In this document: in pieces, positions 1-64,000 of the stretch
How the letters are laid out: each line of letters starts with the position of its first letter
Position numbering within the stretch: position 1 is the stretch's first letter
Origin: Asparagopsis taxiformis
Lineage: Eukaryota > Rhodophyta > Florideophyceae > Bonnemaisoniales > Bonnemaisoniaceae
Direction of reading: 5' to 3'
Length of the DNA: 64,000 nucleotides
Assembly: GCA_030407315.1 (NCBI GenBank)
Contig: JALQPE010001778.1
Span: forward strand, 1 to 64,000
Program-made: the position numbers and the translations under genes
Notes under the pieces: generated by a model
Database searches by the model: none
The model's input: only the letters and a program-made list of their open reading frames with translations
Told to the model about the DNA's origin: nothing

Positions 1-1056
1 CGCGTGCGGCTTCGTTCCCCTCTTCGGCCGCATCTCCTATTCGGCGACGCGGCAGGTTCTTGTTGTGGATTTCGGATGATAGACAACGCTGGAAATACAT
101 AATACCTCGAACGTTTCCGGTGGAGCAAAGAACGAAGGCGCTTGGTTCCCCGCGCTGCGGCGCCTGTAGTGGCGAAGGAAGCATGTTACATCCAATAAGA
201 AGGTCTGCGGCACGATCCCAGAAAGGATGCAGTGCTCAACCCATTGCCCGATACGCTCATCCTGTCTTGAAAACTCGGCAATGGGTAATGCCAGACGAAC
301 AATCTGCTTGGCTCGCTCAACGTTCATCTCTGCCATGACGATTTCGGCAACATCCGCCTCGACTCCAGCATTCTTTCGAACGACCGCTGAAGGACATGCT
401 GAGTCGACCTGCAGCGCCACAAATTGTTCTTCCGTGCCCTGCGCAAACCCAAGCGCCAAGGTCCGCGTATGTGAAACCTCCCGGCTTGTCCGTCAAGTCT
501 GCGAAACTTGAGGGGGCGAATAAATCCAGCAAGAGGCGGAGGAAGTCTTTGCCAGCGAGAGTAGTTTCGCGGGCGGGCGCGACCTACGTTTCGACGTGTA
601 ACCATGTCACTAGAATCCTCAAGGGCTAGCGGGTTCGCGCAGAATTGGCACGGTTGCGTCGTCAACGATCGGATTGCTGTTGCGCCTGCGCTTATTCGTC
701 ATAATGGAATGAGTGGAAAATTCGGTACAGGATGGCGAACCGCTCGGCGAGACAGTCAAATTTGACGACGTATCTCGTGACGTTGCACTCTTTCGTGAGG
801 AACATGGTTGATATCGAACGGAACAGAGTATACGGGTACACAGCACTGGAAAGGTCTTGAAACCCGTAACCGGTGTAGGTAATAAGTTGTGACGGATACG
901 TGGTAGAGAAAAAATTTTAAAAAGATTGTGATTCCCTGCCTTTGAGTGTTGTACTGCAAGGCCGCCAGTCACAAGGTTGGTTGACACAGTGTGCCTCACG
1001 CTTACCAGGTGAGCGACATCCGGACGGCCACTGGACGTGGGATGTCCGACTCAGAT
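1..1056. other. No supportable gene; fragmentary ORFs
   Basis: I see no recognisable gene here. Several short ORFs overlap on both strands. The longest, on the minus strand at 37-459 (140 codons), has no motif I recognise and no partner exon. Because transposon-derived repeats begin immediately to the right, this is most likely decayed mobile DNA or an intergenic stretch. Confidence 0.4.
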
Positions 1057-1214
1057 GCATTGCTGGCCAGCCCAGAAATTCTACAATTTCGGGCAGAAAA
1101 AATATTGCAAAAAACATCGATTTCGGCGGTCGATTGTGCCGTACGGCACACCCCCATCTCAAAAACATGTTCACATGTGCATGTTTTTGAGAATAGCCCA
1201 AATTTTAATTCAAA
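1057..1214 (+). repeat. Hairpin-rich 159-bp repeat, copy A
   Basis: First of three near-identical copies; the others are at 2307-2465 and 2691-2849. It begins GCATTGCTGGCCAGCC and ends near AATTCAAA. It contains three self-complementary parts: a near-palindrome around GCCCAGAAATT/AATTTCGGGC, the perfect 14-bp palindrome GTGCCGTACGGCAC, and a 12-bp perfect stem CTCAAAAACATG/CATGTTTTTGAG with a 10-base loop. No coding capacity is conserved between copies. It looks like a small non-autonomous element (MITE-like) or a repeated structured element; terminal inverted repeats and target duplications are not clear. Confidence 0.75.
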
Positions 1215-1486
1215 GGCAGGATGCAGATATTCGTCTTCTACCATTGTCAGAACACATTCGTATAACCACATTTGGAGAACCTGAGCCCAGAGCTATCGGT
1301 TTTGGCGGGAGCTAAGCCATATCTCATTAATCAGTAACTACTTCCCGCCAGCTGAGTGGTGGAACCCCTGCTATTTCTACCAACGAGACATACGGGGTTG
1401 GCAAATCGGCAATCGTATATGATTTGGGTGCTAAATTTATTCAAGAGACGAATGGGCTTCGAAAAGGAGCCCAACTACGTCTACTT

Positions 1487-1850
1487 GTGATCCATGGGTA
1501 TAGGACTATTCTATTCTTCTCCAGGCTTCCACCGTAGCCGCCTCCTCCGCCTCCGTTAATGGAAAGAATATCCGAACCGCACCTCAACATGTTCTTCATG
1601 TGATCCATGGGTACTGACATCTCACATGCTCTCCAGGCTTCCACCGTAGCCGCCTCCTCCGCCTCCGTTAATGGCAACAATATCCAAACTGGACCTCTAC
1701 ACTTGTTTTCTTGTGATCATGGGTACTGACATCTCACATGTTTTCCAGGCTTCCTCCAAAGCCGCCACCTCCACCTCGTTAATGGAAAGAATACCCGAAA
1801 CCGCAGGCTTCCTCCATAGCCGCCTCCACCTCCGTTAATGGCAAAAACAT
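1487..1850 (+). repeat. 113-bp degenerate tandem repeat, about 3.3 copies
   Basis: Units start with GTGATCCATGGGTA or a close variant at 1487, 1600 and 1713, so the period is 113 bp. A fourth partial unit near 1805 keeps only the AGGCTTCC...CCGTTAATGGCA part. Each unit carries a purine/pyrimidine-skewed tract of CCGCCTCCTCCGCC type followed by CCGTTAATGG. On the minus strand this tract reads as a glycine-rich run, but no open frame crosses all units, so I treat it as non-coding satellite-like DNA. Confidence 0.7.
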
Positions 1851-2306
1851 CTCACCGGGCTGAAAACGGACGGACGACATTGGGTCGTTCCGCTGCGTAG
1901 ACGTTTAGAATCTGTAGAAAAAAGTAAACAAGAGAATGACATCTCATCTCTGTCGCAATATGTTCCATTTTCAAGTTCTCGGGTTCCACACCCATCAAGG
2001 CCTGGATCGAACCCTCTTCGATGGATAGGACAAATAGTGGAAGGCTTTTAAGCCTGTGACCAAGCGGCTATTGATTGGTGGAGGAAGGAAATTACAGAGG
2101 AAATTAGCTGAGTTACGGTGTCGCGATAGCGTTAGGTTAAAGTCAAATATGTGTTTCGATTATTTTTCGTACGAAATGTCTTGCAAAAGACGATGCTTTG
2201 TCGTTCTCTGGAGGAGTCCGTTGCATGCACTCCAATTCGAGAGCATCGTCATGAAGGAGAGGATTTCTTTCTGCTTGTTAGAATCGGTTTAGAGCACATA
2301 GCTAAT

Positions 2307-2465
2307 GCATTACTGGCCAGCCCCAGAAATTGAAATTTCGGGCAGCAAAAATATTGTAAAAAAACCTTGATTTGGGCGGCCGATTGTGCCGTACGGCACA
2401 CCCCCATTTCAAAAACATGTTCACATGTGTGCATGTTTTGAGAATAGCCCAAATTTTAATTCAAA
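2307..2465 (+). repeat. Hairpin-rich 159-bp repeat, copy B
   Basis: Second copy of the element at 1057-1214, in the same orientation. It is the most diverged of the three: TACTGG instead of TGCTGG near the left end, an extra TG inside the 10-base loop and a shortened poly-T in the right stem arm, so the third hairpin is imperfect here. The GTGCCGTACGGCAC palindrome is intact, which suggests that part is constrained or simply young. Confidence 0.7.
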
Positions 2466-2690
2466 TCAGGGTGTCTAATTTGGCCACAACGGCCCCAGGA
2501 ACGACCGCGCCCCGAGCGGGGTCATCACGGCTTCTGTAAGCACCAACTGTAAGGCTAAATGGCGTCTGACGAAGGGTCAATTTCAGGTCAATACGCCAGG
2601 GACAGGTCTTGGTCCTTGTTCCATCATGGTCCCGCCCCGCTCTCTCACGACCAACCTGAAATGGACGTCCGGTGGATGTCCAGCTCGATT

Positions 2691-2849
2691 GCATTGCTGG
2701 CCAGCCCAGAAATTCTAAAATTTCGGGCACAAAAAAATGCAAAAAAAAACATCGATTTGGGCGGTCGATTGTGCCGTACGGCACACCCCCATCTCAAAAA
2801 CATGTTCACATGTGCATGTTTTTGAGAATAGCCCAAATTTTAATTCAAA
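2691..2849 (+). repeat. Hairpin-rich 159-bp repeat, copy C
   Basis: Third copy, 226 bp to the right of copy B and in the same orientation, nearly identical to copy A over its whole length. Its flanks carry GGACGTCC/GGATGTCC-type palindromic words (about 2662-2680 left, about 2853-2870 right). Similar words flank copy A on the left (about 1030-1048), so the mobile unit may be larger than 159 bp. Confidence 0.7.
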
Positions 2850-3087
2850 TCAGGACGTCTTCCGGACATAGGGGTGCTCGCGGCCTAGCTCGACAGCTGT
2901 AATTGTACCTCATTAAATACTGTTGATGACTGCCTACCGTATACAATCTGGGCTGTTGGCGTATTATCCGGTACTTGACCTGACCTGAACGTTCATCGCA
3001 GACCGTTGTGGTTACCGACACTATACAGCAATCTTTTTTGTATCTCGTGCAACTCAATCGTTCCATCGCTTCCGGGAAAGCTTCATT

Positions 3088-5280
3088 ATGCCGCCGCGTA
3101 TTGCGAAGAAAGCTCCAAAGCCTCCGGGCCTCCAGAAAACCCGGTCAGCAGCTGCTGTATCGAGTGCCCGACAATCCCGTGCGAAGAAGCGGTCTGGGCC
3201 TACCGGCAGCATTGAACCGCGGTCCGGTAGTCGCAAGACGGACCGGCGCAGAACTGGGGATCCGCAGCGAGAAAGTGAGGAAGGAGGAACGGCGCGGAGA
3301 GAGATGGGGCTTGACCGAGGCAAGCGTGCTCGCAGGGACAGTGAACATCATGATGATGACATGATAGTGGCTCAAAACATGTTGGAATTGCGGCAGAGTG
3401 CTATGGCAAAGGTAGTTCCTCCCGGGTTGGCAGATGCGGAGGTGCTGCAGACGGAGTCCCAGCCGGGGGTTCCCGAGACACTGGAGGCTGTGACCCCCAC
3501 TGCGCCAACTATGCCGAGTACATCAGCCCCAGCAGGTAATGCAGTCAGGGACCCGAGGATAGCGGCAAGGGATGTTGTTTCTGAGCAACGTTCACAGGAT
3601 GCCAACTATCATCGGCGGTCAGGTGGTACTGAGGGGAGAGAGCAGCCGGAGTGCGGGCCTCGTCACAACAGACTGTCATTGGTGCCAAATATGCGCGTAA
3701 CGCCCCCGCGACGTCAGGCTATTGGCGATGGAGGACATCATATTCCCGATAGCGTGGGAGATGGGGGGACGGTGAGGGCAGAGAGGTTGCATCCGCCGGA
3801 ATCCATCGATTTAATGGCGAGTCGCATCAATGCGCAGAAGAAGAAGATCGCGGAGCTGGAAAAAAAAGTGTTTAGCCAGGACATAGCAAACAAGGCGCTC
3901 ACCACGGAGATTGTTGCGTTGGAGGCTAAGGTGAAGACTCTGCAGGCGGAAAATGCCAGCCTTACTGCAATTGCGAGAACAGGTAGAATCAGTGATCACG
4001 GTGGCGGTAAGTCGAAAATACAGAAAGCCATTCCTGTGAAATACCTTGGAGTTCTTAGGGCGGTTGAGGAAAACCTGACAAAGTGGTGCAAGAACGAGAC
4101 TATGGAGCTGGACCCTATAGCGGAACAAACGCAGAGACGTTGGACTGGACGTACCATCGAGGTAGAGCCGGTAGAAGGGGCACTTTGGAGCGAAAACGGT
4201 GTAGGATATATTGCTACCCCTCCGGGCTATATCATCAAGAATCTGCAGTGGTATACACCTTCGTACAGGGACGAGAGTGATCTGCTGAATGACTTGGTGC
4301 GACACGTACTGCGTCAAAGTCCGTGGTGTGATGTGTTTTCCGATGAGGAGCAGCGTGTGTGCTGTCAAGAGGCTGTGGCGGGGAGCAAGGAATTGAAAGT
4401 GAAGGTGACGCAGAAACTGTCCGACGTGATGAGTGCACGGAAGCGTAATGCGAGGGACAGATTGTTCGGTTCGCTGGGGTACACGAAATTAATGTCTAGA
4501 TGCACGATGCTGACGACGCGAGCTGAGATGGACGAGCGAGAGGAACAAAAGCGCGAAGCGTCTGAGAAGCTTTTGAAACGGGAAAGTAACGGTGATTTGG
4601 ATATGGGGAGGTGGCGAACGGCACCGTTCTCAGAGCTGCGATACAGCAAAGGCTTGGTTCCTGACAGCTTCGAAATGGAAGTGAATGGTGATGCATGGTT
4701 TAACAACCGAGTAGCTGTGAATGTGCTGGACATCTTCAGGGGTTATTCGATACGACCAGAACAAGTAATGGACATAGAGACGAGCATACTAACGCTGGCG
4801 CGCCTGGATGCTTGGCTAGTGACTACTGTGGAGTGTTTGGATGAACCGAAGGGGAAAGGAGGTGCACGGCAGAAGGAGTTTACAAGGCGGTACAGTCAAT
4901 ATGTGGGGGTAGCTTTTCAGCAATTAGTTGGTATGGTGGTGTACTGCATGTCTTGTCTCCAAGGCTCGCAAGCAAGGGAAGAAACGGACGTTGTCGAGAG
5001 CGAACAGCGGACTAGTGCACAGTCACGGCATGTGTTTGCAAGCCGTACTGTGACGAGAGAGGCTGTTGAAGTGTGGCAAAGCGGAGAGGGGTCTGGAATT
5101 GTTCATGTCGTTGATGATGTAAACCGCTGCTCATCACTTGTTCTAGTGTCCGAGGATTGGATTCAATCGCATATTACGTCAAACCTCGGTGCTGTAATGG
5201 ATTGTGTGATTGCGCAAGGACTAATTGGCGCAGAACTTTTCGTCGTTGACCCATATGCTGGACACCTGATGCAAACCTGA
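3088..5280 (+). CDS. Coiled-coil protein, probable transposon accessory ORF
   Basis: A 730-codon intronless ORF I do not recognise by family. The first 90 residues are very basic and probably disordered (Lys/Arg/Pro/Ser-rich), followed by a low-complexity region. About residues 250-300 form a clear coiled coil with a heptad pattern around INAQKKKIAELEKK. The C-terminal half looks globular and ends about 170 bp from the end of the convergent transposase gene at 5450-8488. A coiled-coil second protein next to a CACTA-superfamily transposase is the usual two-gene layout of those elements, where the partner binds DNA or assembles the complex, so that is my inference. A host gene beside a transposon is the alternative. 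The start is the first ATG of the open frame. Confidence 0.6.
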   Translation: MPPRIAKKAPKPPGLQKTRSAAAVSSARQSRAKKRSGPTGSIEPRSGSRKTDRRRTGDPQRESEEGGTARREMGLDRGKRARRDSEHHDDDMIVAQNMLELRQSAMAKVVPPGLADAEVLQTESQPGVPETLEAVTPTAPTMPSTSAPAGNAVRDPRIAARDVVSEQRSQDANYHRRSGGTEGREQPECGPRHNRLSLVPNMRVTPPRRQAIGDGGHHIPDSVGDGGTVRAERLHPPESIDLMASRINAQKKKIAELEKKVFSQDIANKALTTEIVALEAKVKTLQAENASLTAIARTGRISDHGGGKSKIQKAIPVKYLGVLRAVEENLTKWCKNETMELDPIAEQTQRRWTGRTIEVEPVEGALWSENGVGYIATPPGYIIKNLQWYTPSYRDESDLLNDLVRHVLRQSPWCDVFSDEEQRVCCQEAVAGSKELKVKVTQKLSDVMSARKRNARDRLFGSLGYTKLMSRCTMLTTRAEMDEREEQKREASEKLLKRESNGDLDMGRWRTAPFSELRYSKGLVPDSFEMEVNGDAWFNNRVAVNVLDIFRGYSIRPEQVMDIETSILTLARLDAWLVTTVECLDEPKGKGGARQKEFTRRYSQYVGVAFQQLVGMVVYCMSCLQGSQAREETDVVESEQRTSAQSRHVFASRTVTREAVEVWQSGEGSGIVHVVDDVNRCSSLVLVSEDWIQSHITSNLGAVMDCVIAQGLIGAELFVVDPYAGHLMQT

Positions 5281-5449
5281 ATGTCGAAATCAATGCCCCA
5301 CAGTATGGGGGCATGGAGCGGCGCCATGCAGCCACTGCTGATAACGGTTTTGGCGTAATGGAGGATGGTTGAAATTAGTGCAGTAAATGTGACGTTGACT
5401 AGAAGGTTTATCATGTAGTACATTATCAATAGAGTGCTGCGATTTAGAT

Positions 5450-8400
5450 TTATTCTTCTTCATTATCATCTGTGAATTGGTAATCAGTGTTGGTGTAGAA
5501 GCGGTTGAGATAGAAACGGTGGTCCGACCAGTGCATTTGTTTCGTAAATGGCTTGACTGGAAAGTTACTTCGTACGATGTGCACGGTGCCAGATATAGTA
5601 GATGCAGGAATGAGGTCAAACCAAGGACCACCTGCACTGTGGGATGCAGTGTCATTGCTGTCAACGGATCCGTTGTCCGGGTCCCATGTGGACCACTTTA
5701 AACAAATGCACCCAAGTGATTTTTCCACAGCGGTTTTTGGGGCAAAGCAGGTCATATACTGAACGAAAGCGAGTTCTACAGGTTGAAACAGGTTTGGAGA
5801 CTGCAGGCGTACCAGTGCCAGGACGCGCCCTACCCATATGGTTCTGTAGTCATCGGCAGTTCCGGAGATGACGACAAAGGAGTACTGCGATCTCTTTGCG
5901 GGGCCGAACGATGAAGTTGCAAAGACGCGCTGCTGCTTGTGCCTCGACACGTTTGTGGGGCGAAGCATGCCACTGTGCGGGTCAAAGTCGTCGGCATCTG
6001 GGACGTACCCTCCCATGACGTAGGCGGACTTTACCACGGTGACGGAAATGTCCATGTCATGTATTGGAGGGCCTTCTGCCGTGGCGCGCAGTCTAGCGAG
6101 GGTGAGGAACGCTTGTGCAGCTGTGTCACCGAGTTGCTGGAATAGCGTTATGGTGCCAGACGGGAACGAGGAGTTGTGCAGCGGCAAAAGAGTGGCAGGA
6201 TCGGGCTGTCCGTCGATATCTGCAACGAGGAGGGTTGCATCGGGCAGCAGGGAGGCAAAGTCGTGCAGTGCAACGGTGAATCCGTCGCGAACGAGTACTG
6301 CACCGTCTGTGGGCGATATCATGCGTGCGTTTCCCAATGTGTTCGATGGGGTATGACCAGTTGGAGTGGCCAAGGAGAATTCCATGTGGCGAATAGTCTC
6401 TTCCATGGCTGTGGAGCGCCTTCGAGAGGTTTTCCTATAACTCTGTTTGAACAGAAGATGCGAGTGTTCGTAGGGGCCTGCATCAATGTGTTCCAGGGCG
6501 CCATATCTCTGCAAGTCACCGGGAAGATGGTCTAGAAGATGGAACTTGAAAGTTTTGAGACCTGTGGTGTGGAATGGGCCGAGGGTGGAGAGCATTGATT
6601 GTTTGAAATAGGAAATGGAGTTCTGGAGGCTTTCTAGTTCGGCGGCAGTCCAGTGCTTGATGCGACCGCGTTTCATGACCCATGCGACGAGGTCAGAGTA
6701 TTGCGTGCAGATGGAAGTGAGGGGGGCTGTATCTACTTCGTCACAGCATGTGTCAATGAATGCTGCGATGAAAGGGAACACCATGTCGACATGGTGATAG
6801 TCTTTGGCTGCGAGCATGCCGCGTATGCCGTCCTCCGTGAAGAGGCCGTTCAAATTGGTGCCCTTCTCACCCTTGGAGAAGTCGACATGAAGACCGGTGA
6901 TGTAGTAGTCGCGTTCGATAGCGGACAGAATGCTGTTTGAGCCGGCGAGGATGGATTTTTTCACCTTCTTGAAGGTGCGAGGTGTCCCGGAATGGGAGGC
7001 AGTGGTGGTGAGGTCTGGGGAGCTGAGGCGGTGGACAATGCACTGTTTGATGAGCTTTGAGATGCCGAGGTGGAGATTGTGCAGAGGCTCGAAGGAGAAA
7101 ATGTTGTAGGGGTCTAGGGGACTGTTGGTGGGTAAAAGAGCGGTCGATTCGAGGACAGAGTGTTGTTCGAGGAGGGAGAGAGCTTCGAGCGGAGCAGTTG
7201 TATGCTCCTGAGCGCTCTCTTGGCGTGCAGAGCGTGTATCATCGAGGGAGCGGGGCTGGTGTGGCGCGCTGGATTCAAGTTGAGTGGCGGGGATGTAGCA
7301 GCGGTGGCAGGGATGTGTGGTGGTAGTGCTGTTGCGAGTGCATGAGAGCTCTTTGGCCTCTGGAAAGTCGCAGCAATAATTGGCTAGGATGGGAAAGCAT
7401 TGGCGGGCAGTTGCAGTGGAGTCTGTGCAGGGGAACCCGGAAGAGAACGCGGTGGATAGGGACGAAAACACTTTTTCGAGTGCTTTATGAAGAATATCAA
7501 TTTTGCGAGCGCGACTAGCAGAACTAGAGGTTGTCGGCATTTCATCACCGAACAAGGCGTTGGACGAAGGGTTAACAATGTACGGAAGATACCCGACGAT
7601 GGTGAGGCCGGTACGGATGCAGTGGCGACGGAGGGGGGCGGAGAAGTTGAGCAGTGTGACGTGTATGGGGTATGCGACGATTGCGGAGCTCTTGAGGCTT
7701 GTGCTGCTCTTGTCGGAGTACACTTGGAGGAGGCCGGCAAAGGAGGAAGCGGTGGGATCATTTTCCTCTGCCCATACGACCTGTGGATCTTCCGAGAGCT
7801 GCACGCGCTGTCTAGTAACCTGGTGCAGCGTTTTCGCGAATTCTGTGTGTAGGGGATGAGAAAATATTGCGGTGCCGTCTGGGGCGGTCTGTGGGGAGGG
7901 GTGGAAGAGAGTATTTTGGTCGTTAGCCAGTGCTAACTGCCTGCGGAGCATGTCGACTGGGTCGCGGAGGTACAGCTGTGCCGAGTACTTACCAGTTTTG
8001 TCTGGAATGATGTGGCTCTTGTAACCTTCGGTGCGGAAATGTGTTTCGACCATGGAAGCGGTAACGTGGCGACATTCTTCTACGGTGCGAACGGCGCTGT
8101 TGAACTTTTCTAGGGAGAATGCGGGGTCTTGTAGGATGGTGATGACTTCGCTCACGCGGCCAGCGCCGGCCTTGTACTCGAGGGTTGTGAGACTGGCGGC
8201 GAGGGATTGCACGAGGAGGTCTGCGCGGGAGGGGGTTGAGGTTGGTGGCAGTGAAGCGTCACAGGGTGAGTCGCTGGAGGAAGCACGACCAGATTCTGGG
8301 TCTGGGGAGCTGGGTTGCGGGGAATCATGGTCGCCGTTTCGAGCAGGCTCATGGGTGACGGCAGGGACACGAGCGTTGTTGAAATGTTGGGGAGAGGGGT

Positions 8401-8488
8401 TGAAACGGTAGCGACACGTTCGCTCATGCAGCGCGAGCGCATAAGCATCTACGCAGTAGTAGAAGCACCCTTCATACTTGCATTCCAT
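5450..8488 (-). CDS. Plavaka/CACTA-like transposase with N-terminal zinc finger
   Basis: A 1012-residue ORF, intact and intronless. Residues 3-25 fit a C-x4-C-x12-H-x3-C zinc finger, as often found at the N-terminus of Plavaka/KDZ-type transposases. Around residues 257-302 is the family's hallmark block: YSDK followed by AYPIHVTLLNF and then TIVGYLP, where the Asp of YSDK is the expected first catalytic acidic residue. A CHRC knuckle lies near residue 395. Further on, KFHLLDHLPGDLQRYGA is followed by a Glu-x2-His and a KQSYRKTSRR segment, matching the conserved C-terminal part of these transposases. The product should cut and paste the element using DDE chemistry. No terminal inverted repeats were found by eye, so element borders stay undefined. 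The frame has no stops, so the copy may be recent or active. Confidence 0.78.
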   Translation of the reverse strand: MECKYEGCFYYCVDAYALALHERTCRYRFNPSPQHFNNARVPAVTHEPARNGDHDSPQPSSPDPESGRASSSDSPCDASLPPTSTPSRADLLVQSLAASLTTLEYKAGAGRVSEVITILQDPAFSLEKFNSAVRTVEECRHVTASMVETHFRTEGYKSHIIPDKTGKYSAQLYLRDPVDMLRRQLALANDQNTLFHPSPQTAPDGTAIFSHPLHTEFAKTLHQVTRQRVQLSEDPQVVWAEENDPTASSFAGLLQVYSDKSSTSLKSSAIVAYPIHVTLLNFSAPLRRHCIRTGLTIVGYLPYIVNPSSNALFGDEMPTTSSSASRARKIDILHKALEKVFSSLSTAFSSGFPCTDSTATARQCFPILANYCCDFPEAKELSCTRNSTTTTHPCHRCYIPATQLESSAPHQPRSLDDTRSARQESAQEHTTAPLEALSLLEQHSVLESTALLPTNSPLDPYNIFSFEPLHNLHLGISKLIKQCIVHRLSSPDLTTTASHSGTPRTFKKVKKSILAGSNSILSAIERDYYITGLHVDFSKGEKGTNLNGLFTEDGIRGMLAAKDYHHVDMVFPFIAAFIDTCCDEVDTAPLTSICTQYSDLVAWVMKRGRIKHWTAAELESLQNSISYFKQSMLSTLGPFHTTGLKTFKFHLLDHLPGDLQRYGALEHIDAGPYEHSHLLFKQSYRKTSRRRSTAMEETIRHMEFSLATPTGHTPSNTLGNARMISPTDGAVLVRDGFTVALHDFASLLPDATLLVADIDGQPDPATLLPLHNSSFPSGTITLFQQLGDTAAQAFLTLARLRATAEGPPIHDMDISVTVVKSAYVMGGYVPDADDFDPHSGMLRPTNVSRHKQQRVFATSSFGPAKRSQYSFVVISGTADDYRTIWVGRVLALVRLQSPNLFQPVELAFVQYMTCFAPKTAVEKSLGCICLKWSTWDPDNGSVDSNDTASHSAGGPWFDLIPASTISGTVHIVRSNFPVKPFTKQMHWSDHRFYLNRFYTNTDYQFTDDNEEE

Positions 8489-8934
8489 GTCGAGTTTTGA
8501 CGCAAAAGGGAGGATTGCGAGCTGAACAGGGGAGACTGTGCCGTCCAGATGCGACCAATTTTATTTTGTGGTGCTTTCGAGACTTGGAATGTAACGTGTT
8601 CGTAGTTTTTGGGTAGTAGTTTTGTGCTCACTCCAGCTGACATCCCAACGGTGGAATTTAACCGAGAGTTCAATCATTTCCAACTGTTACATCACATTGC
8701 GTGCTGGCAACGTGTGCATGGAAGGACGAACGACTGCCCTGGGAGATGAATTTTCAATTAATTCATTTGTAATAATAAACTTTTTTATTTCCAAACTTCG
8801 TGGAATCTGAATGTGCTTTACAGCGGATATGCCACAGATCATGTAAGGAAAGCAAATGGATTCTCATATATATGATTATATGTTTATATTCGTTGTTCTC
8901 GATCCGGATCTCTTTGTTCGGGGAATCAGAGACC
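8489..8934. other. Transposase upstream region, no gene
   Basis: AT-rich stretch upstream of the minus-strand transposase start and before the repeat array. It should contain the transposase promoter and possibly the right end of the element. I looked for an inverted match to 2850-3087 and did not see one. Confidence 0.4.
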
Positions 8935-9083
8935 ATGGCTTGGGCCATACTCAATCTCACTGCCGGCGATGATTTCGAGTATGCACAGCAAGACTTAAGC
9001 GGACGCAGAAAGCTGTCCGGTCGACGCCGCAGGCTCCACTCCGCCCTCATCACCGACTGATCTTCTTTGACCGACTTTGCTTT

Positions 9084-9121
9084 GTACGTGCGCGAATCTT
9101 GATCAAGATTCGCGCACGTAC
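9084..9121. repeat. Perfect 38-bp palindrome
   Basis: The arm GTACGTGCGCGAATCTTGA is followed with no spacer by its exact reverse complement, centred between 9102 and 9103. The bases just outside do not pair. It sits about 25 bp after a short ORF (8935-9060, 41 codons, arginine-rich end) and just before the exon-like repeat array. It could be a binding site for a dimeric protein, a cruciform, or the join of an inverted duplication. Confidence 0.85.
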
Positions 9122-9149
9122 CTTCGTTCCATCCTCTACCCTCGAGGGT

Positions 9150-10330
9150 ATGCGTTGAGGGAAGCGTGGGTTTTGAGTCTGACTATTTCCGTTGATGCGA
9201 TATTTTTCATGGGAAGCCTGTTGACTGATGGTGTGTATTGAGCGGAGGATGGAAGAGAGGTACGTGAAGTTTTGAAAGTATGCTGTGAGGGAAGGTTGAT
9301 TTTGAGTCTGACTGTTGTGGTTGATTCCGATGTTGTGTAGATGATGCAGGAATGTTGATGACGGAAGGTAAGTTTCATTGAGTGCCAAGATGTGCTTTGC
9401 GAAGATATGGACTGCTGACTATGATTATTGTTAATTGCAAGGTTTTTGGATCATGGTTTGTATTGTGTGTAGGATGGATGAGAGGTACATTTGCGAGTTC
9501 TCAGGGTATGTAGCGAGGGAAACGTTGGTTTTCAATCTGACTGTTGCGATTGAATCCGATGTTGCGTAGGTGATGGAGGAATAGTGATGACGGAAGGTAA
9601 GTCACATTGGGCGCCCAGACCGGTTGTGCGAAGATGCGGAATGCTGACTACTTTTCTTGGCTACACGATTACGTGATTTATGGTTTTTATTGTGTGCAGG
9701 ATGGAACAGGTAAAGTAAGTGTGCGAGTTTTGAAAGTAAGCAGCGAGGGAAGGTTGGTTTTGAGTCTGACTATTTCCGTTGATGCGATATTTTTCATTGG
9801 AAGCCTATTGAGTCATGGTGTGTATTGTGTGGAGCGAAGGTAAGTGTGCGAGTTTTGAAAGTATGCTGTGATGGAAGGTTGGTTTTGAGTCTGACTGTTG
9901 TGGTTGATTCCGATGTTGTGTAGATGATGCAGGAATGTTGATGACAGAAGGTAAGTTTTACTGAGCACCAAGACTTGTTTTGCGAAGATATGGACTGCTG
10001 ACTTTGATTATTCATTGCAAGGTTTTTGGATCATGGTTTGTATTTTGTGTAGGATGGATGATTCAGTCATCCTCTCGGAGAGGTAAGTAAGGGAGTTTCT
10101 AGGATATCTGTCGTGGTAAGCGTTGCTTTTGAGTCTGACTGTTGTGGTTGATTCTGATGTTGTGTATGTGATGCAGGAGTGGTGAAGCAGGAACGGCAGG
10201 ACTGAAGGAGAGTGAAGAAGGGATGTAGGAAGATGGGGAATGAAGCTGTGAGGTGTTTCTGGTATGTGTATATTTTGGGGCATACGATAGAAGTGAGAGT
10301 GCGTTTCAAGTGGTGTAAGATTTTGCTGAC
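9150..10330 (+). repeat. Tandem array with repeated splice-site-like cassettes
   Basis: Imperfect tandem repeats with a higher-order period of about 585 bp: the block at about 9280-9486 recurs at about 9865-10067, and 9169-9240 recurs near 9755. Short cassettes repeatedly lie between an acceptor-like end (TGTGTAG, GCGTAG or GTGCAG) and a donor (GTAAGT or GTAC): 9341-9367, 9570-9596 and 9924-9950 are each 27 nt; 9473-9484 is 12 nt; 9700-9709 is 10 nt; 10053-10082 is 30 nt. A CTGAC branch-point-like word lies 25-45 nt upstream of most acceptors. The gaps of about 85-105 bp equal the intron lengths of real genes in this window. No long ORF results, so this may be a spliced non-coding RNA, a decayed repeat gene, or repeat DNA that carries splice signals. 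Confidence 0.6.
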
Positions 10331-10553
10331 CATGTTCGTGTTTGATGTCTTGATGATTTAATGGGCTGGGGTGGTGTCGAGGAAAGCGGGGATGGTATTG
10401 GGAAGGAGCGTATTTTTTGTAATCTAGGTCGTGAGGGTTCTTGCAGTATGTGCGGATGGTGGTGCATGGCGTTCGGATGGTAGGGAGAACGCGATAGTGA
10501 GGGAGATGGGTGATCGACGATATGCTGACAGGTATTTTGTATTCTGGCTGGAT

Positions 10554-11328
10554 ACGTATTTCCTATTCTAACCGGGTATTTATTTCCTATTCTAACCGGG
10601 TATTTATTTCCTATTCTGACCAGATATGTATTCCCTATTCTAGAGAGACGTATTGTATACGAGCAGTTTCCTAAATGAGAGAATAAAATACGGTCCGATA
10701 TGGGCCCTGAATTTACCATCCGCTGTAATTTCTTCCCTCCCGGTTTTCGCTGATATATTGTATACTGGATGTCGGGTCCTAGTATTCCGCCATATGTACT
10801 AGAGAAAGTGGATGTCGGGTCCTAGTATTCCGCCATATGTACTAGAGAAAGTGGATGTCGGGTCCTAGTATTCCGCCATATGTACTAGAGAAAGTGGATG
10901 TCGGGTCCTAGTATTCCGCCATATGTACTAGAGAAAGTGGATGTCGGGTCCTAGTATTCCGCCATATGTACTAGAGAAAGTGGATGTCGGGTCCTAGTAT
11001 TCCGCCATATGTACTAGAGAAAGTGGATGTCGGGTCCTAGTATTCCGCCATATGTACTAGAGAAAGTGGATGTCGGGTCCTAGTATTCCGCCAAACGTAC
11101 TAGAGAAAGTGGATGTCGGGTCCTAGTATTCCGCCATATGTACTAGAGAAAGTGGATGTCGGGCCCTAGTATTCCGCCATATGTACTAGAGAAAGTGGAC
11201 GTCCGCATCCAAAAAATTTTTATTTTTTTTTGGACGCGGACGTTCATTTGTTCTAGTAAATCTCGGGGCCGACTAGGACCCGTACTAGAGAGACTGGACG
11301 TCCGCGTCCACTTCCGAAAACACAGACG
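10554..11328 (+). repeat. Direct repeat block 1 (775 bp)
   Basis: First copy of a block that recurs immediately at 11329-11802. It starts ACGTATTTCCTATTC, carries about three units of a 24-bp repeat (TTTCCTATTCTAACCGGGTA type), then ten 43-bp units, then a hairpin-forming tail with GGACGTCCGC and GCGGACGT words around an A/T tract. Outside the 43-bp array the two copies look identical by eye, so the duplication is recent. It could be tandem LTR-like ends of an element, or transposon subterminal repeats. Confidence 0.75.
10765..11194 (+). repeat. 43-bp tandem repeat, 10 units
   Basis: Ten contiguous units start at 10765 and then every 43 bp, the last at 11152. Each begins GTGGATGTCGGGTCCTAGTA and ends ACTAGAGAAA, and contains CTAGTA paired with TACTAG around a 12-base centre, so every unit can form a small hairpin. 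Variation is minimal: one unit has CCAAACGTACTAG in place of CCATATGTACTAG, and the last reads GGGCCC. There are no unique spacers, so it is not CRISPR-like. Confidence 0.9.
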
Positions 11329-11802
11329 ACGTATTTCCTATTCTAACCGGGTATTTATTTCCTATTCTAACCGGGTATTTATTTCCTATTCTGACCAGAT
11401 ATGTATTCCCTATTCTAGAGAGACGTATTGTATACGAGCAGTTTCCTAAATGAGAGAATAAAATACGGTCCGATATGGGCCCTGAATTTACCATCCGCTG
11501 TAATTTCTTCCCTCCCGGTTTTCGCTGATATATTGTATACTGGATGTCGGGTCCTAGTATTCCGCCATATGTACTAGAGAAAGTGGATGTCGGGTCCTAG
11601 TATTCCGCCATATGTACTAGAGAAAGTGGATGTCGGGCCCTAGTATTCCGCCATATGTACTAGAGAAAGTGGACGTCCGCATCCAAAAAATTTTTATTTT
11701 TTTTTGGACGCGGACGTTCATTTGTTCTAGTAAATCTCGGGGCCGACTAGGACCCGTACTAGAGAGACTGGACGTCCGCGTCCACTTCCGAAAACACAGA
11801 CG
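11329..11802 (+). repeat. Direct repeat block 2 (474 bp)
   Basis: Second copy of 10554-11328. Its length difference of 301 bp equals exactly seven 43-bp units (ten units against three). Its right end overlaps the 3' end of the gag-like minus-strand ORF, whose last residues (SVFSEVDADVQSL) are encoded inside the repeat. A matching segment also ends the first block at 11328. This places the block at the 3' side of the minus-strand element, where a terminal repeat would be expected. Confidence 0.75.
11540..11668 (+). repeat. 43-bp tandem repeat, 3 units
   Basis: Three units of the same 43-bp repeat start at 11540, 11583 and 11626, inside the second block. The last unit carries the same GGGCCC variant as the last unit of the ten-unit array, so the arrays differ by internal expansion or contraction rather than by independent origin. 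Confidence 0.9.
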
Positions 11803-13794
11803 GGGCAGTCAGGTCCAACGTCTGGGCTCTGAAATCTTCGGCTGCGCGAGCCACGGACGTAATGAGGGAACGAATAACCCAGCCGTCCACACGAGGCGGA
11901 GCGGCCATCGACGTACCGAGAAGCCGACGGGCATCCTCATCGGAGACGCGGTCGTCCAGGCTCACGAACCGTGGCGCGCGCTCGGCCGGCGTGGCCACAT
12001 CCGGACGACCGACGCGGGCAACGTTGCCCCCTCCCGTAGCCTCGCGTGGCACGATCTCTCGAGGATCCGGCGCACGCGGCGCTTCGTTTTGATGGCCACG
12101 ACGGCCAGAACGCGTCCCTCGGGGGCGCTCGTTGCCCCCGAGGCCACCGAAATAACCGGTACGATTGCCACGACGGCGTTCGGAACGGGAAGCGACCCGC
12201 GGCACGTAAGCCCCATCGCTACGCACGGAGACGAACTCCTGGTTATCGCCGCTTGCGTAATCGGGACGTATAACCCGATACTCCGGCCCCAACGCAAGGG
12301 CGCCGCGAGCCTCAGCCAACGTGCTGGTAACGGAGACGAACGTATCGGAACCGTCCACCGGGATTGCACGAAGCATCTCGTAGTCGGCCAGGAAGTCCAA
12401 CGTGGACTCCGGCAGCAAGCACGCGCGCCCGAACACACGACGTTCCACGAACAGCGAGCATGCGAGCATCGCTGCGTGTTCGATATCCACGGCCATGAGG
12501 AAACGTTCCTTCACGGGGGCAGGCGCGTCCTTCACGGCATCGGTAAAATAATGCACCACGCGTGGTAGCAATGTGGACGATCCACGAGGATACGGAAACT
12601 CCTCTACTACTTCCGGCAACGGCGGGAAGTAGAGCTCGCTCGGGACGACCCACGGAGCCGACGCGTGCGACACGCGGTAGTCGTCCGCGTTCACGTGACG
12701 GAGCGCGAAATGGTCGTCGTCGACACTACGCTCTTGGAGATGACGCTCAACGAAAGAGCAGTCTTCCATTCGGCACGTTGCCTTTCGGAAAGTGTCCGCG
12801 GACATACGAAGACGGATGCCACCGAGATGAACGGCGGTTCCTCGGGCGTCCCCTTCCACAGGAACGCGTCCATACGATCGACGTAGATCGCGTCGTTGAC
12901 GTCACGCAACCACGAGCGGTCGCAACGTATCGACGCCGGGATCTGGTAACGTTCCGATCCCGGTGGCCCGTTGGCGAAACGACGCCCGGCTGCCCGCCCC
13001 CACGTATCCTCGGCAGAACGCATGTAGTCGACAACCGCGCGGGCGTCCAGACGATCTTTTGCCAACGTGGCGAGATCGTCATCCGTAATGCCCACGCGGG
13101 GCAACGCAGCCCACGCGTGGGTCAGGACGCCTACGTTGAGCGCCACACCGCCACGTGAGGCGGTGCCGACTGTCCCAACGGGGTCACCACCCTCCGGCGA
13201 GGGATCCTGACGAGGAGAACGAGGCGAACCGTCACGACGAGGCACGCCCGTGCGGGCCGCCGCCACAGCACGACGCGAACGAGCGGCCGCTGCCATCGCG
13301 GCTACGCCCCTCGATGGGGCCGCGACATCCGGGATGATGGGTGACGAATTCCCCGAGTCGGACGCCGTTGCGTCATCATCACGTGGGGTATCGGCCCTAG
13401 CAGCCTCGGCAGGCGTCACGGAAGCCACCAGGCGAGACGGAGCCATCGGGCGAGACGAAGAGGCGACGGCCTGCGAAGCAACGGCTTGACCCGCCCTAAC
13501 AGATGGGGCGGGCGCGACGGACGCTTCCGTCGCTGGCGGCGCACCGGCCCCGACGAGGGAGGGAGCGCCCTGCGAAGGGTTCCTCGCTCCACCTCCAGCA
13601 GAGCCGGCGGGCCGCGGAGTGTGGGTATCGGTGCTACGCGTAGTGACCATCGTGGTCAGTTCGTACGCAACGAAGACGAACAGTGCAACGAGCACGAGAA
13701 CGAGAGCCACGCGGGCGAAACGGAACAAGAGAACGAAAGGAACGGAGGTAGTAGTACCCAGCGGGGAAAAGAGGTAAGGGAGAACGAAAGGCAA
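11759..13794 (-). pseudogene. Gag-like retroelement gene split by a frame change
   Basis: Two minus-strand frames overlap: 13794-12691 (367 codons) and 12859-11759 (366 codons). Passing from the first to the second needs a -1 change somewhere in 12691-12859; by reading sense I place it near 12755. I saw no canonical X-XXY-YYZ slippery heptamer, so a simple indel is likely, though programmed shifting is not excluded. The open frame begins with a hydrophobic stretch, but the likely true start is at 13650, giving MVTTRS, an N-terminus common in Ty3/gypsy Gag proteins. An Ala/Pro/Arg-rich disordered part follows, then a globular part, then an Arg/Gly-rich tail. There are no zinc knuckles. The region is strikingly GC-rich. 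It lies antisense to the polyprotein at 14911-18918 and may be its capsid partner or a separate nested element. Confidence 0.5.
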
Positions 13795-13845
13795 CGGCCT
13801 GGATGACGATGGTGAGAGGAAGGGTGAGCGACGATCGCTATCACG

Positions 13846-13861
13846 TTAAGCCGCGGCTTAA
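13846..13861. promoter_or_regulatory. 16-bp palindrome upstream of gag-like ORF
   Basis: Perfect palindrome TTAAGCCGCGGCTTAA, about 50 bp upstream of the open frame on the minus strand and about 200 bp upstream of the preferred start. It may be a regulatory site, but there is no direct evidence for a function. Confidence 0.3.
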
Positions 13862-14498
13862 ATAACCTTCGGACGACCGTTGTCGTAATGCCCGCTGGCA
13901 GATTCACGAAAAGGCCGCGGCCTGCGCACGTATCGCGCTGAATTGAAGCACACCCGCGTGGTGGAATTGGACACTGCATTCGTTGCAGGGAAACGCCTAA
14001 GCGAGGCATTGACGTACGATGCCAACGGGCGGGCCTCGATGATTACGAAAGAGCCGGAGCGCACGCGCGCGCTCCGGCGCCGTGGCGATTCGATCAGCCA
14101 ACCGGGCCGCGTACGTTTAAACGAGATTTTTCGGGACAACTGCCACGTCCGCAGTTGTACCCGAAAAGGCGCCACGGCCCCGTGTCTCAGGCGCGTCCTG
14201 ACGGGCCTCGCGTGGCCGGGACGTCCACGTGTGGGGGTGGGGCTGTGTAGTATACGTGGCAATTCCGAAATTGCAAATATTTACGTTTTCCGCGGAATTC
14301 GAATTTCGGCGGACACGACCGGCGACAGCAATGCACGAACATTGCTGGCGCATGCGCGCGCGCAACCGGCACACGTGTGCAACGAACGTACTGGCAACGG
14401 CCAACGGACCAACGGGTCCCTACGTGTGACCCACAAGGTCCTTTCCCATTCGGGGACGTTACGAGCAGTGTTTACACTGTAAAGCGATGCCATCGTGG

Positions 14499-14507
14499 CT
14501 ATATAGG
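14499..14507 (+). promoter_or_regulatory. TATA-like box upstream of gypsy polyprotein
   Basis: CTATATAGG lies about 410 bp upstream of the polyprotein ATG. About 20 bp after it is a purine-rich GGGAGGGAAAGGGG run. An LTR promoter in this position is plausible, but I could not find a matching copy downstream of 18918, so LTR boundaries are not established. Confidence 0.4.
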
Positions 14508-14910
14508 TATTGGCATCGTGCCGGGAGGGAAAGGGGACAATTCAACGAACGAGCAACGGCTCTAGTCTACGACTGACTTCTACGTTTTACGTTTACGTTT
14601 TGCCTAGCGAGGCTTCGTCTCCGTCGAGCTGCGTACTCCCTACCCATCGCCGCACGTAAGGCTGATTGCGTGTAGTGCCTCCGGGCTTGGTTGAGAGCGC
14701 CTCCGGTGACGTGCCACCTCGTTTACCGAACGTAATCCTCACGTGGATTGTTGCGTCGTGACGCTCGTGTCTACTCGCTAACCTATCTCTACCTTTCTAC
14801 CTAACATACAGTCAAACACCAGCGGGTAGACTGTTCGTTTCGTTTCGTTAAGGACAGCGTGTCCGTAGCTCGTACCAGCTATCTAGAACTAACGTTGTTC
14901 CACAAGGCTG

Positions 14911-17900
14911 ATGGTTCGTCCAGATGCTAGGGTGAGCAACGTAGAGCACAAAGTTGATGCTCTCGCGAATCAGATGGAGAGCTTGACTCTCCTGATCAAG
15001 AAGTCCACCTCGCATTCTGCAGTCGCTTCCTCTCCGAACGATATGCAACGTACGTGCTCCTACTGCAAGAAACCGGGTCACTCGGCCAATCGGTGTGAGG
15101 CAAATCCACATAAGGAGACCCGCTGCTCCCGTTGCAATAAGATGGGCCACTCGGAATCCTCATGCTGGGCACGCCCTCAAAAGGTCACCTTTACAGACCA
15201 GAAGGCGAGTGCTAGCAACAGCAGGGATGTTCGTGGAGATCACACGGGCGGCTCTAACCAAGTCACGTCAGTGACGGAAGTTCCTGCCGAAGGCGATGCC
15301 GTCATGACAACCAAGAGGGCTTCAGATGGGCAAGCTCTTCCGAAGAACCCCCGTACCGACGTAGTACCACCTCTCCCCATCATTCCTAATATGCTGGTTC
15401 CTGCTAAGCCTAGGCGTTCCAAGGCCAAGAAGGCCAATAGGACGAAGAAGACCAAGAAGGAAGGTCTTCAACAGGTTTCGAAATATGACGTCACTAGGGA
15501 ACTGGCGAATGCCCCTTCCGGTATGTCTTTCGGCCAACCCCTCCGTGGGGATGCCGACGAAGCTCGAAAGGAGTTGAACCGTATGCTGAAGGGAGGAAGA
15601 GTGACCCGGCCGATTGCGATCGCCGGTAATGCTCTTGAAGAACATCCACGCGTTCTCGAGCTCGTAGCTCTTAAGGTTTACGGGACGAAAGCCTGGGGTC
15701 TACTCGACACCGGTGCGGTTCCGAATGTGATCTCAGTCGAGCTTGTGAAAGCTCTTTCTCTCACTCACGACTTCAAGCCCAAGGGTATAACAGTGGCTAA
15801 TGGAGTACATTGCCCGACCCTGGGATCGGTTAAAAATGTGCCTATCTCTTTTGATGGAGAGACGGTACATATGGATTTCCTATCAGTCGAAGGTTCTCCT
15901 TTCGATATTGTGATTGGAATCCCCACAATGGTTCTGCTGAGGATCAAGCTGGACTTCGAGAGGCAGGTTGTCCGTATGACCATTAACAAACGTACTCTCG
16001 AAGTCCCCCTTGAACTGGACATTGGCAAACAACACATGATTGCCAGTGGGAAGGATAGCGCAGATTTCACCTCGGAATCTGACCTTGTTCCGTTCTCCTC
16101 TTCTTCATCGGACGAAGAAACGAACCAGGACGAATTGGTTCTGGCCATACTGAACGACCCAACCTCGGTTGGCCCTCAGCCTGACTATACAGTCGGACTG
16201 GAGGTCGAAGAGGAACGGAGGTTCACTCTGCACTCAAAGCTTGCGCACCTCGAGCAAGACGTGGCAGAATCCATATCCAGTACTCTGCGAGACCTGGGTG
16301 TGGTTGCTTGGACTTTAGACGACCTACGTCCCGCTGATGTGCCCTTCAAACACTATTTCGAGTTGAATGACCCGACACCCATTCACAACTCATCTAGAAG
16401 ACTGGCTCCTCGTCACAATGAATTGGTTCGTGAGGAACTCGACAAGATGTTGGAGGCCAGAATAATCACACCAGCGACCTCTGCCTGGTCCTTTCCGATA
16501 GTTATTGTGTCCAAGAAAGACGGTAAGCCTCGATTCTGCGTCGATTACCGATCGCTAAATCAGCGTATGAAGCCTGATCGTTGACCTATTCCTAGAATCC
16601 AAGAGATCTTCGACGACCTAGAGGGAAGCGTCGTCTTCTCCACGTTGGATCTATTCTCAGGCTATTGGCAGGTCAGGATGGCTAACGAATGTAAGGAGGT
16701 CACTACCTTCGTCTGCCGATTCGGCACCTTCAAGTTCGAGGTGATGCCCTTCGGCCTCATGAACGCTCCGTTGACGTTCCAAAGAATGATGGATGTCATC
16801 CTGGCCGGCCTCAAGTTTGTCCGAGTATATTTGGATGACGTAGTGGTATTCTCCAAGTCAATGGAAGAACACGTGGACCACCTAAGACAAGTCTTTTACG
16901 TCCTGTCGCAGCACGGCTTGAAGCTGAAAATTCAAAAATGCTTCTTCGCGAAGCCTAAGGTAGGGCTTCTCGGCCATCTTGTGGACAAAAATGGTGTTTC
17001 TGTCGACCCCTCTAAGGTCAGAGCCATCATGGCTGTCCAAACACCAAAAACGAGTACCGAGCTCCGCAGCTTTCTCGGACTTGCCGGGTATTACCGGCGC
17101 TTCATCCGGAATTTTGCAGCAACCTCATCTGCATTGCATGCGGGAACCTCCAGGACTCGTAAGTTCATCTGGACGGAGGAAATGGAAGAGGCATTTGGAA
17201 ACTTGAAGGAGGCCCTTACTTCTCCCCCTGTCCTAGCCTTTCCCGACTTCGAACATCCTTTCGTCGTTGAGACAGATGCTTCATCAGTTGCCCTGGGAGC
17301 CATTCTCGCTCAGAAGAAAGCAGATGGTAAGGTGCATCCTATCGAATATGCCAGCCGCACCCTCAACACTAGCGAGCGGAATTATAGTGCTTGTGAAAGG
17401 GAGGCCCTAGCAGTCGTCTTCGCCCTCAAGAAGTTTAGGGTGTATCTCCTCTCGTCCATCTCCTTCACTCTGATCACGGATCACAAGGCCCTCCGCCACG
17501 CCTTCCAGAAAAAGGATGTGCATGGGAGACTGGCCAGGTGGTTGGATTTCCTTGCGGAGTACGAGTTCAAGGTTGAGTACCGCGCAGGAACCGCGAACCA
17601 AGCGGCGGACTACCTTTCCCGAATGTGTGTCACGCCTCCCCCTTCCTCAGAAGAGGGGAACCTCATCAACGTCACCACGGAAGGAGGAGGGCACGATGAT
17701 TCTCCCCGGGACCTGGAGCCTTTCCTGGTGGAAGTGGAACGTCACCTCCGAGGGTTACCGATCCAGTCCACAGATCAGAAGGCCCGGGTTGCCATCCGCC
17801 GAGCCATGAAAAGTTACCTCGTCTGGGACGGGAGGCTTTTCCGCCGAACGAGCAAAGGGCCTCGAGTTGTTGCCGACAGATCCCTTCGCACAGGTATACT

Positions 17901-18918
17901 CCGTGCCTTTCACAACGATATCGGTCATTGGGATGCCCACACCACTAAGAGAATGGTGTTGGACAGGTTCTGGTGGCCCAATATTCACAAGGAGGTAATT
18001 GCCTATGTGAGATCCTGCAAAGGATGCCAGTTGGCTACCCCGCTCCCTCATTACTGCTCATCCCTTTACTTCCCCCTCACAAACATCTTTTCTGTCTTCT
18101 CCATCGACTTCGCTGGGCCGTTCCCCGCTTCCTCGGGTGGAAACAGATTCATCCTAGTTTGCGTGGAACACCTGACTGGATGGCCACTCGCCAGGGCCAC
18201 TGCTAACGCCACTGCGGACGTCGTCAAAGCATTCGTGCGAGAGGAGATAATGCACTCATTTGGTCCTCCTCAGACCATTATCAGTGATAACGCCATATGT
18301 TTCACTGCAACCTCTATCTCCCAGTTCATGGAGGAATCTGGCATCGAGTGGAGAACCTTTCTCGCGTACGCCCCCATGTCCAACGGGAGGGCGGAGCGAA
18401 TGGTAGGCACGGTAAAGCGTGGAGTGAAGAAGATGGTTCTCGATGAAGGCATAGACTGGGACCAGGCCCTCACTCATGTTCTTTACGGCTACCAACGTCG
18501 CCCACTGGCAGGCAGAGCATCACCCTTCGAGCTACTCTACGGAGTCACGCCGCGGATGGGCCGGGACAAAGTTTCCCCGTGCCTCTCCCATTCCGTCGAA
18601 GACCGCCGAATCGAGTTACTCGCCGTTAGCGCCGGGAGGGTGAAACGTATCGTTGATCAGAGAGAGATTCGCAAGGGACCCCTCCGGAGTAAACAGACCC
18701 AGAAGTTCCAGGTCGGAGACTTGGTTCTGGTCGCCCACGGAAAGGCACTCAACCCAGCAGTGAAGTGGCCCGCGTTCAAGTCTGTCTACTACGGCCCGTG
18801 CCGCGTGGTGCGGGAATCGCACCCCCGCTACTCTCTGGTATCGTCTCATGGACGTACTTCGCGTAAGGATATCCATGCCCGGCGTTTGGTGAAATACCAG
18901 TCCCCGACGACCCAGTAG
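14911..18918 (+). mobile_element. pol: Ty3/gypsy retrotransposon polyprotein, one in-frame stop
   Basis: One reading frame runs from the ATG at 14911 to 18918, broken only by TGA at 16582-16584. Domain order: a short coiled segment; two CCHC zinc knuckles (C49-C52-H57-C62 and C72-C75-H80-C85); a basic linker; an aspartic protease with LLDTGA (Asp266); reverse transcriptase with YLDD at about 16828; RNase H (VETDASSVALGAILAQ); an integrase with an HHCC zinc site and DDE residues (FSIDF, IISDN, GRAERM); and a C-terminal GPF/GPY-like module without a chromodomain. The order protease-RT-RNaseH-integrase defines the Ty3/gypsy group. The TGA falls in KPDR-stop-PIPRI, where Trp or Tyr is usual, so it looks like one TGG-to-TGA change. 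A capsid domain is absent upstream of the zinc knuckles, which is unusual and suggests that Gag is truncated or supplied elsewhere. Confidence 0.9.
16582..16584 (+). other. In-frame TGA in the reverse transcriptase
   Basis: This stop lies in the same frame as the 557 codons before it and the more than 775 codons after it, between GATCGT and CCTATTCCTAGA. No other stop or frameshift is visible in about 4 kb. A single recent nonsense mutation is simplest; stop readthrough separating Gag-PR from RT would be the alternative, but the position inside the RT fold argues against it. Confidence 0.85.
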
Positions 18919-20128
18919 TCGTCAAGCCATAAGGCACCACCCACGCCTTCAGGCCCCTTTTCTGAAGTGCGCGGTCTCTCTTCCTTTATGCTTCCTACTC
19001 TACCCCTAAACTTTCTTTGTTTCGTTCTTTGTTGTCTATGCTCTTTCTTTCTGATCACCCTCTCTCTCACTCCCCCAACCAACCCCACTGCTGGGCGAAG
19101 GTGACATTCTTGTCTCCCTGGTATGGTGCTTGAAGCCTCTGGCATCCGATGAGCCCCTTGTGGCGACTCTGCAGGGCTTGGTCGAGGTCCTTAAAGCTCC
19201 GCACTCTTGGGTGGTAGCCCTCCCTAGCAAGCCACTCCTTGTCCCGCTTGGCCTCCTCGAGGAAGAACTTCTTGGCAGCGGCTCTGCCATGTACGATAGC
19301 AATAGCATTCGCACCGGCGGTACGAATGCAAGAGTCATGGAAGTCTTGAATCGGTACGACCTTGGCGCGGACGAAGAAATTCTCTGCTTCGGGCGACGGG
19401 GGTCTAGACATTATCTCGTTGACCTGGAGCGGGATACTAGGATGTTTCGAGCACCATTGGCCGTACTCGAGCACGAGGCCCGCTCGCGAAGGAACTTCGT
19501 CGACGACTGTAACGCCGGCTTGAGTGCGATCCCCTTTATCAGAGGCCGGGAAAACCCCTCTTCGGAAGGTCATAGTGTAGAGGTCTATGATGCTTACCGC
19601 ATCTACCTTCTCCCCGGGTCGACGCTCATACCGAGCATAGTAACGACCCTCTTCTTCGTCACCAGCGCCGGTCGAGAACCAGATGCTTTTGATGATCCAA
19701 GGTTCGTCGGCATCGCACTCGCCATACACGGTCTGGTCACCTAATGACTCGGTGCGACCGAGCCGGAAACACGCCTCTGCCGTGAGAACCGAACACTCCT
19801 CCGCTTCAGCGAAGCTCCCTATTTGTAATCCGAACAGCAAGTGAAGCTGAACACTGGAGACACTCTTCGAGTACCGCTGGCCGCCGACCCGACCGCAGTC
19901 GATCGTCTACGTTACCGGACGTCCATCCTGAGCTTTATTCTTAGTGATGCGACGAACGTCCGTGCGACCCGAGCAATCCCAAAGAGTTCGCTCGTGTCGG
20001 GAATTCCGTGAGTCGTCAAAGTCGATCTCATTCGGTATCGTAGGGACAATAGCACCCTCTCCGTGCTCCACGTGCTTTTTGTCGCGGCGGGTGTGCGTTA
20101 CCGGGGTGCGATCCTCGCGGCGCGACGA

Positions 20129-20212
20129 TCGGCGGCGGGCTGCTGCAGCTGCGAGATCTTTCCGCGGCGCCCGTCCCCCAGTGGATCGCTTCGCAGTCTG
20201 GTTTGTCCGAGC
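20129..20212 (-). other. Histone H3 N-terminal tail look-alike
   Basis: Codons 1-28 after the Met at 20215. Compared with the near-universal H3 tail, identical positions are 1-3, 5-7, 10-13, 15-18, 20-21 and 24-26. The lysines at H3 positions 4, 9, 14, 23 and 27 are replaced by Asn, Arg, Arg, Ala and Arg, while Lys18 is kept and position 8 becomes Lys. The comparison uses the established H3 tail sequence; the match is seen directly. Confidence 0.85.
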
Positions 20213-20586
20213 CATCCAAGGCGTTCGGCCACTAGGTCCCCGGCGGACCGGGGGATCCACGAAAGCAGCGTCTCGACTCGAGGACGGCTGGACGTCAGCT
20301 GGACGGGGACGGACGTACACAGGGCAGATGGGGGCGATGGAGTCGGAAGGGGTGTCGGTCAGCGGTGCCAGGTCGGATTTCGGCATGATCAGTGAAGGGT
20401 CAGCTTTTATGTGCTGGAACCCGCCAATTTGGCCTCCACCGGGCGTCGGCCTGAGGGGAGGGCCGTGTCGTATGACATTTGCGGAATAAAATTTGGGAGT
20501 CCGGATTTTACAAAATTTTGTAATTTCTAGCCCTAACTCAGCCGGTGCCGGCGGCAAACACCTTTGAGTGTCGCGCCGCCACCGGT

Positions 20587-20595
20587 CTATATAAC
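20587..20595. promoter_or_regulatory. TATA-like box near the H3-mimic gene
   Basis: CTATATAAC on the plus strand reads GTTATATAG on the minus strand. It lies inside the first codons of the longest open frame of the H3-mimic gene, which is why a start further downstream (20386 or 20215) is preferred for that gene. Confidence 0.35.
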
Positions 20596-20737
20596 GTCCG
20601 ATCATAATGTATCGGGAACAGAAAAGATAGACAGACTACAACCAGTAAACTACTTTTCCCTTTTTTTAATTTGTCGCGCCTCCGCGTCTATCACGCGTGC
20701 AAAAAGACACGCCAACACATTCCGTAGGTTCTACGTA

Positions 20738-21202
20738 CTATCCACGTCTGTTTAGTAGTCCCTCAATCCCACGGCATTCGGAGGTGACTCTTCCTCCGCA
20801 AATTGCTGCAGCCTGCTCTGTAGGCTCAGAGTTGCACTCATTTGCCCGGCTAATAAAACACACTACACTTTCTTCAGCGAAACGTGTCGCATTCGACACG
20901 GGAGAAGCACAAGTCGTAGCTACTTGAAAAGAAATTGTAGTATTCCCAGCGCATGGATTGATATCGACTCCAAAAAGGGCCCTGTCTCCTGGACGAACCG
21001 TCGGAGTGGTACATCGTCTGTACTGAAAGTTTAAAATAGAAATGGGAGATACGAAACAATTTGGAGGCCTACCAACAGCACCCAGCCCTTCTGATACTTC
21101 AACTCCATTCACTGCATCTGTAGCTTCCTGAGCTTGCACTCATGATAGTGCTGTGCAAGCCACCAGCAAAAGCATAGCAGATATCTTCTGCATGTAGGAC
21201 AT
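20738..21202 (-). pseudogene. Small secreted cysteine-rich protein, broken by TGA
   Basis: An ATG at 21202 (or 21193) opens a classic signal peptide (basic start, then AMLLLVACTAL), but codon 21 is TGA at 21140-21142. The same frame then continues for 133 codons (VQAQEATDAV...) to a stop at 20738. The mature part has eight cysteines spaced through about 110 residues (NCF, RRCTT, NPCAG, TTCAS, VVCFI, NECNS, AICGG, SECRG), which suggests four disulfides and an extracellular role. The stop falls at the expected signal-peptidase region. I do not recognise the family. Most likely it is a pseudogene by one substitution; a sequencing error or a tiny intron is possible. Confidence 0.5.
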
Positions 21203-23845
21203 GTTTCTCCTTGCTTCTTTGCGATTTGATCTTCGTGATAATCGTAACTCAGTTGAAGGTTGAGGTTAAGTTTAAGGTTTTCAAGGGAGGTAAAGCGAGA
21301 TTATATACTCTTCAGAACCTGCTCTCGTGCTTCATTTTGAGGGATTCCAAGCGCCAATGCCCCATGGGGTTCAGAGGTTCGCCTTATTTCTCTGTGGATT
21401 ACAGATGAACGTAATCTATGTAACATGCAAGAAAGCATTTCCATTCCGTGGTTTCGCGTATGTGCGTCACTAACAGGCGTTGATCAATGTCATTTTTGAA
21501 AAAGGATGCAATCGTCGTGTTATGGCATGGCAAGAAGATAATTTTTGGCCTCACAAGCTTCCTTTATTGAAAAAGTGTGTTTTGTGCAATGGTCCGGTCA
21601 ATCTCGAAATACTCAAACAGATTAAGGGAAAAGCTCGAAGAAAGAGTATGTGAGATTGTCGTAGAGAAACTAAATCGATGAAGAACCTTGAATACCATCA
21701 TTGCTATGTTTCAAGTGCCCAAAATGTATGATGAATAAACTTTTAAAGTCGTACACGTTGATAGGAGTTTGTAAATTGTTGTTCGCGGCTAAGGATAATA
21801 AGCAATACAAGCGTCGATCTAGTACAAGCATGTATATCTCAAAGTGCCCTCTCGACATTAGTCTGGTGAGTGTGGATTTGAGAACAGGATGTCTACTGGT
21901 TTTGGAACCTCCCTCCGACAACAATGTTATCCCTCTTTGAAGACTTGAATTATGAGGTAAGGGTGGACACGTATATGCATGGTCAGTTGGCCATGACGTT
22001 TCGAACCGTAGGGAGTCCCATCGATAGCGTCTGCAGTTGGCGAGAAATCATTTGACATGCCCAGAGGAAACGAAAAGTATTACATCGGGCACCAGTCATT
22101 ATTGCACAAGTGTGCATTGATATGTTACCTTCAGAAAACAAGAATACACTCGAACTCGTAAGGTTAAACTGTTGAAACTAGTGTACTATGAAGTGTCTTT
22201 CACGCTACGTACAATACGCCTCATGTGGTTGGGCAATATAAATACCCTGTGCAAGAGACAAGAACTTATAAAAATTTCAATCAAACTATGTGCACGGCTG
22301 TTATTCCATCACTCGCTATGACAAGGTGTTCACATAAGTGAATAAAACGTTGCAGGTATGTCACGCTGCTATCGACAACTGGACCCATCGCATGCTGTTA
22401 ACAGCAGTGGTCCACTGACAGCTTGCAAATGAATACTAAATACACTGACACTACGGGGCAGCCACTTGCAGACACGTGAGCGATTCGAACCCTTGACCAT
22501 GGTTTCCTTTTGCGGCGTGGAAATTGTGGGGTCCACACTCGATTCCATCGGCATGTCTCCTGCACAGTCATACGCGGATATGTCAGTTTCCAGCACTGCT
22601 TGCGCCATGGAGTGAAATATTTTGAGCGGGGCACAGCAATGCTATTATTTTGAAATAATTCAAAGCATCCAGCAATGTAAGTCGAACCCTTCCGCGCTCG
22701 CTTCGTTCCATCAGCATGGCAACACTCGCTGCGTATATATGTCAAGTGGACTGCTTGGTCCGATCGGTACCTGTCCAACGACGGCGGTGCGGTGAACGGA
22801 TGTAATTGCTTTGGAAATGCTCTCGCCCAACACCGCCGTCGATAACACACCGCGCCTGCTTCCAAGTGATACTTTGTAGCCACTGCACCTTTCCAATGCT
22901 TGGCGGCTCATCTGTGCAGCAGTTGATCCACTCTCGAGGCAAAGTCAATGCTCTCCTCTGTTGCGCTTGATCGCCTCATCCCATCCTCTACACCCCACAT
23001 TGCTTGGCAATGCGAGCGGCGCAACTGCCAGTCGTGGCTCTAGCACTTCAAATGTTCCTTGACTAAAATACATAAACCAGTTGAACACGACACTCTGATT
23101 GAACTGACGTTTTGGCTGATCGATCAATTGAATACTTTTTGTTTTTTTTATGCACATATCTCTGAAAATACACACCTGGTGGAAGAAGCCACACAGGACA
23201 CTAGAAGGCCTTCAACGCAATTGATGAGACTAAAACAGTTCTCTAGATTATCAAGTTGCAGCTGCCGCTCAGTGCTGGAAAGAGTTAGTTATGAATAAGT
23301 TAGGTAGTCGAAAGTGTAGACGAGCCCTAACCCTGCTCGTCAGCACATCCCCCATTAATGAACACGCCTTCACCTGGCACACGGTTCCCCAGAACACACT
23401 TGTCCTCTCCAGCGTCTCCACCCCGCGCGAAAATACAAACACCCCATCATCCCAAACATTGCCCGCCGTGCACTGTAGTCCCATACTCTCGCATACACGA
23501 CCGCACAAATGTAAGCCCAACACGTTTCCCCGCACACCCATCCCCATAAGCTTCGCCCATTGTCGCGGCAAGCGACACACACACACAAGAAAAGGTGTTG
23601 TTCAATTTCATCCCCAAAAGCCCCCCCCGTTTGCATACTTCTCGAGGCCAAGACGCATCGGCCATATACATCTTCGAAATCCCAGTGCCAGTAGCGCAAA
23701 GTGCGTTTTTCAGTCTAGGGCGCCACATGCCATCGACGTACTCAACTCATAGGCCATGCAACAGTCAGCTCACTCCCACACGAGTTGAAGGAAACAAGTT
23801 TGTCTCCCAGCCACAACTGTGACAGACGCGATATCAGGCAGGATT
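21203..23845. other. Intergenic, no supportable gene
   Basis: About 2.6 kb without a convincing ORF. A 153-codon plus-strand ORF at 23291-23752 is Pro/His/Thr-rich and has no recognisable domain. A GGGTTCGAATC-like word on the minus strand near 22480 resembles a tRNA T-loop, but no cloverleaf forms around it. No tandem repeats stand out. Confidence 0.45.
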
Positions 23846-24580
23846 CTAGCCGCTCGCCGAAACGACGAGATCCACATCGAAGCTAGATGCGTACGTAGCA
23901 AGGTCCGGAAGCGACTGTGCAACGAGCTGCACTTGACGCATTAGCTGGTCGATTGAGGGGCGTTCCACAAACTTGACGGTCTTGACACGCGAATTAGGTA
24001 GACGTGTAGATAATGCATGGGCGGCGTCTCGCTCGGACATGGAGTCACCCAATACTAGCACGTTGAGTTCGTCTTCATTCGGAAACATGTGGGCGACCTC
24101 TTGAGAGAATGCAGCCATCTTCCACGACGATGGTGCATCTGGAAAATCGGACTCGAACGAAGTTCGCGCGGAAACAATCTTGATATCGTTGGTGATGAGA
24201 AAGTTAACAACGGCGGGCAAGAAGCGCTTGCCAGACAGCTCCACCCAACCCGCCTCTGCATTGGTGATGATTACGACTTTGCCAAAGCGGAGGGCCTCTT
24301 TCACAATGTTGATAACGGCGACTTCGAGTTGCTCGAGCTGCTTTTGAAGCGAGAGGGGTAATGAACCTGGGTCGTCCACGCGTAGACCTAATGAGGCGAG
24401 ATAGGTACTTGGACATATTGTGTCGTCCCAATCGAGAATAGCGGTGGTTTTTGCCGAGTCTTCCCGCCGTTGTGGTGTTGGTTCTGAGCAGGACTGCTGT
24501 CTTGGCTTATCGTCAACCACTTGCGAAGCGAAATCATTGCAAACATTGACGGACGGCTTCACTGCTTTCTCCAAGCACAT
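23846..24580 (-). CDS. HAD-superfamily hydrolase
   Basis: 244 residues. Motif I is DWDDT (about residues 50-54), with the nucleophile and the acid/base Asp residues of HAD phosphatases. Motif II is the ITNAEAGW segment, where the Thr is expected. A Lys in the SSWKMAAF segment may serve as motif III. Motif IV is VLGDSMSERDAA with its acidic residues. The first 45 residues are variable and polar. Similar short DWDDT proteins occur in plants and many protists without an assigned substrate; a phosphatase acting on a small molecule or protein is expected. The start is the first ATG of the frame. It is transcribed in the same direction as SKI2, which ends 1.27 kb upstream. Confidence 0.75.
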   Translation of the reverse strand: MCLEKAVKPSVNVCNDFASQVVDDKPRQQSCSEPTPQRREDSAKTTAILDWDDTICPSTYLASLGLRVDDPGSLPLSLQKQLEQLEVAVINIVKEALRFGKVVIITNAEAGWVELSGKRFLPAVVNFLITNDIKIVSARTSFESDFPDAPSSWKMAAFSQEVAHMFPNEDELNVLVLGDSMSERDAAHALSTRLPNSRVKTVKFVERPSIDQLMRQVQLVAQSLPDLATYASSFDVDLVVSASG

Positions 24581-25849
24581 TGCGGGCGGACGAGGATGGC
24601 AGAGGGTGGCGGGTGAGATGGTTAAAGGTTGCGGCGGGGATGAAGACGGTGAAGAGCGGGTAGAGAGCTAGGGCCAAGAGGGCGAGGGACGCACGGTACG
24701 CGGTCGAGGAGTGTACACGTGTAAGGCGAAAGAAATAGCGGGATGATGGTAAATAGTACAACGGAGTTGGAGGGTCAACTAGAGGCAGGTGGCAATTGCA
24801 ACGGGACGAGACGGTGGTAGATATAGAGAGACATGTCGCGGGTTGGAGTGGGAAAAAATTTTGGGAACAAGACGAGTCGACTGGAGAAAGCGAGAATGGT
24901 CCAGGAAAAGTTTGAAGTGGTCCAGAAAGGCATATAGCAGAGTGGTGCGAGCAAGAGGAGGCTCTGGTGGACCGATGGGCGTGACGAGGGCCACAGCAAC
25001 GCGGTAAGCTGCTGCAGCTGTGCAGAGTAGCCGTTGGTGGACGGTTTGCGCGGTCAGTGTCGAGGGCCAATTTTTGTGTAAATCGGCATGCACATATGCG
25101 CAGACCTTTTGGGACGGTACGAAGGTCGCACGACGCGGACGTTCGATGGCGATCAAACGCCGACGGGTGAATTTGGACAAACAGACACTGGCCGCCCAAA
25201 TTATTAGTAAATTACATCACGTCAGCGAGTGCACAGTACGTGACTCGACAATGGAACACACGCAACCAATCGAGATTACGGACCGGACCGGCGATGGGCC
25301 CCATTCCACCGGACGTGGCATGGACACGGTGTCACAGCGTCGTGACCATGACGGCTTGAAATCACATCCGCCTCCCGATTCATGCTTTATACAATTGGAC
25401 GCAGAAATGGCGGGAACTTTACATGACATTCAGTTACTGTCCCGTGTCTGCAAGTGTGCAGTCGACTGGCCAAAACAAACTTACTTTTCGTCTGCACGAG
25501 CGCAGCACGCGTTGCCGTGCTGTGCTGTGAATTGCACAGCCAACAATCCACGCATGTGCTGTCACCTGTACACGTGTCATACGCAATAGTGCCAAGTGGC
25601 ACTGCATTGTATGTGGTGCTGCTCGTTGCGCATCATTGACGTACCCTCGGCGCTACCATCATGTGCATGCATGCAAGCATGCCAAGTAGCCGTGATGCTT
25701 CCACTCAGGTCAAACACATTGATCGACTTACACGTTCCCTTCCCCAACTTTGACAGCGCTGGTGAGAATCCATTCAGATTGGATCCAGCAATTGTAATCG
25801 ACATTTCGTTCGTGCACGTAATCGATCACGAGTCATTTTACAAGGTTAA
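24581..25849. other. Intergenic region between HAD gene and SKI2
   Basis: No gene I can support. A plus-strand ORF at 25020-25589 (189 codons, cysteine-rich end) has no recognisable domain and unconvincing composition. A minus-strand ORF at 24534-25199 is out of frame with the HAD gene. The region must hold the HAD promoter and the SKI2 3' end. Confidence 0.4.
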
Positions 25850-28800
25850 CTACTCGCCCTCATCTAGATACAGCGATCCGTTGAAAATCACATCTCGACG
25901 AATACACGTGATGGCCTCGTCAAGTACTAGACTCAGTTCTTCATTCCCAACTCCTTTTGCCACTGCTTCCGCATCTTTCAATAGTTCACTCAACCGTTTC
26001 ACGCATACAACAATATCCCCTTCCTGTTGCTCTGTCAAGTTTGTGATATTACAAAACGGTTCTCCACATGCCCAGCTGTACACAGCGTGTGCCAGATCCC
26101 ATCGACACATAGACCCTTCAAATCCATCACAGCTGTCCCCAATGTCAAACGTTAGATCAACGCCGCATTCCTCCTGCGCTTTCCCAACATTTTCCACAAC
26201 CGCACGCATCGCCGCTTTTGCCTCACAGTACGCTTTGCTGTATATTTTCGCGTCCAGCTTGTGTACTTCAGCGCCATTCTTTTTGCGACACACCAGACTC
26301 GATAGCAGTGAAGCAACCTCTGCAGCGTTCAACCCGTTCAGTACACTTTCCAAAACTATCTCGGTCAGAACAATACAATCAGCTGTGGCCACTTCGCAAG
26401 CGCATCGACCCTTTAGCTGCACACTCAGTCCGTCTTCCCCTACATATTTCAGTTTCTGTAAAACTTCCACCCTTTTCGCATATTCTGGAAGTAGACTCGA
26501 TTCGCTTCCCGTCCTGGATACCGTTTTAAGCGCAATCATTTTCTTGCGAATGTTTTCCTCTACAATCAGTGTTTCGAGCTTCTCCTTCCGCTCTTTCGGA
26601 GGGAGCCCAATTACACTCGTTGCCATTGATGCTGAGCTCACAAGCTCTGCACACAATGCTTCTCGCTGCTTGTATGCTTCCGATAGCTTCAACTTCCCCG
26701 TCTTGCGACCCTTTGATTCAAACTTCCCATTGTCATTTCCTCTACCGAATCCAGCCACAAATTCTGCGCTCTCACTTGTACCATTCAATCGTTCTCGCCA
26801 TCTTGTGATAACTTGCTGCAAAAATGTCCCATTCTGCAGCAATGTTCGCTTCGCCGGTAAAGCTTTCTGCCCAAAGACCCATGAGCGCGTCGCTGCATAT
26901 TGTGTCTTACGACGCTCTGCGTCAACTTCATCCACTTCCGCCGTTATGTACACAATGTCTGATGCTTTCACCTTTCGCAGACACACAATCAACCCATTGC
27001 TAGTAACGACTCGTGGCTCAGTTCGCATCTGCCGTCTGTCCAACACCTCAGGCAATAGCAACACAGAACGAGGATGATCGCTGATGGTACGCTGTTCTAC
27101 CCCAGATATTACTGCAAGCCATAAGAATGTGTACCTTTCTACACTTGCTGCCCGTTCATCATCTCGACCCTCTCGATTTCGCCCACGGTTATTGTTATCA
27201 GGAACAATACTGTATACCATACCAAGCGCCAATAGATCAATATCTGCCAGACGGGCAACCACGACTCGCCCCGGAACAATTGAAGCTTTTAAAACTGGTA
27301 GCACATCATTGAGTGCCAGTGTGGAATTTGCGGAACAGAGCGACACGTACTTTTCCACATATGCTGATAATCCTTCATTATTGCGTCTCATCCTTCGCGA
27401 AACCGGTTTCTCCAGGGAATCATTAGTATTCTTGATTCCATCCAGTGTGTTGCTAGCTTTGTCCAATACACCAGTAATCGAAATCGCCTTTTCTTCTTCA
27501 CCAGCTTCCGAAAACGATTGCTTCATCATTTCTTCCACACGAAGTTCATCCACTCTCAGCACATTCAAAATCATATTGTAAGTTAGACGAAACGCCGACT
27601 TCAGCGAGATCGGCTCTCCTGTCATCACCTGACGCAATGGTTGTTCATCTGGAATCTTTTCATCCGGTGGGAAGAAAAGGTACACATGTCCGACATTATC
27701 AAGACCCCGACGCCCAGCGCGCCCAGACATTTGGGTAAATTCTCCCGCCTCTAGCGTTCGAAACCTCCTACCGTCATTCTTCCGCAAGCCTGTGAATATA
27801 ACTGTACGAGCAGGCATGTTAACTCCCATTGCAAATGTCTCAGTTGCAAAAAGCACCTTCACAAGACCTTTTGAAAACAGGATCTCCGTGATCTCCTTGA
27901 TAATCGGAAGAAGCCCTGCATGATGTGCTGAAATTCCTCGCTTCAAATTCGTGCGTGCCCGCAATACTTGAGGAAGCTCGCGGTCTTCTTCTCGCAATCT
28001 GAAGATGGCCGCGTCGAAAAAGCTGTGTACCAATGCCTTATCTCCAGAATCTGGCAACAAATCACTGTTTTCCAGACCTTCAACCGCTTGCTCGCACTTC
28101 TTTTTAGAGAAACAGAACAATACTGTAGGTGTGAGCTGATTCTCATGCACGAATTTGATGACAGGCGTCCAAGGGGATTGGAATGAGTTTGGCCCATCGC
28201 CTTTCCCACCCTTGCGACCTGCTGACTTCCCCCCGATCGCCTTATTCTTGTTTCGGCCTTTCGGTCCTTTGTTCGAACTAGAAGCTCCTGAACTGACATT
28301 TTGCTTGCTAGATGCTGATGACTGCGCGACTTTATCATTGCTCTGTGCATGGGTTTTAGAGTCAGGCTGCCACTCCTTTTCCCCGATGTCTTCGTTTCGC
28401 CCATTCTCCATTCGATCTTTCCTAGTACTAGAAGTCTCTTCGTTTCCATGCTTCACAACGTCATTGGATGATTCCTTGTCAGTAAATTCTGATTCTGATG
28501 CTGATTGCTTGGCTTCATGCCTTTCCATATCACTTTCCAAAGATTCTTGTGCATGCTTCAGTACACATCCTTTGGAGTCATCCTTTTCCAAATCTTCTTT
28601 CTCTGCATCTTTCTTTGTGCGTTTATTGCGCTGCCCTCGACTGTCTTTCCTTTTGGTGCCTCCCTGAGCATTTAAAGCGCTTCTGTAGTTCATGGAGAGG
28701 AACGGGCCACCCTGCTTCAGTAAAACTGTAGCTTCTAGATCCTCCGGATTGTCTCTACTTGGATGTAACCAAGCGTGTTCGAGTGGAACAGGTCGATGTG

Positions 28801-30124
28801 ATGTAGACACAACCGCAACGCGTCTGTTCTTCGTCTTACCAACCCAGGCAGCAAATTCTAGAGCATTCGGAACGGTAGCACTGAGCATAATGATACCTAT
28901 ATGAGGCGGGAGCATGATAATACTTTCCTCCCAGACGACACCTCGTTCTTCATCATTGAGAAACTGCACTTCGTCAAAGATGACGTACGAGACGTCTCGA
29001 ATTGCGTCTGCACCACGATAGAGCATTGAACGTAGGATTTCTGTTGTCATTATGACGCATTGTGCATTATCGTTTATGCTGACATCTCCGGTAACCAATC
29101 CGACATCATCGAATTTATCCCTGAAGTCACGCAATTTTTGATTGCTCAGCGTCTTAATGGGTGATGTGTAGAACACTTTTGAATGCATGGAGGCTGCCAA
29201 GGCGATTGCATACTCTGCCACGACGGTCTTCCCGGCACTGGTATGGGCTGCAACGAACACAGATTGCTGAGCTTCAATATGTAGGATGGCGCGTTTCTGA
29301 AACGGATCAAGCTCGAAAGGGAATACGAGTGCAGGTTGAGGAATACGTTCAAAGAAATCTACAACGTCTGAATTGTCGACATAGGCCCATTCGCTGTAAT
29401 CGTCCGTTTGCATACGTTGAACACGGGAGCGTACGCGGTTACCTGATTGGTACACAGCGAGTGTATTGGTAAGATCTGCGTCGAGTTTCTGTAGCTTTCT
29501 TAGATTGGTGTTGTCTGGTACAGGGGTGTCTCGTCGCCATGAACGAGTGATTCGCTGCAACTTTAGTGTTTCTGCAGATTTCTGTGCTGTTCTGTTAGGA
29601 AATTGACGGTCTGCCTTAGTGCCGGAGCGGTTAGAATTTGTGGTCTGTTTTGAGCTGGGCCGGTTGGGAGGCTTGCCTTGTAGGGTTTTGGCCAATTTCT
29701 TGTCAGAACTTTTCGGCGAAGGGGTGTGAGAACGATTTGAGGTTTGTTCAATTTGAGAGGACGGTTGAGATTGCATTTCGGTTTCAACTGACTCGGTGGG
29801 TGAACGTGTCAAAATAGAATTTGACATAGCGTCAGCGCTGTGGGCCGGTGCGCTTGGTTGTGCGGATTTTGGATCATTTGAATGAGGAGATGGATTGGTA
29901 GGTGGCGCTGAGTCTGAAGCAAGATTTTGGGCGACATTTTGCTGGGACTTGCTGTTGAGCTGTTTCTCGCGGTTCAACTTTTGTAGATTGCGCAGCTTTG
30001 AGGCTGTTCGCTTAGCGCGGTCTAGGGCAATGGATGATGTGGATGCGGATGACGGTTCAGAATTGGAATTGCTTTGAGGTCGAGGTGGTTGTCCTTCTGA
30101 GTCAAAGGTACTAGAGAGCTCCAT
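25850..30124 (-). CDS. SKI2: SKI2-type exosome RNA helicase
   Basis: 1424 residues, intronless. Residues 1-240 are low-complexity and basic. The helicase core begins FPFELDPFQKRAI (about 268-280). Motif I is AAHTSAGKT (292-300), motif II DEVQ (384-387, codons at 28964-28975), motif III SAT (415-417), then ETFAMGVNMPA and motif VI QMSGRAGRRG. A long charged, Lys/Ser-rich insert separates the two RecA domains. The C-terminus is a DSHCT-type domain. The phrase ERGVVWEESIIMLP and the FVAAHTSAGKTVVAEYA block are typical of Ski2, which with Ski3 and Ski8 feeds mRNA 3'-5' into the cytoplasmic exosome. Odd: motif II is DEVQ where Ski2 normally has DEVH. A plastid ISE2-like helicase is the alternative, but these blocks fit Ski2 better and no transit peptide is evident. 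Its 5' end faces the Lin0512 gene across 310 bp. Confidence 0.88.
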   Translation of the reverse strand: MELSSTFDSEGQPPRPQSNSNSEPSSASTSSIALDRAKRTASKLRNLQKLNREKQLNSKSQQNVAQNLASDSAPPTNPSPHSNDPKSAQPSAPAHSADAMSNSILTRSPTESVETEMQSQPSSQIEQTSNRSHTPSPKSSDKKLAKTLQGKPPNRPSSKQTTNSNRSGTKADRQFPNRTAQKSAETLKLQRITRSWRRDTPVPDNTNLRKLQKLDADLTNTLAVYQSGNRVRSRVQRMQTDDYSEWAYVDNSDVVDFFERIPQPALVFPFELDPFQKRAILHIEAQQSVFVAAHTSAGKTVVAEYAIALAASMHSKVFYTSPIKTLSNQKLRDFRDKFDDVGLVTGDVSINDNAQCVIMTTEILRSMLYRGADAIRDVSYVIFDEVQFLNDEERGVVWEESIIMLPPHIGIIMLSATVPNALEFAAWVGKTKNRRVAVVSTSHRPVPLEHAWLHPSRDNPEDLEATVLLKQGGPFLSMNYRSALNAQGGTKRKDSRGQRNKRTKKDAEKEDLEKDDSKGCVLKHAQESLESDMERHEAKQSASESEFTDKESSNDVVKHGNEETSSTRKDRMENGRNEDIGEKEWQPDSKTHAQSNDKVAQSSASSKQNVSSGASSSNKGPKGRNKNKAIGGKSAGRKGGKGDGPNSFQSPWTPVIKFVHENQLTPTVLFCFSKKKCEQAVEGLENSDLLPDSGDKALVHSFFDAAIFRLREEDRELPQVLRARTNLKRGISAHHAGLLPIIKEITEILFSKGLVKVLFATETFAMGVNMPARTVIFTGLRKNDGRRFRTLEAGEFTQMSGRAGRRGLDNVGHVYLFFPPDEKIPDEQPLRQVMTGEPISLKSAFRLTYNMILNVLRVDELRVEEMMKQSFSEAGEEEKAISITGVLDKASNTLDGIKNTNDSLEKPVSRRMRRNNEGLSAYVEKYVSLCSANSTLALNDVLPVLKASIVPGRVVVARLADIDLLALGMVYSIVPDNNNRGRNREGRDDERAASVERYTFLWLAVISGVEQRTISDHPRSVLLLPEVLDRRQMRTEPRVVTSNGLIVCLRKVKASDIVYITAEVDEVDAERRKTQYAATRSWVFGQKALPAKRTLLQNGTFLQQVITRWRERLNGTSESAEFVAGFGRGNDNGKFESKGRKTGKLKLSEAYKQREALCAELVSSASMATSVIGLPPKERKEKLETLIVEENIRKKMIALKTVSRTGSESSLLPEYAKRVEVLQKLKYVGEDGLSVQLKGRCACEVATADCIVLTEIVLESVLNGLNAAEVASLLSSLVCRKKNGAEVHKLDAKIYSKAYCEAKAAMRAVVENVGKAQEECGVDLTFDIGDSCDGFEGSMCRWDLAHAVYSWACGEPFCNITNLTEQQEGDIVVCVKRLSELLKDAEAVAKGVGNEELSLVLDEAITCIRRDVIFNGSLYLDEGE

Positions 30125-30434
30125 GATAAGTTACCGGTTTAGGAAGGAAGATGTTGCCACAGACTGATCAAAACCAAATGTGGAAAAAATTCGTCGCAGA
30201 TGCGGATACTATCGTTATGCCACGTGTATAGTATATATTTCTCATAGCGGTATGAGCTCGCACACGATACATGCCAGTCATTTGCGCGCTCGCATTTCCG
30301 AACGAGGCACATCTCTTCCAATGGCCTTCATCGCGCCATCGTCTCACGCACTGCAACTGCGGTCGCCACATCGTGGCCTATCAATCAAGCCAACTACGTT
30401 TTCGAGAGTATCGAATCGTCGTCACGTGTCGATC

Positions 30435-30982
30435 ATGCAGGACAACTCGCGATCACAGCGTGAGGTGGCCGTGGTTGAAGTAGGTTGATTTGTGCTTTTT
30501 CATCTCAATGTGCGGTGTTCATTGCTGTGTTAACATTTTGTTTCCAACCGCTGCTTCAACTTGTCGTAGATCGGCTCCGGGACCGACCTGCATGGTCAGG
30601 ATGCGACAACCGCTGCTGTTCGTGCTTGTAGAAGTGAGTGAAAACATTTTGACACCTCCCGACTTCATTCTACTCATGCATCTGACACACTTCTCTATCA
30701 GATGCGATTGAGTTCAATTCTCTACCAGTTTTGGCCCGTCTTGTACCGAATGGTGACTTGACCAAAATGGAGGTGGACGTGTTACTGGCAGTTCCATCGC
30801 CTTTCACCAACAATGTGGATTTTGACAAGATCCAACAGCAGTTTCCGTATGGAAACGTGCGTGTTCGTGTCACCGAGGGTGGTCTTTGTTGTAGTAGCGG
30901 AATCGCTCTACTCGAGCAGGGAGATGCTGACGGTGATGATCGCGCAATCGTTGTAGTGGCAGCAGTAACTGTGTCGTGCTAA
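30435..30982 (+). CDS. Lin0512-family protein, three exons
   Basis: Reconstructed as exons 30435-30479, 30570-30633 and 30702-30982, giving 129 residues. Intron 1 (30480-30569, 90 bp) starts GTAGGT and ends TCGTAG; intron 2 (30634-30701, 68 bp) starts GTGAGT and ends ATCAG. Joining restores the family signature: an IGSGTDLHGQDATTAAVRA block followed by NAIEFNSLP, then VPNGDLTKMEVDVLLAVP, then FPYGNVRV and a GG motif. Lin0512 is a conserved family best known from bacteria, with a fold related to small oligomeric enzymes and no established reaction. No targeting peptide is visible. It is divergent from SKI2 with about 310 bp shared upstream DNA, and convergent with the DUF639 gene 128 bp downstream. 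Confidence 0.85.
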
Positions 30983-31110
30983 GTCGATGTGCGTAATAAT
31001 TTATCCAATAACTTCGCAGTTAGTTCTCTAGACGCTATACAATGGTGTGCTACGAGTTTCGCTGCTACGATTCAAAATGGTGCAGGAACAAGTGCAGCTC
31101 GGTTTGACAG

Positions 31111-33996
31111 TCAACTTCTTTCCCTTCTACCAGTATTGTCCGAGCTGTTGGAATGCGATCCTTTCGTGCTCTGCTTGTTGAAAGAAATTCTTCGCTTGCG
31201 CGTTTCGGACGATCGTCCCGATTTGCGCTTTCTATAGTCCATTCGTGGAGGAACACCCGCCCAGAACTTCATACCCGCATTTGTAGGCGGCAGGAAATAC
31301 TTGAAAAAGAGGAAGAACACAATTGACACGAATAGTGTTCGAGCTGGAACTATGAGCAGAATCACACCAACAACACAAAGCGCGTTCACAATTACCCAGC
31401 TTTGCCACTCTTCCGCTCCCCAAAGCACTAATGATTCCACCTTTCCCAACGCCCGATTTAAACGTGACAGCACGTTTTGTGCCGCCGCCAAGGTGTCATG
31501 TACTTGAGCCACAAGCGCAAGCACATTGGCTTGTCGCCGCTCCGCATCCTCTGTTTCTGCACGCCCCATCCCCAATCCTAACCAATTGTACTTAGTCTCG
31601 ACGATCCAAGCTGCCTGTAGAAATACAAGACATGCAGGTACGTGGTGAACCCAACCCTTCACTGCGACTGTGATGCACCCGAGGATGGCAAGAATCGTCG
31701 CCGGTGGATTTCTCCACTGGAACAAATGCATTAACAACTGAATAACCCTTGCAAGTGGCGAGCACAACTCTGCAAATCTACCAATTTCATTGCCGAGTCT
31801 GGCTACATCAAATGGCTCATCGTCTTCAACGCGAGAGATCCGATCGTTCGTATCCATATTTTCTCGGATGGTAGCCAACGCTCTCTCGATCCAACTTCGG
31901 CTTCCCCAGTTATCATAGGCACGTACTGAATCGGTGTACCAGCTAATCAGCCTCGTGTTCTTCTCTGCATTGGAGAAGATCAGTAGACTGGTGGATACGT
32001 TCTTCTTCGTAACGCGACGAAGCGCACGATATCGAATAATATTTCCGTGAGCTGCAACTGCCAATAATGGTGGTGATGGTTGGTTGCGAAATGGTGAACG
32101 GACATAATTCAGAGTGCGAACTTCTGTCTTTTTCTGATTCTGTTTGTCCTGATTAGATGAGTCTTCGGCGTCTTTCGTAATGTCACCAGTGGAAGAACTG
32201 TCTACAAGAGAGGTCAATGCACGACCAGCGCTTCCGAATCCAAGCTCCACATGAAGCTTGTGTGCCGCTACCATTTCTCTTGTCAAATTGACCCAGTTAT
32301 CGCGCCGTTTGGTCTCTCTAAATTCGAGCATACTGAAGACAAGAGGTTTCCTACCAGATGTGAATTGCCGCATAAGTTTGCCCACTTGTTGCGATAAAGT
32401 TGGGTCGTGTTTCTGATCAACGTCTTCAAGACGCTTGGTGTCTTCGTTAGTGTTCTGACCTTTTCGTGGCTGTTTCGTGGAACTTGAGACACCGTCAATG
32501 GCAGCTTTAACTTCCGACTCAAGATAAACGTTCATGACGTCGCGCATCATGATTGGGATACAGCCAGTGGTTAACTCTGCCACTGCCCCTAGTCGAGCCA
32601 CATAATGGTTTCTGCCTACAGCAGCGAAAAAGATGAGATATCTTTGGCTAAGGTATAGCTTGCCTAACGTGGGAAAAACGTCGCTATGATCTAGGGCGCC
32701 TTGAGACTTGATGAGAATCTCGCCGGGGTCAATTCCAAGCTGTTGTTTTACGTTACTCCAGTCGTCATCTTTGCAGTTGTACTTATCCTGGATAGCCAAG
32801 AAGAACGAACGCCAGATATCAAATTTGAGGGCCGCAGCTGGGGGATATAAATCCCGTTGAGGGGTGTCGAAGGAGCTTACGCTCACATCATCTGAGTGAC
32901 CTCTAGAGCTTTCAGAAACATCATTAGATTTTGAGGAAGAGGCGGTGGCAGCGTTGGAAGGAAGTTGGAAAGTACTGCGGCGTCGCAGTCCATCGCGTGC
33001 ATTTCGCAACTTGACGCGAGTAGAATCTTTTTTCTGACAGTCTGTGGAAGCTTCCTTCGTATCAGAATCTGATGCCCGTCTGGCTTGTTCGCGCACAAGT
33101 TCATCAAATACTATTCCTGCAACTGCAGCATCAGCAACAGGACCTATGAATGGGGCATAGCGCACAAATTCATCGCGTAGAACGTATCCAGCACCAGTGC
33201 GGTCCATCATATTGAATAGCCAGGACGTCGCGTTCTGCATTGCGAACGCATCCTGGTTTTTGAGTGTGGTCATGATAACATAATCAGCAAGATCGCGGGG
33301 ATTTGGTTCGAAGGAACGTGCTTCTGCTGGAAACGCAGTGTTTGACGGAGCAGCGGCTAGTGTTGCATTGTAGTCCTTCTTTAGCTGTTGCATAGAAGTC
33401 GCCAGTAGGTCTGCGCACGCCTGAACCATTGCATCACGCCAAGCGACGCCATGCATGATATATTTCTCCAAGCCGGAATCGTGACTGGAGTTGTCGAAGG
33501 ATGATTGAGTTTGTTGTTGCAGGGAAGTTGCAGAACTTTGAGTGAGAGGTGGAGTTGGGGGTAAATCTTGGTTACTGTTGCTAGGGGAAGAGTCATTAGA
33601 AGATTGAGCATCGGGTGTAGATAGTGAAAGCGGGTCGGCAAAGTAGCGTCTATAAGCTGTTGGACCACGTAGAGCAGCGCGACCTGCGGCGAGACGACCA
33701 GAAACGTTGGAGAGGGAGCGGATTCGTCGAAAGAGGGCTAGTTCTACGTCTCCGTCTTCTCGGCCACCATCGTCATCCACTGAGCCATCTGGAGTGATAG
33801 GTTCGCGTGTGGTCGAAGCGGTCGGTACTGGGTCCATATGTGGCTTGCAACTGTTGGCACGGCAGCAAGAAGAGTGACTGGCTGTAACAGGGCAGACTGA
33901 CAGCGGAAGCGAGTAGAGGGAGGTAACGTTAAGGGCTGATAGTAAGCAAGCGTGGCTGTGTACTGCTGTTTTTAGCAGAATGAATAAACTTGACAT
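31111..33996 (-). CDS. DUF639-type membrane protein with GRAM-like domain
   Basis: 961 codons from the first ATG. A second plausible start is at 33837 (MDPVPTAST), because the first 53 residues look weakly conserved, although they could be a targeting peptide. The middle has a GRAM-like segment (EILIKSQGALDHSDVFPTLGKLYLSQRYLIFF) and the MLEFRETKRRDNWVNLTREM block typical of plant DUF639 proteins. Near the C-terminus are two hydrophobic regions, TILAILGCITVAVKGW with its extension and WVIVNALCVVGVILLIVPAR with its continuation, so it is a membrane protein. Ser/Thr-rich linkers suggest regulation by phosphorylation. The biochemical function of DUF639 is unknown; GRAM domains bind lipids or proteins, so a membrane-associated role is likely. 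It is divergent from GPAT9 across about 160-320 bp. Confidence 0.75.
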   Translation of the reverse strand: MSSLFILLKTAVHSHACLLSALNVTSLYSLPLSVCPVTASHSSCCRANSCKPHMDPVPTASTTREPITPDGSVDDDGGREDGDVELALFRRIRSLSNVSGRLAAGRAALRGPTAYRRYFADPLSLSTPDAQSSNDSSPSNSNQDLPPTPPLTQSSATSLQQQTQSSFDNSSHDSGLEKYIMHGVAWRDAMVQACADLLATSMQQLKKDYNATLAAAPSNTAFPAEARSFEPNPRDLADYVIMTTLKNQDAFAMQNATSWLFNMMDRTGAGYVLRDEFVRYAPFIGPVADAAVAGIVFDELVREQARRASDSDTKEASTDCQKKDSTRVKLRNARDGLRRRSTFQLPSNAATASSSKSNDVSESSRGHSDDVSVSSFDTPQRDLYPPAAALKFDIWRSFFLAIQDKYNCKDDDWSNVKQQLGIDPGEILIKSQGALDHSDVFPTLGKLYLSQRYLIFFAAVGRNHYVARLGAVAELTTGCIPIMMRDVMNVYLESEVKAAIDGVSSSTKQPRKGQNTNEDTKRLEDVDQKHDPTLSQQVGKLMRQFTSGRKPLVFSMLEFRETKRRDNWVNLTREMVAAHKLHVELGFGSAGRALTSLVDSSSTGDITKDAEDSSNQDKQNQKKTEVRTLNYVRSPFRNQPSPPLLAVAAHGNIIRYRALRRVTKKNVSTSLLIFSNAEKNTRLISWYTDSVRAYDNWGSRSWIERALATIRENMDTNDRISRVEDDEPFDVARLGNEIGRFAELCSPLARVIQLLMHLFQWRNPPATILAILGCITVAVKGWVHHVPACLVFLQAAWIVETKYNWLGLGMGRAETEDAERRQANVLALVAQVHDTLAAAQNVLSRLNRALGKVESLVLWGAEEWQSWVIVNALCVVGVILLIVPARTLFVSIVFFLFFKYFLPPTNAGMKFWAGVPPRMDYRKRKSGRSSETRKRRISFNKQSTKGSHSNSSDNTGRRERS

Positions 33997-34152
33997 TTCA
34001 CATCTTGAAATTGTCAGATCAGATCAGCACCGAATCTTAAATTTTGCAGCACTGCACTGCACTGCACAGCGTAGCGAAAACAGTTTCTTCCTTCCTGCGT
34101 CCACAACACAACAAAACTTTCAGACCGTCCTATCCAAATTCCCCTTTTCCTA

Positions 34153-35826
34153 ATGCTCAAGTTGCGAAACCTTTCTCTCCTACGCCGCCTCTACGTTTGG
34201 GGACTCGCATTTATAACGCGTGTCGCCTATGGACCTGAGCTTCGCACAGCTCCTCACACGCACACTCCGTTTCGAACCGATGAACAGCGAATTCGGCGCA
34301 TAAATTCAGAACTCGAGTTTGGTCCACGTGCATGGCAAAAAACCTTTCTCACTTCTTCCGCCCAAGCTTCTGCTTCCGGAACTTCTCCTGCAGCTTTTCA
34401 ACTTGAAGATATCGCAGCCTTTATTTCCGATGGCGTTGAAGCCATTGTTGGCGATACACTCACTACATGTTTCACTGCCGAGCCGCCCGAGCCTTGGAAT
34501 TTCCTCACAAGGAATATTCCGCCTGGTAAGTGGCAGATGTCCCCCTACAATACATTACTATGGGTTGTAGGCATCTGGGCAAGATATTGTGTGTTGCTGC
34601 CGTTGCGAGTCACCGCTATTGTGTTGGGTATCTTGTCTTTTTCTTTCATGTGGCCTATGGTGTCGGTGATACCGAAACTGCAAAACAAACGTGCTGCGCG
34701 AAAATTCTTGCTCCGTTACCTGTCTTCTGTCTTTGTAGCGTCCTGGTCAGGCTATGTCAAGTTCCATGGCCAGCGTCCGTGTCCACGTCCCAATCAAATC
34801 TATGTCGCCAACCACACATCGCTTATCGACTTATTCATACTCAGCAAGGACTATAATTTTTCGTGCATTGGACAACGACATTCAGGCCTAGCAGGCTTCC
34901 TACAATTGCTGTTAATGACAGCACAAGACCACGTATGGTTTGATCGCGAGGAAGGTCGCGACCGCCGTGCCGTCCAGCAGTTGCTTCGTGACCATGTAGC
35001 CGATGGCTCTAAGGAGCCAATGCTTGTGTTCCCGGAGGGAACATGTACCAACTCACAGTATTGTATTATGTTCAAGAAGGGAAGTTTCGAATTAGGTGCA
35101 ACTGTATACCCGATCGCCATGCGTTACCGCCATCGTTTTGGTGATCCATTCTGGAATTCACAAACTACGAGCTTTCCCCGTCATCTCTTCGACCTCACAA
35201 CAAGTTGGGCGGTGGTTTGCGACGTCTATTACATGGAACCTGAAACAATGAAGCAAGGAGAGAATGCTGTTCAGTTTGCAAATCGCGTCAAGAAGTTGAT
35301 CTGTGAACGGGCAGGCTTGACATCTGTCAACTGGGATGGATTCTTGAAACGGCACAGAATATCACCACGCTTTATGGAGTCGCGACAACGTGCTCTAGCT
35401 TCCATAGTTACTCGGCGTTTGAACGGGGAGTTACCAAGAGCAGTGAGCTCGTCTGTGCTGACAGCACCTGATGGAGGGCATCCGCAGACAGGTAATGTGC
35501 ACGATGGTGCGGGGGCCGGTGGAATGGATACGCTGGGAATTGAGAAACCTTTGATGCGTCAGACAGGTGGTGGGGAAGGAACAGAAGCTGGACGGAGTAG
35601 CGGTTTATATCGAGAAGTAGTTACGTTGCGCAAACGATTGGAGGGCCCCACCAAGGTGGATTGGGCACGCCGACCAATGGGTCGAGTGAGGCAATGGATA
35701 GTTACAGCATTTCAGGACGCTTTTAGATGGACACTAGGGATTGGGTTACTAGTTGTGGCAGCAGTGGTAACAAGCCGATTTATGCCACAATCATGGAAGG
35801 CTGCACTAACATCTGGGTGGACATAA
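34153..35826 (+). CDS. GPAT9: Glycerol-3-phosphate acyltransferase, GPAT9/GPAT3-4 type
   Basis: 557 residues. PlsC/LPLAT motifs are complete: NHTSLID (the H-x4-D catalytic motif), the DREEGRDR block, FPEGTCTNSQ (substrate binding) and a VYPIAMRY block. Two hydrophobic stretches precede the catalytic domain (YCVLLPLRVTAIVLGILSF and its continuation) and another lies near the C-terminus (TLGIGLLVVAAVVTS). This is the ER-bound family that attaches an acyl group to glycerol-3-phosphate (or to lysophosphatidic acid) at the first step of triacylglycerol and membrane lipid synthesis. The C-terminal 110 residues are low-complexity and longer than in plants. An LPEAT/LPCAT relative is less likely because of the NHTSLIDL and GTCTN wording. 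Confidence 0.85.
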   Translation: MLKLRNLSLLRRLYVWGLAFITRVAYGPELRTAPHTHTPFRTDEQRIRRINSELEFGPRAWQKTFLTSSAQASASGTSPAAFQLEDIAAFISDGVEAIVGDTLTTCFTAEPPEPWNFLTRNIPPGKWQMSPYNTLLWVVGIWARYCVLLPLRVTAIVLGILSFSFMWPMVSVIPKLQNKRAARKFLLRYLSSVFVASWSGYVKFHGQRPCPRPNQIYVANHTSLIDLFILSKDYNFSCIGQRHSGLAGFLQLLLMTAQDHVWFDREEGRDRRAVQQLLRDHVADGSKEPMLVFPEGTCTNSQYCIMFKKGSFELGATVYPIAMRYRHRFGDPFWNSQTTSFPRHLFDLTTSWAVVCDVYYMEPETMKQGENAVQFANRVKKLICERAGLTSVNWDGFLKRHRISPRFMESRQRALASIVTRRLNGELPRAVSSSVLTAPDGGHPQTGNVHDGAGAGGMDTLGIEKPLMRQTGGGEGTEAGRSSGLYREVVTLRKRLEGPTKVDWARRPMGRVRQWIVTAFQDAFRWTLGIGLLVVAAVVTSRFMPQSWKAALTSGWT

Positions 35827-35932
35827 TGAATTGAATTGAGGAGTGTGCGTGTAGGATGGTCAAGAATGCGTTTTAATGTGGTAGAATAGCGAATGGGATG
35901 GATGCAGTTACGAAGTATGTATATTGTCGTGA

Positions 35933-36355
35933 TTAAGACTGGGTTTGAAGCCAAGATCGCCATCCACCGTATTGTGTAATGTCTTGAGACTCGACGCCCA
36001 TTGCGGCAGCAGCAGAAGGATCTGCGGCCCAACCTTCGGCCACAAAACCGTGAACAGGTAATCCGTCGTGTAATATGACGGTTCCCAATGCCAGCGGAGG
36101 GGGAATAAGCTTGAGAAAGGGACCAATGGCTTGTTCAGGCAAATCCCAAATCTCAAGTTGAATACTTTGGCAACCGGGTGTACCGGGCGGATGGCGAACC
36201 ATCGCAGGCTTGGACGGAGCATTGGGCACGTGCAGAGCGTGCATGGTGTAATAAGGCGAGGATTGTGTTTGTTCTACAAAAGTAGCATTAAGAGAAACGA
36301 GTTGATGGTTGAGCGCACCATCGCGGAGGTGGAGACCACACACAGCCAGACGCAT
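35933..36355 (-). CDS. Standalone allophanate hydrolase C-terminal-type domain protein
   Basis: 140 residues matching only the C-terminal domain of allophanate hydrolase (AtzF/DUR1 type, a gamma-glutamylcyclotransferase-like fold): starts LAVCGLHLRDGALNHQL, then a PGLVR-like VRHPPG segment, QLEIWDLPEQAIGPFL, PPLALGTVILHDG, VHGFVAEGWA and ends DITQYGGWRSWL. In AtzF this domain follows the amidase and converts allophanate-derived N-carboxycarbamate. Here there is no amidase and no room for one: HemE starts 254 bp upstream in the opposite direction. Function could be a trans-acting partner of urea amidolyase or a related small-molecule reaction; that is inference. The frame is intact, so it is not an obvious fragment. 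Confidence 0.8.
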   Translation of the reverse strand: MRLAVCGLHLRDGALNHQLVSLNATFVEQTQSSPYYTMHALHVPNAPSKPAMVRHPPGTPGCQSIQLEIWDLPEQAIGPFLKLIPPPLALGTVILHDGLPVHGFVAEGWAADPSAAAAMGVESQDITQYGGWRSWLQTQS

Positions 36356-36609
36356 GTTCAGTGTCGAGAATGTGCAGGGGCGATGTGAACCGTTGCAGTT
36401 GACGCTTCAGATGACGAAGAGATACACCCTATGTATGATTATCGTTAAAATTTGATACATTTTTATAATATCTCCCAATTCCATTCATGAGCTCATCATT
36501 TCTCGCTGCCATAAATCATTCAACTTAATCTCCTTCGCATTCGTCCCCTTCGCCATCCATCCGTCCGCACAAACATCATCCTACCATCGCCCGATCCCTC
36601 ATCCTCACC

Positions 36610-37782
36610 ATGCATATAACGGCATTCACCACACCGGCCCCGCTCACTGCCACTCCCGCTTCCCTCAAGCGCTTTTCGAATCCGCTCCGTTCAAATGTGT
36701 CCCGTCGCACTGCCACCGTCTCTGCAACCGCCACACAGGCTGTCGGAACGGAGGCGCCGCTCCTCGTGCGCGCGGGTCGCGGCGAGAAAGTGGAACGCCC
36801 CCCAGTCTGGATGATGCGTCAAGCAGGTCGTTACATGAAGGTCTACCAACAGCTCGCCAAAAAGCACCCGAGCTTCCGCGAACGTTCGGAAAATCCAGAC
36901 TTGTCCATCGAAATTTCCCTCCAACCATGGTACGCTTTCAAGCCCGATGGCGTCATTTTGTTTTCAGATATTCTCACACCGTTGCCTGGAATGGGTGTGC
37001 CTTTTGATATTCCCGACCGCGGTCCAGTCATCGATCCGCCGCTCAGGACCCGTGAGCAGATCGACAAAGTCCACGATCTTGACTGTGAGGCTACTGCACC
37101 TTTCGTTCGCGAAACGCTCCAAGCTCTTCGCAAAGAGGTGGATGGAAAAGCCGCCATCCTGGGTTTCGTCGGCGCCCCATACACGCTGGCTACATATTGC
37201 ATCGAAGGTGGTTCCTCCAAGTCGTACATGACTATCAAGAAAATGGCTTTCCAAGAACCAGAGCTACTTCACACACTACTCACCAAATTTGCTGACAACA
37301 TCGCCGCCTATTGCATCTACCAGATCGAGGCCGGTGCCCAAGTTGTACAGATGTTCGACTCGTGGGCCGGCCAGCTCTCGCCGATAGATTACGACGTATT
37401 CGCGGCACCGTATCAGAAACGCGTTGTGGATAAGGTGAAGGAAGTTCATCCGGATGTTCCATTTATCATGTACATCTCACAAGGTGGAACGCTTTTGGAG
37501 CGCATGGCTGCAACTGGTATCGATATCGTTTCGGTGGACTGGACTGTCGACATGGCCGATGCGCGTGCCCGCCTCGGCCCAGATGTTATGGTTCAGGGCA
37601 ACATAGACCCGGCTGTTTTGCTCGGCTCCAAAGATTTTATCAAGGAGCGCACGCTTGACACTATCCGAAAGGCTGGCCGCACAGGTCATATTTGCAACCT
37701 CGGACATGGTGTCTATCCGGCTACACCTGAGGAAAATGTTGGTCACTTCTTTAAGACAGTACAAGACTTCCGTTGGGATTAA
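36610..37782 (+). CDS. hemE: Uroporphyrinogen decarboxylase, plastid
   Basis: 390 residues. The catalytic protein starts near residue 47 with [24 protein letters not shown], the UROD hallmark with the substrate-binding Arg residues. Further conserved parts are [12 protein letters not shown] (Asp that binds pyrrole NH groups), [23 protein letters not shown] and a C-terminal [13 protein letters not shown] segment. The enzyme removes four carboxyl groups from uroporphyrinogen III to give coproporphyrinogen III, a step shared by heme and chlorophyll synthesis. The first 45 residues are Ser/Thr/Ala/Arg-rich with few acids, fitting a plastid transit peptide. It is divergent from the allophanate-hydrolase-domain gene. 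Confidence 0.95.
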
Positions 37783-37871
37783 TTGATCCACCTCTTTCGC
37801 GATAGACAAAACAACATGGTAGAAAGGATGTAAATATGCATGCCTATCATCTTGCTTTAGTCACATGATCT

Positions 37872-39296
37872 TTATAGGTTATGTTGCGTATTGTTTCCAC
37901 CCTTTGCATCAAAACTCTTGGTCGTTGAATTCGTCTTAATCTCTCGTCCATCCCAGTCCACAAGAATCGGATTGTCCGGCATAGTGAATTGCTCATCATT
38001 GCCATTGAAAAGTGGAAAATCAGCAGAAGGTTTCCCTTTGGAATAATGTAATCCTTTCTCTCGCCAGTTCGCCGCAAGCGTGCTGCCATCTGGCAGTTGT
38101 GCTGTGACTGTAAAATAACGCTTTTCGTCTACGAACTTGATCCACCATTGGCTCCACATGGTGGGAGCGAAGCCGTCCACCTCTTGCGACTTGTACCAAT
38201 CCGTCGTCATTAAACCGTCCACATATGGCTTCTCTCCCTTTGCCTTCTTCTCCTCGAACCATGCGCGGAATTCAACCCATTGATCTCTCTCCGGCGCGAA
38301 CCCCCATGTGCCAGGCAATAGATACTTGAACACAACGTGGCTCTTGTCAATATTCAGTTTTCCAGATGCGACACCTCGGATCTGTCGCGGTCGCAACGTT
38401 GAGCGCTGCAACGTGAATGCACCCACGTCATTGTCTTGTGAGTACGCCGCTCTTGCCAAACGTAGCCACTGGTAGAAACCCTGCGATACTTCTAGATCGT
38501 CCTCTAGAATTACTGCAGCCTCGGTAGTTTCCTCAGTTATGTTCCATGTGTAAATCCATTGCTGATAAAGGCCAGCATTTTCAATACGTTGATGGACAGT
38601 CTTCACGCCCTGTGTCCATTTTAGTCGTCGTGCAACAAGTAGTACATCACTATCGATAGGTATGCCATTCCGTTTGTCAATCCAGATGTCTATATCAACA
38701 CGGTCCTCGCCGTAATTGGCAGCTTGCAGCGAACTCAGAAGTCGTTCCAATGATTGTTCTCGATTCATTGTGAGAACAATCAAACGTGTGACTGGTTCAT
38801 CGTCTGGATCTATGCCTGGTGCGACTTCTCTTTCGGAAATCGACGGCGTGAGAAAGGCATTACTTTTGAAATTATCAGAATCACTTCTGTCTGAAGGTGG
38901 TTGATACGGCTCGCTGTCGTCGACGAGAATTGCGGAATAGTCCGATATTTTGAGGCGCGGATTGTTCAGCATATGCTTTCCGGATACAGTGCCCAGGGGG
39001 CGATAGGTGTGAGTATTGGTGGTAATAGCAACTGGAAAGATAGATCCAAGCAAAATGAGAATTGTCGCAGAGATGAGCAAGATAATTACGGATTTTGACA
39101 GACAGACACTTCCTTTGAAGGTGGAGAGATTGAATCTTCTTTTGGAGGCCGGAGTTCTTAGAAAGCGGAACATGTTGTCGGAGATGTTGGTAAGGCGAAA
39201 GCGGAGCATTGTACAAGGCGGACGGAAGTGTAGAAGTGTGGGAAATTTGTGCAAGTCAAAGGAGTTTGGTGGATATGGTAATCTATTTAAAAGCAC
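37872..39296 (-). CDS. Type II membrane glycosyltransferase, GT-A fold
   Basis: 474 codons from the first ATG; starts at later Met codons (39209 or 39170) are possible. A single hydrophobic segment at about residues 68-91 (SVIILLISATILILLGSIF and flank) after a basic N-terminus makes it a type II Golgi/ER protein. The luminal part begins VTRLIVLTMNREQSLERLL, typical of the GT-A nucleotide-sugar fold, and has VILEDDLEVS (DxD-like metal site) and a LLPGTWGFAPERDQW block. The arrangement recalls GT13-type (GnT-I-like) or related protist glycosyltransferases; donor and acceptor are unknown. Red algae make complex sulfated galactans and glycoproteins, so a wall or N-glycan role is possible but not shown. 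Confidence 0.72.
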   Translation of the reverse strand: MLLNRLPYPPNSFDLHKFPTLLHFRPPCTMLRFRLTNISDNMFRFLRTPASKRRFNLSTFKGSVCLSKSVIILLISATILILLGSIFPVAITTNTHTYRPLGTVSGKHMLNNPRLKISDYSAILVDDSEPYQPPSDRSDSDNFKSNAFLTPSISEREVAPGIDPDDEPVTRLIVLTMNREQSLERLLSSLQAANYGEDRVDIDIWIDKRNGIPIDSDVLLVARRLKWTQGVKTVHQRIENAGLYQQWIYTWNITEETTEAAVILEDDLEVSQGFYQWLRLARAAYSQDNDVGAFTLQRSTLRPRQIRGVASGKLNIDKSHVVFKYLLPGTWGFAPERDQWVEFRAWFEEKKAKGEKPYVDGLMTTDWYKSQEVDGFAPTMWSQWWIKFVDEKRYFTVTAQLPDGSTLAANWREKGLHYSKGKPSADFPLFNGNDEQFTMPDNPILVDWDGREIKTNSTTKSFDAKGGNNTQHNL

Positions 39297-39472
39297 ATTG
39301 AAGGTCGCTCAATAAAGATAAGTGCAACGTCGTATAATGGAGAAGGTTGGACAGGAAAGCGTCAGAGAGAAGGGCTGCGGACAGTATGCGACACCGCACA
39401 AATGTGTTGAGGTAGACTTACAGTATTTATACAAGGATTTTTGCCTATAATGAAATACAGTGAATTAGATGT

Positions 39473-40375
39473 CTATACCAGCAACCATCTACGCCTACCT
39501 ATCCATTCCAAGAAGAGCATCGCAAAAGTTAAAACAAGCAGCAATACAGCCAAGCCATACTTCATCAACGGAGCTTGCTCTTTCATCTTCCTCAATTCCC
39601 GGTTCCCTCTATCCACGTAATTTGTCGCCTCTACAGCCAAATCGTATAAAACCTCAATCTCCCTCGCTTGTTCCAAAACCTTGGCAGCAAACACTTGATT
39701 TAAATTGGCAATTTCAAACACAGTCTTTTCTGCCTCTCGCACCCTCTCACGCGTCTCGACCAGCTCGTTTAGCAACGTAGCATTCTCCCTAGCAAACTGC
39801 TGTTCCATCGACGCGAAATCCGCATCCTCGTCAGCGCGCACCCCATCTGCTAGATCCCGTGTACGCTTTTCGGCTGCCATCTCACGCGCGACCACCGGGT
39901 CATACTCAATTTTGGGTCGAGACTTCTGCGCAATCGCCTGTTTAATTCGAACGCCGCGTAAGGTCTCAGATAGTCGACAGACCTGTTGTAAATCCTCGTT
40001 GAGAATGACAACGACGCCCAACTTGTGTGCAGGAAAAGAAGCGCCCTTCTGACGTTTAACCTCTTCGACAGCTTCTTGTTTCAGCACGTCGATTTGAGAC
40101 ATGGCGCTGCGAAGAAATTGCGCAATTGCAGCATCCACTTGGTCGCGCTCAGCGTCAGTCATTCCACGCAGAGAGTAGTCGTTGTATCTTCTTTGGCAAT
40201 TTTTTGCAAACTCTCGCATTTGGGATATGCTGTCCGTCAGCTTGATGGCCAACACAGTGAAATCATGGCGTGGTGTCTTTTCAGGCGGCTTGACAAGTTG
40301 AGAGTCATTTGGAACGGTGTGCTGTGCCGAGATTACTGCCAAAAACTCTTCGGTTCTGTCGATAGGATTTATCAT
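39473..40375 (-). CDS. STX18: Syntaxin-18/Ufe1-type Qa-SNARE
   Basis: About 300 residues from the ATG at 40375 (MINPIDRTEEF); six codons farther upstream are also open. The N-terminus with DRTEEF, followed by a helical domain with REFAKNCQRRYNDYS, matches the syntaxin-18 family. The SNARE helix (about residues 210-265; ENATLLNELVETRERVREAE onwards, with heptads to LYDLAVEATNYVDRGNREL) precedes a C-terminal membrane anchor (YGLAVLLLVLTFAMLFLEWI). Syntaxin-18/Ufe1 is the ER t-SNARE for retrograde Golgi-to-ER transport. The central glutamine expected at the zero layer was not pinned down exactly. Confidence 0.75.
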   Translation of the reverse strand: MINPIDRTEEFLAVISAQHTVPNDSQLVKPPEKTPRHDFTVLAIKLTDSISQMREFAKNCQRRYNDYSLRGMTDAERDQVDAAIAQFLRSAMSQIDVLKQEAVEEVKRQKGASFPAHKLGVVVILNEDLQQVCRLSETLRGVRIKQAIAQKSRPKIEYDPVVAREMAAEKRTRDLADGVRADEDADFASMEQQFARENATLLNELVETRERVREAEKTVFEIANLNQVFAAKVLEQAREIEVLYDLAVEATNYVDRGNRELRKMKEQAPLMKYGLAVLLLVLTFAMLFLEWIGRRRWLLV

Positions 40376-40742
40376 CGTAGCGACAGCGCACAAGTGGCAT
40401 CTACTGCGTCCTTACCGGCAGGGGAGCAGAGAACAATCACGGTAGAGCATGAAATTATTATTTTCAGTGCTGTACGACGTGTTGATCATCGCTACCTATC
40501 TGCATTCAGCGATGTTTGTCTGCCCTTGATTGGGAGATACTCTTTCAATCATTTCGTATTGAACCAACTCGAGAACGGGTACAACCTATCCCGCCGCCTC
40601 TCATCCATGACGCAATTCTACTGATCCCTCGCTGTGCTCACATGCCAAACTGTATCTTGTGTTGCACCAAACTCCCCGCACGTATAACTATACAATCATT
40701 TTAATCACATATTCTGTTAGTAGATCCAGACCAGTCTATAGT

Positions 40743-41801
40743 TTATACGCTGTTAACAAGAGAAAGCTTCACTTCGGATGACGGTGGACACCGCACAGAT
40801 TCCAATGGCGCCGGAAGTAGTACAGACAGTACGATACCCCCTATCAACGTCAATGCAACAACAATCAGCGAAAACGCAATGCTAAAATCGTACCCCAGCC
40901 ATGCAGCAACCATCTTCACTCCAATGAAACTCAAAACTGAAGCAAGAGCCTGCTTCAGGAAACGTAAGTTGCCAATTGAATTCGATAGCACAAAAAAGAG
41001 AGAACGCAGGCCCATCACAGCAAGGATATTGCTTAGGTATATGACCATTGTATTCTTCGAAATGCCCAAAACGGCAGGGACCGAGTCCAGCGCAAACACA
41101 ACATCGGAAATCTCAATTGCAATCAGTACGACCATTAGCGGTGTTGCAAACAAGCGGCCGTTCTCGTAGACGAAGAAGCGTGGTCCCTCATAATGGTCAG
41201 AAACGCGGAGGATTCGTTTCGAAAAGCGAATCACTCTGTTATTGTCCAGGTCATCCTCATCGTCGTCACCTTCAATCAACAGTTTCACAGCCGAGTATAT
41301 CAATAGCGCAGCAAACAACACACCAACCCATTCGAACCTATGTACGAGTACTTTACCTGCCACGACCATAATTGCACGAAAGACCATGGCACCTAGGATT
41401 CCCCAAAACAGTACCGCCTCTTGTGAATCGCGCGGCACATTAAAGTACTTGAAGATGAGCAGGAAAACAAACAAATTATCAACAGAAAGACTGTATTCAA
41501 CAATATAGCCCGTAACAAACTCAAGCGCAGATTGACGGCCATTGATGAGCGCTATAGCGGCAGCTACAAGCATTGCCACAGCAGTCCAACAGAGGGTTTT
41601 GATGGCATGGTGGCTCAATGTGACGCGAACGCGAGGCAGGGAGGGTGAGGAAACAGTACGGCGTGTTTTACCGCATGTTGGGTCGGAGACGGACAGAGCC
41701 ATGGAGAAAAAGTGACGTCTGGGTGTTCGGAAAAGGGCATGACCTGGTAAAGACGCGGCTGTGATAACGTGGGATATTGCTTCAATGGGCGCGCTTATCA
41801 T
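40743..41801 (-). CDS. terC: TerC-family integral membrane protein, probably thylakoid
   Basis: 352 residues. After about 65 residues of Ser/Arg-rich, probably plastid-targeting sequence come eight or so hydrophobic helices. The TerC signature is present: GYIVEYSLSVDNLFVFLLIF, then QEAVLFWGILGAMVFRAIMV, with acidic residues inside membrane segments, and EISDVVFALDSVPAVLGIS. Bacterial TerC/Alx proteins handle manganese or tellurite stress; the plant plastid homologue is needed for thylakoid membrane protein insertion. The extension plus neighbours for chlorophyll synthesis favour the plastid role. Divergent from chlD across about 510 bp. Confidence 0.88.
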   Translation of the reverse strand: MISAPIEAISHVITAASLPGHALFRTPRRHFFSMALSVSDPTCGKTRRTVSSPSLPRVRVTLSHHAIKTLCWTAVAMLVAAAIALINGRQSALEFVTGYIVEYSLSVDNLFVFLLIFKYFNVPRDSQEAVLFWGILGAMVFRAIMVVAGKVLVHRFEWVGVLFAALLIYSAVKLLIEGDDDEDDLDNNRVIRFSKRILRVSDHYEGPRFFVYENGRLFATPLMVVLIAIEISDVVFALDSVPAVLGISKNTMVIYLSNILAVMGLRSLFFVLSNSIGNLRFLKQALASVLSFIGVKMVAAWLGYDFSIAFSLIVVALTLIGGIVLSVLLPAPLESVRCPPSSEVKLSLVNSV

Positions 41802-42311
41802 ATGACCATTTGGAGGTGCAAAGATGGATTATTGAGAGTCGGGGGAGGAGTAGGTTGGGTGGGAAGAGGTCAGCATTGATATGGGAAGAAAGGGTACGTG
41901 GGTCGACCAAGACCGTTAGACAACGAATTTGTAAGACGGCATTGTGTGAAGCGTCTGGGAGCAGAAGGGGTATCATTGATGTCATTCCCTCAATGCGCTC
42001 AAATCAGCCATACATGGCGCTCTCTGCGACCCGAGCCGCAGCCGTGAGCGTACACTTACACTGTGCTCTGCCAACCAGTCATTATTTGTATGCCAAACTT
42101 ATGTTGTATCATTGCTGTCCGGTTAAATAAATTACAATTCCAACTTTTCAATTAATACGGTAACAATTGTGCTCATGCATTCAGAACGCATAGATTATTG
42201 CGAGATCGTATCGAGCTAACAAATGTCATGTTATTAGATACGGGCCGGAGACATTCTGCACCCCACCCGCAACGATTCCCACCATCCATAGCGTTCTTTG
42301 TCCATTTCCAA
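41802..42311. other. Shared terC/chlD upstream region
   Basis: 510 bp between two divergent genes for plastid proteins. No ORF of interest. It should contain both promoters; no single motif stands out by eye, apart from a weak AT-rich stretch near 42120-42170. Confidence 0.5.
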
Positions 42312-44558
42312 ATGTCGAAGCAACCAGCGTTTGTCACATCGCTTCCCATAGCATTGTCAACTCGTTCAACATGGCTCACTGGATGCAGAGCTGCTGTCTC
42401 TTCTCATCCACCCGTATCATCACGTGCACGCTCCATGAATCTCCAGCCACGCATGGTGACAAGTGCTGAAGAACGTGCCCAGGCAGCGGAACAGCAACAA
42501 ATTGCTGCCGATCAAGCCCCTGCTGAACAGGATGCTCGTCGAGCATATCCACTCGCGGGCGTTGTAGGACAAGATTTTGTTAAATTGGCTTTATTGCTTT
42601 CGGCCGTTAACAACCGAATCGGCGGTATTGGAATCAGCGGCAGACGTGGTACAGCCAAGTCCGTCATGGCCCGTGCTATTCATGCTCTCCTGCCTCCCAT
42701 TGAGGTGTTGACCGAATCATTCTGTAACGAGGAGCCACCTTTGCAAACCGATAACAGCGACGACGAGCAAGATCCCACTCGTAAGGTAATTCCCGCCCCG
42801 TTCGTTCAGGTTCCCTTAAACGTTACCGAGGATCGCCTCATCGGTTCAGTCGATGTTGAGGCTTCCGTGAAAACTGGTACGACAGTATTCCAACCCGGTC
42901 TATTGGCACGTGCTAACCGTGGCGTCTTGTACATCGACGAGCTCAACTTGCTTGATGACGGCCTTGCAAACATATTGCTGGAAGTTATCTCGAGCGGTGT
43001 GGTCCGTGTTGAACGTGAGGGAATTTCGTTTTCACATCCATGTCGACCACTCGTTATTGCTACATACAATCCCGATGAAGGAGAAGTACGTCCACATCTC
43101 CTTGATCGATTCGCTATCAATTTATCTGTTGATGCTGCCCCACTCAACATGGAGCAGCGACTTACCGCTGTCGATTCCGCAACTTCATACAGTGACGACC
43201 CGGCCAGTTTCATTGCAAACTTGGAAGAGGATACTGACCAGATGGCGACGAGCATTGTTCTTGCCCGTGAATATATCAAAGAAGTTACTATCTCGGAGCA
43301 ACAGATCAATTACCTGGTCACAGAAGCGACGCGCTCCATGTGTCAAGGGCATCGAGCCGAGCTTTTTGCAATGGAAGTTGCGAGAGCATCCGCTGCATTG
43401 GAAGGTCGCGAACAGGTGAATGCTGAAGATTTGCGTACAGCAGTGCGACTTGCAATTCTTCCCCGATCGCTTGTCATGAACCAGGAAATGGACATGGATG
43501 AAGAGATGGACGGTCCGCCGCCACCACCACCGCCACCGCAGAATGAGGAAGAGGACGTAATGGATGAGGATGACACAGAGGATGACGAGGAAGAAAAACA
43601 GGAAGAGGCAGAACAAGAAGAACAAGAAGATGAAGTACCAGAAGTTCCGGAAGAATTTATGTTTGATCCAGAAGGGGTCGTGATGGACCCTGAACTATTA
43701 GAATTTAGCAAGTCACAGAAGCAAGGAAAGGCTGGAGGGCGTGGATTAGTGTTCTCACAGGACCGTGGACGATATATCAAGGCCATGTTACCTCGGGGAG
43801 GTGGTACACAACGTCTAGCGGTTGATGCAACACTGCGTGCGTCTGCACCATTTCAGAAGGCACGTAGAATCCGAGCGGATCCGGGGGCATCACGAAAAGT
43901 TTTTGTCGAAGAGAGTGATATGCGCATCAAACGCCTAGCACGGAAGGCGGGTGCATTAGTCATCTTCCTGGTAGATGCGAGTGGATCCATGGCTTTGAAT
44001 CGAATGAATGCAGCTAAAGGTGCTGCTATTCGACTGCTGACTGAGGCGTATCAAACTCGCGACCGGGTGTCTCTGATACCGTTCCAAGGTAATCGTGCCG
44101 AGGTGATTCTACCGCCTACGAAGAGTGTGACGATGGCGAAGAAACGTTTGGAGAGCATGCCGTGTGGCGGCGGATCGCCGCTTGCTCATGGAATGATCCA
44201 GGCTGTACGAACGGGGATTAATGCGCAAAAGGCTGGAGATGTTGGGAAGGTTATCATTGTGTGCATTTCGGACGGACGTGCCAATGTGCCTCTGGCAACT
44301 AGCGAAGGGGAGGAACTTGAGGAGAAGATGAGCAAGGCGGATTTGAAACAGGAGACGTTGAACATTGCGAAACAGATTGCAGCACTGCCTGGAATCGAGC
44401 TGTTGTGTATCGATACGGAGAATAAGTTTGTGAGCACGGGAGTGGCCAAAGAAATTGCTACGGCAGCGCTCGGAACGTATCATGCACTGCCGAAAGCAAC
44501 GGATGCCGCGGTGGCAGGTGTGGCCGGATCGGCAATTGAAGCTATGAGGGTAAAGTAA
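42312..44558 (+). CDS. chlD: Magnesium chelatase ATPase subunit D
   Basis: About 748 residues from the ATG at 42312 (MSKQPAF); 38 upstream codons are open. The first 40-60 residues are Ser/Arg-rich, fitting a plastid transit peptide. The AAA domain has a degenerate Walker A ([11 protein letters not shown]), [13 protein letters not shown] and the helix-2 insert, as in ChlD, where ATPase activity is weak. An acidic and polyproline linker follows ([14 protein letters not shown] through [10 protein letters not shown]). The C-terminus is a von Willebrand A domain with MIDAS DASGSMA and the partner Thr/Asp motifs. With ChlI and ChlH it inserts Mg into protoporphyrin IX, the first committed step of chlorophyll synthesis. 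Confidence 0.95.
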
Positions 44559-44678
44559 ACAATTTAATCCTTTTCTTGATTTTGTAATTTTTTAACGAAG
44601 CTACCTACCTTACCTCTCGATACTCGAGCACCGCATTGCACCAGTAGTCGCGTGTTGCTTGTCCTGCGACGGTTAACG

Positions 44679-45893
44679 TTAATCGGAATCACCCGAATAA
44701 AAACTCGATGTCGGTGATGAAGCGGCAGACTCTGCAACGCCCGAGCATTCTGGATCCTCGCAACACGGCTCATCTGGTGCAGGCGGACGACTGCTCCACA
44801 TTATCTGCATTCGCGTCGCCTCGAGCACATATTCAAACTCGTCGCCAAGCTGCGAATCTAGAATAGCATTGAATGCATTAATCTGCACTGCCATCCCTAA
44901 TGGATTCTCCAGCTTTGCCCATCGTCCCAGCCGCATGCCCGCGCAAAACACGCCCTTCGTAGGCGCGTTGGCAAAAAACTGCGGATGACGATGCTGCATC
45001 TCTAGTACGGCGGCAAAGTCCGACACGCGAATCCAAGCCTTGGAAGTTGGTATCAGGCGGAATAGTACATCGCCCATAAAATTAGTAATAATAGTAGGTT
45101 GTTCCGATTCATCATTGGCATCGGGCACCACATCGACAAGCGACTCAATCAGTGCAAAAGCGGGTGGGGGCGCACGTGGTCGCACAGGGGGAGGTGGGTC
45201 CGTCGGTTCGACACGCTCTCGATGCAACGTTGGACTTTCGGGCTGCGCGCTTTCTACATCATTAGCCGATAGCTGCACAACTGTGGTTTGATCGTCTGGC
45301 TTGTCGTCATCCTCCGAGTCTGTCTCAGTAGCGGTAATGGTTGTGAGCTCGCCCATTTGCACGGCAAACTTGAGACGAACGGCGTGCAGGATGAGCTCAA
45401 ACTCTGAGCGATGAGCGCCGTTGAGCAGAGCATTAAAGGTGTTCATTTGAACGGCAGCGCGGATGAAGAGCTCGCGCGTGGAAATCGGCAACGGGGTGGG
45501 CGGAAAGCCAGGCGCATAGGCGGTTTCAGGAAGGAGGGAAAAGTCATTCTGCGGAATGACAACAGCGTTTTTACCGAGCGGGGCAGCGTGGAAAACGTCG
45601 GGTCGCAGGCGCTGGAAAACGATAATGGCGGCAAAGTCTGCATGGGCGATGTGGGGGGTGGAGGACGCACAAACGCGAGAGAGTTTGAATCCGCAGACGT
45701 CGGTGATAAGATTAACGGGGAGCGCGGGATTGGCTGCAAGCGGACTGAGGGGCGGGGGAGGCGGCGCGGGCGGGGAAGGCGGGGGCGTTGGGGCGGGGGT
45801 CGGCGGAGAAGTGGTGGCTGGGGAGGGCGCGGCTGGGGGGAGATCCAATTGTGGGAGAGGATGGTGTTTAACTGGGGAAGCAGAAGACGGCAT
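44679..45893 (-). CDS. Duplicated-domain protein of unknown family
   Basis: 404 residues. Residues 1-58 are Pro/Ala-rich. Two related domains follow, at about 61-178 and 268-366. They share DFAA at equal positions, then R-x-P-x2-F-x2-AP-x-K, then VQ(M/I)N(T/A)FNA(L/I)L, EFE-x2-L and A-x-R. Between them is an acidic and Pro-rich linker. The second copy is the cleaner one, with KAWIRVSDFAAVLEMQH. I do not recognise the fold; the KAWIRVSDFA wording is loosely reminiscent of small DNA-binding domains of the KilA/Bro type, but this is weak. No signal peptide or membrane helix. The intact frame with an internal duplication argues for a real protein. Confidence 0.65.
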   Translation of the reverse strand: MPSSASPVKHHPLPQLDLPPAAPSPATTSPPTPAPTPPPSPPAPPPPPLSPLAANPALPVNLITDVCGFKLSRVCASSTPHIAHADFAAIIVFQRLRPDVFHAAPLGKNAVVIPQNDFSLLPETAYAPGFPPTPLPISTRELFIRAAVQMNTFNALLNGAHRSEFELILHAVRLKFAVQMGELTTITATETDSEDDDKPDDQTTVVQLSANDVESAQPESPTLHRERVEPTDPPPPVRPRAPPPAFALIESLVDVVPDANDESEQPTIITNFMGDVLFRLIPTSKAWIRVSDFAAVLEMQHRHPQFFANAPTKGVFCAGMRLGRWAKLENPLGMAVQINAFNAILDSQLGDEFEYVLEATRMQIMWSSRPPAPDEPCCEDPECSGVAESAASSPTSSFYSGDSD

Positions 45894-48800
45894 GATGATG
45901 ACTGAAGATAGGCTGTACGGATAGGGTGGCTAGACAGGGTTGGGGTCGAGTCGGGACAAGGAGCGTCGGAACGAATGGACGGTGCGACGGTGAGATTTAT
46001 ACTAAACAATTTAGTGCGTCGAGGGCATGAGTTATGTCGCGGCTCGGCGCAGACAATTGGAAGCGGATCGCTCTGTTGTTTGCGGTGATCGTGACGGTCA
46101 CGTGCATATGGGCGGGTAATTTATGGGACGCGTCCGGCGCTGGTAATTTTAACGGGAGATATTAATAAACGGTGGAATTTAGGGCACGGAGCAGGTTGCG
46201 CCACTTCGGCCGACCACGAATCGTTGCGAAAGTGGTGTCACGGTATATTGTGTGACAGTTTAAATCTGGCAATCGCAGTGGCTGGCAACATAAGTAGCGT
46301 GACGAGCAATACAATTGGGGTTGAAAACGTCATGCACTGCATTTGCGCATCAGGTTGGGTCATAGTACAGTATCGAGTTCCAACGCGGCCACTGTATCTA
46401 CCGTAAAAATATACTGAAATTCCAATCGATGGAAACCAACAAAAATACGATCAGTTGATCACAAGAGCCTATAAATGCCGCCTGTACTGTAACCGCACTT
46501 GCCCTAAATCGTCCAAATCGACAGACACGTCAGCAACGCTCAATGTCACACTCGTGTATACAGTAGCCTTAGGTTATTCAACTTGTTGTCTGTAGCCATG
46601 CAGCCGCCGTTTAACGGCAAAATTCACCCCATCTGCACATCCCTGTAACGCGCATATATCACAAGTCACTGCGCTGCATGTACGCGCTAGTAAGGACGCA
46701 GAGCACAGCACAGCACAGCATAGACCGCCCCATCCCGCCGCACCGCACAGCGCCCCATCCCGCCGCCACTCGCACAACCCTCCAACAACAACATCACACC
46801 ACTACGTATCGCCACTCCAGTCGAGCTTACTTGCCTGCTTGGCTACCTTCCCGCCGAGCAAACCGTCTCGCCGATGCACTCGCCAACATACGCACACTTG
46901 AAAATATACACTACTCCCTGCACAACGCAAGGCAATACAAACTCGTCAACGTTCCAACTGCCATTTACACTCTGCTCCACTCTCTTCCACTTCCCACTGT
47001 ATTCCTTCCACAACTCAAACAATCTTACCTCAATAACACTTATTCCTTCCTCTCATCTCTTCAGATCATTCCATGTCGCTACAAATGAGCAAGCAACTAT
47101 GTCTTGGCATGGCATTATATTTGCTTCAACTTGAACCAAACATTCTGTCGAGACAACACCACATAGTGCATACTTTGCTCCGAGCTGCGTTGCGCCGCAA
47201 CGTGCCTCGCTCAGCCTGAGTGCTGCAATAGCACAGACACGTTGCTCTTGCTTCCAGTCACATTGTTAAAATATACGCCAGCTCACTAGCCGTTCATATT
47301 TCACACAGCCCATAGATTGTTTGGCTGCACACCGTCATTTACCGAATGATCGGTTTCCTTGTCAGCTAGCTCATTACAAAAGCACTGTCGAGGAATCGAA
47401 TCCAAAGCGATTCCTCGACAAGGTCCTGTGTAAATTGATTTAGAGGCTTGACGTTTCAATTGATTGAGCGGAAACAAGGTCACCACACGTAATGGTTACT
47501 AGTGCAAGTATTTACGATTGTATAGAACGAGTGCGTGCCGAGTTTGTGTTTCTTCAAGGGGCACCATTGCAATATATTGCTCTATGCTTACGGTGTACAT
47601 TGATGAGCTCAGTGGAGAAGACGAACAGCTGAGGTGAGGAAACCATTTCATTCATTCGTTGATTCCGTGTGCCGCGGCGCACAAGTCAGCGATGTTTACT
47701 CGGTCGCAAAGCGTTGAAAAACGCGGGTTTCAAACAGAGGCAAATGTATGGGCGCATTTGAACGGTGCAGTCATTGCTGTCACGCGCCTTGTTTCAAAAG
47801 GCGCGAAATCAAGCGCAGTCATGGGAGCAGTGCGAGTGTTCGCGGCGGGTGTGAATTGATAGCGCAAAGGAGGTTATTGTGAGAAACAAGTTTGGACAAA
47901 TCGTGAGAGAACATGCAGGCGCTGTGTGGCGCGCGCCGAGCGCACCAACTCGTGATGGGCAAATGGCGTTTGTTTCCATGCCAAACGAAATGTGGTACAC
48001 GCTGCTGAATCAGTTTTGTCGACACACCCATTTGTTGTGTAAGAGGCGAACAAAAACCTGATTCATTACTGACACGAGACCGGCGTCTAGCGAGTAGATA
48101 GACTTGGATGGAGTGTGCTGGAAAAAATATGTTTGACGTCAGTGTGCAATGACGGTTTGATATGAAGAGAAATCACACAAAGTATTTTTACATTTCACTC
48201 GGTGTAACCTAGCGTAGTATAGCGTGGCGTGGCCTGTTTGCTTTGGCTGCACACCACCACGCATCGAGTGAGTGAGTGAATGGCAGTGCAAGTGCTGGTC
48301 GGCCGCTCCGCCTCGCCTCGCCTCGCCCGCCCCGCCCCGCCCTTGAGAGTCGCTGTCATTTGATTGATGGAATAAACCAGCGCTGTGCAGTGCAGTGCAG
48401 TGCAGTTTGGGTTCCACTACTGTCGACGCTTCTTTGTTCCTTTTCACGGTCTATCAAAAAGAACGATGGGTCAGTACGCAAGGCCAGCGCGAGCAAAAGT
48501 AAAATTTAATGCCGAGCATGCCATGGTAGGGTACGGTAGGACCTATCCAGACTCACTCAGACCCGGTTCGTTTCGGCGGAAACTGGGACATTGAAACGCA
48601 AACGTCTTAATTGAGTGACTTGTAACACGGTTTAGCACCTGTGTCACACTAACACGGCGCATAATAATGCATAAGTATGCACAGTATAGGGTTATTTAAA
48701 ATAATATAAAAGTCACGTTTGCAATGTCGAGATCTTCAATTCAATCGCGCCATTACAAAATGCGCATATGCGAACGCTAGGCTGCGAGCGCGCTAAAGAG

Positions 48801-50225
48801 GCATCGGCTTGTTGAGCGACCGCGACACATTGGCAACGTGCAAGTGCCAACAATCGCCATGCGTCCAGATTGTCTATCGCCATCGCCCGACCATTACGTT
48901 TATTCCATGCTCGGCGCACTCTTGAGAGCTTTGTACGCGCAGCTGCGCCAAAGCAACGGTTGGAACAGTAATTCATTTGTCATCCTATCAGCGTGCGCAA
49001 TAATCGTATCACGAGTGCGAGCAATGGATCTCATACTGTGACAGCCAACCATTGCTGCCATAATTGCAGCTGTGCAATTCTCGAGGAGGCATGCTTTATT
49101 CCGATCACTTTGCTGCATGTATAAATCGCGCGCTTCCATTTTCCATTGCTTTACTGCACGTTAATATGGACATAATATACATTGACTGGCTCCCTTGTTG
49201 AAATCAGTCCAAGTAGCAACAGCAACGACAACACTTGCTTGCGTTCCAGCAATGACTATTTCCAAGGTCCGGGTGATAATATACGTCGTATATATTGGAA
49301 GAAATCGCAGCTTTCTGCTATGCCAGCAAACTGGTGCCGAAAACCAAGGGTAAACCACTTTAATTCTACCATACCCACTGTAAGAGATATATCAGCTCCG
49401 CCTCTGTTACAGTATCTCATACTTGATTCGGCACTGATACCCAGCCGACAATACATGAGTTATGTTATATGTTTCACTCACCTCAATCGGTAAGCAGCCT
49501 GTTGCCTGAAAATCAAGCTCCTTGGTTCTGATGAGCATTGAGTCATCAAAGGAGCGGAATAGTGGCAAGCAACCTTTCTCCGGCTCAATGGATTAGCTAA
49601 CAATGTAGCGCTGTAAGTGTTGCGTCATCTGCAAACACACCGCCTTTATATACTCCCACGCACAAACTGATTCAACAAGTCTCGGCTGCATTCATTCAAC
49701 TTGTCTTTCCCTGTGTCAAATTTCGACTGGTCTCACTTGCAATGAGCTACATTGTTGACGTATATATATCACTTGGCGGCTGCAGACCGAATGGCAACGT
49801 CATTAGCACTAGGCTGATTGAAAGCGACAGAATTGTCTTTCCCGTGTCAATTTGAGCTATTCATCTTTGGTGTTTGATTGCCAAGATACACTACAAGATC
49901 TATGAACTATACGTAACGCACGTAGGTTTTGGAAACCTGAAACCTGTTGCGCATAGTATGTGATCGCCACGATGAGCACGACGATGGTGCGTTATGGATG
50001 ACTGACTGCATACATGAAATCATAGCAGCGATGTCAAGTTTGCTTCGACGAGATGCAGCCTTGTCCAAATCATTTTCCTCAAATTTAACCATAACGTGGC
50101 GTTTGTCTTTTGGAATGACAATCACTTTGCATCGCAATGGATGGTCAACAAACAGGCTAATGTGCACTCATTGGTTGAATCCAAATCAATGCAAACAGTC
50201 ACTCGAAAAAATTTACTGTAATTTG
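45894..50225. other. Gene-poor region, no supportable gene
   Basis: About 4.3 kb with no ORF above about 140 codons and no recognisable exon. It contains simple-sequence tracts (CACAG-type near 46696-46720, GCCTC/GCCCC-type near 48310-48350, GTGCA-type near 48385-48410), several AT-rich TATATA stretches and a perfect 12-bp stem at 47387-47419. In a window where most genes are less than 500 bp apart, this emptiness may hide non-coding RNA or regulatory DNA, but I see nothing I can name. Confidence 0.5.
47387..47419. repeat. 12-bp perfect inverted repeat
   Basis: GTCGAGGAATCG, nine-base loop, then CGATTCCTCGAC. It is a strong potential hairpin, but no T-run follows and no gene is adjacent. Possibly part of a small structured RNA or a footprint of a mobile element. 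Confidence 0.5.
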
Positions 50226-50861
50226 TCATTTGTGGTACTTGCTGTTGGCACGAATCTCTGTCGCGCGATACAACTGTTCATACAGCAACAATCTGACCTA
50301 ACGAATGAAACAAGCACAGGTTAGTTATGTCGTAGCGTGACCACCGCTGCCTGACTTGCGCAACCAACCTACCATCTTGTGTGTCAATGTCAATGTGCTC
50401 AAACTTAACAATTGAACATTTTTCTTTGACCGCTCACTCCTTTCAGCCAATGTAAGCAGTTCATCCGGAAGGCCCTCAGCATCTCCGATAACGATCGCGA
50501 GGCGACTGCCGCCACGTTCCAGTGCATCATACATTATCTCTGACAAGTGCACACTGTCCTTGGCCATTTTCCCCTTTTCATCCAGTAGAATCACTGCCCC
50601 TTGCTCGCTATGTCTCTTCACATTCTCGACCGCACTTTCCGCCTTGACCCATCGGCCTTGCACCGATAAAACTGGCCGCATACGCTTCACATACTCGTTG
50701 ATTTGATCGTCGAACACCGCGTCTTTGCCTGACCGTTTCCCGATGTTAATCACTTCCACTTTCAATTTGGCGCATATCCTCGAAGCATTCCTCGACAGCA
50801 CACGCCGCTTGGGCGTGAATGAGAGCACCGTCGGGCTGAGAAACGCCTGTCGCGAATACAT
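50226..50861 (-). CDS. rlmH: RlmH-type 23S rRNA methyltransferase (organellar), two exons
   Basis: Exons 50861-50373 and 50297-50226, giving 186 residues. The 75-bp intron (50372-50298) starts GTAGGT, has CTAAC near its end and closes with TTAG. Exon 2 supplies the missing C-terminus VRLLLYEQLYRATEIRA, which in bacterial RlmH completes the SPOUT knot and SAM site. The knot region is otherwise complete (VILLDEKGKM, AIVIGDAEGLPDEL, LSLSTLTLTHKM). Bacterial RlmH methylates pseudouridine 1915 of 23S rRNA at N3; with about 33 extra N-terminal residues (Arg/Ser-rich) this copy should act on plastid or mitochondrial ribosomes. It is divergent from RPB10 across 274 bp. Confidence 0.92.
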
Positions 50862-51135
50862 ATCCAGTTAGGGTATCCAGATGCACCAGATCTGCAGACT
50901 TGTCGCTGGGTTACATGATGAAAACAGACCTCAAAGTATTCTTGAAATATGAAAAATATTTCACAATAATTCCACTTCATTTTTCGAACATAGTCTTTTG
51001 TCGGCGCAGAATAGAACAAGTGCGTTGTCAACCAGCGGACGGTGACCACGGTTTCTCTCCAACTCGTGATTTGTTTGTTACACAGAACTCTGTCCAAATT
51101 TCACAGTCTGTGCTCTGGTCGCCTTGGGAATTGCA

Positions 51136-51351
51136 ATGATTATTCCAATCAGGTGCTTCACCTGCGGCAAGGTAATTGGAAATAAGTGGGACATGTACAA
51201 AGATCTAATCAAGCAACATTCTGAGGGTGAAGCACTGGATATTCTTAAGCTCAATCGCTATTGCTGCAGGCGCATGATTTTGACACATGTTGATCTCATT
51301 GAGAAATTGTTGAACTATAACACCAACGGTGCCGTTGCAAAGGAACGATAG
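51136..51351 (+). CDS. RPB10: RNA polymerase subunit RPB10/RPABC5
   Basis: 71 residues starting [20 protein letters not shown]; four extra upstream codons are open but the family starts here. The zinc site is CFTC at the N-terminus plus the later pair in NRYCCRRM. The ending [12 protein letters not shown] is also canonical. This small subunit is shared by RNA polymerases I, II and III and helps assemble the RPB2-RPB3 interface. The length is normal for the family. Confidence 0.95.
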
Positions 51352-51806
51352 TACGAGCAGTCGACTATCATCGTCTTTCCATGCCGTACGACATGCAAAC
51401 TATTGAAAAATTGCTGGCTTTCCAGAAGCAAGTTTATCGAGCAAAGTGGCGGTACCGTCTGCAGTGTGTTGATAACAGTTGGTTTAATGTAGATCATGTA
51501 GAAGCAGGGGTGGTTCTCGTGGGCGACCGCCTTGTTCGACTGTTTAGGTAAAGGAGTGGCCACAGCTGATTTGCCATTGGATCTTACATATCTACGCCGC
51601 CGTTGAAATTTTGGAAAATAAAAGCACATACAGTTGGAAAGTTTACTCCGGATACACGTATCTCAGCAAAACCGTTCGTCCTCAATTCAGATGAGGACAT
51701 CAACGTTCCCATGGAGCACACTCCCATCGCGGCTTGAAAAGTGAACTCTGCTCCCGCGGTTCTATTAGCGGGTGCCTGCCGTTACGTTACGCTGCTCCAA
51801 AAAGAT
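51352..51806. other. Intergenic region before HPRT
   Basis: No gene seen. The frame of the downstream HPRT gene is open back to 51741 without another ATG, so a small upstream exon cannot be ruled out. A hairpin-like CGACTATCATCGTC area near 51362 is not convincing. Confidence 0.4.
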
Positions 51807-52364
51807 ATGGAAAGGACTGATGCAGTTCCAGCAGCCTGGCAACCCGACATTGTGCAAGTCTTACTCGGCGCCAACGACATATCAAGACGCGTCACAGAGC
51901 TCGGAGCTTTGATTTCCAAAGAATATTCCGGGCTCACCCCTATTTTACTGGTTGTCCTCAAGGGCTCATTCATGTTTGCTTCAGATCTTTCTCGTGCGAT
52001 TTCGGAACCACACGAACTGGAATTCATCCGAGCGAAGAGTTATCAAGGAACATGCAGCACTGGACAAGTTCAAATCCAGGGCCTGGAAGCTGTTTCAATG
52101 CAAGGAAGGCATGTAATTGTCATCGAAGATATTGTAGATTCCGGTCTCACATTGAAGAGTCTTTACCAAAGTTTAGAAGGCCTTGGTGCTGCAAGTATCA
52201 AGACATGCTCCTTCCTTGAAAAGGAAACAGCACGGCGAAAAGAGCATGTACCCAAGATTGATTATATTGCGTTTATCATTCCAGACAAGTTTGTTGTGGG
52301 CTATGGACTTGATGTGAATCAGAAGTATCGACAGCTTCCCTTTCTTGGTGTGTATAAAACTTGA
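51807..52364 (+). CDS. HPRT: Hypoxanthine-guanine phosphoribosyltransferase
   Basis: 185 residues from the ATG at 51807 (MERTDAVPAAW), close to the usual 180. The PRPP-binding motif is VIVIEDIVDSGLTL. LVVLKGSFMFASDL is the first loop with the Lys-Gly cis-peptide, and IPDKFVVGYGLDVNQKYR the purine-binding and C-terminal part. It converts hypoxanthine or guanine plus PRPP to IMP or GMP in purine salvage. No targeting sequence is visible, so probably cytosolic. Convergent with TIC22 across 217 bp. Confidence 0.93.
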   Translation: MERTDAVPAAWQPDIVQVLLGANDISRRVTELGALISKEYSGLTPILLVVLKGSFMFASDLSRAISEPHELEFIRAKSYQGTCSTGQVQIQGLEAVSMQGRHVIVIEDIVDSGLTLKSLYQSLEGLGAASIKTCSFLEKETARRKEHVPKIDYIAFIIPDKFVVGYGLDVNQKYRQLPFLGVYKT

Positions 52365-52580
52365 GCTCATATTGGATTGCCGCAAAATGGAAGCAAATCG
52401 TGACCATGGCATTTTGAAGATGGCTAGCGTGAAAGGCGGCAGAGGAATGTAGTGCTCTTGAAGAGACGTGCAGTAAATTTATGCAATTAGTGCCCTCTTT
52501 AGTTTTAGTTCTCCACATTTCTTTGATCATAGATGCTCCCCGCCGTGATCTTCCAAGCAAACGCAGCTTTGCTTCCGATT

Positions 52581-53573
52581 TTACTTTTGTGGGTTGACAG
52601 GGTTCTGATGCAAGCGGGCTTGCCCCGTGGGTCCAGCTTGCTCCTTTGTAACGTACTCTACGGAAGCTCTTGGTGCGAAGAAACCAAGATTACGCAATTC
52701 AGGGAGCTCGTCGTTCTCCATCTGTTGTATGATATACAAAAGGTTTCCTACCACCACGGAAGCATTATTCGGTAATTCCTTGTTGGAATCTCTCAGCTTT
52801 GTCCAGGCGGCATCCAGATCTTCCTTTGTGAGAAACAGGGGCACTACATTCTCCGATCCCTTTCGAAGCGTAAGGCCTTTTGCTACAAACACCGGTACAC
52901 CTTCTACAGACTGACGGATACGCAATTTACGCTGCAATCCTTCGGCAGCCTTGACCTGCTTTGAATCCGGAAAGAAACGGAACACCATAGTAAGCTCCTC
53001 GCCGCTCGAACCGCGAATACCGGACGGTGTTGGCTTGGCCTTCACCATTTCATAAGCCTTATCAAGCCCCATGATATACACACGAGCATCGGAAGCACCG
53101 GGGTTTTTCTGCATGTCCTTCAGCATATTTAATGCGTCCAGATGACTAAAGAAAATGAGACCAATCTGGCTACCGCTTCCATCCATGTTTGCCAGGTAGG
53201 GCTGGCCGCTAGCATTCGTGACCGCGAAAACAGGAACTTGCGAGAGTTTCTCGGATACGGTCTTTTTCGAAAACTTAGCTGCCGCTTCTGCTGCTGGTAG
53301 AACTGTTTTCGGTACGCTTAGATCGCCGTTCAACTCTGATTGTCGCATAAAGCGGCCCGGAACTACAGCTGGAACAGCTATCGCGGCAGTAACGGCAGCG
53401 GCTGTGACACCAGCCATTCTAGCGGCGCGAGACAATCGCGCAGCCCAGCCAGCGGGTTCTCCAGAGGACATTCGCACCGTGTTTTGTCTGTACGAAGGCG
53501 GAGGGCAGACAGGTGCGAGCGATGGATGTGATGGGGCATTGCGAAGAACATTGGGAGCATTTGCAAAGGCCAT
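52581..53573 (-). CDS. TIC22: TIC22 plastid import protein
   Basis: About 330 residues from MAFANAPNVL at 53573 (11 codons upstream are open). A long Ser/Ala/Arg-rich N-terminus with an Ala/Val hydrophobic stretch (MAGVTAAAVTAAIAVPAVVP) fits targeting through plastid membranes. The core has VFAVTNASGQPYLAN and LIFFSHLDALNMLKDMQK, then GVPVFVAKGLTLRKGSENVVPLFL and DLDAAW, the repeated Tic22 domain. Tic22 is an intermembrane-space chaperone that passes preproteins between outer and inner translocons. The C-terminus is a short basic/polar tail. Confidence 0.9.
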   Translation of the reverse strand: MAFANAPNVLRNAPSHPSLAPVCPPPSYRQNTVRMSSGEPAGWAARLSRAARMAGVTAAAVTAAIAVPAVVPGRFMRQSELNGDLSVPKTVLPAAEAAAKFSKKTVSEKLSQVPVFAVTNASGQPYLANMDGSGSQIGLIFFSHLDALNMLKDMQKNPGASDARVYIMGLDKAYEMVKAKPTPSGIRGSSGEELTMVFRFFPDSKQVKAAEGLQRKLRIRQSVEGVPVFVAKGLTLRKGSENVVPLFLTKEDLDAAWTKLRDSNKELPNNASVVVGNLLYIIQQMENDELPELRNLGFFAPRASVEYVTKEQAGPTGQARLHQNPVNPQK

Positions 53574-53954
53574 TTTGGAAGCGCTGTCGGATGGGGATAT
53601 GTTCAATCACACACAGGCTATAACCACGTCGTAACGGCGAAAAATTACGGACGAGAGTTGGGAAGCTTCCGAGCCTGAATTTGCCGCTAGGAGTGACGCG
53701 ATCTACAGAGAAGCGTTGGCGATGAAGCGATGTCTACTGGTAACATAACTATTCGGGAAGGACGGTGTGATGGAGATTAAGAATATTGCGTCAGTATGCA
53801 GATCTCGTGTAGTTTTTTTTCAAAATATTTGAAAAGTTTAGATCGTCTCGGATCAATGAATACTCGACCTTGTATTGAACTTCTTCCCACCAACCCATTC
53901 TTCGATCACATCTGACTGTTTTGTTCCCCAAGTCGTAATTGCCGTTCATTCATC

Positions 53955-54248
53955 ATGGGCAAGGTGGCGATGGATATGGCTCGCCGACGCATGTATGCTG
54001 AAAATGAAATCCCCCGCTTGGTGCTCAAGTCTATAACCATGTCGTCCCGCTTGCCTGCTTCAGTGCGATTAGCTGCGCAGAAGAAACTTGCGGAAATGCC
54101 GTTCAACACCAGCGCTACTCGGATTCGACAGAGATGCGTCCTTACGGGCAGGCCCCGTGCGGTTGATACAGCTACAAAAATGTCCCGAATTATGTTTAGA
54201 CAGCTTGCAAGCGAAGGCAAGCTACCGGGCATTTGGAAAGCATCTTAA
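53955..54248 (+). CDS. rps14: Mitochondrial ribosomal protein uS14m
   Basis: 97 residues with the uS14 signature near the C-terminus: RIRQRCVLTGRPRAV, then SRIMFRQLASEGKLPGIWKAS. The usual final Trp after KAS is missing; the frame stops right after Ser. The family's four-Cys zinc site is absent, as in organellar and many bacterial forms. No long transit peptide; in several lineages uS14m has been moved to the nucleus with a short or internal signal. The protein belongs to the head of the small ribosomal subunit. Mitochondrial rather than plastid is inferred from the wording of the motif. Confidence 0.85.
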   Translation: MGKVAMDMARRRMYAENEIPRLVLKSITMSSRLPASVRLAAQKKLAEMPFNTSATRIRQRCVLTGRPRAVDTATKMSRIMFRQLASEGKLPGIWKAS

Positions 54249-54553
54249 CATGTGTACTGATCTAAAATCTTTCTGAAGCAGAATGTGCCACCAAGCTGGG
54301 TTTTAGTTCTAATGGGCTCATACGAACACAAGTGGATGATTGCTGCATTAGTAAGTTATTAAAAAAGTATCCAGACTGAACCTGGATCACGTTCTGTTCA
54401 CTGCTTGGCAAACGCACTTCCGTCTTTTGCAGACCATTTGCTGGATGCAACCTCAAAATTTAACATGCACAAGCTCAACAGTTATTTGGGATCTGCGTAA
54501 CGCTGTTACAGAGCCAGGAAGAACAGGCTTTCCGAGTTCACCATGACATACCG

Positions 54554-55175
54554 TTATCTCTTCCAACAATTGGCCATCGAGGGCAGATGCTCGTGCGTCT
54601 GCTGGTGGTGACTTGCAATCGTCCTACCCTTCATTCTGTCCTTCCAATTCGAGAAGAGCACTGCAGGAGCCAAGTCACCGTTGATTGCAAGCCACATCTG
54701 TTTTCCTCGAGTCTCGTGCAACACAAGGGCTTTCACATATCGGTGCAGTTTAGTTTTATAATGTTGAAACACTTTCATTACGCGTTCGTACGGTACAGCG
54801 CGTAGCGTCTCAATCTCGATTAAGGAGCGCATCGTTGTAGATTCGTTTTGACTAGAAGATTACGTGCCCCAATTTTTCCGACATACCATACTGCTTGATT
54901 GTGGTTTCTGTCAGTTGCGTTGCCTGTATAAAGTCAGATGGTTCATCCAATGTCACGTACTCTCGCCCAAAATTGAGTTCCTCTGTTGCCTGTCCATCCA
55001 AGAAGAAATCTAACTTGGGAACTATTTGTGCTAGAGACATCGAAGTCGTATACGTCTGCTGTGGTTGCAAACATTCCAATCGCTTGACCTCTTGGCATGG
55101 ATGTCTTTTTACGCATACGTAGAGTATCTTTGGTTTAGAGAAAACAGAACACATCTCCACTTTCAAGATATCCAA
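54554..55175 (-). pseudogene. FtsH/YME1-type metalloprotease fragment
   Basis: Two minus-strand frames together resemble the C-terminal M41 peptidase part of FtsH/YME1. The first (55175-54852) has SMSLAQIVPKLDFFLDGQ, ATEELNFG, a VTLDEPSDFIQAT segment (the Asp corresponds to the third zinc ligand) and TIKQYGMSEKLGHV. The second (54832-54554), in another frame, has IEIETLRAVPYERVM, HRYVKALVLHETRG, matching the helical tail of the family. There is no AAA domain and no HEXXH site nearby, and a stop plus frame change separates the halves, so this is a decayed fragment. An undetected intron could join the two parts, but the missing N-terminal 500 residues would remain missing. Confidence 0.65.
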
Positions 55176-55197
55176 TAGTCCTTGTTTATTCGCTCAC

Positions 55198-55392
55198 TCA
55201 GTTTATTTGCTCTCCCGTTTCCTCAAGGATTTCGTCCTCAGCGTTCGCCAAGTAGGCCATAATGAAAGCAGTAAAACCCTCCATGAATGTGTTCAAACCT
55301 GCCAAGTAGGCAAGATTTGCATATTTCGAGTCTGAAACGCTCGGTGTTCCTCATGTCATATTCTCTAAATCGCTGTCGTGTTTGGGAGTCAT
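55198..55392 (-). pseudogene. Small ORF of unknown function with in-frame TGA
   Basis: A 64-codon frame from the ATG at 55392 with TGA at codon 14 (55351-55353). The part after the stop reads like a real protein end: SDSKYANLAYLAGLNTF, a hydrophobic stretch (FTAFIMAYL) and an acidic tail (EDEILEETGEQ). It could be the last exon of a gene whose upstream exon I cannot find (an acceptor-like TTTCAG lies just before GAC TCG), or a pseudogene. I do not recognise it. Confidence 0.3.
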
Positions 55393-55692
55393 ATTTCTTA
55401 GGAAGAGTGCAAGGTAGTAGGAACGATGGGCGCTTGCCCTAGGTGAACGTATCTACCGGAGTGTTGCCCATTATGTATCAATGCTGTACCCGATGGCGTT
55501 GGTTGCTGATGTTTTTACAGGGCGATGAATTGCTGCCGAGAAGATAGGTTAATAGCTAACATATGATAAAAAGGCCTGATGCTCATACTGGCCAAGTCAT
55601 GATCGTGATGGAATGGAGCGTTATGTCCGTTCTCGATCGAAAGAGAAGCATCAGTTTGAAACGTTATGGACATGGGTGATTTACCAAGAGGA

Positions 55693-56853
55693 CTAGGAGC
55701 CGGTATCCGATCCTGCCAATTCTAATAGTCTAAGTTCATTTGCAACTTGCTCACCTGCCTTGACTTTTGGGTACATCGCAGCACTGCTAGAATTTGCAAA
55801 GTGACCCATGGGCTCAAGAAGAGCGTCTGAACGAACATGGGCAAATAATGTAGAGCTCACACGCCACATCGATCCACCCCTTTCCCGAGCTCTTTTTGCA
55901 GCTTCACTCGTCTCTTGACTAACCACAACTTCATGCATACCTCGCTGGATCCCCCCTGCTGTCAGATGTTCCAATTGAATACCAGACTGGATCAACAGGA
56001 AGCCCTGTGGTACTTCAACTGGCACCCGCATACCATTTCTTGTCCATACATAAAGACCTGGATAGCGAGCACGGCCATGAATCGTCAAAATATTGAGGTC
56101 GTAGTGATATCCTGCGATGGTGGTTCCTACTTTATCTGCGAATAAAGACATGTCCGACCCGGTTGGGGCCAGAAGATGAGGTCCCAATTCAAGCTTTTCA
56201 CGAATGGCACCGCGAGACAACCCAAGGCCAATTGCCAACATTTCTGACACATCTAGAACAGTTTGTATCAGCTTACCTCCCCATGCGTCCATAGTTGGCG
56301 CCCATTCATGTTGAAAGTTGTGGGGGATGACTTGTGGGGCATTAAGTTCAGGGAAATCTGTGGAGGTTGGCCTTTCTCCGCAGCGCCAGAAGAACCGCCA
56401 TTTCGGGTCCTTACCACGTGCAGATGGATTGCTGATTGGTTTATGATTTGGTTCAAGTTCTGCTGCAATTGCACTGTTATCCCTCGGGCGCTCGACCCCG
56501 TCTGGCGTAACTCCAACCTGAATTAAAAGATGCATGGAAAACGTCAATGTCGGTAAGATAATTTGTGGCAACCCAACTACTCACCAATTTAGGATGAAGC
56601 GTACCTGGTAGAAGAGATTTGGTCGAGAGTCCTTCATCTTTTCCTCTCTAGTCTGGGAGAAATATCGCTCCATCATGTTGATGAAAACGACAGAATCTGA
56701 TTCATTAACACGGTTGTCTCTGATGAGAACTGCACCGCACTCTGCCAAGGAGCGTGCGATTGTGCTGCAAGCGTTGACATCTTCGTGAGTAGAAAGATAT
56801 CCGGATATGTCAACAAGCTCTATGACGTTTGATAAACTTGAAGAAGTCATCAT
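55693..56853 (-). CDS. 2-oxoglutarate/Fe(II)-dependent oxygenase, two exons
   Basis: Exons 56853-56605 and 56517-55693, giving 357 residues. The 87-bp intron (56604-56518) begins GTACGC and ends TTCAG. Exon 1 has the N-terminal domain of isopenicillin-N-synthase-like enzymes (IELVDISGYL). Exon 2 has the iron and cosubstrate sites: HYDLNILTIHG (H-x-D), a later His in EHLTAGGIQRGMHEV and an Arg a few residues on. The substrate is unknown; relatives oxidise small molecules or hormones. No targeting peptide. Divergent from PRPF31 across about 370 bp. Similar proteins in algae and fungi are often annotated only as 2OG oxygenases. Confidence 0.88.
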
Positions 56854-57226
56854 AGGAGCAAATTATGGTGAGATTAGAAGCGGCCCGAATCGTCTAAATG
56901 TTCACTGCAGGTCGTTTTAGACTCATCACAGGGTTTGAAACTCGATGTTTTTGTGCTGACGATACAACAGCGGGAGATTGCCAGGGTGCTAAATTCGTAA
57001 CGTCTGTTTCACATACCGCAGTGTGCGGCATAAACCGACTTATAAAAATTGACGACTCTCAAGTCTTCGTGCAAGAAAGGGAGGCAGAAGAGTTTCAATA
57101 TTTTACGGAGATGAAGGACATCTACTCGAGTTTTGAAAATTTTGTGGCTCAGAGTATTATTTTCTACAAGGTTATCAATTTGTTGTATCATCCAACTTTG
57201 ACAACAGCGTTTTGGTGCTGACTCTA
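56854..57226. other. Shared upstream region of oxygenase and PRPF31
   Basis: 373 bp between divergent genes. A plus-strand ORF at 56898-57221 has no recognisable domain and ends in the PRPF31 start region, so it is probably chance. It should hold both promoters. Confidence 0.4.
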
Positions 57227-58744
57227 ATGGCATCCCTGGCAGAACAGTTTTTGGACGACATACATTCTGAAGAAGATGATGGAGTCGGAAATGGTGCAAA
57301 TGAGGAGGATGAAACTCTAAAGCCAGAGGAAGACCAACAGTTCCCAGCGAGCAATCCCAGTCCGCAGTCTGAACCACCAATATTGTCTACGCTAGGAGAT
57401 GTCTTGCAAAGAGTGAAGCAATTCCAGAATCAGCTTCCCACAGAAGAAAACCTGCGGTCAGATAGTGGCACCGAGTCGCGTGAACAATATGATCTTGTTA
57501 TCAACTGTGCCGAGCGGATAGCAGAGATCGACGATCAGATCGCTACATTTCATATTCGTTTGCGCAAAGTATATGCCCCCCGTTTCCCGGAGCTCGAAAC
57601 TCTCATATTCAACCCACTTGATTATGCGCGTGTAGTTCAGCTTACTGCTGACCAGCAGGATCTCACCAAAGTTGACCTACGAAAGATACTTCCGTCTGGT
57701 ACCGTTATTACAGTTCAATTGACTGCAGCTGCTTCAACAGGAAAGGTATTAGAAGATGGTGAGCTACAGAACGTTACGCAGCTCTGTGCTACGCTCATAT
57801 CACTTGATGAGATGAAAACCACTATATTGGACTATGTCGAGAGTCGTGCGGGCTACTTGGCACCTAACCTTGTTGCAATAGTTGGTGGAGAGGTGGCTGC
57901 AAAGCTGATGGGACTAGCAGGTGGTTTGGGTCAACTTGCGCGAATGCCTAGTTGCAATATAAAGGTTTTAGGCAAGGTCATTCGTCCTTTGCAAGGCACT
58001 TCTACAGCAACTACTCGTCTTCATGAAGGAATAATATTTACATGTCCTCTCGTAGCGACATTACCTAAGCAATACCGATCAAAGGCTGGTGAGGTAGTGA
58101 CTGGGAAAGCATCTCTAGCTGCGCGCGTGGACGCATGTCGCGAACAACGCGATGGTGCCATGGGGCAAAAACTACGGAAACAACTCGAGGAAAAGTTTGA
58201 AAAATGGCAAGAACCACCCCCGGCCAAGACAGCAAAGCCTTTGCCGATACCTGGTGGGGAATCGAAACGGAAGCATCGCGGTGGCAAACGCGCAAGGCGC
58301 GAAAAGGAAAGGTTCGGGATGACAGATGTACGCCGACTAGCAAACCGCGTCAAATTTGGTGAACAGGAAGAACTACATGGTAATGACCTTGAAAACGAAG
58401 GGTTTGGAATGGTTGGAGCGGAGGGCTCTCAACGCCTGCGAATCCAATCCAAGAAAACGAGCAACGCATCTAATGCTGCGAAGCGCTTGTTGGCCAAACA
58501 GAAAAGACGTAACAGTACGAATGATGCTGCCGCTCTCGGGCTAAGTACTAGTCTGGCGTTCACTCCAGTTCAAGGTATGGAACTTGGTACAATGACACCG
58601 GCTCCTGGTGGCGTAGGATTAGGTTCAATGGATGCAGCAGATGGTACTCAATCAAATTATTTCTCATCCTCTACTCCGTTCCTTGGTGTCAACAAGGGAA
58701 CACGGCAGATTACGAAACAGAATAAAGGTGGTAGTTCCAAGTAA
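57227..58744 (+). CDS. PRPF31: Pre-mRNA splicing factor PRPF31
   Basis: 505 residues from MASLAEQFLDD (five upstream codons are open). An acidic N-terminus precedes the Nop domain: coiled-coil part (YDLVINCAERIAEIDDQI), then ESRAGYLAPNLVAIVGGEVAAKLMG, the RNP-binding core that recognises the 15.5K-U4 snRNA complex. A basic segment KRKHRGGKRARREKERFG follows, and a C-terminal PRPF31-specific region ends in a low-complexity Gly/Ser/Asn-rich tail. The protein bridges U4/U6 with U5 in the tri-snRNP. The introns found in several neighbours show that a spliceosome is used in this genome. Confidence 0.93.
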   Translation: MASLAEQFLDDIHSEEDDGVGNGANEEDETLKPEEDQQFPASNPSPQSEPPILSTLGDVLQRVKQFQNQLPTEENLRSDSGTESREQYDLVINCAERIAEIDDQIATFHIRLRKVYAPRFPELETLIFNPLDYARVVQLTADQQDLTKVDLRKILPSGTVITVQLTAAASTGKVLEDGELQNVTQLCATLISLDEMKTTILDYVESRAGYLAPNLVAIVGGEVAAKLMGLAGGLGQLARMPSCNIKVLGKVIRPLQGTSTATTRLHEGIIFTCPLVATLPKQYRSKAGEVVTGKASLAARVDACREQRDGAMGQKLRKQLEEKFEKWQEPPPAKTAKPLPIPGGESKRKHRGGKRARREKERFGMTDVRRLANRVKFGEQEELHGNDLENEGFGMVGAEGSQRLRIQSKKTSNASNAAKRLLAKQKRRNSTNDAAALGLSTSLAFTPVQGMELGTMTPAPGGVGLGSMDAADGTQSNYFSSSTPFLGVNKGTRQITKQNKGGSSK

Positions 58745-58803
58745 ACTGCGGTGACTATTGAGTCGAAAAGTGAATTATCCTTGTTCATATTAAAGTCGAG
58801 AAG

Positions 58804-59666
58804 TCAGTTTGTCGAAGGCCTCTCAGTTAGTTCCGCGGCCCTGTTATCGTCTTCTACGGCAAGAGCGGCAAGTTTTCCAGCACGCATCATCTCTTCGGGT
58901 GGAGCTGGTGGGAGGTGATTACCCAGGGGTTGGGATGGATCCCAGCCCGATGGTGCAGATAAAGACGCGCTGATTTTGGAACCATAGCTGATAACCTCGT
59001 CGACTTCCACCGGACGTTTATTCGCCCTCTTCAAAGCAGTCAAGCGCGGACGCGCCTCATCCAAAGCATTTTGTAATACAGATTCTGCAGAGCGAAGGTT
59101 TGCGCCCAGATGCGCAATCTTGGCATCCTCCACAGCATTTGCCTTTCGCAACTCTTCGATTATATTGTTGAGACGTTGATGCTCCAGAACTGTTTATGGT
59201 ACGATATCGCATTTCAGAAGGGTGAGAGTTCGTCAGGATCGTAAAAGTTGTGCACACAGATTTCATCTTTGCTTTCAAATTACAAACCTTCATCGATAAG
59301 CTTGCGAAGAGAATCTTGTTGGCTGATCAGTTTCTCCATGACTTGGACAGGCTCTGAAAGCGGCTCAGAAGTAGTGTTCGCGGCAGTGGAACCGCGCTCT
59401 GCATCATTGGCCTTACTAGAGGTAACTCTATGAAATGTGGGAGGGAATGATGGATTGGGTAACAGAAGATATGGAGTTAGCAAATTGAGAGTGAAGTGAA
59501 CACAAGTATGTGACATAACGTACCTGCCACCAAGCAATTCGCTATGTGCATCAAATAGTGTGCGTATGAGCGTTTGGCATTCTCGCAACTCGTCTCGCGC
59601 TCTCTCTCTAACTGGTCCTTCTTCTACGTCCTTCCCCGTTGTCATCCTAGAGGGGATCAATGCCAT
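58804..59666 (-). CDS. MED4: Mediator subunit 4, three exons
   Basis: Exons 59666-59524, 59427-59288 and 59189-58804, giving 222 residues. Introns of 96 bp (59523-59428; GTACGT...CATAG) and 98 bp (59287-59190; GTTTGT...AACAG). The central part after joining is a long helix (SQQDSLRKLIDEV, LEHQRLNNIIEEL). The family hallmark is in exon 3: VDEVISYGSKISASLSAPSG, then a WDPSQP segment and PPAPPEEMMRAGKLA. MED4 is part of the Mediator middle module that connects regulators to RNA polymerase II. Starts at the first ATG (MALIPSR) or at MTTGKD, seven codons on. It ends only 60 bp from the PRPF31 stop, tail to tail. Confidence 0.88.
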
Positions 59667-59970
59667 GCGTAAGTCGGACTAAAGTGGCTGCATGCAAAGA
59701 GCGGGAGAAGTGTGACGATGCGTTATGGAAATTTAGGTCGAAAAAATCCAAATATGGAAGTTGCAGTGCGCCATTCCCTTTCCCCCGCGCAGTTGAGCTG
59801 TTTGATTCAATCGGTCGAAGGTAAGTGGAACTCGTCTTCTCAGTCACAGTCTTTTGAACGCCAATATTCTGCATATCAGTGTACCGTTTATGGTGTAGTA
59901 TGCGAGAGTGATGCAGACCAACCAAACTGCCGTATGTCAACAATAGCTTTCAACTCATCAGGCGCAGAAC

Positions 59971-60828
59971 ATGGAAACGACCGCTGATCCTATCGGCTCA
60001 CTCGCCTCCTCGTTTGGCAAAGTTTCGCTGCGTGATGTATCTCCTAAGCATGGATTTCGTGTACCAGAACTGGATAGCGCGGATGTGGTGGAACGTCTTT
60101 CTGAATGTGTCAATGATACCTGTATGGATGATATTCCAACAACAGCCAAAGCTGGTATCTGCGAAAACTTAGCTGCGCCAACGACATCTACCATTTCTCA
60201 GGATACGGACCAAATCGTGGATAACCATGCGGTAGACAGCGAATTATCTCATCCGCACATTGTTTCCATTCGTCATGATGGACAGCGAGAATCTGCATCA
60301 TCAATAGCTATTGAGCTAAGTGTAACTTTATTTTATGCTGGTATCTTGTGCGTCATGCTCTATCTTCCCGACAGCATCATTGTGAATATGCAACCGTCAT
60401 GGTTTGCAATTGAGCTGTCGGTCGTTTGTGTAGCATTTGTTACCGTTAGACAGGTTTGGTCTCTATACGTGATGTTCGTCTTTATTACGCGACGGAAAGG
60501 CTATTTCTCTCCGCCTTTGACACACATCAACTCCTTGCAGCAAATGAAACGTTTACGAACTGGAAAGGGTACATCAAGGATTGAACAGCGCTACCTTACC
60601 ATTTCTGGTATTGCCACTCGCTGGAAACGCTTCCTTGTTTGGATGTTGATCATTTCAGCGAATTTCGTGTTGTTGATCTTGTGCTGCTCTTCACTTTTGG
60701 CTGCATCTGACAAGACATGGAGACAAGTTAGTGCATCACCGTGGTCATCTGTTGAACCGGAGGTATCATCACTCTTTCGTACTACTTGTTCAGCGAAATA
60801 TAGTGGAGGCGATATCAAAACGAAATAA
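59971..60828 (+). CDS. Three-helix membrane protein of unknown function
   Basis: 285 residues. A 105-residue polar, acidic N-terminus is followed by hydrophobic segments at about 113-132 (VTLFYAGILCVMLYLPDSII), about 143-170 (FAIELSVVCVAFVTVRQVW) and about 225-245 (FLVWMLIISANFVLLILCC), with a basic loop (QQMKRLRTGKGTSRIEQR) between the second and third. I do not recognise the family. Short upstream frames (59712-59987) contain a GTAAGT donor-like site at 59821, but no join restores one reading frame, so I keep the ATG at 59971. Divergent from MED4. Confidence 0.6.
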   Translation: METTADPIGSLASSFGKVSLRDVSPKHGFRVPELDSADVVERLSECVNDTCMDDIPTTAKAGICENLAAPTTSTISQDTDQIVDNHAVDSELSHPHIVSIRHDGQRESASSIAIELSVTLFYAGILCVMLYLPDSIIVNMQPSWFAIELSVVCVAFVTVRQVWSLYVMFVFITRRKGYFSPPLTHINSLQQMKRLRTGKGTSRIEQRYLTISGIATRWKRFLVWMLIISANFVLLILCCSSLLAASDKTWRQVSASPWSSVEPEVSSLFRTTCSAKYSGGDIKTK

Positions 60829-60892
60829 ATCCCAGTTTATAGTTTTTCAACGAGCAGCTTGGTAAAACTCTAGTATCTATACAACACAGCAC

Positions 60893-62473
60893 CTAGGTCT
60901 TTACCATAGGAGCAGGTGCATACTCTTCATCAGAGGTTGCCAGCGAAACTGGCGAGTTGCTTCGACATTCCATTCTTGAATGATGATGTCGGCTACCGCG
61001 CCCTTCACTGAATATCATTCTTTTAATGTGCGGATGTCGACGACGCAGCGGTGATACTCTCTTCTTCTCAATGAACTTTGTATAATCATCTTCATAATAT
61101 TCCGTGGAAGTCGTCGTTGCACTCTCATCCGACTCACGTTTCGCACTCGTTCTTCGAAAGATTCCCACCGCAGCTGCAACTGCCAATGACGGTGTACCGG
61201 CCATACTCAGCACATGTCGCGGATCGATACTTTCCACTACGCTCTTCACGCTTCTCAATGTCGGGTGTGACGTAGACTGGCTTGCCGAAATATTTGACAT
61301 CACAGATTCATTTCTGTCAAACGAAGTGGGCTTGATCGAAGCAGGTGACACCGTTGGGGTCTCTGGCTTCATACACACTGCTTCATCTATTTCTTCTGCA
61401 CTTAGTATTGGCTTGAAAGTGTACTTCACAGGCGTTGGTGCATGCTTCTGCAGCAAATCTGGCGCATATCGCCGTTGTGTAATGGCAACATGCGTACCAG
61501 TTGGACCATTGGTGGCGTTGGCGACCACGAGACGGGATTGGGGAGAATGACTATTGTCCATCGATGATAAACTGGATGGTATGCCTGCACTTGCAATTGA
61601 AGTTATCGAGCGACAAGCTCGATCAGTTGGGGTGAAAGTACGTGTCATTATATCAACAGAATCAACGATGGAAACAGTTTCAATCAGGGAGGACACGACA
61701 CTTTCATTTTCATCAACGTCAACACGGGTGTGCTCACTCGAGGGATCGTTGCGATCAGGTTTTGGTGGACAGCATGGCTGGACATTGGTAACCCGTCCCA
61801 ATATCGTGGAGGGTGGTTTTCGTGCATCAGCGGGATTGTAGTCAAAGTCGGGATCGACAGAGTCGTCATCTGAGAATTGGTGGGCAACATCATCTTGGAC
61901 ACGTTGGGCACCAAAGTTCTGAACGCCATCCTCTCCACTATTTCTATTGACATTGCTGACGATGCGGAAAATTCGGTCAGAATGACCGTTATCTTCGAGC
62001 ATGAAGAACTTGCTATCAGGGTGAGTGTCTTTGCTACTGTCGTGCAAAGTTGTTCGGCCAAGTGCGTTCTCAAGGGCGTCGACGTCAAAAATATGTTCGT
62101 TTTCGAGAACGCGTCTTGGACTTGCAAGATCGTATGCTGGTGGACGCGGGATGTCATCTACGGGAGAGAGAGCTTCTTTGGGCTGACCGAGACGGTTTGG
62201 CACTTTGATGAAATCAACGACGCGCACGTCGACGTAGGGTAGAGGCTTGACGCGTCTGGAAAAGCGCTGGGCGCGACGACGACGACGGGAGAAATGGGAG
62301 TAGGGCTCTGGGGACTGCGGCTGGGATTGGTTTCTGCGATGTAGGTGCGGGGCCGATTTGGATCGAGTGCGGAGACCAGGGGCGGGCGCTTGGTCTTGCG
62401 GTGCAACGGGCGGATCATAGTGCTGGAAGAGATTTGAAGAATTGGAGGGGCGCTTCGGGGTGCGATAGGGCAT
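60893..62473 (-). CDS. Disordered protein of unknown function
   Basis: 526 residues, rich in Ser, Pro, Arg and Asp, with an Arg-rich patch (FSRRRRRAQRFSRRVKP) near residue 70 and a possible structured stretch YVDVRVVDFIKVPNRLG. Many SP/TP and RSKS sites suggest phosphorylation; the basic patch could be a nuclear localisation signal. No domain is recognised. It ends 65 bp from the stop of the convergent membrane-protein gene, and the frame is long and clean, so it is probably a real gene. Confidence 0.6.
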   Translation of the reverse strand: MPYRTPKRPSNSSNLFQHYDPPVAPQDQAPAPGLRTRSKSAPHLHRRNQSQPQSPEPYSHFSRRRRRAQRFSRRVKPLPYVDVRVVDFIKVPNRLGQPKEALSPVDDIPRPPAYDLASPRRVLENEHIFDVDALENALGRTTLHDSSKDTHPDSKFFMLEDNGHSDRIFRIVSNVNRNSGEDGVQNFGAQRVQDDVAHQFSDDDSVDPDFDYNPADARKPPSTILGRVTNVQPCCPPKPDRNDPSSEHTRVDVDENESVVSSLIETVSIVDSVDIMTRTFTPTDRACRSITSIASAGIPSSLSSMDNSHSPQSRLVVANATNGPTGTHVAITQRRYAPDLLQKHAPTPVKYTFKPILSAEEIDEAVCMKPETPTVSPASIKPTSFDRNESVMSNISASQSTSHPTLRSVKSVVESIDPRHVLSMAGTPSLAVAAAVGIFRRTSAKRESDESATTTSTEYYEDDYTKFIEKKRVSPLRRRHPHIKRMIFSEGRGSRHHHSRMECRSNSPVSLATSDEEYAPAPMVKT

Positions 62474-62724
62474 AGTAGGGGATGTGCGTGAGGGAATGTT
62501 TTCCTCTCAGACTCGGAAGCTGGGGAGAGTGGGAAAGAGCAGCGGCAGGGGCGTAGGTCTGGACATCAGCACAGATATATACATAGGTCGGGACTGAGAG
62601 AAGGAATCATTATATCTCCCTTGTAAAATGACTTGTCGATAACGGTCCGTTGCACATTTAGTTGTTACAAAAAAAGGAGCCGTTCAATGGACAATTGTAT
62701 CTTTTTAATTGGCTGGTTCATATA

Positions 62725-63984
62725 TCAGATTTCGCGAGATATTGACACCCGTCCCCAATCGCTGCGCTTTCGATCAAATTCACAAATGCCGAGTAGCGCT
62801 GTGCCCAACAAGTGCGCTGCAACGTGCATCATCATGAAAACGACTAGAGCCAAGCTGACCCATGACAGCACATCTCCACTATGAGCGATGAACCCATTCG
62901 CTAGATTGCCGCGGAGCATTCTTCCACCCGCACTCGCCGCGACACCGTCCGCTGCCACAAAATACTTCTTATTTCGTATCCACACGGTGAATTTTGTTAA
63001 TTGGCTGCGGCTTACATCACGCAACGGTAATGCCCCGCCCACTTCCAACCCTAACAGTAAGGCTAGCAACACAGTTCCACCGCCAACCATCATACATTGC
63101 CCGACGTGCGGCATTTTCGCTACTCGAAACCCACCCAATGCCACAAACAACACGCTCAGAAACAGTTGCAATGACATCATGTCGTTCACAATCTGTAGTT
63201 CCAAGTTGGCCATGGCATATCCACCGCGTACGCAACGATTCCTGTTCAGCGTATGTCTTGCGCAATGACGCGCTTTGAAATTCACCGCTTCGTTCAGCGC
63301 ACTTGGAAATTGATTCAGCGATCCTAGCTTCTCTCTGAACGGCGCCATATCATGTATCGGTGAATCTTTCACCTTGATATGGTCATGGTACGATAACCAT
63401 TCGGAGCTAAATTGCTGAATTTTCGCGCTATGACCACTTCCAAGTGTTACCGCGTTAATTCCCGTGCTGAACGATTCCGTTTCGCGAAACATGGCATAGT
63501 AGGGCGCCGTCAAATTCGGTTGGTACATGTAGGTGACAATGTTGTCGTTGTCTGCGTACCAGATTTGCTTGTATGCACCAGAATCTAGACACAGTCCACT
63601 GGCAGCATCCTTCAAGAAAATTGCGCGCTTCCAGAACGGTCCGTAGGGATTATGCGTTGGGTTGTGTCCATCTGAAACACACACAACATCGCAATCAGTC
63701 TCATCAAAGCCGACAGTTCCCGAAAACTTGTAAATTAGACATGGAGCTGTTCCCGATGATACTAGCCTGAACCTGCCGAAAGAAGAAAAACTTTCTGCTG
63801 AGCAGTTGAAACTTCTCGAGAACCAATCCGCCTGTAGTACCGGCATGTGTTCGGGCACATGCTGGTTATATCCTTGATACTCAGAGCCAAACACCCGTGA
63901 GTGAACGTCGGAGTGTGTGAGCATAACAAGCAACAATGCGGCAGCTGATCTAGCGATGAAACTAAATGATCTTGGCTTGAACAC
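62725..63984 (-). CDS. Membrane-anchored extracellular protein of unknown function
   Basis: 419 residues. An N-terminal signal peptide (ARSAAALLLVMLTHSDVHS) is followed by an ectodomain of about 240 residues with several Cys pairs (FNCSAE, PCLIY, CDVVC, GLCLD, RHCARH, NRCVRGG). Then come hydrophobic segments at about 270-290 (LFLSVLFVALGGF), 300-320 (MVGGGTVLLALLLGLEVGG) and 375-400 (VLSWVSLALVVFMMMHVAAHLL). Not recognised. The ATG is only 16 bp from the window edge, so an upstream exon or in-frame extension outside the window is possible. Possibly a cell-surface or wall-related protein; this is inference. Confidence 0.65.
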   Translation of the reverse strand: MFKPRSFSFIARSAAALLLVMLTHSDVHSRVFGSEYQGYNQHVPEHMPVLQADWFSRSFNCSAESFSSFGRFRLVSSGTAPCLIYKFSGTVGFDETDCDVVCVSDGHNPTHNPYGPFWKRAIFLKDAASGLCLDSGAYKQIWYADNDNIVTYMYQPNLTAPYYAMFRETESFSTGINAVTLGSGHSAKIQQFSSEWLSYHDHIKVKDSPIHDMAPFREKLGSLNQFPSALNEAVNFKARHCARHTLNRNRCVRGGYAMANLELQIVNDMMSLQLFLSVLFVALGGFRVAKMPHVGQCMMVGGGTVLLALLLGLEVGGALPLRDVSRSQLTKFTVWIRNKKYFVAADGVAASAGGRMLRGNLANGFIAHSGDVLSWVSLALVVFMMMHVAAHLLGTALLGICEFDRKRSDWGRVSISREI

Positions 63985-64000
63985 AGATCGTGTGTACTGA

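Follow-up and report, generated by a model that had tools for sequence, protein, structure and literature searches.

The window, by which we mean the whole 64-kb stretch of DNA analysed here, carries the remains of a Ty3-type LTR retrotransposon together with an accessory gene of unusual beginning, and their features are collected in Table 1. In the gag-pol frames, Pfam recognizes a zinc finger or knuckle, an aspartic protease, RT, RNase H and integrase, in the Ty3/gypsy order of gag, protease and RT-RNaseH-integrase, and no chromodomain was found in the pol part (E<=1). The accessory gene lies antisense to this gag-pol (14911-18918 on the plus strand), which bears out the retroelement context proposed in the first-pass annotation. 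The outer end of the 3' LTR (TG...) is at position 20717, and the accessory gene reads inward from that side.

This copy is badly damaged. Everything 5' of 14905 is missing, no second LTR was found inside the 64-kb window, and the accessory frame is interrupted by an in-frame stop at 19909-19907 and, relative to a complete copy on another contig (C1764), by a deletion of ~0.6 kb at about 19066/19076, leaving it without the His/Asp part and the basic tail described below. The frame at 14911..16584 is 41% identical to the gag and 45% identical to the pol of a second family, B. In the surrounding DNA, a Plavaka-type transposase occupies a 1012-codon frame at 5450-8488 on the minus strand (Pfam PF18759, E 1.6e-24), and 43-bp direct repeats form an array with a 775-bp duplication at 10527-11802. 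Overlapping long frames of 366 and 367 codons with GTG/TTG starts lie at 11759-13794 on the minus strand, directly upstream of the truncation point of the element; the 366-codon frame has no Pfam match. Rfam, at its gathering thresholds, gave no match in the window.

Table 1. Features of the window element and, in the last row, the domains of the related family B pol
Feature	Position	Strand	Evidence or remark
5'-truncated family A element, whole extent	14905..20717	.	no second LTR found in the window
gag C-terminal part (zinc knuckles), aspartic protease, RT start, family A	14911..16584	+	ORF and Pfam
RT, RNase H, integrase	16645..18918	+	Pfam; 57.5% to family B pol
Accessory ORF after the stop	19067..19906	-	runs to deletion near 19066/19076; QDFHDSC segment kept
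Accessory ORF, first uninterrupted part	19907..20215	-	closed by in-frame stop; stop absent at that place in L002-L005
H3-tail-like N-terminus of accessory protein, MARTNQTAKRSTGGRAPRKDLAAAAARRR	20129..20215	-	20/27 identity to H3; pN/pS 0.24
Leader, 3' LTR to accessory start codon	20216..20465	-	70 'codons' before start neutral, pN/pS 0.98
3' LTR of window element	20466..20717	.	96.9% to LTR of complete C1764 copy
Family B pol, Pfam order	RVT_1 252-408, RNaseH 496-601, H2C2 703-758, rve 778-869		

The accessory frame opens with a Met codon at 20215 on the minus strand, and the codons from there to 20129 read MARTNQTAKRSTGGRAPRKDLAAAAARRR, identical to histone H3 at 20 of 27 positions with the Met included. 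The first-pass annotation had left the Met out and reported 19 of 26, and our re-count gave the same figure. Across the six frames of the 64 kb, the runner-up among 27-residue matches to H3 reaches 9 identities, and the maxima in 20 codon-shuffled windows were 8-10, so that chance resemblance and low complexity were rejected as explanations. The absence of a histone fold behind this segment, also claimed at first, agrees with our searches: neither the window ORF (E<=1) nor the proteins of family B and of the distant homologue P0002 (E<=10) match any Pfam family. Similarity to H3 past residue 27 is not significant in 3000 shuffles per family, the H3 score being reached by 115/3000 for family B, 1804/3000 for family A and 2038/3000 for P0002. 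Capture from H3 beyond the tail is thus not supported, as the RYRPG match in family B is the one reached by 115 of the 3000 shuffles.

The accessory gene is not confined to the window. A search of the genome (141 Mb, 3,156 contigs; E<=10) with the 159-residue product of the window copy returned 66 matches, certain copies being matched twice. They split into family A, which resembles the window copy and is found on 14 contigs, and family B, which is ~40% identical and encodes a protein of 486 residues with the N-terminus MAKTKQTAKKSTGGTAPRQELAARAAR. Of the 13 B loci extracted first (L017, L019-L030), nine have a frame of 489-490 codons and the remaining four a shortened one. When 12 of these 13 were compared, L022/L026 and L023/L027 proved to have common flanks, and L011/L012 and L061/L064, although on different contigs, are 99.8-99.9% identical over 1.1-2.1 kb. 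Such pairs represent assembly redundancy or segmental duplication and inflate the copy counts; because the assembly is partly redundant, the 66 matches do not equal independent insertions. Older copies show decay: the start Met is replaced by Thr in L006 and by Ile in L060 and L063, and in L010 a stop interrupts the tail. Two further B-type loci, L048 (C613) and L050 (C1966), carry a tail, MAKTKQTARKSTGG, that is still closer to H3 (13/14), and both have a frameshift at about codon 33.

Complete elements could be delimited for both families. The family B element in C1607 (39636-46663, 7,028 bp) is bounded by 232-bp LTRs that are 100% identical, with TG...CA ends and a 5-bp target duplication, AATTT; the B element in C2732 has the target duplication AGAAC. 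The complete family A element in C1764 has LTRs 99.6% identical over 254 columns and the target duplication GTATG. In C436, no second LTR was found in the stretch read. In complete B elements, the accessory ORF is intact (486 codons), is placed between pol and the 3' LTR and runs antisense to gag-pol, with 166 bases between its end and that of pol; at L031, for example, it runs from 5202 to 6662 on the plus strand and gag-pol is on the minus strand. Family B gag-pol is a single frame of 1,556 codons that is open in nine loci, two of which (C416 and C2639) have common flanks, and its domains follow the same Ty3/gypsy order as in the window. The pols of families A and B are 57.5% identical, and neither has a chromodomain at the integrase C-terminus (Pfam, E<=1). 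Compared with the start edge of the C1607 element, four of seven B regions begin within 2 bases and two of seven 136 bases further in, and a copy in C1980, 90% identical to C1607, begins 88 bases further in. Six B regions match C1607 at 99.8-99.9% identity across >5 kb, and family B has therefore been recently active.

Whether the H3-like segment really begins the protein can be judged from the sequence on either side of the Met. In family B, a TGA stands four codons before the accessory ATG in all eight copies inspected, the start context has G at -3 and +4, and two upstream ATGs lie in the leader that separates the start from the outer end of the LTR. Family A has a weaker context, with T or C at -3 in the copies shown. 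Across 13 copies of family A, pN/pS falls from 0.98 over the 70 codons before the Met to 0.24 in the tail (codons 1-27), and stands at 0.47 in codons 28-120 and 0.28 in codons 121-300. An upstream start in family A (MPKSDLAPL...) was rejected, since the 70 codons before the Met are neutral, and L009 and L014 moreover have a stop there. Frame-changing indels occur in 7 of 12 A copies within the 330 nt upstream of the Met, setting aside one +1 difference that separates 11 of the 12 from L004 and is probably a deletion in L004; within the 900 nt downstream the count is likewise 7 of 12, as expected for old copies.

Tree-based parsimony counts give the same picture for the tail itself. In family A (13 copies), there are 24 synonymous and 21 non-synonymous changes (p=7e-4 against neutrality), and in family B (20 of 30 loci) 32 of each (p=1e-4); the count upstream of the family A Met carries no signal of selection (p=0.34, 0.82), and a Fisher test of the A tail against 35 upstream codons is borderline (p=0.053). 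In family B, dN/dS is 0.27 for codons 1-31 and 0.23 overall, measured on 12 of 30 loci in pairs that are not independent. Within each family, then, the tail is constrained about as much as the rest of the protein, not more. The accessory protein truly begins with the H3-like part, as selection and the upstream stop show, and this part is under purifying selection in both families. The doubt raised in the first-pass annotation, that other copies might lack the segment, carry it in another frame, or show neither a start nor constraint, is not borne out in families A and B, where the segment is in frame, though certain related elements may be without the tail. The identities, pN/pS and tree counts together place an H3-like sequence under selection in a parasite protein that is not a histone.

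Relatives outside this genome were sought among 5.8 billion protein sequences, and the matches listed include two: P0001 (486 aa, 94% identical to B) and P0002 (442 aa). Since P0001 may derive from the same species or a close one, P0002 alone is clearly an independent relative. It too starts with an H3-like tail, MGRTKQTAKKSTGGK, within the N-terminus MGRTKQTAKKSTGGKRIPRSYLAEKSARF, and is otherwise distant (31% identical elsewhere). Against P0001, P0002 keeps 18 of 27 tail residues and 127 of 406 elsewhere, and family A keeps 19 of 27 and 177 of 445, so between families the tail is better preserved than the remainder, which has diverged to 31-40% identity. Searches of PDB point to the same protein: every one of the best 60 of 131 matches to P0001 is an H3 or H3-type chain (best E 2.8e-7), and the same is true of the best 60 of 135 with a family profile (best E 8e-8). 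Phages and viral_contigs yielded no relatives of P0001, and P0002 minus its tail returned only P0002 itself.

At the codon level, little of this agreement is shared. The window tail and that of B have 20 residues but 7 codons in common, and the window tail and host H3 likewise have 20 residues in common, with 8 codons shared with the gene on C171 and 6 with that on C578. The residues have thus outlasted the synonymous sites. Capture from a host H3 gene, which the codon comparison had been meant to address, cannot be shown, as the comparison meets diverged codons. Replacement of H3 R8 by Lys is usual in family A, family B (23/30) and P0002, and being common to all three lineages it points to one origin followed by constraint.

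Among 30 B loci, 11 of which are >=99% identical to one another's reference, T3, K4, S10, G13, R17, L20 and A24 are kept in 30 and Q5, T6, A7 and K9 in 29; R2 is changed to K in 27 and R8 to K in 23, K14 to T in 30 and K23 to R in 29, and K18 has become Q in 18 and R in 12. The residue following the Met is A, S or G in all 30. The first-pass annotation had described nearly all modifiable lysines as replaced and Lys18 as kept. This holds for family A, with K4 -> N, K9 -> R, K14 -> R, K23 -> A and K18 retained, but fails for B, with K4 kept in 30/30 and K9 in 29/30, and for P0002, which keeps K4, K9 and K14. Within B, K14, K18 and K23 are replaced. The idea of an unmodifiable decoy accordingly fits the family A branch only; because K4 and K9 persist in B and P0002, imitation of the H3 N-terminus, and not simply a tail that cannot be modified, forms the core of the pattern.

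The remainder of the protein carries a Cys-His-Asp set that is conserved. P0001, P0002, a family A copy (L003) and a distant paralogue, L070, all share Cys294, His402, Asp407 and Asp417 without variation, and among the B loci covering these sites C294 is found in 25/25, H402 in 24/25 and D417 in 23/25; one A copy, L004, is an exception, having Phe instead of the Cys. Papain-like hydrolases have their Cys, His and Asp in this order, and the domain is perhaps one of them; its dN/dS, 0.17, is the lowest among the five regions compared. Pfam and NCBIfam have no match that names this C-terminal domain, and PHROGs has one, at E 0.065. AlphaFold models of the accessory protein reach mean pLDDT values of 40 and 44, and Foldseek found no significant match to these low-confidence models (best E 0.35 and 0.23), XopD-type peptidases appearing in the structure search at E 0.23-0.54, which we do not count in favour of a peptidase. 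In P0001, P0002, L003 and L070 the protein ends in a strongly basic stretch that looks like a nuclear signal.

The paralogue L070 (G000:C2363:4700-5980) was found through P0002. It has the Cys-His-Asp set SGFCAVAS...DHCFVID...LIIDS and aligns over the C-terminal half of the accessory protein (pairwise E 1e-8), and no H3 tail was found at its start in the 1.3 kb read. Similar matches lie in C565, C1032, C2111, C2376 and C2917 (E 0.0056 each), with weaker ones besides. Seven sister pol loci (C806, C1771, C2018, C953, C704, C106 and C175), 51-54% identical to the B integrase region, have no accessory match among the matches listed, and the same is true of the B-type pol loci C1562, C2436 and C1967. 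Given L070 and the sister pol loci, without tail or accessory match, the tail looks like an addition in one lineage and not a universal feature.

The host genome has 13 phycobilisome-linker matches, which fits a red alga, and its H3 genes, which are ordinary ones, are found twice on C171 (96% to the canonical H3 query) and in two pieces on C578. Domains of the type that read H3 are present, with 10 matches to PHD and 3 to SWIRM. There are also at least 150 Chromo matches, many within frames of 1,100-1,600 codons, and these long frames, judged from their length only, are chromovirus-like.

What such a protein may do can be approached from its parts. On balance we think it probable, if not strongly so, that these elements encode, in antisense, a protein with a free-ended H3 tail and a protease-like domain that would act in the nucleus as a decoy, a pseudo-nucleosome or an H3-tail protease. 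The more specific reading that we prefer, and hold tentatively at a little under even chances, is that of a nuclear accessory protein whose H3-like N-terminus would occupy the host's H3-tail readers or enzymes in trans, as an anti-silencing decoy. As a general rule, a small residue after the Met leads to Met removal. With Ala, Gly or Ser in that place, the cell would cleave off the Met and expose the free Ala/Gly-Arg/Lys-Thr end on which H3-tail readers dock. The basic C-terminus would carry the protein to the nucleus, where the tail would occupy readers of the H3 N-terminus or the enzymes that modify it, and the silencing of the element would be weakened; the papain-like domain might process a partner or the accessory protein itself. 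Since family A is without K4 and K9, the partner must tolerate their loss, or family A works differently.

The alternative that survives best, though we consider it unlikely, gives the leading role to the hydrolase. The papain-like domain would cut H3 tails or need its own tail cut, and the N-terminal copy of H3 would be an autoinhibitory pseudosubstrate or a self-cleaved propeptide. It draws on the presence of both parts in one polypeptide, on the invariance of the Cys-His-Asp set in P0001, P0002, L003 and L070 with its conservation in B, and on the low dN/dS of that domain; the low-pLDDT models and Foldseek, however, do not confirm a peptidase fold, and L070 combines the domain with a start that shows no tail over the stretch read. 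Clipping of H3 is best documented in the 21-27 region, and in the B loci the conservation of residues 3-13 is no lower than that of 21-27, which tells against this reading.

A tethering role seems to us somewhat more doubtful still: the protein would connect the integrase or the particle of the element with complexes of the host that bind H3, thereby steering integration or nuclear retention. The lack of a chromodomain in the A and B pols (E<=1), in a genome with so many Chromo matches elsewhere, speaks for such a role, which would be the mirror image of the chromodomain, a domain that binds H3; on the other hand, this is a separate antisense protein without a known link to integrase.

We give rather little credence, less again than to a tether, to a basic leader for nuclear entry or nucleic-acid binding whose H3 likeness is a relic of a captured H3 5' exon, with no imitation selected now. 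The tail is indeed basic, and the recurrence of H3's RYRPG at about the right place in B hints at capture, but that match is insignificant in the shuffles, the tail is under purifying selection, and it is the basic positions 2 and 8 that vary. The uncharged residues T3, Q5, T6, A7, S10 and G13 persist in 29-30 of the 30 B loci, in P0002 and in most A copies, and their conservation argues against a mere basic leader. Finally, chance resemblance or decayed non-gene sequence, which the broken state of the window copy might suggest, is scarcely credible against 20/27 identities where 20 shuffles reach 10 at most, the long frame in nine of the first 13 B loci and the same start in P0002.

If the decoy reading is right, a transposon counters chromatin control by posing as a nucleosome tail, in a genome with at least 150 chromodomain matches. 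The broader reading, of a free-ended H3 tail acting in the nucleus as decoy, pseudo-nucleosome or protease, would give the enigmatic antisense accessory ORFs of LTR-retrotransposons a role in chromatin. The H3 N-terminus is a recognizable label on the accessory protein, by which its partner can be fished out directly, and the natural variants, with K4 and K9 kept in B and P0002 and lost in A and with R8 usually K, form a mutational series for H3 readers and enzymes.

Several known systems can be set beside this one. Histone H3 itself is matched over its first 27 residues (20/27), and its fold is absent from the accessory protein. Chromoviruses are Ty3 elements that engage the H3 tail system by reading H3 with a chromodomain; the algal element, by contrast, presents an H3 tail, and Pfam finds no chromodomain in it at E<=1. 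VANC of the Arabidopsis VANDAL elements is a transposon accessory protein for which action in trans against silencing by the host has been proposed, and the algal protein resembles it as an accessory protein of a transposable element for which anti-silencing in trans is proposed, although to our knowledge VANC has no H3 tail. We know of no earlier histone-tail mimic from a transposable element, and no description of an H3 tail encoded by one was found in the literature searched. Known themes, histone mimicry and antisense accessory ORFs, are here joined in a way undescribed in that literature.

Each theme has its precedent. Viruses are known to mimic histones, and influenza A NS1 is likewise a product of a parasitic genome that imitates the H3 N-terminus: in the passages cited, its ARSK motif corresponds to ARTK of H3, host enzymes can modify it, and it binds CHD1 and MORC3; the motif is without the free N-terminus normally required (PMC10612106). 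There, the imitation is a 4-residue internal motif near the C-terminus with no free N-terminal amine (PMC10612106), whereas here it extends over ~26 residues at the protein's own N-terminus, in an algal retrotransposon and on a protein with a protease-like domain. Additional antisense genes located between pol and the 3' LTR are also known, their function being described as not established (PMC7264820). The sources cited report such an ORF, aORF-3R, in plant Ty3/gypsy elements such as Grande, RIRE2 and Retand, conserved in most copies, with nuclear localisation reported for Grande GENE23 and with Retand mostly encoding TRP28; the word 'histone' occurs 0 times in either main text (PMC7264820, PMC11963269). 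The algal elements share with these a conserved ORF that is placed between pol and the 3' LTR and runs antisense to gag-pol, a likeness of position and orientation.
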